Program-made: the position numbers and the translations under genes | The notes under the pieces: generated by a model | Database searches by the model: none | Told to the model about the DNA's origin: nothing | The model's input: only the letters and a program-made list of their open reading frames with translations | Shown here: positions 1 to 34,909 of the stretch, one piece after another | Layout: each line of letters starts with the position of its first letter | Position numbering within the stretch: position 1 is the stretch's first letter | NCBI GenBank assembly: GCA_903840935.1 | Contig: CAIMHT010000098.1 | Location: forward strand, 1-34,909 | Direction: 5' to 3' | From: an uncultured Chlorobiaceae bacterium | Lineage (GTDB): Bacteria; Bacteroidota; Chlorobiia; Chlorobiales; Chlorobiaceae | DNA length: 34,909 nucleotides

Positions 1-732
1 GTATGTTTCAACACCAAGAACTTCCCCGCTGTGAATATCAAAGGTCTGGATACTTTCGATTTCAGAGCCGAAAAACTCGATGCGGAGAGCAAGCTCCTCA
101 TGAGCAGGCACAAGATCAATGATATCCCCCCTGACGCGGAACTTCCCCGGGCTCGGCTGAACATCATCGCGGATGTAATGCCGCGCTATCAGCTCCTTCA
201 AAAAGAGATCCCGATCTTTCTCCATTCCGGAGCGGAGTTCGATAATCTGTGCTTTCCAATCTTCAGGAGAACCAAGACCGTAAATACAACTGACCGAGCT
301 CACCACAATAACATCCTTCCTGCCACTGAGCAAGGAGCTGGTGGCCTTGAGACGGAGCCGTTCAATCTCGTCGTTGATGCGCAGATCTTTGGCGATATAC
401 TTGTCGAGAGAGGGGAGATAGGCTTCGGGCTGATAAAAATCGTAGTAACTGATAAAATACTCAACGGCATTATCGGGAAAAAACTGTTTGAGTTCCCCAT
501 ACAACTGCGCCGCAAGCGTCTTGTTATGGCTCATCACCAGAACCGGCTTGTCGAAACGGGCAATAACGTTGGAAATGGTAAAGGTCTTTCCCGACCCGGT
601 AACACCAAGCAGTGTCTGATAAGGATTCCCCGAACGAACCCCTTCACAAAGCGCTTCAATAGCTTTCGGCTGATCACCCGCCGGACTGTAAGGACTGACA
701 AGATTGTATATTCCGCTCCCGTTCACCTGCAT
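1..732 (-). CDS. uvrB: Excinuclease ABC subunit B, N-terminal part (runs off the window)
   Basis: UvrB is the damage-verification helicase of nucleotide excision repair: it is loaded by UvrA, opens the DNA around a lesion and recruits UvrC. Only the first 244 codons lie in the window; the gene continues beyond position 1. The reading starts [20 protein letters not shown], carries a Walker A loop GVTGSGKT at residues 43-50, and then the family-typical beta-hairpin stretch [10 protein letters not shown], followed by SVSCIYG. The frame is intact throughout. The ATG at 732-730 is the first credible start and fits the usual UvrB N-terminus. The gene is divergent from the M16 peptidase gene, with about 260 bp between them. 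A perfect inverted repeat sits 55-84 bp upstream of its start and could be an operator. The identification is firm. Confidence 0.96.
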
Positions 733-786
733 AGACAACACTCCAAACTTGATATTTTTCGAGCCTCTTTCATTTCAGGCTTACAA

Positions 787-816
787 AAGAACTATTAATG
801 CTGTTTGTTAGTTCTT
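787..816. promoter_or_regulatory. Inverted repeat in the uvrB / M16 divergent intergenic region
   Basis: AAGAACTA at 787-794 is matched by TAGTTCTT at 809-816, a perfect 8-bp inverted repeat around a 14-bp spacer. A TATAAT box facing the M16 gene lies just beyond it at 831-836, although no good -35 element sits at the normal distance. The position between two divergent genes, one of them an SOS-type repair gene in many bacteria, would suit a repressor site. The sequence does not match the E. coli LexA consensus, so the protein that might bind it is unknown. The rest of 733-994 shows only AT-rich promoter-like DNA. Confidence 0.35.
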
Positions 817-994
817 CGACAATGATTATCTATAATAACAACAACAAGTGTATCCCTCCTATGCAAGCACCTTTTGGACAGATGGCTTTTTTGCGGGATC
901 TTTTAAAAAAAAGGTCATTCAGGGTGGTTGCAATTATCCGCTTTTAATCCCATTATTATCTTTTTTTTTGATGCCGGATAATTTTCAAAGAGTT

Positions 995-3916
995 ATGACG
1001 CGCTATATCCCCATATTAACCATCGGGATACTTTTTTTGCATTTAATTTCCTGTAAGCCCATGATCAACAAAGAAAAGCCTTATCCATACACGACTGTTC
1101 CCGGAGACTCCCTCCACACAAGAATTTATACGCTCAAAAATGGACTGACGGTCTACATGAGCCCTTACAAAGACGAACCAAGAATCTACACATCGATTGC
1201 CGTACGGGCAGGAAGCAAGAATGACCCGGCCGAGACAACCGGTCTTGCTCACTATCTTGAGCACATGCTCTTCAAGGGAACTGATTCACTTGGCTCTCTT
1301 GACTATGCAAAAGAGCACACCGCACTCGAAAAAATCTCCGAACTCTATGAGCAATACCGCGCAACCGAAGATGTGGAGAAAAGGGCGGCCATCTACAAGG
1401 ATATCGACAGCATCTCCAACGTGGCTGCAACATATACGGTACCAAACGAATACGACAAGATTCTGAACTCAATCGGCGCCCAGGGCACCAATGCCTACAC
1501 CTGGGTGGAACAGACCGTCTATGTCAACGATATTCCCTCGAACAAGCTTGACCAGTGGCTCTCCATGGAGGCGGAACGGTTTCGTAACCCGGTTATGAGG
1601 CTCTTTCATACGGAACTCGAAACCGTGTATGAAGAGAAGAACATGACAATGGACAGTGACAGCCGGAAAATATGGGAAAATCTTTTTGCCGGACTTTTCA
1701 AAAAACACACCTACGGCACCCAGACCACTATCGGAAAGGCCGAGCATCTGAAAAATCCCTCGATTCGCAATGTCGTTAACTACTACAAGAGCTACTATGT
1801 GCCTAACAACATGGCACTCTGCATTGCCGGGGATTTTGATCCGGATGCAACCATAAAGCTGATCGACAAAAAGTTTTCGGTGCTTCAGCCCAAAGAGGTG
1901 CCCCACTTTACCCCGGCGGTGGAAGATGCAATCAAGGAACCCCTGGTCATCAAGGCAAAAGGGCCCGAATCTGAAGAGATCGTAATCGGATTCCGCTTCA
2001 ATGGTATCAACAACTCTGATGCCGATTACATAACGCTTGCCGACAAGGTGCTGTTCAACCAGACAGCCGGCCTGATTGACCTTAACCTGAACCAGCAGCA
2101 GAAGGTACTCGATGCCGGTTCGATGCTGATAATGATGAAAGATTACTCCGCCCATATTCTGAGTGGGAAGCCGAGGGAGGGCCAGAGCCTCGACGAAGTG
2201 AAGGATATGCTGCTCGCCCAGATCGAACTGCTCAAAGAGGGCAAGTTTCCTGACTGGCTGATTGAAGCGGCAATCAACGACATGAAAATAGAACAACTGA
2301 AGCTCTATGAAAGCAATAGGGGGCGCGTTGAAGCCTACGTTGATGCGTTTGTCTGGGGTATGGCCTGGCCCGATCATGTAAGCCAGATTGAGCGTCTTCA
2401 GAAAATCACAAAAGAGGATCTTGTTGCATTTGTCCGGAAGCACTACAGCTCGAACTATGTCGCAGTCTACAAAGAGCACGGCACTCCCAAGAGCGAAACA
2501 AAAATCCAGAAACCACCGATCACCCCGCTGAAGGTGAACCGGAACAGCTCGTCTCCATTTGCCGAGAAACTGCTGGCGCTGAAATCAAAAAAAACTGAAC
2601 CGGTCTTTCTTGACTATAAAAAGGATATCGGTTTTTTTGATGTCAACCCATCCATCAAGCTGAACTATCTGCAAAACAACGAAAACGAACTCTTCTCGCT
2701 CTATTATGTCTTCGATATCGGGAAAAACAACAGCAAAAAAATAGAACTTGCCCTTGAATACCTCTCCTATCTCGGAGCAGGCAACCTTACTCCTGCTGAA
2801 TTCAGCCAGGAACTTTATAAAATCGGCGCAAGCTTTTCGGCATTTACTTCCGACGATTACGTCTACCTTAAGCTTTCGGGACTTCAGAAGAACTCTGCAG
2901 CCGCCATTCGACTGCTTGAAAATCTTCTTATTAATGCAAAACCCGATCAAGAGGCTCTTGAAAAGCTCAAAGCCGGCACACTGAAAGAGCGTACCGATGC
3001 CAAGCTTGCCAAAAAGAAGATTCTCTTTGAGGCGATGACCAATTATGGCAAATACGGCCCATCCTCGCCCTTCACCAACATCCTCAGCAATGAGGAGCTT
3101 GAACAGGTTACCTCTAACGAGCTGCTTGATGAGGTGCACAACCTCCTGCAATACAGCCACAGGGTACTTTACTACGGCCCTGCAACGTCAGCGGAAGTGC
3201 TCAGTGAACTGCGTTCGGTGCGCCATTACCCAGAATTGTTCAAGACTCCGCCGGTCACCGACCCCTTCCATGATCTTGAGCAGCACGAGAATCTTGTCTA
3301 TGTCGTCAATTACGATATGACCCAGGCGGAGGTCATTCTGATGACAAGAGATCAGCTCTACAATCCATCCATACTCCCCCTCTCCACCCTCTTCAATGAA
3401 TATTACGGAGGCGGGATGTCGTCCGTGGTCTTCCAGGAGTTGCGTGAAGCCAAAGCGCTCGCCTACTCTGTTTTTTCAGTTTACAAAACACCGAAACAAA
3501 AAGATGAGCACAACTATATTGTCAGCTACATCGGCACCCAGGCAGACAAGCTTCCCGAAGCGCTCGATGGTATCAGCATTTTGATGAACAAGCTGCCTGA
3601 ATCACCCGAACTTTTTGCTTCAGCCCAAAACGGCATTTTGCAGAAAATTTCAACCGAGCGGCTGACGAGAACAGAGATTCTTTTCAATTACGAAGAGGCT
3701 GTCCGGCTGGGGCACGACCATGATATCAGGAGGGATATTTATCGTGATGCGGCTTTGTTCACTCTATCCGATATTGAAAAATTTCACAGCGACCATTTCA
3801 GGAACAAAAAACATGTCATGCTGGTGCTTGGCAAGAAAAAAAATCTTGACATGAAAACCCTGAAGAAGTATGGCACCGTAAAAGAACTCACGCTGAAGGA
3901 TATTTTCGGCTATTAA
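995..3916 (+). CDS. M16-family zinc metallopeptidase, predicted lipoprotein
   Basis: This is a long (973-residue) M16 protease of the pitrilysin / insulinase class, which holds two M16 repeats in one chain. The inverted zinc motif HxxEH is H86-Y-L-E89-H90, and the downstream acidic pair E207 and E214 (in [11 protein letters not shown]) matches the third metal ligand region. The second half lacks an HxxEH motif, as expected for the inactive partner domain. I chose the ATG at 995 because it gives a short hydrophobic leader ending in a lipobox, LISC, with Cys20 as the lipidation site, and has AAAGAG just upstream; the frame stays open back to 848, but that extension is unlike a leader. The protein is probably anchored in the periplasm and degrades peptides there. 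The LptF/G-like gene follows 42 bp downstream on the same strand. Confidence 0.9.
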
Positions 3917-3958
3917 ACAGTGCCTTCTGCACCCACCCTGGTGGTGGTTTGTTTACCT

Positions 3959-5038
3959 ATGAAAATTCTCAACAAGTATATATTCAGGCAGTTTGCAAAG
4001 GCTTTTGTTTTCAGCTCAATAGCCTTTGTCTGCCTGTTCGTTCTCGTCAATATGGTTGAAAAACTTGGCGAGTTCATGGACAAAAATCTCTCTCTGTGGG
4101 ATATTGTCTGTGATTACGCTCTGTCGATACCCTCCATCATTCTCGTCATCTCTCCAGTGAGCGCACTGCTCTCCTCAATACTTGTTGCCGGAAGACTCTC
4201 CTTTTCCGGTGAGCTTCCTGCAATACGCTCTGCCGGTGTCAGTATGCGCCAACTTCTTGTTCCCTTTTTTGCCGGCGGCATGATTATTCTCGTCCTGAAT
4301 CTTCTCAACGCATGGTGGATTTCGCCCTCGGCAGTTACCGAAAAGAATGCTTTTGAACAGCGCTCTTTCAATAATAATTCTGCTAATCTTCATGAAAACA
4401 GCAATATCCATATTCTCGAACCGGGAAGACGTATGGTCTCTATAGGCACCGTCAATCCTGACTGCTCCATACTCAGCGCCGTTTCCATCGAGGAATTCAA
4501 CGGCACACGGCTCATATCGCGAACCGACACAGATACCATGCGTTACGACCAGAAAAAAAGCGAATGGATAATGCAGAACGCTTCAATCCGCTTTTTTACC
4601 AGAGGGAGTGAAGCGTTTCATTTCGCACCGGTAAAACCACTGAAACTTGCACTTTCTCCGAATTCACTGGCGGAGCTTAATCTTCAGCCTGATGAAATGA
4701 ACATCATCCGCCACTACCAATACCTTTCAAAAAAGCAGAAAGCTGGTTTTTCCGGACTGGAACGCTCAATGGTAAAATTTCACAACAAAATAGCCCTGCC
4801 ATTCGCCTCTCTCATCATCATTCTTATCGGTGTACCACTTTCCGCAAAAAAAAAGCGGGGTGGACTCGCCTCTGAAATAAGCGTCACCCTTTTCGTCGGT
4901 TTTCTCTTTTTAGGAGTACAAAAAACCAGCGCAATCGCCGGAGACCAGGGGATGCTAAACCCGATGCTCGCCGCATGGCTTCCCAATATTCTCTTTCTCG
5001 GCATCGGCTATGCCATCTATAAAACCGCTATCGACTGA
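3959..5038 (+). CDS. LptF/LptG-family (YjgP/YjgQ) permease
   Basis: This 359-residue integral membrane protein belongs to the family that forms the inner-membrane channel of the lipopolysaccharide transporter LptB2FG. The N-terminal half has transmembrane segments at about residues 12-32, 50-75 and 96-118, with a cytoplasmic coupling stretch GELPAIRSAG between them. A periplasmic beta-rich part follows (about 120-260), and three more segments fill the last 100 residues, including the conserved LIGVPLSAKKKRGG. The start at the ATG MKILNKYIFRQF is typical of the family; a GTG at 3920 is also in frame but less likely. The sequence does not show whether it is LptF or LptG. It lies between the M16 gene and the SAM hydrolase gene, 5 bp before the latter, and is probably cotranscribed with both. 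Confidence 0.88.
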   Translation: MKILNKYIFRQFAKAFVFSSIAFVCLFVLVNMVEKLGEFMDKNLSLWDIVCDYALSIPSIILVISPVSALLSSILVAGRLSFSGELPAIRSAGVSMRQLLVPFFAGGMIILVLNLLNAWWISPSAVTEKNAFEQRSFNNNSANLHENSNIHILEPGRRMVSIGTVNPDCSILSAVSIEEFNGTRLISRTDTDTMRYDQKKSEWIMQNASIRFFTRGSEAFHFAPVKPLKLALSPNSLAELNLQPDEMNIIRHYQYLSKKQKAGFSGLERSMVKFHNKIALPFASLIIILIGVPLSAKKKRGGLASEISVTLFVGFLFLGVQKTSAIAGDQGMLNPMLAAWLPNILFLGIGYAIYKTAID

Positions 5039-5043
5039 GCCTC

Positions 5044-5844
5044 ATGCACACTGCTCTCCCGCCTGCTGTTGTTCTGATGACCGATTTTGGCCTCAGCGAT
5101 ACCTATGTCGGCCAGATGAAAGGAGTCATTCTTTCTATTGCCCCCGCGACCCGGATCATTGACCTTACGCATGCCGTTACAGCGCAGAATATTGCACAAG
5201 GCACCTTTCTTCTTGGTAAATCGACCCCGTATTTCCCTGACGGCACCATTTTTGTCGCAGTGGTCGATCCTGGAGTGGGCACCTCGCGCAAGGCAATTGC
5301 GGTAGAAACTGCCCGCCATATTTTTCTTGCTCCCGATAACGGCCTGCTCACCTCTATTTTTCAGGGCGCAGAAGTCACGCGCTGTGTCACCATCACCAAT
5401 GAGCGCTACATGCTCTCCTCCCGCAGCTCAACCTTTCATGGTCGGGATGTTTTTTCTCCCGTTGCCGCGCATCTCGCCTCAGGCGTTGCCTTCGAAGAGC
5501 TTGGTTCAGAGATCAATCCATCAACATGCACAAGAATCCCGCTGCCGGGATGCCAGAGCAGAGACAACGGCGCATCATGGGAGGGAACGATCATCTGCAC
5601 CGACCATTTCGGCAACCTGATCACCTCTCTTGACTCTGAAGTGCTTGAGCGCTCAAATCAATGGCTGGTAAGTGCGGGGGAACATGAACTACCGATTTGT
5701 CGTACCTATTGCGATGTCGCCGACCAGCAGCCACTTGCCTATACGGGCAGCAGCGGCATGATCGAAATTGCCGTCAGAAACGGCAATGCTGCGGAGATAC
5801 TCGGGCTGAAGGATGGTGATCCGGTCAGAGCCGACAGAGTCTAA
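5044..5844 (+). CDS. S-adenosyl-L-methionine hydrolase (DUF62 / SAM hydroxide adenosyltransferase)
   Basis: The family splits S-adenosylmethionine with water or hydroxide into adenosine and methionine and is related to the fluorinase and chlorinase. The protein has 266 residues, the usual size. The N-terminus VVLMTDFGLSDTYVGQMKG and the stretch VVDPGVGTSRKAI are signatures. The Asp-Arg-His triad described for archaeal members maps to D75, R82 and H132 (in STFHGRDVFSPVA), which points to hydrolysis rather than halogenation. It begins 5 bp after the permease stop, so the two are very likely in one operon. The physiological reason for destroying SAM is not clear from the context. No terminator for this operon is visible apart from the hairpin at 5925, which fits rpoD better. 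Confidence 0.9.
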   Translation: MHTALPPAVVLMTDFGLSDTYVGQMKGVILSIAPATRIIDLTHAVTAQNIAQGTFLLGKSTPYFPDGTIFVAVVDPGVGTSRKAIAVETARHIFLAPDNGLLTSIFQGAEVTRCVTITNERYMLSSRSSTFHGRDVFSPVAAHLASGVAFEELGSEINPSTCTRIPLPGCQSRDNGASWEGTIICTDHFGNLITSLDSEVLERSNQWLVSAGEHELPICRTYCDVADQQPLAYTGSSGMIEIAVRNGNAAEILGLKDGDPVRADRV

Positions 5845-5922
5845 CCGGTAGCACTACAAAAACGTCACAAACCGTCAGCTTTGGTATAATTTCTGGTCAT
5901 GATTGATCCGTTTTGAGCAAAC

Positions 5923-5955
5923 AAAAAAGCACCGGGTTTTTCCCGATGCCTTTTT
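5923..5955 (-). terminator. Intrinsic terminator of rpoD
   Basis: Read on the minus strand, GCATCGGG pairs with CCCGGTGC (one G-U pair) around an A5 loop, and the hairpin is followed by TTTTTTG. On the plus strand the same pair is a C-A mismatch, so the hairpin favours the rpoD side, though the flanking A and T runs might let it work both ways at the end of the SAM hydrolase operon. It lies about 60 bp beyond the rpoD stop. Confidence 0.75.
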
Positions 5956-6011
5956 AATAGAGAGGATTAGACCCCACAACAATCTTTGGAAGTCAAATTC
6001 TTTTTTTACAA

Positions 6012-6911
6012 TCAGCTTCCGATATACTCCTTCAGTACCTTGCTGTATGCCGACTGGCGAAGCCTGCGTATTGCTTTTTCCTTGATCTGGCGGACACGTT
6101 CACGGGTCAGGCGGAACTTTTCGCCGATCTCTTCGAGGGTGAGCGGGTTATCCATACCGATACCAAAGTAGGACTTGATAACGTCAGCTTCACGCGGAGC
6201 AAGGACGGAGAGGGAGCGTTCGACCTCAAGGGTTAGTGAGTCGCGGTTAAGGCCGTAGTCGGGCAGATGACCGTCATTCTGCAGCACATCGAGCAAGCGG
6301 TTATCATCGCCCTGGGCAAACGGGGCATCTACGGAAACATGGCGTCCGGCAATTTTCAGGGTGTCGGCGACATCCTGCGAATCCATTTCAAGCAAAGTGG
6401 CCAGTTCCCTTGTGTTCGGGTCGCGTTCAAATTCCTGTTCCAGTTGGCTGTATGCCTTGCTGATCCTGTTCAGCGTCCCTACCCTGTTGAGCGGAAGTCG
6501 TACAATGCGTGACTGTTCGGCAAGAGCCTGCAGAATAGACTGGCGAATCCACCATACCGCGTATGAGATAAACTTGAAGCCCCGGGTTTCATCAAACCTT
6601 TTGGCGGCCTTGATAAGACCCAGATTTCCTTCATTAATCAGGTCTCCCAGGGTCAGACCCTGATTCTGATACTGTTTGGCAACAGAAACAACAAAGCGCA
6701 GGTTTCCCTTGATCAGCTTGTCAAGAGCGCGTTTAGCCCTCTTGTATTCGATCGTATCAACCGGCATATCAAAACCCTCCTTGATCGCCTTGGTCAGCTT
6801 GACCTCATCTTCGGCTGTCAACAAGTCATATTTACCTATCTCCTGCAAATAACGATCGAGAGAGAGGCTCTCACGATTGGTTATCTGTTTGCTTATTTTA
6901 AGCTGCCTCAT
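6012..6911 (-). CDS. rpoD: Primary RNA polymerase sigma factor (short sigma-70 type)
   Basis: This is the housekeeping sigma factor that directs RNA polymerase to most promoters. At 299 residues it lacks region 1.1 and the non-conserved insert of E. coli RpoD, a form usual in Bacteroidetes and Chlorobi. Region 1.2 covers about residues 15-46 ([20 protein letters not shown]), region 2 about 66-140 with the -10-reading helix ending in [14 protein letters not shown], region 3 about 144-220, and region 4 about 232-290 with the -35-reading helix-turn-helix ([20 protein letters not shown]). The ATG is well supported: AAAGGAG at 6927-6921 lies 9 bases upstream. An elaborate palindrome sits about 35-80 bases upstream. 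It follows valS on the same strand with a 187-bp gap and so probably has its own promoter. Confidence 0.95.
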
Positions 6912-6920
6912 CTATTGCGT

Positions 6921-6927
6921 CTCCTTT
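6921..6927 (-). promoter_or_regulatory. Ribosome binding site of rpoD
   Basis: Read on the minus strand this is AAAGGAG, 9 bases before the rpoD ATG. It is one of the strongest Shine-Dalgarno sequences in the window; most neighbours have weak or absent ones. It fixes the start of the short sigma factor and argues against an undetected N-terminal region 1.1. Confidence 0.7.
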
Positions 6928-6946
6928 CGAACTTCAGCGTTTTAAA

Positions 6947-6990
6947 CTTTTCCTGACAAACTGCATGATGCATTAGACAAACAGGAAAAG
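6947..6990. promoter_or_regulatory. Nested palindrome upstream of rpoD
   Basis: CTTTTCCTG at 6947-6955 is mirrored exactly by CAGGAAAAG at 6982-6990. Between the arms lies a second perfect palindrome, TGCATGATGCA, at 6962-6972, and the heptamer GACAAAC occurs twice, at 6955-6961 and 6976-6982. In RNA this would fold into a long interrupted hairpin in the rpoD leader; in DNA it could be a two-part operator. No T-run follows, so it is not an ordinary terminator of valS. Confidence 0.5.
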
Positions 6991-7098
6991 TCGGAAGATA
7001 TCATTTTTTGCTGACTAAATCCAAAGAAAAGATTTTTTTCTTCTCTCCATCGCAACGCACTCAAGCATAATCAACCATCACCAAAATTGCGTCACTCC

Positions 7099-9810
7099 TC
7101 AGTCACTGAGAACGGCAAGATTGCTGCTGAGCTTTTCGAAATTATCCTGAGCCTCCCTGAGTTTTTCACGCTCCCTGGAAATGACATCAGGGGGCGCATT
7201 GTCTGCAAACCCCCCGCTTGCCAATTTCTTTTGAATCGAGCTTACATAGGAGGCAATATTGGCAATCTCTTTCTGCAGCCTTGCACGCTCTTTATCAAAG
7301 GATATCAACCCCTCAAGCAACACAAATAGTTCATTGCCCTCAACCACGGAACCTGCGGCATGTCCTGGGCGCTTTGTATCAACCATGAGTTTGGGGATGC
7401 ATTGACCAAGCGCGGCAACAAGCGGAAGATTGGTTTCAATGAGCAACCGGTCATCCTCATTGCCCGGCCTGAAAAGAACCTCTGCCCGGCTGCTGTGAGG
7501 AACACCGAAGAGCGAGCGGAGACTTCTGACCTCGGTCACCAGCTTCTGTATCAGGGAAAAACCACGGAGATCGGCTCCTGCAAATTCGCTGTCGGAAAGA
7601 GGCATCGGCGAAAGGGCAACGCTCTCATCTGCTGAACGCTGAAGAACCTGATGCCATATCTCATCGGTAATAAAAGGCATAACCGGGTGCAGCGCTTTCA
7701 GTGTACCCTCAAGCACACATACCGCAAGGCATACGGTCTGCTGGGCCTCCGCTCTGGTCAACTCTCCTGAAAGCCTCACCTTCAGCGCCTCCAGATACCA
7801 GTCGCAATAGTCGCGCCAGAAAAAGTCATAGAGATTTTTGACAATATCATTGACCCTGAACTGTGTAAAAGCGGTATGATAGCGTTCAAGCATACCGTGA
7901 TATCCTGCCAAAAGCCACTGACCAGCCAGATCACCAGTAACGGAGCGGGGATCGAAATTGCGATAGATGGCTGAAAACTCTTCATGGTCGCGGAAATATT
8001 TTTCGCGCTGCATGAAAACAAGGCGGGAGGCGTTCCATATCTTGGTGGCAAAATTCCGCCCAAGCTCACACTTTTCCTCACCAAAGAGCACATCCTGACC
8101 GAGAGGAGCAATGTAGATGATGGTAAAACGCAGGGCATCGGTGCCATAGGTATCCATCACCTTGATGGGGTCGGGTGAATTGCCGAGTGACTTTGAGAGC
8201 TTGCGCCCCTTCATGTCACGAATAATACTGGTAAAATAGACGTCGCGGAAAGGAACTGAGCCTTTGAAATAGAGCCCGGCCATAACCATTCTCGCAACCC
8301 AGAAAAAGATAATATCCGGACCGGTCACCAGCGTATCGGTGGGGTAGAAAGCCCTGAGATTTTCATTGTCACTCTGTTTGTCTGTCCAGCCGAGCGTTGT
8401 CAGCGGCCAAAGCCATGAAGAGAACCATGTGTCGAGCACATCATCGTCCTGCACCAGCTTGTCGGTACCGGCAAGATGACAAGCCTCTTCGTAGGATGCA
8501 GCAACCCATACCTTGCCCTCGCTGTCGTACCAGGCCGGAATGCGGTGCCCCCACCAGAGTTGACGGGAGATGCACCAGTCACGGATATTTCCCATCCAGT
8601 GGCGGTAGGTGTTGATCCAGTGCGGAGGGTGAAAACGTATTTCACCGTCATTGACAACCTGCAGGGCGGCTTCGGCCAAAGGCTTCATCTTGACAAACCA
8701 CTGCTCGGAAAGATAGGGTTCAACCACCACATCCGCCCGTTCGGAATAACCAACGTTGTGCTCATACTCCTCAACACGGACAAGGTTGCCCAACTCTTCG
8801 AGGTCTCCGAGAATTTTTTCTCGGGCAACGAACCGGTCCATGCCGCCATAGCCGAACTCGTCAGTCATTTTACCATCTTTGCCGACAACCGAAAGGATGG
8901 GCAAATTGTGGCGTTTGGCAACCTCATAGTCGTTGGCATCATGTGCCGGAGTGATTTTCAGCGCGCCGGTACCAAACTCAATATCGACATAGTCATCAGC
9001 AATGATGGGAATATAGCGGCCGGCAACCGGCACAACGGCAAGCTCACCCACCAAATCGGCATAACGGGGATCTTTGGGGTTAACGGCAATGGCAACGTCG
9101 GCAAGAATGGTTTCAGGCCTGACGGTCGCGATGGTGATAAAGCGCCCTGGATGGCTGACAAGGGCATACTGCACATAAACCAGCTTGTCCCTGCGCGACT
9201 TCATAATCACCTCTTCATCAGAGAGCGCCGTCTGTGAAACGGGGCACCAGTTGATGATACGGGTTCCGCGATAAATCAATCCGTCGCGGTAGAGGGTGAT
9301 GAAGGCGTTAATGACCGCTTTTGAGGCGCCCTCATCCATGGTAAAGATGTTACGCCGCCAGTCACAGGAGATGCCGAGCCGTCGAAGTTGCCGGAGAATG
9401 AGATCGCCGTACTCCTCCCTCCACTGCCAGACATGGCCGAGGAACTCCTTGCGTCCAAGATCGTGGCGGGTTATCCCCTCCTTTTTCAGCTTCCGCTCTA
9501 CCACCGTCTGCGTTGCAATACCTGCATGATCGGTACCAGGAAGCCACAAGGCCTCTTTTCCGGTCATACGACTGTAGCGAATAAAAATATCCTGCAACGT
9601 ATGGTTCAGCACATGGCCAAGCGTCAGGCTTCCGGTCACATTTGGCGGGGGCATGAGCACAGTATAGGGCTCTTTGCCCGTTTCGAGCACGCGGGAGCTT
9701 TCAGCATGAAAACTGCCAAGCGCCTCCCAGTGCGCACTTCCCCACCGCTCTTCAACGTCGTGATGATTATAGCTTTTTTCCAGATTGAATACTTCGGTCT
9801 GATCGCTCAT
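7099..9810 (-). CDS. valS: Valyl-tRNA synthetase
   Basis: This class I aminoacyl-tRNA synthetase charges tRNA-Val in the cytoplasm and edits mischarged threonine. It has 903 residues, the normal length. The HIGH-type motif is within [12 protein letters not shown] (about residues 55-66) and the KMSKS motif is [10 protein letters not shown] with K537-S541. The CP1 editing domain is present, with TVRPET at about 229-234 and the conserved THR-rejecting site region [10 protein letters not shown] near 288-297. The anticodon-binding domain follows, and the last 70 residues form the family's C-terminal coiled coil that contacts the tRNA. The start lies 17 bp after the clpP stop, so the two are probably cotranscribed. 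Confidence 0.97.
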
Positions 9811-9827
9811 GATAACATCGGTCGTGG

Positions 9828-10505
9828 TTAGTCCTTCTTTTCAGGCATGGGACGTTTCTGGAAAATGGCGTCAATAATGCCGTACTCAAGCGCCTCCGTA
9901 GCATTCATCCAGCGATCCCTTTCCGAATCTTCGCGTATCTGACGAACATCCTTGCCGGTATGACTGGCAAGCAGTTCATCCAGCAACGTGCGAATCTTCT
10001 CTATCTCCCGTGCTTGGATAACAATATCTGTCTCCTGTCCATGTGCGCCACCTGATGGCTGATGAATCATAATCCTTGAATGAGGAAGAGATGCCCGTTT
10101 GCCTTTCGCTCCGCTGGCAAGAAGAAATGCTCCCATGCTTGCGGCCATGCCGACACAGACGGTCGATACTTCGGGACGGATATACTGCATGGTGTCGTAT
10201 ATGCCGAGACCAGCAGAGACACTGCCACCGGGAGAGTTGACATAGATGTATATATCGCGCTCAGGATCTTCCGATTCAAGAAAAATAAGCTGGGCCATGA
10301 TCAGCCCCGCCACATGCTCGTCAATCCCGCTGCCAAGAAAAATAATGCGTTCACGCAGAAGCCGTGAAAAAATATCGAACGCCCGCTCACCCCGCCCTGA
10401 AGTCTCTATAACCATGGGAACAAGAGTGTTGGTGATCCCCTCTTCTATCGCCCCTGAATACATTTTTCTGGCATGGTGCTCAAAACCGAAATTAATATTT
10501 GCCAT
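9828..10505 (-). CDS. clpP: ATP-dependent Clp protease proteolytic subunit
   Basis: ClpP forms the two-ring serine protease chamber fed by ClpX or ClpA. The catalytic serine is S123 in GMAASMGAF, the histidine is H148 in [14 protein letters not shown], and the aspartate is most likely D197 in SERDRWM. I place the start at the ATG at 10505, giving 225 residues beginning [14 protein letters not shown]; the frame continues 20 codons further back, but those residues do not look like ClpP. The N-terminal part before the conserved core is about 25 residues longer than the mature E. coli enzyme, so a processed propeptide is possible. It is upstream of valS and divergent from thyX. Confidence 0.95.
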
Positions 10506-10662
10506 AACCGCCCTGTCGTTTGAATTTGGTAAGTCGCCCCTTAAAGTAAAGAATTCCGCTTCCAATTAGCAAAAAAGGATGCTTTCCACCAACATGGAGG
10601 GCCGGGAAAAGTGTATCAGTTTTTCTATATTGATTTTCAATACAACAAAACCATTGTGGAAC

Positions 10663-11313
10663 ATGCAGGTACGCCTCATTTCGGTCACCACTCCGCTGAT
10701 CCAGGTTGAAAATCAGCCTCTCTCCCCCGAAGGGCTTATCGCTTACTGCGCGAGAGTATCAAGCCCTCATCAGGAGACGCCCGATTATGAGAAGCTGCTC
10801 AAATATTGCATTGCCCACAAGCACTGGAGTGTCTTTGAAATGGTTGATATGACCGTTGAAATTGTAACATCAAGGGCTATTTCGCCACAGATTCTTCGCC
10901 ACAAAAGTTTTCAGTTCCAGGAGTTCTCTCAACGCTATGCCAAAGCGCAGGAGATTGAGCGATACCAGCCGAGACGCCAGGATAGCAAAAACCGGCAGAA
11001 CTCGTTGAACGATCTTGATGAAGAAACAAGAGAGTGGTTTGATGGTGCACAGGAACGCATTGCCCGATTGACCCTTGAAGCCTACAACGAAGCTCTTGAA
11101 AAGGGTATTGCCAAAGAGTGTGCAAGAGTGCTCCTGCCAATGGCGACCCAGACAAAACTCTATATGAAAGGCTCCGTCAGAAGCTGGATACACTATCTGG
11201 AGGTGCGAACCGACAAAAGCACTCAACAGGAGCATCAGGAAATTGCCCTTGAGATCAAAAAAATCTTCATGGAACAATTTCCTGTAACGTCGGCCGCGCT
11301 TTCCTGGAGCTAA
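10663..11313 (+). CDS. thyX: Flavin-dependent thymidylate synthase
   Basis: ThyX makes dTMP from dUMP with methylene-tetrahydrofolate and NADPH through FAD, replacing ThyA. The protein has 216 residues from the ATG at 10663 ([12 protein letters not shown]); the frame is open back to 10579, but the extra residues are not family-like. The signature region at residues 79-91 reads [13 protein letters not shown]. Against the textbook ThyX motif (RHR, then S at position 6 and S at 11), position 3 is Lys and position 6 is Gln, while the last Ser and Arg are kept. Downstream, [19 protein letters not shown] and [20 protein letters not shown] are typical. Its stop overlaps the accD stop from the opposite strand by 4 bp. 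Presence of ThyX implies this lineage may lack ThyA. Confidence 0.95.
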
Positions 11314-12149
11314 ACCTTCAGCATGGCAAGCAGACTGGTCAGCTCACTTTTCAGATCTCTGCGATGAATAATACGATCGAGAAAACCATGTTCAAGCAGG
11401 AATTCGGCTCGCTGGAATCCTTCAGGCAGATCCCTTTTGATGGTATCGCGGATCACCCTGGGGCCTGCAAACCCGATAAGGGCTTTCGGCTCGCTTATAT
11501 TGATGTCACCAAGCATGGCAAAGGAGGCGCTGATACCTCCCATGGTCGGATCGGTCATCAGGGAGATAAAAGGCAGCTTTCTTTCGCTAAGCCGGGTAAG
11601 TCGCGCGGCTGTCTTGGCCATCTGCATGAGACTGAAAGCGCCCTCCATCATCCTAGCTCCGCCCGACTGGGAAATCACCAGAAGAGGAGCGTCAAGCTGG
11701 AGTGATTTGTCGATGGCGCGTGCTATTTTTTCACCGACAACAGAGCCCATGGAACCACCGATAAAGCCAAAATCCATCGCTGAAACAACAAGGGGGCGCC
11801 CTCCACTCTCTCCGTATGCATTGCGACATGCTTCAGTTTTTCCGCTCTTTTCAATAGTATCGTGTACCCTGTCAGGATATTTTTTCGTATCGACAAAGCC
11901 AAGAGGATCCGCCGAACGAAGGTTATCATCAAACTCGGAATACTTGTCGTCGTCGAAGAGAATCGAGAAATATTTATAGGGGGATATTCTGAAATGGTGA
12001 CTGCATTCTGCACAGGTAAAGAAATGATCTTCAAACTGTTTTTTATGAAGCATCGCTCCACACTTTTCACATTTCCACCACAACCCTTCCGGCATATCAC
12101 GCTTTTCGGTCGGACGTATTGAGGGTTTTACCCGTTTGAACCAAGCCAT
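11310..12149 (-). CDS. accD: Acetyl-CoA carboxylase carboxyltransferase beta subunit
   Basis: AccD pairs with AccA to move the carboxyl group from biotin on AccB to acetyl-CoA, giving malonyl-CoA for fatty-acid synthesis. The N-terminal four-cysteine zinc ribbon is visible as WKCEKCG and [10 protein letters not shown] at about residues 26-48. The crotonase-like carboxyltransferase core follows, with [10 protein letters not shown] and the glycine-rich [15 protein letters not shown]. Length is 279 residues from the ATG at 12149 ([11 protein letters not shown]); a TTG two codons earlier is also in frame. No clear ribosome binding site is seen. The gene is divergent from the patatin gene and convergent with thyX. 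Confidence 0.96.
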
Positions 12150-12257
12150 TTTCAAAATGATGTGTAAAGGTTATACATTAAAGCTCAAGATAGGAAGTCC
12201 GCATGAGATTCTCAAAAGCAACCCCAAGAAAGAGCCCTTATCACAGGTTTATGAACC

Positions 12258-12262
12258 AGGAG
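12258..12262 (+). promoter_or_regulatory. Ribosome binding site fixing a TTG start
   Basis: AGGAG lies 8 bases before the TTG at 12271 and 11 bases before the second TTG at 12274. The only nearby ATG (12251) is in another frame and upstream of the site. This supports TTG as the real initiation codon of the patatin-barrel protein. Confidence 0.65.
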
Positions 12263-12270
12263 CATAACCA

Positions 12271-15018
12271 TTGTTGAACGTCAGAATAATTATTTACATA
12301 ACAGCACTTCTTGCAGCCCTCCTGCCGGGAGTGACGGCACCTCCTGATGCCGCAGCCTTGCCAGCCACCCCCACGATTGTCTATCCCGACACTCTTAAGC
12401 TTCCCATGCGCCGCTATGCACTTCGCCATGCCATGAGGCCGGCAAGAAAAACCGTCGGCCTTGCCCTTTCGGGCGGTGGTGCCAACGCTCTTTCGCAAAT
12501 AGGTGTCCTTAAGGCCCTTGATGAAGCGGGAGTTCCCATTGACTTTATTGCAGGAACAAGCATGGGGGCAATTATCGGAGGACTCTACAGTTGTGGTTAC
12601 AGCCCGGATGAACTTGAAGAGATCGCCCAAAGCCTGCCCTGGCAATCCATGATTTCGCTCCATAATAATTACTCGCGTTCAAACATCTTTCTTGAACAGC
12701 AAAAAATCCGCGACCGGGCATCCATCGCAATCCGTTTCGATAAACTGAAGCTTCTGATGCCAAAATCGCTGAATTCTGCCCAGGAACTGACAGGTACCCT
12801 CGATCTTCTGGCTTTAAACAGTCTCTACAAGGTCTCCGGCGATTTCTCTTCCCTTCCGGTCAATTTCAGGGCTGTATCGACCGACCTTATCTCAGGAAAA
12901 CGTATCACGCTGACCTCCGGTTCCCTCTCAGAAGCCATGCGGGCCAGCAGCACCGTTCCGATTCTTTTTGAACCGATCTTGCGTGACGGCTATCAACTGG
13001 TTGACGGTGGACTCGTTGCAAATCTTCCTGTTGATGAACTTGAGACCATCAACGCGCGCTATAAAATTGCCGTCGATACTCATGGCAGCATGTACACAAC
13101 CGGCGGGGAACTTGATCTCCCCTGGAAAGCGGCTGATCAAACCATGACTATCCTGACAAAAATGCAGTATCCTGCACAACTGGCTAAAGCCGATATCGTC
13201 ATCACTCCCGACCTCAGTGAACACAAAGCGACCGACTTTTCAGATATCAAAACTCTGCTCCATGCAGGGTATGCCAAAGGAAAGCTTCTTGCCGAAACCA
13301 TAAAACGCAGCCTGGAAGAGAAGAGTCACAGCGGCATTGCAATCGGAAACTATGCCAAAACCATTCTTTTTGCACATGAACGTCCGGAATTCCGGGAACA
13401 CTATCTTGTTGTTTCGGCTCTTGTCCGCAATGCAACAGACCTCGCCCAAACCCTTCGGGAACTGCTCGCAACAGATCTCTTTATCAGTGTCTACGCAGAG
13501 GTGGACAGTAGACGCAAAACCGTTGTATTTCACCTTGAACCGCTGCCAGAAATACAAAAAGTAACGATTGCAGGAGGGCCCCCCGATACCCTTTCGCATG
13601 AAGAAATCGAATCCTGTTTTAAGCCGATCATGAAAACGCTCTTGACCAATGCAGGCGGAACAAGAGCTCTCGAAGCACTGGTAAATAAATATCGCAGAAA
13701 AGGATACAGCCTTGTCACGATCGAAACCACTTCAATGGAAGGCAACACGCTCAAGGTAAACGTTTCTTCAGGAAAACCAGACAGCATTGCGATACGCCAG
13801 GACAAAAAAATTACCGGAATAACTCCTGTGGAGCGGGAAATAAAAATCGATACAACACATGCGTTCAACATCCGACATGCTGAAGAGTCTGTCGATAATC
13901 TTTATGAAACAGGGGTCTTCAGCCGCGTATCCATTTCCGAAGACTCTCCTGCACCCTCAACGCCTGATGGACGTTCACTTCTCAAATTTTCTCTTGAAGA
14001 AAAAACCTCGTCAGTTCTCCGGCTCGGATTGCGTTATGATGAAATAAATAACGCACAGTTTCTTCTTGATGTCAGAAACGAAAATCTCGGAGGCACCACA
14101 AGCTCAATCGGTGGCTGGCTGAAAACAGGAAGAAAAAGTAATCTGCTGAACCTTGAGTTCAATATGCCGCGCATCGGCCCCTCACACCTGACGATGTCCT
14201 CACGACTCTTTTATGATCAGCATTTTTTTGAAAACCGTAACAGAGAAGGCGACACAAGAAATTACGGCATACAAAAATATGGTTTTAGCCCGGCATTCGG
14301 TATAAGAATCCGAAAAAACGGGCAGCTTGTTGCTGACTTGACACTGCAAAATGCACAATCCTATGCTGAAAGGGGGACTGGCACTGCACTGACGACAGCA
14401 ACAGCCAATATGCTCTCCATCGGCACACAGTTTACCCTTGATTCAAGAGACAACCCAACGATTCCCACGTCAGGAACCTATACAAACGTCCGTTATTCGA
14501 TGACTCCGACAGTGCTTGACAATCACGATATTTTCTGGCAGGTATCAGGTAACCATGAAGATAATATCCGTCTCGGGAGCAAAACCGTATTGCAGCTTTC
14601 GGGACTCTTCGGCCTTAGCAGCAACAACTTACCCCTGTCGGAAAAATTTTTTCTCGGGGGACCGGGAACATCCTGGAGCCAGCGCTTTATAGGTTTGAAA
14701 GAAAACCAGCTTCCATGCGAAAACATGGTTGCTGCAGGAATGCAGTTGAGCTACAAGCCGTCCTATGCTATTTTTTTTCCACTGTCGCTGCTCCTGCATT
14801 ACAATGTTGGAAATGTCTGGAAGGAACTGGATGATATCTCTTCCAGGCGCATTATTCACGGCATTGGAACCAGTATAATATGGGAAACCCCTCTCGGCCC
14901 GACAAGATTTACTGTTTCAAAGGCTTTCACCTTTCCCCATGAGGCTCAGGATATTGAGCAAACATCGTTAAGATTTTCAGATACAATCATTTATTTCAGT
15001 ATCGGCCATAACTTTTGA
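12271..15018 (+). CDS. Patatin-like phospholipase fused to an outer-membrane barrel (PlpD / type Vd-like)
   Basis: This 915-residue protein has a signal peptide (residues 1 to about 29, IIIYITALLAALLPG core), a patatin domain at about 60-360, a POTRA-like linker at about 395-570 and a BamA/surface-antigen barrel at about 580-915. The patatin active site is complete: oxyanion loop LSGGGANALSQIG (67-79), nucleophile elbow GTSMG with S97, and the DGG of the dyad at D245. The final residues, IIYFSIGHNF, end in phenylalanine, as expected for an outer-membrane barrel recognised by BAM. The architecture matches PlpD of Pseudomonas, in which the lipase is carried to the surface. This one is considerably longer than PlpD, with room for more than one POTRA-type unit. 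It starts with TTG. The substrate is unknown; family members hydrolyse phospholipids. Confidence 0.9.
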   Translation: MLNVRIIIYITALLAALLPGVTAPPDAAALPATPTIVYPDTLKLPMRRYALRHAMRPARKTVGLALSGGGANALSQIGVLKALDEAGVPIDFIAGTSMGAIIGGLYSCGYSPDELEEIAQSLPWQSMISLHNNYSRSNIFLEQQKIRDRASIAIRFDKLKLLMPKSLNSAQELTGTLDLLALNSLYKVSGDFSSLPVNFRAVSTDLISGKRITLTSGSLSEAMRASSTVPILFEPILRDGYQLVDGGLVANLPVDELETINARYKIAVDTHGSMYTTGGELDLPWKAADQTMTILTKMQYPAQLAKADIVITPDLSEHKATDFSDIKTLLHAGYAKGKLLAETIKRSLEEKSHSGIAIGNYAKTILFAHERPEFREHYLVVSALVRNATDLAQTLRELLATDLFISVYAEVDSRRKTVVFHLEPLPEIQKVTIAGGPPDTLSHEEIESCFKPIMKTLLTNAGGTRALEALVNKYRRKGYSLVTIETTSMEGNTLKVNVSSGKPDSIAIRQDKKITGITPVEREIKIDTTHAFNIRHAEESVDNLYETGVFSRVSISEDSPAPSTPDGRSLLKFSLEEKTSSVLRLGLRYDEINNAQFLLDVRNENLGGTTSSIGGWLKTGRKSNLLNLEFNMPRIGPSHLTMSSRLFYDQHFFENRNREGDTRNYGIQKYGFSPAFGIRIRKNGQLVADLTLQNAQSYAERGTGTALTTATANMLSIGTQFTLDSRDNPTIPTSGTYTNVRYSMTPTVLDNHDIFWQVSGNHEDNIRLGSKTVLQLSGLFGLSSNNLPLSEKFFLGGPGTSWSQRFIGLKENQLPCENMVAAGMQLSYKPSYAIFFPLSLLLHYNVGNVWKELDDISSRRIIHGIGTSIIWETPLGPTRFTVSKAFTFPHEAQDIEQTSLRFSDTIIYFSIGHNF

Positions 15019-15080
15019 GCAGAACTATTTTGTATTTTCACGTATAGGGAGGCTCCTGTGACCACATCAGACCCAGACAC

Positions 15081-15884
15081 ATGCTCATGACAGATGAACC
15101 GGACAACATTGATACGCAACAGAAACTTCATATACTTGTCTGTAATGATGATGGTATTGAAGGCGAGGGCATTCATGTGCTGGCGGCGGCGATGAAAAAA
15201 ATCGGCAGGATTACGGTTGTTGCGCCAGCCGAACCACACAGCGGAATGAGTCATGCAATGACTCTCGGTGTTCCACTGAGAATCAAGAAGTTCATGAAAA
15301 ATGGCCGTTTCTTTGGTTATACGGTCTCAGGAACCCCTGTTGATTGCATCAAGGTTGCCTTGAGCCATATTCTGCCATCAAAACCGGACCTTATTGTTTC
15401 GGGCATAAATTATGGCAGCAACACGGCAATGAACACGCTTTATTCTGGAACGGTCGCCGCCGCACTTGAGGGAGCCATCCAGGGAATTGCTTCACTTGCT
15501 TTTTCGCTGACCACTTATGAACATGCCGACTTTACATACGCCGCAAAATTTGCACGGAAACTGGCAAAAAAAGTACTTCTTGAAGGACTGCCGCCAGATA
15601 CCATTCTCTCTGTCAATATTCCGAATGTAGCAGAATCGCAGATTAGCGGTATTGTCATTACCGAACAGGGTCGTTCACGATGGGAAGAGTCGGCAATTGA
15701 ACGAAACGATATGTTTGGCAACCCTTACTACTGGCTTAATGGGACACTGCGTCTGCTCGATAATACACTGCACAAAGATGAATTTGCCATACGGCACAAC
15801 TATGTGACCGTCACACCGCTCTCATGCGATCTGACCAACCACACGCTTATCGGCGCCCTTGAACAATGGAACCTGCAAAAATAA
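15081..15884 (+). CDS. surE: 5'-nucleotidase SurE
   Basis: SurE is a metal-dependent survival protein that dephosphorylates nucleoside 5'- and 3'-monophosphates. Signature pieces are the N-terminal metal site [13 protein letters not shown] (D23, D24), [22 protein letters not shown] and SGINYGSNT. Length is 267 residues, normal for the family, with a non-conserved leader of about 15 residues; ATG codons at 15081 and 15087 are both possible starts, and neither has a clear ribosome binding site. Its stop is only 4 bases before the bshC start, so the two genes are translationally close and almost certainly one transcript. Confidence 0.94.
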
Positions 15885-15888
15885 AAAC

Positions 15889-17580
15889 GTGAACACCTTT
15901 CTTCTTGAGTACAAACAGATCCAGACACCAAAAAAAGGATTATCAAAGCTTTTTCGTGACTATACATCAGAGGGCTCCGAGCGCTCGGATTTGCTCTCTG
16001 AGTGTTTCCACCTTGATTACCAGAGAGAGGCGGATTACTATCGACAGCTCGGATTACTTGGCTCGAGAACTTTCGATCGTGAGACACTTGTGCAGCTCCT
16101 TTCGAAACAAAATACCCGCTACGGAGCCACAGAACTTCACCTCCGGGAGATTAAAAAACTCCGTTCCCCGCGATGTATGGCCATCGTTACCGGACAGCAA
16201 CTCGGCCTCTTTACCGGTCCAATCTATACCATCTACAAAGCTTTGACTGCCATTATTTTTGCAGAACGGCAGAAAGCACTCTTTCCTGAATACGATTTTG
16301 TGCCAATATTCTGGCTTGAAGGTGAAGACCATGACTTTGAAGAATCGGCCCACACAGCAATTTTTTCTGAAAACCAGGTTGTTCACTTCCGGCAGGAGCC
16401 GTACCGACGCGTGGCGGAGCAGATGGTTGCCAATAGTTGCTTCGGCGAAGAGATTCATGATACCGTCGAGGAATTTCTCCGACTCCTGCCTGATTCCATC
16501 CACAAAGAGAGCGTCTCAAATATTCTCAGGGAACAATATTATCAAGGAAATACCTTCGAGATGAGTTTTGCCGGCACCATGATGCGACTCTTCCGGGAAC
16601 AGCCGCTGATTCTGCTCTCAAGCCAGGATACCGAGTTCAAAAAGCTTTCATCCAAAATTTTTTTAAAAGAGCTCTTATCCGCGCCCACCTCCTCCTATAA
16701 TGTAATTGCACAAAGTTCACGCCTCGAACAACTCGGCTACAATGCACAAACAAAACCAAGATCAGTCAATCTGTTTCATATCAACCATCTTGGCCAGCGG
16801 CAAAAAATCGAACATCCAACAGAGAACTCTTTCTCAATTTTACCCGAAAAACAGGGCTATTCAAAACACCAACTGCTTGAACTCTGTCAGGAGCACCCTG
16901 AACAGTTCAGTCCCAACGTTGTCCTTCGGCCAATTATCCAGGATTACGTCCTGCCGACCTTTGCCTGCATTGCCGGACCTGGAGAGATCAGCTACCTTGC
17001 ACAGTACCGGAAAAATTACGAACACTTTGGCATCACCATGCCGTTTATCATTCCCAGAGGGAGCTTTACACTTGTTGAACCGAAAATAAGCCGCATCATG
17101 GACAAGCTGCTCCAGGTAATCGGAAAACCAGGGGTTTCGCGCAAACAAATATACAATGCCGTATTCAGTGACCTGCAGCAACTAAAAAAAAATGCGGTTG
17201 GCATCGCTGAAAATCCTCAACTTGAGGCTCTGTTTGAAGACGCGAAGATAGAGATCCGCCGGGTTTTTGCATCTCTTGAGCCGGTACTTGCCAAGATAGA
17301 CACCACCCTTGAACCAATGCTGGCTGCATCGACAGCCCAATCGGCAAAAATTATCGACAATATTGAACAGAAAACATGGAAAGCAAGCCGACGCAAACAT
17401 GAAGAACTTCTTGAGCAGATCCTGAAATCAGAAACCGCATTTTTTCCGGAAGGATTGCCCCAGGAACGACTCATCAACATTTTTTATTATCTCAACAAAT
17501 ACGGCATGGAACTGATCGATACCCTGAAAAATCTGCTGAGCGGGCATGCAACTGAAGCACATATCATTGTGGAACTGTAA
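15889..17580 (+). CDS. bshC: Putative cysteine ligase BshC (bacillithiol synthesis)
   Basis: BshC adds cysteine to glucosaminyl-malate, the last step of bacillithiol formation. The protein is recognisable by [18 protein letters not shown], the stretch [12 protein letters not shown], and a C-terminal coiled-coil region rich in Lys and Glu. Length is 563 residues from the GTG at 15889, slightly above the Bacillus protein. A TTG at 15859 in the same frame lies inside surE and is less likely. Green sulfur bacteria are known to use N-methyl-bacillithiol, which fits. No bshA, bshB or methyltransferase gene is seen nearby. The gene meets the small HTH gene tail to tail with 12 bp between and no evident terminator. 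Confidence 0.92.
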
Positions 17581-17592
17581 GAGTCACAGGCC

Positions 17593-17910
17593 TTATTTGC
17601 CGCACGTATTCTCCCCCTCTTCCTTTTGCAGCAGATGACAGCAGTTGCAGACAAGACTCTGAAGCTCTTCTTGCGATGCCTCTTCACAGATTTTTTTTAC
17701 CGCCATCTCAATCTCCTTGCGATAACTTTTGCTCTTGAGTGATTGCATGCCCCGCTTTTTATGAATATACTGCGAGATTGCAGCGGGCGTGACACCAAGT
17801 TTCTTTGCCGCCTGCGATTGGGTTATGCCAGTTTTAACAAGCTCAATGGCAAGATCTGCCCTGATTTGAGGAAGATAGTACCAGACAGCTTTTTCACAGG
17901 GAAATGCCAC
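17593..17910 (-). CDS. Small cysteine-rich helix-turn-helix transcriptional regulator
   Basis: This 105-residue protein has a Cro/XRE-like helix-turn-helix at about residues 28-53 (TQSQAAKKLGVTPAAISQYI), followed by KKRG. The preceding pattern, PCEKAVWYYLPQIRADLAIE, resembles a family of predicted regulators best known from archaea (COG2522-like). It contains six cysteines: C5, C75, C88, C90, C91 and C103. The clustered CNCC near the C-terminus and the isolated ones could hold a metal or Fe-S cluster, which would make it a redox or metal sensor; that is inference. The start is GTG, with no good ribosome binding site. It follows the LOG-family gene by 42 bp on the same strand, so it probably ends the transcript coming from the GlmU-like gene. 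Confidence 0.75.
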   Translation of the reverse strand: MAFPCEKAVWYYLPQIRADLAIELVKTGITQSQAAKKLGVTPAAISQYIHKKRGMQSLKSKSYRKEIEMAVKKICEEASQEELQSLVCNCCHLLQKEEGENTCGK

Positions 17911-17952
17911 GATAAAATACTTTTAAATTAACAGGTAAAGAGCAATCCCCCA

Positions 17953-18690
17953 TTAAAAATTCAGGGAATAACCGTCAGGATAAAATCGTTTAATAATTTC
18001 GATAACCTCTTCCAGACTATCTTCCAGGTAAATGAATTCAAGATCGTCAGCATGAATATAGCCCTTGTCCCGGCACATCGTCTCTTCTATCCAGCGATAC
18101 AATCCACCCCAATAACTTTTTCCAACCAATATAACAGGAAAACGCTCACTTTTCCCCGTCTGTATCAATGTAACTGCTTCCATTACTTCATCAAGCGTGC
18201 CAAACCCGCCCGGCAAGGCAATAAATGCCTGTGCGTATTTCATGAACATCACCTTGCGCACAAAGAAATACTGAAAACTGATCAATTTATTATGATCAAT
18301 ATATTTATTGGGCTCCTGCTGGTTTGGAAGCTTGATATTGAAACCTATTGAAGCCCCTCCCGCACCCTGCGCCCCCTTGTTTGTCGCCGCCATGACACCC
18401 GGTCCCCCTCCGGTGATCACCGAAAAGCCTTCAGCAGCAAGCAGACGACCAAGCTTCTCCGCGAGAAAATATTCAGGGCTATCAGCCTGAACCCTTGTAG
18501 AACCAAACACAGCAACCGCAGGATCTGCATCAGACATCATCTCAAAACCACTGACAAACTCCGCCATGATCTTGAAAACCCGCCACCCGTCAGCCATGAA
18601 ATCAGTTTCCCTGCCTGAACCGACACGCTGCACCGCGCCCTTTCCTGCGCTCTCTTTATCTCTTTCCGGTGAACGTCGATAAATGTCCAT
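17953..18690 (-). CDS. LOG-family protein (TIGR00730, Rossmann-fold nucleotide hydrolase type)
   Basis: The family includes cytokinin-activating LOG phosphoribohydrolases and bacterial nucleotide 5'-monophosphate nucleosidases, which cut the N-glycosidic bond of nucleotides. The hallmark PGGxGTxxE is present as LPGGFGTLDEVMEA, and the nucleotide site appears as VITGGGPGVMAATNKGA. Length is 245 residues from the ATG at 18690; the N-terminal 50 residues are basic, poorly conserved and longer than in minimal members. GAGG lies about 10 bases upstream. Whether it acts on cytokinin-like nucleotides or on AMP/GMP cannot be read from the sequence. It starts 25 bp after the trpG stop. Confidence 0.88.
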   Translation of the reverse strand: MDIYRRSPERDKESAGKGAVQRVGSGRETDFMADGWRVFKIMAEFVSGFEMMSDADPAVAVFGSTRVQADSPEYFLAEKLGRLLAAEGFSVITGGGPGVMAATNKGAQGAGGASIGFNIKLPNQQEPNKYIDHNKLISFQYFFVRKVMFMKYAQAFIALPGGFGTLDEVMEAVTLIQTGKSERFPVILVGKSYWGGLYRWIEETMCRDKGYIHADDLEFIYLEDSLEEVIEIIKRFYPDGYSLNF

Positions 18691-18715
18691 ACACTCACAT
18701 CCTCTCAATCATATA

Positions 18716-19279
18716 CTACAGTTCAAGAAAATTTCTGATAATTTTTTTACCCTCACTGGTCATGATAGATTCTGGATGAAACTGGACACCATAGAGCAGA
18801 AGCTGCTCCGAATCCATCCCCATGATTACCCCATCCTCAGTCCACGCACGGATGACAAGAGCCTCTGGAAGCGTCTGGCGCTCCACAATGAGTGAATGAT
18901 ACCTCGTTGCCACAAACGGATTGTCAACACCGGCGAAAATCCCCCGGTTATCATGGTAAACCTGCGAGGTCTTGCCATGCATAATCGTGGCAGCACGCAC
19001 CACATTGCCACCCAAAGCAGCACCGATCGACTGATGCCCCAGGCAAACCCCGAGGAGAGGGATTTTACCCTTCACAGCATGAATCAGTGGCACCGACACT
19101 CCAGCGTCAGTTGGAGTGCCTGGACCTGGCGAAATAACAATCTTTTCAGGGGCAAGCGCAACTATCTCCTCTACAGAAAGCTCGTCATTGCGGTACACCT
19201 CAACTCTCTCCCCCGACTCTCCAATATACTGTACCAGGTTATACGTGAAAGAGTCGTAATTATCGACAACAAGAATCAT
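18716..19279 (-). CDS. trpG: Anthranilate synthase glutamine amidotransferase subunit
   Basis: TrpG hydrolyses glutamine and passes ammonia to TrpE for anthranilate formation, the first step to tryptophan. In many bacteria the same protein also serves PabB in folate synthesis. The class I amidotransferase triad is C79 in LLGVCLGHQSIG, H168 and E170 in YGVQFHPESI. The oxyanion stretch ISPGPGTPTDAG is clear. At 187 residues it is a stand-alone glutaminase of normal size. The gene is not next to trpE or other trp genes here, so PabA function is an equally open assignment. It lies 34 bp after the GlmU-like gene. Confidence 0.92.
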   Translation of the reverse strand: MILVVDNYDSFTYNLVQYIGESGERVEVYRNDELSVEEIVALAPEKIVISPGPGTPTDAGVSVPLIHAVKGKIPLLGVCLGHQSIGAALGGNVVRAATIMHGKTSQVYHDNRGIFAGVDNPFVATRYHSLIVERQTLPEALVIRAWTEDGVIMGMDSEQLLLYGVQFHPESIMTSEGKKIIRNFLEL

Positions 19280-19313
19280 GCCTACCCATGCTTAAAAATT
19301 AGACAAATAACCG

Positions 19314-20549
19314 CTATGCGCTCTCCATGCCGGCAACAAAACGGAACATCAATTCGTAGCTGCTGCTCATCACAACCTGACGACGCTCCATAACCCTTCG
19401 CGCTGTTTCAACAGCCTTTTCAACCTGATATGGTTCAAAACCATCACTACCTCCCCAAGAAAAAGAGGGTACCTCTTTTGGAGGAAATCCACCACCAAAA
19501 ATGTTCGCTCCGGTTCCAACAACAGTTCCGGTATTGAACATCGAATTGATTGAGCACTTGCTGTGATCACCCATCAGCAGACCGAGAAACTGCAGGCCGG
19601 TACTCTGCAATCGGCCATTGTGCAATAATTTGATCCGGCTGTAGTTATTCTTGAGATCACTCGTGTTGGTGCCCGCGCCAAGATTACACCATGATGAAAT
19701 ATAAGAGTGGCCAAGAAAACCGTCATGCTGCTTGTTGACAAATGGCTCAATCAGGGAATCCTCGACTTCACCCCCAACTCTCGACGCAGTCCCCACAGCA
19801 ACATTGCTATAAAGTTTTGCACCGATTTTTACCCTCGACCATGGAGCAAGATAAACATTCTGCATCAGCACAGCCTGCGGGTCAACAATCGCACCAGCCC
19901 CGACTGCCACAAAACCATCGTCCGCATCAAGCACCGCGCCAGCCCGAACAACAGCTCCAGGAGCAACATAAATATTTGAACGATTGACCATCGCCGCCGA
20001 AGGGTGAACATCTCCTTCAAAACGCCCAAGCTCAAGCGTTTCAGCATCCAGCAAAAGCTCATCGGAATGAAACGCGATCATATCCCAAAGATGCGTGATA
20101 ACGCGAAACCCAGTAACCACCTCAGTAACAAGTTCTCCGGCAAGTGCTGATGTATCAATAAGGTCTGGCAACAGACCTTCACCATCAGTGATCAGGGCAC
20201 CCGGTACTCTTGCAAAGAGCAGGTCCTCGCCCTGCATGTAAGCCGTTCCAGGTTCAAATTCGCCCTTGATAACCGCTCTTGAGGCTGCCTCATCAAAAAC
20301 TATACGACCGTTAACCAGCAAAACATCCTTCTCTTCAAGCTGGTTGACCACACTTTCGGGATGCTGTTCAGCATAAAAAGGGGCAAGATAACGGCGAAGA
20401 TGCCACGTAAGCACCACATCTCCCCTGGTTGAAAACTCAAGCTTTTCCTGAAGGGAGCGAAATCCGGTACGAAGCGCATACACCGGCTTAAGGTTAACAA
20501 GAGGCTTCAACTCCAGAACCCTGGTATCTTCAAAAACAATTACCTGCAT
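19314..20549 (-). CDS. GlmU-like sugar-phosphate nucleotidyltransferase / acetyltransferase
   Basis: This 411-residue protein resembles the Bacteroidetes/Chlorobi family annotated as alternative GlmU (TIGR03991). Its presumed role is making UDP-N-acetylglucosamine for peptidoglycan and lipopolysaccharide. The N-terminal half (1 to about 185) starts MQVIVFEDTRVLELKPL and lacks the standard nucleotidyltransferase loop LAAGxGTRM of true GlmU. The C-terminal half (about 188-330) is a left-handed beta-helix with hexapeptide repeats such as IYVAPGAVVRAGAVL and the acyltransferase-like HSYISSWCNLGAGTNTSDLK. The ATG at 20549 is the obvious start. It is first in the minus-strand run leading to trpG. 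The activities are inferred from family naming, not shown by the sequence. Confidence 0.85.
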   Translation of the reverse strand: MQVIVFEDTRVLELKPLVNLKPVYALRTGFRSLQEKLEFSTRGDVVLTWHLRRYLAPFYAEQHPESVVNQLEEKDVLLVNGRIVFDEAASRAVIKGEFEPGTAYMQGEDLLFARVPGALITDGEGLLPDLIDTSALAGELVTEVVTGFRVITHLWDMIAFHSDELLLDAETLELGRFEGDVHPSAAMVNRSNIYVAPGAVVRAGAVLDADDGFVAVGAGAIVDPQAVLMQNVYLAPWSRVKIGAKLYSNVAVGTASRVGGEVEDSLIEPFVNKQHDGFLGHSYISSWCNLGAGTNTSDLKNNYSRIKLLHNGRLQSTGLQFLGLLMGDHSKCSINSMFNTGTVVGTGANIFGGGFPPKEVPSFSWGGSDGFEPYQVEKAVETARRVMERRQVVMSSSYELMFRFVAGMESA

Positions 20550-20808
20550 TTTATAAGTTACGTATTTTACTGTTTACTACTTTTCATCAAAAATCGCTGT
20601 GTCTTTATATTTTAAAACAACTTTTCCAACTTGTTCATTACTGTACCTTTCTTTTTCGCCCTAAAAGTTACGTCAAGTCCTGCAACTTATTTGCACAGAG
20701 GGAACACAAATGAAACAGATATAAACGTAAGCATAGACGTAAAGACTCGAGAAAGAACAGTGGCTGATGGCAATATCAATTTCCTCATTGACGTTTATCA
20801 TAAAGATT

Positions 20809-21145
20809 ATGGCAGTTTCCTTCAATCCACAGAAAAAAAGCAAATCCAAATACGTAAACTCCTATAATCAGTCTAAAACTGAAGTTCTGGTCAAGATACA
20901 AATAATAGAAAAAGATTTACAGTTTGATGCTGCGGCCATTTTCAACCGAAAAACAAAGTCGCCTGAAGACTTTGTGGACCATGTCTTGGGCCATCTGGCC
21001 GCGTCGCTGAAGCTCTTCAGGCGAGTGAGTTAAGGCATTAAAGACGAAAGCACTGGAGGAAGGAATTACCTATCAAACACTCGTTACCAGTATTCTCCAT
21101 AAATATGTTAGTGGTAAACTGACGAAGTCAAGTAACAGAAATTAA
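20809..21145 (+). pseudogene. Disrupted CopG-type (ribbon-helix-helix) antitoxin gene
   Basis: Two pieces in different frames together look like one antitoxin of the CopG_antitoxin type. The first (to about 20922) ends KTEVLVKIQIIEKDLQ. The second (21035-21145) reads ALKTKALEEGITYQTLVTSI and ends HKYVSGKLTKSSNRN plus stop. In intact family members these blocks are adjacent, as in DL-x-ALK-x-KA-x-EEG-x-YQTL. Here about 112 bp separate them, shift the frame and bring in a stop at 21031-21033. The N-terminal part is also poor. No toxin gene is recognisable on either side. The 259 bp between this and the GlmU-like gene start hold no gene I can support. Confidence 0.6.
20923..21034. repeat. Palindromic insert within the antitoxin gene
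   Basis: The segment separating the two antitoxin pieces contains a perfect 10-bp inverted repeat, CGCCTGAAGA at 20960-20969 and TCTTCAGGCG at 21014-21023, around a 44-base loop that is GC-richer than the flanks. The exact insertion ends are uncertain by a few bases, and no convincing target duplication is seen (at most 2 bp). It could be a small REP-like or MITE-like element. Whether copies occur elsewhere in the genome cannot be seen from one window. Confidence 0.4.
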
Positions 21146-21273
21146 GTTTAATGCCTTACAAAGGGAGCATCTGTATTCAGGCTTCCTTATAGCGGCAGAC
21201 TGAACCTTTGATCTCTCGCGTGTGAGGTGAGCCATAAGGCGCACTGAGCAACAGGAGGGCACTATATGGAATT

Positions 21274-21295
21274 CCCCTGTTTACGGGGCTTTTTT
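21274..21295 (+). terminator. Weak terminator-like hairpin
   Basis: CCCC and GGGG pair around a 7-base loop and are followed by C and seven Ts. The stem is only four G-C pairs, so strength is doubtful. What it would terminate is unclear, because the upstream antitoxin gene is broken. The 247 bp between that pseudogene and the membrane-protein gene hold no other feature I can support. Confidence 0.35.
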
Positions 21296-21392
21296 TATGC
21301 CAGCACCTCGCGTGCATCCGCAAGTTTGGCGGCCTTGCCTGACTGTCTATCTCCAAATATGCGCGCGGCCGAAAGACAACTTGATAAAGCGG

Positions 21393-21932
21393 TCATTCAG
21401 GTCCGCTTGAGAACTTTTCGTCCAATAATTGCCGCCACTCGCGAGGCATCCTGGTATTTGACACCCACCCAAAAAAACATCCAAGGAACACCGAGACAAT
21501 CGTGAGTAGCCAACCAGTCACTTCCGCATAACCTTTGAGAACAAATCCCACCACCGTGAGCGCCGGATGCCCAAGATTTTGTATATGTTGCGGAATTGCC
21601 GGGGCAATTCCCAAGCCGAGTCTGCCAAGAAGCCATGCCCCGAAGGAAACCGACGCCAGAGCCCATATCGCCTTTTCTCCAAACCATTTCCGCATTGCGC
21701 ACAGCGTCGCAAGTGTAGCCGCCAAGACAAGCGGACCGGTAAGCACAAACACCTGGAACATTGCTTGCGCTGTGTCTTCATTAAGTTTACCGGGATTCGA
21801 CACGATCCCGGGCAAGAGCTTTGCTGCTCCCGTTGGAAGGGCTACGGCACAAATAAAGGCTACGCACCAGCCAGCGACCCGCAGTTGCTCGTCGGACGCT
21901 GAGTTTCTGTCACTGTTCTGTAATTCTGTCAT
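21393..21932 (-). CDS. Hypothetical four-helix membrane protein
   Basis: I do not recognise this 179-residue protein. It has a short polar N-terminus (MTELQNSDRNSASDEQ), then four likely membrane segments at about residues 20-42, 58-80, 88-112 and 123-155, and a short charged tail. Conserved catalytic motifs are not apparent. The start is well supported: read on the minus strand, AGGGAG lies 6 bases before the ATG. Its bases look richer in G and C than the AT-rich DNA to its right, and it stands alone between a broken antitoxin gene and a non-coding stretch, which suggests acquisition by transfer. I looked for integron-cassette recombination sites at both ends and could not identify any. Confidence 0.6.
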   Translation of the reverse strand: MTELQNSDRNSASDEQLRVAGWCVAFICAVALPTGAAKLLPGIVSNPGKLNEDTAQAMFQVFVLTGPLVLAATLATLCAMRKWFGEKAIWALASVSFGAWLLGRLGLGIAPAIPQHIQNLGHPALTVVGFVLKGYAEVTGWLLTIVSVFLGCFFGWVSNTRMPREWRQLLDEKFSSGPE

Positions 21933-22700
21933 TGGCTACTCCCTAACTCGCGTATAAAACCATCACAAACTTTCCACAGCCACGGAACTCGACTTTATAA
22001 AAACCCCTATCCGCTTTTATTGATGGTATTGTCATAATTATTGCATTACAGACTTTTGTTTCTTAACAGATGCTGTTAACATGCAAAGTTACGCATTAAA
22101 AAAGGCAATATTACAGTTTTCTGACAATATCCCTAAAAATGCTGAGAAGTGCCGTCGCTTCAACACCGCTCTACGCTTGCCCGGCAATTCACAACACCCT
22201 GTCTCAGGTAAACGACCAAGAACAATTTTTATTGCCGGATCAATGCTTAAACTGTTGCGGTCATTTCCATCTTCGCAGGCGCAGGCGATGTGAAATACCC
22301 GCTGGATACGGAGTTCATTGATACTGTGCGTAATTGAAATGAAGGGCGTCGGGTATCATTGATATCGCTTGTGATGTTGCCACCATCAAAATCCATAGCA
22401 ACTTTTTTGCCCATAAGGGGCTATTGCTGATGCCAAATTGTAAAAAAATAAATGTTTGTTGCGTACTCTCTGATGTGACTATATTCGGCTGAAGGGGTTG
22501 CATAAATATCGCGTCTTATTTATTGACTTAAGCACCAATAATATAAGCAATTACGATATTTTTGCACCTTTTTTTTTATTATTTTGATGAATAAGTCAGG
22601 GTGTGGTGAATGAGTGAACTGCCTGGCTGTGCCATTGCAGAAGAGAAATCGTAGAGCGCGTAATGATTAACATTGCCAAAAATTCAAGCAAAAAGTAGTT
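21933..22700. other. Long non-coding or decayed stretch
   Basis: No gene can be supported in these 768 bases. Short open frames around 22081-22321 show no recognisable family. A small perfect palindrome, TTAACA-GATGC-TGTTAA, lies at 22063-22079. From about 22430 the DNA is strongly AT-rich, with long T runs near 22569. It ends just before the first glycosyltransferase gene and so must hold that gene's promoter, but no well-spaced -35/-10 pair stands out; TTGACT at 22523 has a TATAAG only 13 bases on. Confidence 0.4.
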
Positions 22701-23486
22701 ATGATGAAAAGTATACCATACCAAAAATTTTCTCCAGGAACAGCCCCAAATGCTTCAGGTTTGCAGATTTGCCGGTTTGATGATTTGGCCGAAGAAAAAC
22801 AACTTGTCTCGTGTCTGATGGTCACTCGTGGAAATATGGAGCTGATCAGACAATCTTACCGTTCATATAAATCACAATCATGGAAACATCGTGAACTTGT
22901 TATTGTATCCGAAAATGTCAGCGATGAACTCAGGTGCCTCGCTGATGATGACTGTGGAGAGATAAGGCTTGTCGAAGTCCCAAAAGGGTCATTCACTCTT
23001 GGAGATCTTCGAAATCTTTCTGTAGCAAGATCACGTGGTGACTTCATCTGTCAATGGGATGATGATGATCTTTACGACCCGGACAGAATCTCTATTTCCA
23101 TGAAAGTGCTCATCGAATCCTCAGTTGAGGCCGTCTTTCTATACAGATTATTACTCTGGTGGGAGAGTAGAGGTCGTTTATCTATTTCCTCTTCAAGAGT
23201 TTGGGAGGGAAGTATATTCGCTCGCAGATCAGCAATTTCTATATACCCGTCATTTGCAAAAGGTGAAGACAGTATAGTGACCGAAAGGATTATCAGAAAT
23301 AATCCTGTATCGCTGATAAATTATCCTCAATTATATTGTTATAGAGTTACCGGAAAAAATACATGTGATGTCAATCACTTTGAAAACTGGTTCAACCATT
23401 CTTCCAAAGTATTCAAAGAAGAAGAGTTCGAAGCAGTTTTCAAACTACCTTGTTTTCGTTTTGCGAATAATGAATTAATAGGGTAA
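22701..23486 (+). CDS. Family 2 glycosyltransferase (GT-A fold), copy 1
   Basis: This predicted glycosyltransferase of 261 residues probably transfers a sugar from a nucleotide-sugar to a surface glycan or a protein. The GT-A beginning is LVSCLMVTRGNMELIRQS (about residues 35-52). The metal-binding acidic motif is FICQWDDDDLYDP with D120-D123, and a later conserved block AKGEDSIVTE would hold the acidic catalytic region. No membrane segment is seen, so it should act in the cytoplasm or loosely at the membrane. Two ATG codons in a row open the gene; the ribosome binding site is weak. A second copy follows after 14 bp. Donor and acceptor cannot be told. Confidence 0.82.
   Translation: MMKSIPYQKFSPGTAPNASGLQICRFDDLAEEKQLVSCLMVTRGNMELIRQSYRSYKSQSWKHRELVIVSENVSDELRCLADDDCGEIRLVEVPKGSFTLGDLRNLSVARSRGDFICQWDDDDLYDPDRISISMKVLIESSVEAVFLYRLLLWWESRGRLSISSSRVWEGSIFARRSAISIYPSFAKGEDSIVTERIIRNNPVSLINYPQLYCYRVTGKNTCDVNHFENWFNHSSKVFKEEEFEAVFKLPCFRFANNELIG
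22991..23140 (+). repeat. Near-identical patch shared with the second glycosyltransferase (unit 1)
   Basis: These 150 bases match 23860-24009 with five differences by direct comparison, including one unbroken run of 56 identical bases across the DDDD motif. The genes on either side of the patch are clearly more divergent, so the patch looks homogenised. Confidence 0.8.
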
Positions 23487-23500
23487 ATGACATAAAGGTC

Positions 23501-24388
23501 GTGCTTGATTTGATTTTTTTTGATCCGCTTATCTACTGCGCACTTATAATAATACCCTTTTTTTTCGTTATCGTGCAATATATTCCATTCAGGAAATTTT
23601 CGGCAGGAACAGGCATAAGCGCTTCATATAAAAATATTTGTAGGTTTGAAGAGTCGTTAAGTGAACATCAACTGGTTTCATGTGTCATGGTCACACGTGG
23701 GGACATGGACTTGATCTATGCCTCTTATAGCTCATTTAAATCACAATCATGGAAGAATTGCGAACTTGTGATTGTTTGTGATAATGTTGGCGATGAACTC
23801 AGGAGCCTCGCTGACGAGGACTGTGGAAAGATAAGGCTTGTCGAAGTCCAAAATGGAGCATTCACTCTTGGAGATCTTCGAAATCTTTCTGTAGCAAGAG
23901 CACGTGGAGAATTCATTTGTCAATGGGATGATGATGATCTTTACGACCCGGACAGAATCTCTATTTCCATGAAGGTGCTCATCGAATCCTCAGTTGAGGC
24001 CGTCTTTCTCTGCAGATGGTTAATGTGGTGGGAGAAAAGAGGACTGCTATCAATTTCTCCTTCAAGAATTTGGGAAGGAAGCTTGTTTGCTCGTAAATCC
24101 GCAATTTCAATATACCCGTCAATTGCAAAAGGTGAAGACAGTGTGGTGACAGATTGGATTACGAAATATTACTCTATTTCACTGATAGATTATCCTCAAC
24201 TTTATTGTTACAGAGTTACTGGCCAAAATACATGGACAATTAATCACTTTGAACAATTGTTTGGAAATTCTTCAAAAGCATTCAAAGCAGATGAGTTTAT
24301 CACTGTTTTTAAATTACCATGTTTTCAATTTGCTTATCTCGACAAAACAGGGAAACAGATGAGCGTTCCGGTCACGTACAGCAGGTAG
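23501..24388 (+). CDS. Family 2 glycosyltransferase (GT-A fold), copy 2
   Basis: This paralogue of the preceding gene has the same blocks: LVSCVMVTRGDMDLI, QWDDDDLYDPDRISIS with D143-D146, and AKGEDSVVTD. It is read from GTG at 23501, giving 295 residues with a hydrophobic N-terminus (LDLIFFDPLIYCALIIIPFFFVIV) that copy 1 lacks and that could anchor it in the membrane. A GTG at 23573 gives the start that aligns with copy 1 (VQYIPFRKFS) and would remove the anchor; AAGG stands just 3 bases before the first GTG. Both are possible. The C-terminus is 12 or so residues longer than copy 1 (ending PVTYSR), and the stop lies beside a recombinase remnant. Confidence 0.8.
   Translation: MLDLIFFDPLIYCALIIIPFFFVIVQYIPFRKFSAGTGISASYKNICRFEESLSEHQLVSCVMVTRGDMDLIYASYSSFKSQSWKNCELVIVCDNVGDELRSLADEDCGKIRLVEVQNGAFTLGDLRNLSVARARGEFICQWDDDDLYDPDRISISMKVLIESSVEAVFLCRWLMWWEKRGLLSISPSRIWEGSLFARKSAISIYPSIAKGEDSVVTDWITKYYSISLIDYPQLYCYRVTGQNTWTINHFEQLFGNSSKAFKADEFITVFKLPCFQFAYLDKTGKQMSVPVTYSR
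23860..24009 (+). repeat. Near-identical patch shared with the first glycosyltransferase (unit 2)
   Basis: This is the second unit of the 150-base patch, offset by 869 bases from the first. It starts ATTCACTCTTGGAGATCTTC in both copies. Differences are concentrated at five positions around 23900-23917 and at 23974. Confidence 0.8.
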
Positions 24389-24495
24389 GCCTGAGGAATG
24401 CTGCTTGCGGGTTCGCCTTGGCAAATCAAGGAGCAGACACACGGCTCATTCAGGACTATCCTGGAAACCGGAACATCGCGCGCGGAGAAATTCGG
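24376..24495 (+). pseudogene. Tyrosine recombinase (phage-integrase family) C-terminal remnant
   Basis: One frame reads VGLRNAACGFALANQGADTR followed by LIQDYPGNRNIARGEIR. This closely matches the catalytic end of FimB/XerD-like recombinases, which is usually of the type LRHACGFALA-x-QG-x-DTRLIQDYLGHRNIQHTVRYT. The catalytic His after the Arg has become Asn, the His of the GHRN motif is Asn, and the sequence departs before the active-site Tyr. No start or N-terminal half is present. It is therefore dead, and marks an old integration or recombination event between the glycosyltransferase pair and the regulator gene. Confidence 0.75.
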
Positions 24496-24641
24496 ATTGG
24501 TCAAAAATTCATGAAAACGAATATATTGTGATAATTTTAAATGGATGCAAGTGTCCGTTCAAGTGTGGCTGTGAACAATACCTTGACGAACTTGAACCCA
24601 TAATAATTTCTACTATCCATTCAGGAAAAGAGCCAGGCAGA

Positions 24642-25880
24642 ATGATACGTCAAAACTCAACTTTGACAGGCACCCTTGACACGCTATCAAAAAGCCACTG
24701 GAAAACCCAGCACCCTGCTGCAGGGTATACCAAGTGGATGAGTGTGATTGATGAAAATATCGTCCACACCTGGGTTGAGGTTGACGCGGGACAGAGTGTT
24801 GTTCTTGACGTTATGGACAGCGAACTATTGCAGCTTGTGCTCACAGAATCCGCTCTCCTGAACCAGCAGTTTCACATCCTGTTCGATCTGGCCCACATCT
24901 CCAGCATTAGCTTCGACTACAAACAGGCTATTGCGGATCTCTTTTATAACTGGAGCCCGATTCTCGGGGTCGTAGGTTTTTACAATATTGCAGACTCCAT
25001 GCGCATAATTGTAGAAACTTTTGCAGCGATCGCTCCTGAGACAATTTGCGTCCTACTGACCGAAACCTATGAAGAGGCCATTGAAAATACCATTGCATTC
25101 AAGGCAGGAAAACTTTCACAAATGGAATCATGCTATGTGAACCACGACACAGACCACGCACTAAAAAAACGGTTTCTGGAGGTCGTGGCAAGGATATCCT
25201 GGCTTGATATGCTTGACGAGCAAATAACGACGCCACCGCCTGGCCACCACTATTATCTATTTTTCAAGGCAATAGACTTTTTGCGCACTGACCTTATAGC
25301 AAGAGAAGCAAAAAAAGAGAGCGAACTGCAACAGCTTAAACAGGACTTTGAATATCGAATAACCCAGATGGTTATAAAAATAAATGCACAAACGGAGGCA
25401 AACAAAAAGTACAGTCGCGACATGGGAAACGAAATAGCCGCTCTTACAAGAAAAATTGAGAGTCAGGATATAGAACTGACAAAACTTACGACGGTCATTA
25501 ATAACAATAAAAAGAGGTTGCGTGATCTTCTTGACAAGATAGGCGCACTTGAAATTGATCCAGTTGTTAAAAACGACATCACCAATTCCTGCCTGAACCT
25601 TATTGATAAAGGGTCTATCGAAAAACAACTGGATATCGAACTGACGAAGTCCGATTCACTTTTTTTATCCACACTGGAAAAAAAATGCCCCTTCCTCAGC
25701 CCTCGCGAACTGAAAATCAGCCTGCTTGTCAAGTTAAACTACGACACCTCAGAGATTGCCCATTCCATCGGTCTCTCGACCAGAGGCATGGAAAGCATCC
25801 GCTACAGAATGCATAAAAAGCTTGGCCTTGGAAAACACCAGTCAATCAAGAGCTTTCTTTCAGAACTCGTGATTTCATGA
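24642..25880 (+). CDS. LuxR-type regulator with STAS-like N-terminal domain and coiled coil
   Basis: From the ATG at 24642 the protein has 412 residues. About 33-157 form an alpha/beta region resembling SpoIIAA/STAS-type domains (VVLDVMDSELLQLVL, FHILFDLAHISSISF, then GVVGFYNIADSMRIIV). About 219-296 is a coiled coil with many Lys, Glu and Ile heptads. The end (about 352-396) is a LuxR/GerE-like helix-turn-helix of the kind found in Bacteroidetes regulators: LSPRELKISLLVKLNYDTSE and STRGMESIRYRMHKKLGL. It likely senses a signal through the STAS-like part and binds DNA as a dimer. AGG lies a few bases before the ATG. The frame stays open upstream and encodes a cysteine cluster, so a start at GTG 24528 is possible. 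It ends 5 bp from the kinase gene on the other strand. Confidence 0.75.
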   Translation: MIRQNSTLTGTLDTLSKSHWKTQHPAAGYTKWMSVIDENIVHTWVEVDAGQSVVLDVMDSELLQLVLTESALLNQQFHILFDLAHISSISFDYKQAIADLFYNWSPILGVVGFYNIADSMRIIVETFAAIAPETICVLLTETYEEAIENTIAFKAGKLSQMESCYVNHDTDHALKKRFLEVVARISWLDMLDEQITTPPPGHHYYLFFKAIDFLRTDLIAREAKKESELQQLKQDFEYRITQMVIKINAQTEANKKYSRDMGNEIAALTRKIESQDIELTKLTTVINNNKKRLRDLLDKIGALEIDPVVKNDITNSCLNLIDKGSIEKQLDIELTKSDSLFLSTLEKKCPFLSPRELKISLLVKLNYDTSEIAHSIGLSTRGMESIRYRMHKKLGLGKHQSIKSFLSELVIS

Positions 25881-25885
25881 GATGC

Positions 25886-26791
25886 CTATTGCACAGAAAG
25901 TCCCTGTGGAACAACCGAAATCACAATCCTGCCGGAAATATTATCATAGACCTCCCCGTCCAAATGCATAACATCAGCAGTATCAAGCGTTACCTCAACA
26001 CGCTTCGCCTTGCAGTAAAGAACCTGTGAATCGCTGATATGGGTGCCACGAAGATATTTGAGCACATAGCCGAAAAACTGATGTTTTGGCACCGCCTTGA
26101 GAATACAGACATCGAGCAAACCGTCCGACAACTCAGCATGCGGAGCTATCCTGAATTTACCTCCCTCAACTTTTCCATTCAAAACAGAAAAAACAAAAAC
26201 CGGCCCATGAAGTTCGATGAGAGAATCCTCAAGAGTGATCTTGATACCCATGGTTATAGGCTTGTAACCAAAAAGGACGCTCATAAGCGCATAAACGTAA
26301 ACAATCTCTCCTTTTAACCAGGTTGACTGTTGAACGCTTTTTGCAATTCTTCCGGTAAAACCGATGCCCAAAGAATTTATGAAATAACGATGCCTCGCAT
26401 TGCCATAAGAGACACTGCCAAGATCAACATCTTTACTTTCCCCATCAAATAAACGGGTGATCCCCAAGTCTACCCTGTCTTGGGGAGAGTGTGTTTTGAC
26501 AAAATCATTTGCCGACCCGATCGGCAGAATTCCGACCGTGACACCTTTTCCCGCAACCGCATTAACCACTTCATGAAGCGTTCCATCTCCACCGCACGCA
26601 ATCATACAAGTATCGGTACCTGTCTCAGAACGAGCAATAACTCCCGCATGTCCAGCATACGTTGTCGTAAAAAGAACCGAGTCTTGCCTTCCGGAGAGGA
26701 GTGCTTTTAGCCATTCAGCCCTGCGCGAAGCACGTCCCTTGTCTGCTGCGGGATTAAAAATAAAAATGTAACGAGACCGGTTTTTCGTCAT
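25886..26791 (-). CDS. Diacylglycerol/sphingosine kinase-family lipid kinase
   Basis: This 301-residue soluble lipid kinase has the DAGK catalytic domain: the ATP loop ACGGDGTLHEVVNA (GGDGT at 67-71), then ILPIGSANDFVK, and the C-terminal block HLDGEV. Members phosphorylate diacylglycerol or related lipids in phospholipid recycling (DgkB, YegS, BmrU groups). The N-terminus YIFIFNPAADKGRASRRAE is the usual first strand and loop. The ATG at 26791 is clear. It is convergent with the STAS-LuxR gene and its nearest upstream neighbour is the second regulator pointing away, so it sits between two paralogues on the opposite strand. Confidence 0.88.
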   Translation of the reverse strand: MTKNRSRYIFIFNPAADKGRASRRAEWLKALLSGRQDSVLFTTTYAGHAGVIARSETGTDTCMIACGGDGTLHEVVNAVAGKGVTVGILPIGSANDFVKTHSPQDRVDLGITRLFDGESKDVDLGSVSYGNARHRYFINSLGIGFTGRIAKSVQQSTWLKGEIVYVYALMSVLFGYKPITMGIKITLEDSLIELHGPVFVFSVLNGKVEGGKFRIAPHAELSDGLLDVCILKAVPKHQFFGYVLKYLRGTHISDSQVLYCKAKRVEVTLDTADVMHLDGEVYDNISGRIVISVVPQGLSVQ

Positions 26792-27207
26792 ATTGAAAAC
26801 TGAAAATAGCTCAAAAAGTCTCTGCCTGATTACTTACGCTGGCAAGATAACGGTAATGATCGAACATCTTGACAAACAAATAATTCACTCACAGGGCTTA
26901 CGTGTCTGTACATTTCAACAACCTATCCGCCCGACCATATACAAAACAAATAGCTGTGGAAGTATAAAGCAAAGCGCAAGCGTGTTTTTACACAGAACTA
27001 CAAATATATTTTGCATTATTATAAAAAAAAGCGAATATTACTGCCGCTAACACGTCGATCAACGGGAGCGTTGAGACTAAAAGTAAGTGAAAGAGAAGTT
27101 GTGCTGACATTATAAGTCGTTGTGTTTTTCTTATTCTTTGGAAAACCAATCTGGAATTGATGTGGCAGAATCACGGTAAAGTAATTCCGTGAAATCAGGA
27201 GAGTGAG
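26792..27207. other. Intergenic region between the lipid kinase and second regulator
   Basis: These 416 bases show no gene I can support. They hold one small perfect stem, TCAACG-GGAG-CGTTGA at 27059-27074. Promoters for the kinase (leftwards) and the regulator (rightwards) should lie here, but I cannot fix either with confidence. Confidence 0.4.
27197..27203 (+). promoter_or_regulatory. Ribosome binding site deciding a GTG start
   Basis: AGGAGAG ends 4 bases before the GTG at 27208. Its strength makes that GTG, rather than the in-frame ATG at 27334, the likely start of the short regulator. Confidence 0.6.
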
Positions 27208-27837
27208 GTGAACTGGGAGGAACCCTCATGTTGTATACGGCAAATCCTTCAAGCTGTTTCGAGAATCTGCCGTTTCAGAGACGTTGAACAGCGTAAAGAT
27301 GTTACCATAAAACTGAATAACCCGGATGATAAAATGAACGCACACGTAGAAGAAACCAACAAAAGCAGTGTTGATTACGAAAAAGAGATTGCTGTTCTTC
27401 GTAACAGAATTGCGAATCAGGATTTGGAACTGACAAGAGTTTCTACAGCAATTGCTGAAAAAACAAATTCATTGCGCAATCTTCTTGACCAGATACATGC
27501 CCTTGAAATCGATACCACTGTAAAAAGATCGATGACTGATTCCTGTTTGAGCCTTATTGAGACCGAGACTATTGAAAAACGTCTGAACATAGAGCTCACT
27601 GAGTCTGACTCTGTCTTTTTGTCGAAACTGCAGAAAAAACATGCCAACCTCAACCAGCGTGAGCTGAGAATAAGCCTTCTTGTAAAACTGAACTACGACA
27701 CCAGAGAGATTGGCCGCTCGGTTGGCATCTCAACAAGAGGAATGGAAAGCATCCGCTACAGAATGCACAAAAAACTCGGACTTGGAAAACACCAGTCAAT
27801 CAAGACCTATCTTTCAGATCTTGCTGTTGCTTTATAA
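27208..27837 (+). CDS. Short LuxR-type regulator, paralogue without the sensor domain
   Basis: This 209-residue protein matches the last 160 or so residues of the 412-residue regulator. It has the same coiled coil (about 55-105, EKEIAVLRNRIANQDLELTR), the same linker (LEIDTTVK and IEKRLNIELTESDSVFL) and an almost identical helix-turn-helix (about 148-192, ending STRGMESIRYRMHKKLGL and GKHQSIK). The STAS-like domain is absent and replaced by about 45 unrelated residues including a CC pair. The strong ribosome binding site and the good terminator behind it suggest a working gene, not a leftover. It may form mixed dimers with the larger paralogue or act without a signal; this is inference. Confidence 0.72.
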   Translation: MNWEEPSCCIRQILQAVSRICRFRDVEQRKDVTIKLNNPDDKMNAHVEETNKSSVDYEKEIAVLRNRIANQDLELTRVSTAIAEKTNSLRNLLDQIHALEIDTTVKRSMTDSCLSLIETETIEKRLNIELTESDSVFLSKLQKKHANLNQRELRISLLVKLNYDTREIGRSVGISTRGMESIRYRMHKKLGLGKHQSIKTYLSDLAVAL

Positions 27838-27866
27838 GCCATAGCGTGCGACAGGGTACATACATC

Positions 27867-27902
27867 AAAAGCCTCTGTTTCTTCTGGAAGCAGAGGCTTT
27901 TT
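27867..27902 (+). terminator. Intrinsic terminator after the short regulator
   Basis: AAAAGCCTCTG at 27867-27877 pairs perfectly with CAGAGGCTTTT at 27891-27901 around a 13-base loop, 29 bp past the regulator stop. The A and T runs make it usable in both directions. Confidence 0.85.
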
Positions 27903-27983
27903 CTGCGTCCAAACGTTATACATGCCGGGGTTGACCGGGATGGCATCATTTTGGGATTGTTGCGTCGGCCACCACTGAAATCG

Positions 27984-28002
27984 GGGCGGGATGACCCCGC
28001 CC
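27984..28002. repeat. GC-rich palindrome between regulator and aldehyde dehydrogenase
   Basis: GGGCGGG and CCCGCCC form a perfect 7-bp stem with loop ATGAC. No T-run follows on either strand, so it is not a standard terminator. Its sharp GC contrast with the surroundings suggests a member of a dispersed intergenic palindrome family, but no second copy is in this window. Confidence 0.45.
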
Positions 28003-28031
28003 TACGGATATAAAATGGGGGAAACGGGGTG

Positions 28032-29414
28032 TCAGCGGCCCATGATGACCACTGTTTTGATATTGACGAATTCCTTGATGCCATAGATTGAGAGCTCGCG
28101 ACCATATCCAGACTCTTTCACACCGCCGAAAGGAAGACGCGGATCGGATTTTACCATACTGTTGATAAAACAGTTCCCGACATCAAGCCGATCGGCAATG
28201 GCCAGTGCCCGTTCACGGTTGGCGGAAAAAATGGCAGAACCCAGTCCGTAAGGAGTATCGTTGGCAATCATGACGGCTTCATGGTCATCCACCACTTCGA
28301 TAAGGGTTGCAACCGGCCCAAAAGTTTCCTCGCTGTAAGCCACCATACCCTTGCGCACCCCCGAAAGAATGGTTGGTGGATAAAAAAAGCCTTTCCCGGA
28401 CGGAATTTCTCCTCCACAAAGCAGGCGAGCACCTTGGGCAACGCTCCGGAAAACCTGATCGTGAAGCTGCTGGCGCAGATCCCGTCGTGCAATCGGTCCC
28501 ACCTCCACCGCCGGATCAAAAGGGTCACCCATAACCGCAGACTTCATGCGTTGCAGAAAAAGTGATTCAAACTGCTCCATGACGGAGGTGTGCACAATAA
28601 ATCGCTTGGCCGCGACACAGCTCTGGCCGCTGTTCAAAAGACGGGCCGCAATACACTGCTCAACCGCCACGGCAAGATCGGCGTCATCAAGCACAATATA
28701 GGGGTCACTGCCGCCCAGCTCAAGCACACTTTTTTTCAGGGCTCGTCCCGCTTTGGCGGCAACAGCGCGGCCTGCGGCAGTACTTCCCGTCACCGATACC
28801 GCCTTGACGGCAGGATGATCAATCATAAAACCGGTCAGCGCATCAACATCTTCAAGAGCGAGATGCACAGTACGGTAAAGATGCCCTGGAAAACCGGCCT
28901 CCCGGAAAAGCTCCTCGATGGCAATGGCCGAACCGGTCACATTGGGCGAGTGCTTGACCATAACAGCGTTACCAGCCATGATAGCCGGTGCGGCAAAGCG
29001 AAAAACCTGCCAGAAGGGAAAATTCCACGGCATGATGCCAAGAACAGGGCCAATCGGCTCACAGCTCACAACTCCCCTTGCCCCACCGTCAAGGCCGATC
29101 TCCTCCTGCTTTAAAAAGAGTGGTGCCTGTTCAGCATAAAAGTCGCAGACCCAGGAACACTTCACCACCTCCGCCACCGCCTGGGCAAGAGGCTTGCCCA
29201 TTTCACGGCTTATGAGTGCGGCATGGCGCTCCTTCTGCTCGCGAAGGAGCTGCGCAAGGCGCCTCATCAATGCACTGCGTTCCTGCATGGAAACCTCTCT
29301 CCATGAAAGGTAATCCTGATAGGAAGCGCTCAATATCTCTTCAATCTCGCCGGATTTCATGGTCTGATATTCGGCAATCACCTCTTCATTCGCCGGATTG
29401 ATGGTAAAAATCAT
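28032..29414 (-). CDS. NAD(P)-dependent aldehyde dehydrogenase, succinate-semialdehyde type
   Basis: This is an aldehyde dehydrogenase of 460 residues, close in length and style to the short Sad/YneI branch of succinate-semialdehyde dehydrogenases. The catalytic cysteine is C266 in NSGQSCVAAKRF, the general base is E232 in LELGGSDPYI, and N131 in PWNFPFWQ stabilises the intermediate. The C-terminal PFGGVKESGYGRELS is typical of this branch. Substrate is inferred from overall resemblance; other small aldehydes are possible. It lies 58 bp after rsgA on the same strand, so it may be the last gene of a recG-rsgA-aldehyde dehydrogenase transcript. Confidence 0.87.
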   Translation of the reverse strand: MIFTINPANEEVIAEYQTMKSGEIEEILSASYQDYLSWREVSMQERSALMRRLAQLLREQKERHAALISREMGKPLAQAVAEVVKCSWVCDFYAEQAPLFLKQEEIGLDGGARGVVSCEPIGPVLGIMPWNFPFWQVFRFAAPAIMAGNAVMVKHSPNVTGSAIAIEELFREAGFPGHLYRTVHLALEDVDALTGFMIDHPAVKAVSVTGSTAAGRAVAAKAGRALKKSVLELGGSDPYIVLDDADLAVAVEQCIAARLLNSGQSCVAAKRFIVHTSVMEQFESLFLQRMKSAVMGDPFDPAVEVGPIARRDLRQQLHDQVFRSVAQGARLLCGGEIPSGKGFFYPPTILSGVRKGMVAYSEETFGPVATLIEVVDDHEAVMIANDTPYGLGSAIFSANRERALAIADRLDVGNCFINSMVKSDPRLPFGGVKESGYGRELSIYGIKEFVNIKTVVIMGR

Positions 29415-29472
29415 GGGTCAGAATGGTTCATGATGGCAAAAACTGTTCAACCTGAGACGTTGCCCGCAAGGC

Positions 29473-30438
29473 TCAACTGTCGCGGTCAATACTCTCATAA
29501 ATTGCAAGATAACTTTCGTAACGTTCCGGATCAATTCGGCCCGACTCAACAGCCTTCAGAATGCCGCACTCCGGCTCAACCGTATGCGTGCATGAAGAGT
29601 AGGCACAATCGGGCATAAAAGCGAGAAACTCCTTGAAATAGAAACGCAGGTTTTCTCGGGTAATCCCTGAAAGATTGAACTCCCTTATCCCAGGTGTATC
29701 AATAATATAGCCTCCACGGGGCAGTGGCAGCATGATCGAACTGCTTGTGGTGTGCAGCCCTTTTCCAGTCTTCCAATTGGTTTCGCCCGTCCGAAGACGC
29801 TCCGAGCCAAAAAGCTCATTGATCAGGGTCGACTTTCCAACACCCGAGTGACCACTGAAGGCAGAAAGCTTGCCGGCAAGAACCTTGCGGAGAGCCCTCA
29901 TTCCATTTTTCTCTTCGGCACTGGTATAAAGAATCCGGTAATTAAGGGCGTGATAGGGCTTCATCAGCTCTCTGGTCTCCTTCGTATCATCAAGATCCAT
30001 CTTGTTGACCACAATCACCGTCTTCAACTGCTCCGATTCGGCAAAAACCAGATAACGGTCGATCAGGCGAGTACTGAGCGGAGGATCAAAGGCTGAGACC
30101 ACCACCACCAGTTGATCAATATTGGCGGCAATCACCTGCACCTTCTCCTTGCTGCGGTTCCGGCGGAGATCCCTTTTTCTTGTCAAGGCACTCCGACGAA
30201 GCTCCACGCGGGTAATAACCGCTTCAAACAACTCCGAGCCTGTCTCAGCCTCTTTCAGCACCACCCGGTCACCGACCGCAACAAGTGATGAAAAATCATT
30301 CTCCGTCTTCGTTCCGGGGAAAGTACGGCACCTGAACTCCTCACCCCCGTCGGTAAGTACCATATATGTTGAACCGGTAACTTCAATGACCATACCGCTG
30401 CTCACCGCTCCAGCCTCTCTCTTATGCTCCATCTTCAC
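29473..30438 (-). CDS. rsgA: Ribosome small-subunit GTPase A
   Basis: RsgA is a GTPase that checks late 30S subunit assembly. The order of its G motifs is circularly permuted, as the family requires: NKMD at 145-148 comes first, then the P-loop GHSGVGKS at 196-203 and DTPG at 247-250. An OB-fold leads (about 12-95) and the C-terminal zinc knuckle has C278, C283, H285 and C291. Length is 321 residues from GTG at 30438, which has GGAG 4 bases upstream; an ATG two codons later is also possible. It starts 30 bp after recG. Confidence 0.95.
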   Translation of the reverse strand: MKMEHKREAGAVSSGMVIEVTGSTYMVLTDGGEEFRCRTFPGTKTENDFSSLVAVGDRVVLKEAETGSELFEAVITRVELRRSALTRKRDLRRNRSKEKVQVIAANIDQLVVVVSAFDPPLSTRLIDRYLVFAESEQLKTVIVVNKMDLDDTKETRELMKPYHALNYRILYTSAEEKNGMRALRKVLAGKLSAFSGHSGVGKSTLINELFGSERLRTGETNWKTGKGLHTTSSSIMLPLPRGGYIIDTPGIREFNLSGITRENLRFYFKEFLAFMPDCAYSSCTHTVEPECGILKAVESGRIDPERYESYLAIYESIDRDS

Positions 30439-30468
30439 ACTGCTCCGCTCCCCTTCTTTATAAAAAAA

Positions 30469-32589
30469 CTACCCGATATCCGCCAGAACAAACCGGTCAT
30501 GGTAATGATGCAGATAACACTCCCGTATCATACTATGCCCTGCACCCCGCAACTGGCAATCCTCTTCGACAAGCTGAAATGCCGCAGCGCGGGCCAACTG
30601 CATGATATCAAAATCCTTGCTCAGATCGGCAACCCGTAACCCACTCAATGTTCCTGACTGCTCTTTTCCAAGAATATTGCCTGCGCCCCTTATTTTAGCA
30701 TCAATTTCAGAGATAAGAAAACCATCCGTCGTCGACTCCATGGCCGAAAGTCGTTCGCGCGCCTCCGCCGTCATTTTTGCATGGAGCAGAAAACAGGTGG
30801 AACGATGCTCTCCCCGCCCAACCCGCCCCCTGAGCTGATGCAGTTGGGCCAAACCAAAGCGTTCGGCGTGCTCAATAACCATAACCGTCGCATTCGGCAC
30901 ATCAACGCCCACCTCAATGACTGTCGTGCCCACCAGCAAGTCAATCTCCCTGCGCCGGAACTGCTCCATCACCCTCTCCTTCTCATCCGGCGTCAGTTGG
31001 CCATGAATCAATCCAAGACGCAGATCAGCAAACAGGGCGGCCGACAGCTCCTCATAACTTTCCACCGCCGCCTTCAGATCCATTTTTTCCGACTCCTCAA
31101 CAAGAGGATAGACAATATAACCCTGTCTTCCTTCATTGATCTGTGTACGAAGAAAATCGTAGACCTTCAGCTTATCAGCTTCAGAGCGCACAACCGTCCT
31201 GACCGGTATCCGTCCGGCAGGCATCTGGTGGATAACCGAAACATCAAGATCACCGAAAACCCCCATGGTGAGAGTTCTCGGTATCGGTGTCGCCGTCATC
31301 AGCAGCACATGCGGATGTGTCGCCTTCTCCTGCAACGCCTTGCGCTGCAATACCCCGAAACGGTGCTGCTCATCAATAATGACAAGGCCAAGGCTGGCGT
31401 AACTCACCCCCGGCTCAATCATGGCATGGGTACCGACCGCAATATGCATCGCTCCCGAACCGAGCGCGGCAAGCACCGCCTGACGCTCTTTTTTTCCCTG
31501 CTTCCCCGTTACCAGGCCAACCTGCAAGCCAAGCGGATTGAAAAAACGCTTCATCACCAGATAGTGCTGCACCGCAAGAATCTCGGTAGGAGCCATGAAG
31601 GCCGACTGCAACCCGTTATCGACCGCAAGAGCCATGGAAAACAGGGCCACAATAGTTTTGCCCGAACCCACATCGCCCTGCAAAAGACGGTTCATCGGGC
31701 TGCCGCTTTTGAGGTCACAATAGATCTCACGAATCGCATTTTTCTGGGCCTCGGTCAAGGTGTAAGGCAAACTCGCATGGAGCTTTTGGGTCACCTCCCC
31801 CGAATGGGTAAACTTTGCCGCTGCCCTGTTCCGTCTGATTGCGCTGTGACGCAAGGCAAAAAGGAGCTGGGCATAAAAGAGCTCCGTCCACTTCATCCGG
31901 TAACGGGCTCTTGCAAGCTGCTCATGCGAAGAGGGGAAATGAATTTCACGATAAGCTTCAGCAAGCGGCATCAGTGCGTTGCCCGCAATCATGGAAGAGG
32001 TCAGATTCTCATCCTTGCCTGGGGTACACGCCTCAAAAGCACGGGCAACAAGGGTGCGAAAGGGCTTTGAACCCAAACCCGCCTGCTTCATCGCATCATT
32101 TGTCGGGTAGAGAGGAATAATCTTGCCGGTGTTGTAGAGCTCGAGGTCGCTGCACTCCCCGCTGCGCGATTCAATAAGGTCAGGGCTGAGACGGTCGAAA
32201 TCAGGATGCTGCATCTGCGCATGATGGCCAAAATAGCTCACCTTTCCATAAACAGCGAGTGACTCACCCTGCACAACCGTGCGGGAGAAGTAGCGAACAC
32301 CCCTGAACCAGGTCAGCTCAAGCACACCGGTAGCATCACCAAGCCACGCCTTGAAACGCTCCCTTCCAGGACTATCCCCGTCAAGCTGGGTTTTGATTAC
32401 CGTACCGACAACCGTCACAGTCTCACCATCCGCAAGCGCCCCGATGCTCTTCATGGCACAACGATCGAGATAACGTCGGGGAAAATAATCAAACAGGTCA
32501 TCAAAGGTCACAATACCGGCCTCCTGCAGGATCAATGCCTTTTTGGTACCGACTCCCTTGAGCCAGGTGATTGCGGTAGAGCCAGTCAT
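30469..32589 (-). CDS. recG: ATP-dependent DNA helicase RecG
   Basis: RecG drives branch migration and fork reversal at stalled replication forks. It has 706 residues, normal for the family. The N-terminal wedge/OB domain covers about 45-150. The helicase core has Walker A GDVGSGKT at 305-312, the DEQH box at 406-409 and motif [13 protein letters not shown] at about 431-440. The second RecA-like domain includes [20 protein letters not shown] and [14 protein letters not shown]. The ATG at 32589 is the clear start, with [14 protein letters not shown] leading. It is divergent from rpmE, with 100 bp between. Confidence 0.96.
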
Positions 32590-32597
32590 CTTAATGG

Positions 32598-32626
32598 TTG
32601 TAACTCGATTGAAATTCTTGTATATT
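32598..32626 (+). promoter_or_regulatory. Predicted promoter of rpmE-frr
   Basis: TTGTAA at 32598-32603 and TATATT at 32621-32626 are separated by 17 bases, the optimal sigma-70 spacing, and lie about 65 bp before the rpmE ATG in the recG/rpmE divergent gap. No experimental start is known. Confidence 0.5.
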
Positions 32627-32689
32627 TTCGCCTTTACTAATTTATCGGCAGCTCATATCATTTATTGTACGACAAAGTCAACGAAAGTC

Positions 32690-32914
32690 ATGAAACAAGA
32701 TATTCATCCAAAGTATACCGAAGTCACCGTCAACTGCGCAAACTGCGGCAACTCCTTCGTCACCCGTTCAACCCGTGCAACCATCAAGGTTGACATCTGC
32801 AACAACTGCCACCCCTTCTATACCGGAAAGCAGACCCTTGTTGATACCGCCGGACGCGTCGAACGCTTCAACAAACGCTTTGCGAAATCAACAGCAGCAC
32901 AGGCAAACGCCTGA
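32690..32914 (+). CDS. rpmE: 50S ribosomal protein L31 (zinc-binding type)
   Basis: This 74-residue large-subunit protein starts [20 protein letters not shown]. It is the zinc-binding (C+) form, with cysteines C16, C19, C37 and C40; zinc-free paralogues replace this form under zinc limitation in many bacteria, but none is seen here. The frame is open further upstream, but the ATG at 32690 gives the family-typical N-terminus. frr follows after 22 bp, so they are probably cotranscribed. Confidence 0.95.
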
Positions 32915-32936
32915 ACACTAACCTATCGAAACCGCT

Positions 32937-33497
32937 ATGAGTGTCAGAGAGGTTTATCAGAAAACTGAGCCCAAGATGAAAAAAACCATCGAGGCGTTTC
33001 AGCACGAAATTGCTTCGATCAGGACCGGAAAGGCGACAACAACCCTGCTCGACCGTGTCAAGGTAGAAGCCTACGGACAGCAGATGCCGCTCAAACAGGT
33101 CGGCAACATCAGTGTGCTTGATGTCCACACCCTTATTGTCCAGGTCTGGGACAAATCGATGGTATCGGCCACCGAAAGAGCTATCCGCGATGCCAACCTT
33201 GGGCTCAACCCTGCCGCCGACGGTCAGAACATCCGCGTCAGCATCCCCCCGCTCACCGAAGAGCGCCGCAAGGAGTTTGTCAAACTCACCAAAAAATTTG
33301 GTGAAGACTCAAAAGTATCCCTGCGCAACCTTCGCCGCGACATGATTCAGGAGATTGAAAAACTCGAAAAATCGAGAGTCATCAGCGAAGACGACAAGAA
33401 CAAGGGCAAAAAGGATGCCGACGAAATGCTCCACAAATTTGAAAAACAGCTTACCGAACTGATCACGCACAAAGAGAAAGAGATCATGGAGGTTTAG
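32937..33497 (+). CDS. frr: Ribosome recycling factor
   Basis: RRF splits the post-termination ribosome together with EF-G. The 186-residue length is standard. The family signatures are clear: IASIRTGKATTTLLDRVKVE near the start, and the C-terminal long helix region RKEFVKLTKKFGEDSKVSLR and NLRRDMIQEIEKLEK. The ATG at 32937 gives the expected N-terminus MSVREVYQKTEPKMKK. It is followed by a strong terminator. Confidence 0.97.
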   Translation: MSVREVYQKTEPKMKKTIEAFQHEIASIRTGKATTTLLDRVKVEAYGQQMPLKQVGNISVLDVHTLIVQVWDKSMVSATERAIRDANLGLNPAADGQNIRVSIPPLTEERRKEFVKLTKKFGEDSKVSLRNLRRDMIQEIEKLEKSRVISEDDKNKGKKDADEMLHKFEKQLTELITHKEKEIMEV

Positions 33498-33525
33498 GCT
33501 CTGACGGAAAAGAGTATTCTGTTCA

Positions 33526-33558
33526 GCAAAGAAGCCGGGTGACCCCCGGCTTCTTTGC
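33526..33558 (+). terminator. Strong intrinsic terminator after frr
   Basis: A perfect 14-bp stem, GCAAAGAAGCCGGG with CCCGGCTTCTTTGC, has a 5-base loop and starts 28 bp past the frr stop. The upper stem is GC-rich and the lower part is A/T runs, so it should end rpmE-frr transcription. Confidence 0.85.
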
Positions 33559-33668
33559 GTTTACTCTTCTCCAGTCAGCCTGTAAAAAGTGCCATAAACT
33601 GTTGTATGTGGCGCTGGCACCTGAACTATTTTGTTTTGAGGGCCATGAGGAATATATTTGATTTTATT

Positions 33669-33709
33669 GGGGTTGGGGTTGGTTTGTTGCCGCAATGCTT
33701 CGGCTTTGC
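33669..33709 (+). other. G-rich tract and UUCG hairpin before the Rpn-family gene
   Basis: GGGGTTGGGGTTGG at 33669-33682 could form a two-layer G-quadruplex. Ten bases later GCAATGC-TTCG-GCTTTGC (33692-33709) forms a 7-bp stem with one mismatch, capped by the very stable C(UUCG)G loop. Both lie within 75 bp of the ATG at 33742. Function unknown. Confidence 0.3.
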
Positions 33710-33741
33710 TGAGTTGATGGTGCTGAAACAATAAGGGACTT

Positions 33742-34671
33742 ATGGAGAGCGCAAACGATCATTACGACAGCCCCTGAAAAGAGGCCATAGAGCAATATTT
33801 TGCAGAGTTTTTGGCCTTTTATTTTCCAGATGCATACGCTGGAATTGACTGGTCGAAAGAACATATTTTTTTGGATAAGGAGTTGCGGGCGGTGGTGCAG
33901 GATGCCGAGTTGGGCACACGCTTTGTTGACAAGCTGGTCAGGGTGACCGAGCTTTGTGGCGATGAAAGCTGGATCTACATTCACGTTGAGGTGCAGGGCA
34001 CAAGGCAGCCTGAGTTTGCCAAACGGATGTTTGTGTACAACAACCGGCTTTTTGACCGATACGACCGACCTGTTGCGAGTTTGGCGGTGCTGGCCGATGA
34101 GCACAAGATGTGGAAGCCTTCCTCTTATGGTTTTTCTGTGCTGGGATGCCGCCATACACTGGAGTTCCCGGTTGCAAAACTGACCGATTACGAAGACAAA
34201 CTTGATGAGCTTCTGGCGTCGGAGAATGCTTTTGGATGGATTACGGCGGCACACATTTTGACGCAAAAAACCAGAACAGAGGATGAGGAACGGTACAAGG
34301 CGAAACTCCGTCTGTTGCGGATATTGTATGAACGGCATTGGGATAAACAGCGCGTTATCAATTTGTTAAATGTGATTGATTGGCTGATGCAGTTGCCGGA
34401 AGTGCTGAATAATAAGGTCTGGCAGGAACTTGAAACCATTGAGGAGAGAGAAAAAATGCAATACGTTACAAGCGTGGAGAGGATCGGCATCGCCAAAGGT
34501 ATCACCAAGGGCGAAGCACGGATACTGAAAAGGCAGCTTGAGCGCCGCTTTGGCGTGTTGCCCGAGTGGGCATCTGATCAGTTAGTGAGCGCCAAAGAGG
34601 AGGAGCTGGAAGCATGGAGTGTAGCTGTTCTCACCGCTCCGACTCTGGATGCTGTTTTCCGCGAATGCTGA
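33742..34671 (+). pseudogene. Rpn/DUF4351-family PD-(D/E)XK protein with an in-frame UGA at codon 12
   Basis: Starting at the ATG at 33742, with AAGGGA a few bases upstream, the frame reads MESANDHYDSP, then TGA at 33775-33777, then KEAIEQYFAEF and continues open to 34671. Relatives normally carry Trp at this place (DSPWKE), so one TGG to TGA change would explain it. The body holds the nuclease core, with FVDKLVRV and the active-site-like HVEVQG, and ends in a DUF4351-like helical tail (GEARILKRQLERRFGVLPEW). The family comprises putative recombination-promoting nucleases once called transposases. A TTG at 33811 could restart translation, but it would lose the first 23 codons. The gene follows the frr terminator and stands alone. 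Confidence 0.75.
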
Positions 34672-34909
34672 CCGAGCAATGTTTCACAGGCCGCGTGCTG
34701 AACTCTAAGTATCCGTTATAAAATAACTGTAACAATAGACCTAAAATTAGGGCACTGGTAACGGATTCGGTTGTTTTTTCCAAGTATTCTTTCCTGACAA
34801 AGGTCAAAGTAATGCTGCTATGAAAGTTAAGAGTGCAATAAGAAGTCATGCCGTAATCTCAAGATGAATTCGCATGGCTGTTGACTGTCGTGCATTGTTT
34901 TACTACGGA
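34672..34909. other. Right-hand end of the window without a recognised gene
   Basis: Nothing I can support as coding lies here. The DNA is AT-rich and probably carries upstream sequence of a gene outside the window; a TTGACT occurs near 34880. Confidence 0.3.

Follow-up and report, generated by a model that had tools for sequence, protein, structure and literature searches.

A four-cysteine helix-turn-helix protein of Chlorobiaceae as a possible regulator of cytochrome c maturation

The DNA analysed here, a 34,909-nucleotide stretch from an uncultured Chlorobiaceae bacterium (hereafter the window), encodes on its minus strand, at positions 17593..17910, a 105-amino-acid helix-turn-helix (HTH) regulator with a cysteine cluster, named REG in this work. 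Among Chlorobiaceae, REG is part of the core gene set, as a transcription regulator normally present in a single copy per genome. Four unchanged cysteines and, in many relatives, a place beside the genes for heme attachment to cytochromes point to a probable metal- or thiol-based sensor of this pathway. The preferred reading, held tentatively and somewhat short of an even chance, is that of a probably dimeric HTH regulator with a four-cysteine Fe-S or metal site, adjusting cytochrome c maturation. The openly licensed literature searched yielded nothing on the REG protein itself, nor did it show any protein that regulates how cytochromes mature in green sulfur bacteria.

The open reading frame is intact on the minus strand, running from a GTG start at 17910 to a stop codon that ends at 17593, and the plus strand read in the same register is interrupted by an internal stop. 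Homologues with 62-97% identity are present in dozens of genomes. Seven dN/dS comparisons were set up, three of which were duplicates without a row of their own; in the four comparisons obtained (0.015/0.569, 0.031/0.164, 0.071/0.552 and 0.096/0.617) dN was always lower than dS, from which it follows that purifying selection acts on REG as a gene. Its translation starts with GTG in the window's group and with ATG in the Chlorobaculum-type group. Upstream of 17910 and in the relatives a Shine-Dalgarno sequence was not evident, and the motif TTATC recurs directly 5' of the REG start.

The XRE-type DNA-binding fold proposed in the original prediction is supported by the Pfam model HTH_3, which matched residues 26-52 with 26.8 bits (cut-off 23); nothing more specific was matched in Pfam, and no NCBIfam model reached its cut-off. 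The HTH proper occupies residues 31-52 (17755..17820, minus strand), corresponding to helices 31-38 and 42-52 of the predicted model (m6947e345b267; mean pLDDT 76.8, pTM 0.64), whose last predicted helix spans residues 80-102. A Foldseek search with this model returned no PDB match at E <= 0.001, and the best VIA-align match, the DeoR DNA-binding domain (Z 5.4, 55 residues aligned, rmsd 4.7), is uninformative. Sequence searches of the PDB reached a best E of 0.045 for the REG sequence alone and of 0.016 for its profile, reflecting the HTH region or chance.

The distribution of REG was followed with a profile of 49 rows in 394 sampled genomes of the window's phylum, the genome searches being confined to this phylum. 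Homologues were detected in 84 genomes (the window's own counted), all matches falling in Chlorobiaceae: 84/86 sampled family genomes carried the gene, comprising 63/65 of the window's genus and 21/21 of a second genus, and the two family members lacking it are draft genomes with an estimated completeness of 94 and 86%. A second match, partial in one case (79 bits) and weak in two (30 and 24 bits), was present in three of the 84. The same profile found REG in 0/308 sampled phylum genomes outside Chlorobiaceae, a figure that rests on the genomes without a match, ordered by kinship, with two family members among those listed; none of the 12 sampled genomes from the order's other families, all listed without a match, contained it. 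On this sampling, REG belongs to the core genes of a single family and is not a general anaerobe marker in the phylum. The suggestion that the protein is anaerobe-associated therefore found no support as a general rule within the phylum, where REG was detected in the window's family alone.

The connection with cytochrome c maturation comes from the genes around REG in the relatives. The gene resB (ccsB) belongs to System II cytochrome c maturation, and the resB-ccsA pair is referred to below as ccsBA. Among 52 loci with downstream sequence, 23 have resB directly 3' of REG on the same strand, on the side taken by bshC in the window; ccsA follows resB in 19 of these 23 linked loci, the sequence of the remaining four stopping before that point. 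In two loci read closely, the gap between REG and resB was 10 bp (L060) and 6 bp (L078), and resB extended 4 bp into ccsA. Pfam models matched by the REG neighbours were ResB, Cytochrom_C_asm and Haem_bd. This gene order makes resB-ccsA a candidate target of REG, for which the original prediction had named none. Against the main reading, REG and ccsBA lie apart in 29/52 loci; in the window genome ccsBA is found on another contig (G000:C24:12570-14554, locus L149). In a tree of 51 distinct regulators (midpoint root, support 70/75), the REG-resB linkage occurs in both main clades and needs one change, a pattern that fits an ancestral REG-resB-ccsA order which would later have been broken in the window's group.

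Of 24 genomes outside the family, none had this ResB type and, in the same search set, none had REG, but CcsA-like matches appeared in two of the 24, so that the co-occurrence is imperfect. Within the family, G005 lacks REG while G025 and G033 lack ccsBA, all of them drafts with a completeness of 80-94%. On the other side of REG, a divergent gene for a haem-binding protein (Haem_bd) is directly upstream in 47/53 loci. The loci without an adjoining Haem_bd (L031-L033, L035, L036 and L038) all come from close kin of the window organism; since L034 and L037, also close kin, retain it, Haem_bd was probably lost more than once. The single Haem_bd match of the window genome sits elsewhere (C47). Because REG is retained where Haem_bd is gone, neither neighbour can be the sole reason for its presence, and its persistence where both Haem_bd and ccsBA are gone also counts against the main reading.

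The gene order in the window is different, with glmU-like, trpG and LOG genes followed by REG, which faces bshC. The LOG-type gene (TIGR00730; 17953..18708, minus strand) is the upstream neighbour of REG across a gap of 42 bp (17911..17952, minus strand), and bshC (TIGR03998; 15859..17580, plus strand) is convergent with REG at a distance of 12 bp. The trpG/LOG run, given in the original prediction as the context of the gene, turned out to be a secondary neighbourhood: LOG had no match in 16/53 loci (e.g., L033, L036, L043, L048, L073 and L081, with L042 among the 16 being too short to tell), and the older order is probably Haem_bd / REG / resB-ccsA. A trpG/LOG operon as the functional unit was rejected on the same LOG count, together with the opposite-strand gene directly 5' of REG in 47 of the 53 loci. 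LOG near REG seems to have been often lost or moved in Chlorobiaceae. A bacillithiol link via bshC is likewise unsupported, with resB instead of bshC behind REG in 23/52 loci. Elsewhere in the window, two adjoining glycosyltransferase-like ORFs, named by eye (22701-23486 and 23501-24388), look like a tandem duplication, and the ORFs at 24405-25880 and 27208-27837 resemble each other in an HTH-like region at the C-terminus (RGMESIRYRMHKKLGLGKHQSIK), which gives one the look of a shortened copy of the other.

A dyad search was run on 58 REG upstream regions (70 bp) and 28 ccsB upstream regions (110 bp), both with near-copies removed. No motif common to the two sets stood out beyond the shuffles: the top dyad common to both had a product of 0.017, compared with a mean of 0.012 and a maximum of 0.026 in 30 shuffles, a weak control, as single bases were shuffled in the ccsB set alone. 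The 28 regions include one linked, not relocated, ccsB (L150). The search also found no enriched palindrome 5' of REG. Many ccsB upstream regions have a conserved stretch ahead of the start codon, and a stretch like CAGGTAGTCATTATGG is seen directly 5' of the relocated resB in several genomes (L149 of the window genome and others). The promoter scan gave two sites, both on the other strand, against 1.9 in shuffles; terminator-like sites numbered two against 0.9 in shuffles, both within LOG, and nothing in Rfam matched at 17000-21000.

The lack of a shared operator motif in the dyad search, and the retention of REG where ccsBA is non-adjacent and Haem_bd has disappeared, would agree with REG being a sensor for some other pathway. 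Its mechanism might then overlap with those of the other readings, the link with ccsBA would be incidental, and the regulon could include, for example, genes of iron metabolism, sulfide oxidation or photosynthesis. That REG, resB and ccsA are closely packed in this order in two distinct clades speaks against this possibility, which is rather doubtful albeit worth keeping in view.

The six cysteines in 105 residues counted in the original prediction were found at positions 5, 75, 88, 90, 91 and 103. The 23 other window ORFs taken as proteins contain 101 cysteines in 9543 residues (1.06%), and against this background the binomial probability of at least six cysteines in 105 residues is about 9e-4; the enrichment is noteworthy yet falls short of being decisive, the case having been chosen for its richness in cysteine. 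Conservation is the stronger evidence. C5, C88, C90 and C91 are cysteine in 58/58 aligned distinct proteins (window included) and in 61/61 distinct full-length proteins after the addition of three rows missed by a motif filter; the count of 61 was itself filtered for the motif FPCE, and the truncated homologue L083 was omitted from this set. With no motif filter applied, C5 is cysteine in 111/111 loci, and C88, C90 and C91 in 110/110 covering loci, counted over loci with fetched sequence, many of which are duplicates, with L083 truncated. Both TGT and TGC are in use at each of the four positions, showing that the residue is conserved and not the DNA.

The four invariant residues fall into two places. 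The codon of C5 (17896..17898, minus strand) belongs to the FPCE motif and, in the predicted model, C5 is directly ahead of helix 1; the codons of C88-x-C90-C91 (17638..17649, minus strand) lie in the last predicted helix. They form a set that a metal or Fe-S cluster site could use. The remaining two cysteines behave differently: Cys75 (codon 17686..17688, minus strand) is optional, being cysteine in 42/58 aligned proteins, and the tail cysteine, Cys103 in the window (codon 17602..17604, minus strand), has a counterpart past the CC pair in 52/58 proteins, its place shifting across homologues. The alignment check on conservation thus upheld four of the six cysteines, but not C75 or the drifting last one. 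Similarly, the CNCC noted near the end of the protein stands as regards its invariant cysteines, while the motif is really CxCC, position 89 being N, K, R, D or S. Position 92 is His in 30/58 proteins, Gln in 22, Arg in 5 and Ser in 1. With N89 and H92 both variable, a c-type heme attachment motif CXXCH (CNCCH in the window) is excluded for REG.

The invariant CxxC spacing of C88 and C91 would also be compatible with a thiol redox switch operating without any cofactor, in which a disulfide, persulfide or polysulfide formed there by sulfur species changes DNA binding in a SurR-like way; a sulfide oxidizer would in this case be responding to elemental sulfur or polysulfide. According to the accessible part of a review (PMC7278568), the CXXC of SurR is such a redox switch and governs DNA binding on elemental sulfur, which counts for this possibility, and SurR is treated as well in the accessible part of PMC6316755. 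The bacillithiol gene bshC, adjoining REG in the window, is another point in its favor, offset by the 23 of 52 loci in which resB takes that place. Moreover, C5 and C90 are also invariant, pointing beyond a switch of two cysteines. The cofactor-free mechanism is rather unlikely, though still a serious rival.

Four invariant cysteines suit a tetrahedral zinc site too, and such a site could be purely structural, anchoring the C-terminal helix against helix 1 without sensing anything, with regulation exerted by another ligand or constitutive. The CxxH...CxxC motif of haloarchaeal ThiR proteins (4/4 proteins aligned) may have a structural function of this kind. However, the 105 residues of REG leave no other ligand-binding domain, so that a zinc-only regulator would have no obvious input, and a purely structural role is rather improbable, though likewise a serious rival. 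A phage or defence origin was rejected, as the PHROGs and PADLOC matches are to generic HTH alone, tblastn with the single REG query found no relative in viral contigs, the REG profile matched there twice, over short HTH stretches (query residues 18-60 and 19-49), in ORFs without the cysteine tail, and phage records matched weakly, with a best E of 0.1.

In the preferred reading, a regulator adjusting cytochrome c maturation through its four-cysteine site, the ThiR-like HTH of REG would bind DNA, probably as a dimer as judged from the fold class. C5 and the CxCC motif would hold an Fe-S cluster or another metal, as the cysteine conservation suggests, and gain, loss or redox change at this site may alter the DNA binding. 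Going by gene order, the original task of REG was likely to adjust resB-ccsA, and with it the divergent haem-binding protein. Control could extend, from a putative operator, to ccsBA where the genes lie apart, as in the window genome. It has a low probability, in contrast, that all parts hold together in one lineage-specific regulator, with an HTH as in the archaeal thiamine regulators, which senses the Fe-S, redox or sulfur state by way of the four-cysteine site and couples that state to cytochrome c maturation. If true, there would be a direct regulatory link between the iron-sulfur economy and the photosynthetic electron carriers of green sulfur bacteria. REG would then also represent a compact sensor type, with a cysteine cluster in place of the ThiN domain of related archaeal regulators. 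It is a concrete protein with a candidate target operon, whose four cysteines are invariant and whose neighbourhood is probably ancestral.

Several known regulators can be set beside REG. The predicted archaeal regulators of COG2522 are short HTH proteins with a PCE motif at the start and a cysteine motif at the end, and REG presumably resembles them; the term COG2522 was absent from the openly licensed literature searched. The nearest relatives reached outside the family are plasmid-borne haloarchaeal HTH-ThiN proteins (tblastn E 4e-6 to 6e-5), of which two adjoin thiamine genes and one adjoins phosphonate transport genes, the fourth record being unannotated. The accessible part of PMC12029414 describes ThiR as a regulator of thiamine biosynthesis. 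Residues 2-80 of REG match four haloarchaeal ThiR proteins, including the N-terminal PxE segment and the HTH, with an hhalign probability of 97.8%, and this homology of the HTH bears out the resemblance to archaeal regulators that had been noticed from the sequence. In both groups, a cysteine-containing motif comes after the HTH, but in the haloarchaeal proteins it is CxxH...CxxC, located between the HTH and ThiN (4/4 aligned), while REG has C5 and CxCC. Position 5, cysteine in REG, is occupied by Ser in three of the four archaeal proteins and by Ala in the remaining one. ThiN is present in all three haloarchaeal proteins scanned and missing from REG, where it had no match at E <= 1; the window genome, an incomplete draft, gave none either. 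By these comparisons, REG is ThiR-like in its HTH, yet not a ThiR.

Regulators of the NsrR/IscR type are HTH proteins with a cysteine-ligated Fe-S cluster. No such family was among the sequence-family matches of REG, and NsrR was a weak helical match to the predicted model (Z 4.2, 70 residues aligned, rmsd 3.6). SurR of Thermococcales, as described in the accessible part of PMC7278568, is, like REG, a DNA-binding regulator with a CxxC from a sulfur-using anaerobe. REG differs from SurR in having two further invariant cysteines.

Follow-up and report, generated by a model that had tools for sequence, protein, structure and literature searches.

The two regulatory genes described here, found in a window of 34,909 nucleotides (the whole stretch of DNA that was analysed) from an uncultured Chlorobiaceae bacterium, are best explained by the loss of a sensor: a regulator residing in a conserved chromosomal slot probably discarded its sensor domain, and the genome would now encode two regulators that form homodimers independently of each other and use the same recognition helix. 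The lineage of the genes, the polarity of the change, the purifying selection and the predicted folds are shown by the comparisons reported below, and the mode of action is proposed in conditional terms.

The two regulators and their neighbourhood

The features of the locus are the following (window coordinates).

24642..25880, + strand: large regulator ("K" type, beside the kinase), 412 aa, with STAS-like N-domain, coiled coil and LuxR-type helix-turn-helix (HTH)
24681..25121, + strand: STAS/SpoIIAA-like alpha/beta domain of the large protein, codons 14-160 (AlphaFold2, Foldseek against the PDB, residue counts in 81 proteins)
25254..25547, + strand: single long helix (coiled coil) of the large protein, codons 205-302 (AlphaFold2)
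25647..25874, + strand: LuxR/GerE-type HTH of the large protein, codons 336-411 (predicted fold, weak profile matches)
25886..26791, - strand: YegS/BmrU-family lipid (diacylglycerol-type) kinase gene (TIGR00147, Pfam DAGK_cat/YegS_C; conserved neighbour)
27036..27056, + strand: slot-gene promoter signature TATTAC-N8-ACACGTC (sole exact match in the window's genome)
27057..27333, + strand: leader of the short gene, its start inferred from the promoter signature (3' part, 27209-27333, conserved)
27237..27272, + strand: inverted repeat in the leader, possible RNA hairpin (modest covariation)
27244..27291, + strand: sensor-coil junction remnant in the leader, ILQAVSRICRFRDVEQ; counterpart in the large protein, FLEVVARISWLDMLDEQ (junction profile compared with shuffles and controls)
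27334..27837, + strand: short regulator, 167 aa, coiled coil and HTH without N-domain (paralogy, conserved start, orthologues, dN/dS)
27867..27901, no strand assigned: strong intrinsic terminator, flanked on either side by A and T runs, so that it could act on both strands (folding energy)

A preliminary description of this DNA had reported two genes on the same strand sharing a coiled coil and an HTH, with a lipid-kinase gene between them on the opposite strand. This arrangement was confirmed: the two proteins are paralogues, 61% identical over 167 residues (BLASTP, E 3e-67), and the intervening YegS/BmrU gene, which ends 5 bp from the stop codon of the large gene and is divergent from the short one, matches TIGR00147 with 153.7 bits against a cut-off of 118.65. 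The short gene is also followed, as had been proposed, by a strong terminator (-22.9 kcal/mol, z -5.3), which sits between convergent genes and may serve the short gene and the aldehyde dehydrogenase gene alike. Immediately 5' of the large regulator lie two tandem glycosyltransferase-like paralogues, about 70% identical (22701-24388, + strand).

The last 40 residues of the two proteins had been called nearly identical, which is true of a 25-residue core, STRGMESIRYRMHKKLGLGKHQSIK, identical in both, as is the recognition helix, but not of the whole segment, where 31 of 40 positions agree in the window's genome and 25 to 35 in other genomes. Gene conversion of the C-termini was ruled out, the synonymous divergence of the paralogues being equal within (0.65) and between genomes (0.67), so that their likeness must come from selection.

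Concerning the start of the short gene, 31 aligned orthologues agree on the equivalent of ATG 27334 or a nearby position, giving 167 aa. The longer frame from GTG 27208 must be abandoned, since neither this start nor the GGGAGG taken as its ribosome binding site is conserved in relatives. The site described as strong, GGGAGGAACCCTC-ATG (27229), opens another frame that stops after 19 codons, and GGGAGG falls inside the leader, 5' of ATG 27229.

The orthologues of the short protein are 80-96% identical, and in seven close genomes its dN/dS is 0.045, while the large protein gives 0.29 for the N-domain and 0.29 for the coil-HTH part; relative to synonymous change, the large copy in the window's clade evolves about six times faster than the short one. 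The earlier suggestion that the short gene is functional is therefore strongly supported, and its conservation in relatives, whose failure would have spoken against it, was verified. A decaying copy might be suspected in a gene born by truncation whose leader still carries a coding remnant, but such a pseudogene is hardly conceivable at this dN/dS and identity in a gene that almost every genome of its branch carries, and the selection data already refute it.

Predicted domains and known relatives

In the AlphaFold2 model of the large protein, an N-terminal alpha/beta domain is followed by one helix spanning residues 205-302, in agreement with the coiled coil previously noted, and by a C-terminal HTH. 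Modelled alone, the N-domain reaches a pLDDT of 89, and its top PDB matches in Foldseek are anti-sigma-factor antagonists and SpoIIAA (4hyl and 1th8, probability 1.00, TM to target 0.62-0.72), although no match in this search has an E-value below 0.001. The statement that only the large gene carries a STAS-like domain thus stands, and the contrary outcome, a predicted fold unrelated to STAS/SpoIIAA, did not occur.

At the sequence level the N-domain does not reach the curated threshold of the Pfam STAS family (PF01740). A Pfam search with it gave no match, STAS was not among the matches listed for 43 family members, a profile search of the PDB retrieved no STAS chain, and sequence searches of Pfam, NCBIfam and the PDB returned nothing usable. 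Against true STAS domains, hhalign gave probabilities of 2-18%; in the alignment with those of related genomes, of weak probability, the STAS signature D-S-S-G falls on S90-F91-D92-Y93 of the large protein. Among 81 proteins compared, Y93 and K94 hardly vary.

These alignments bear on whether the N-domain could be a canonical STAS phospho-switch, phosphorylated by a GHKL kinase like SpoIIAB or CapK, as the predicted fold would allow and as the STAS-HTH protein CapS indeed operates (PMC13373217). The position of the phospho-acceptor serine, at the start of helix alpha2, carries Y, F or L in the 81 proteins with few exceptions, albeit in a weak alignment, and no Ser/Thr column within residues 10-159 reaches 85% in them. 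The conserved phospho-acceptor of SpoIIAA/RsbV is absent, which makes a switch of that type unlikely; we regard it as already disfavoured and very improbable.

For the output half, the designation LuxR is supported with a reservation. The fold agrees with a LuxR-type HTH, Foldseek pairing it with the C-terminal domains of DosR, VraR and the Bacteroides protein 3clo (probability 0.99-1.00, E 0.2-0.4), but the scores with PF00196 (GerE), 15.5 and 14.0 bits, lie below the Pfam cut-off of 23.5; the profile matches 37 of 43 family members at E<=1 (best 2.7e-4). The name therefore rests on fold and weak profile matches. Unlike these LuxR/GerE regulators, the proteins have no receiver domain and their N-terminal part is a coiled coil.

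Three known groups can be compared with the large protein. CapS, a repressor described in 2026 as a STAS-winged-HTH regulator (PMC13373217), likewise joins an N-terminal STAS fold to a C-terminal DNA-binding domain in one homodimeric regulator (here we infer the dimer); it differs in its winged HTH (ArsR/MarR-like), conserved phospho-serine and partner kinase CapK, where our protein has a LuxR-type HTH, a long coil and no conserved serine. SpoIIAA/RsbV share the predicted fold of the N-domain (Foldseek probability 1.00, TM to target 0.72 to 1th8_B and 0.70 to 4hyl_B), but the domain studied here has no significant sequence match to them and no phospho-serine, and is fused to coil and HTH. The SpoIIAA-like/CRAL-TRIO-like proteins (2q3l, DUF3478) also have a SpoIIAA-like fold (TM to target 0.64). 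Binding to membranes or to nonpolar ligands has been proposed for them (PMC2954212) and would suit a lipid-kinase neighbour; they are stand-alone proteins without HTH, and their identity to our N-domain is low.

Fusions of a STAS fold to a DNA-binding domain are hence already known from CapS (PMC13373217). What sets the present case apart is that a STAS fold is joined to both a long coil and a LuxR-type HTH, that this combination is confined to Chlorobiaceae and that the sensor's loss could be traced. No paper on STAS plus LuxR in Chlorobi was found, nor any experiment on a member of the family, and it was fair to call the combination unusual: using the N-domain profile on 394 genomes, 86 of them Chlorobiaceae, we found it in 78 of these 86, with no match elsewhere in the sampled part of the phylum. 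The coil-HTH part, searched with a profile of the short protein, is present in 84 of the 86.

The regulator slot and the loss of the N-domain

The slot is bordered on one side by the divergent YegS/BmrU lipid kinase; on the other side many genomes have genes for aldehyde dehydrogenase and RsgA on the other strand. Sampled loci hold a full-length regulator in 23 cases and a short one in 47. In the tree of these 70 slot genes full-length and short occupants are separated by one change, with the full-length genes on the side of the outgroup, the sister genus, whose 22 genomes possess only full-length copies, usually two in tandem. The fork has a support of 74%, a weak value with which two or more losses of the N-domain would also be compatible. 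In the window's relatives the large gene stands on the opposite flank of the kinase, tail-to-tail with it; a branch of 23 rows in a wider tree unites 21 such genes with two copies whose loci are different or unplaced.

The promoter signature TATTAC-N8-ACACGTC indicates what happened in the slot. In eight full-length slot genes it is found at -55 to -56 from the ATG, and it precedes 43 of the 47 short genes at -130 to -390, except one at -47, suggesting that the promoter stayed in place while the N-domain coding between promoter and coil was lost. Upstream of other copies the signature is rare (K 2/21, U 1/16, E 2/25; 0.027 expected per shuffled region); the copies that share a label do not form a single clade in a tree of all paralogues, which is a point against the reading preferred below. 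Where present it occurs once per genome, save in one contaminated genome with two short genes, and it was therefore rejected as a shared regulon motif at that stringency. No operator was found, and the signature may be a promoter only.

A trace of the lost coding also survives. When a profile of the sensor-coil junction (residues 168-262) is run against the leaders, 13 genomes give a match, always at the same place; it corresponds to FLEAVARISWL and scores above nearly all of 940 shuffles, while three control profiles have no match there. It should be noted that these leaders are related, so the 13 matches do not count as independent. The frame directly 5' of the short start has kept, in several genomes, a likeness to the large protein's coil. 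Between kinase and short gene no whole decayed N-domain was found, only the junction remnant, save in genomes with a real upstream copy.

Other copies of the family were recorded as well. An upstream full-length copy (L057 in genome G001, 3536-4725, + strand) is broken by a stop or frameshift into N-domain and coil-HTH pieces, and the slot copy of genome G035 has a TAG within the N-domain region. The window's genome contains a third coil-HTH fragment (L092, contig G000:C35, 465-713, - strand) with 36-42% identity and an internal stop, probably a pseudogene remnant. Many more diverged coil-HTH proteins without N-domain occur at other loci (L089, L090, L091 and L229 among other matches), members reach up to nine per genome, and sensor-less copies seem to have arisen repeatedly there. 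In the sister genus an inverted repeat, ACACCTG...CAGGTGT, is conserved between the tandem full-length genes, 30-110 bp before the downstream one (L190-L199), and is possibly an operator or a leader hairpin.

Alternative readings and proposed mechanism

A full sensor beside a sensor-less partner had been taken to suggest a mixed-dimer switch, in which the short protein pairs with the large one through the shared coil and exists to titrate or tune it. Coil and HTH are indeed common to both, and about 39 genomes combine a short slot gene with some N-domain gene; but the short protein is not always accompanied by a full-length partner. Eight Chlorobium genomes keep it without any N-domain (G011, G016, G020, G172, G205, G223, G307 and G348), seven of them 97-100% complete, and this state requires at least six gain or loss changes on the short tree, so the switch cannot be obligatory. 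Moreover, other lineages have only full-length copies, the coil-HTH part of the large protein evolves at its dN/dS of 0.29 while the short protein is near-static, not as an obligate interface predicts, and the short gene's promoter signature is absent 5' of the large gene in the window. As the reason for the pair a mixed dimer is unsupported, and we give it only a minor chance; a facultative heterodimer through the coil is possible but not needed.

A further alternative is that RNA control replaced sensor control, the leftover leader folding into a CGGC..GCCG hairpin and a GCTGTT-AACAGC pseudoknot and regulating translation of the short gene. The 3' part of the leader is more conserved (0.69) than fourfold sites (0.54) in 24 genomes, it is single copy and found only before short genes, its loop GCTGTT is complementary to the downstream AACAGC, and the proposed pairs are formed in 86% of cases against at most 60% when slid, with a covariation score exceeded by 1 of 500 shuffles. 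On the other hand, pairs changed on both sides are no more numerous than in shuffles (181/500), RNAalifold yields only a nearly invariant helix, the window's leader has an ordinary folding energy (z 0.15), the invariant GCTGTT is also the Ala-Val codon pair of the coding remnant, and the element is absent in other short lineages; an Rfam search with the leader gave no match. Such control appears unlikely, and so does the wider scheme, in which evolution split a one-protein sensor-regulator by deleting the sensor, made the output half its essential, constant component and turned the lost coding sequence into a conserved and structured mRNA leader now in control.

In the preferred reading, discarding of the sensor from the slot regulator, both genes belong to a family of regulators built from a STAS-like N-domain, an extended coiled coil and an HTH of LuxR type, and the ancestral locus would have comprised a lipid kinase and an aldehyde dehydrogenase, both in reverse orientation, with a single full-length regulator or two of them in between. 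In one Chlorobium branch the resident regulator would have lost its N-domain coding and kept promoter, coil and HTH as the short gene, the lost segment shrinking to an untranslated leader, usually of about 100-350 nt, with a coding remnant. The large gene, here tail-to-tail with the kinase, would be an older, faster-evolving paralogue. The short protein most likely acts as a coiled-coil homodimer no longer gated by any ligand or partner of the STAS-like domain, its activity set by the level made from its own promoter and leader; from its position, its likeliest target would be the divergent lipid kinase, its own gene or both. The large protein would be a homodimer gated by the STAS-like domain without serine phosphorylation, perhaps through a hydrophobic ligand or a protein partner. 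Since their recognition helix is identical, the two proteins probably see the same or overlapping DNA sites and compete there.

At this locus the loss of a domain from a transcription factor can be followed unusually well: the promoter, the coding remnant, the two states of the locus and the selection acting on each part are all legible, and the output half is under stricter conservation than the sensor-bearing copy. It also advises caution: large/short pairs should not be read as dimer switches before genomes with a single member have been checked. Finally, it names a sensor domain family, so far found only in Chlorobiaceae and encoded beside a lipid kinase; little is known of regulation in these phototrophs.
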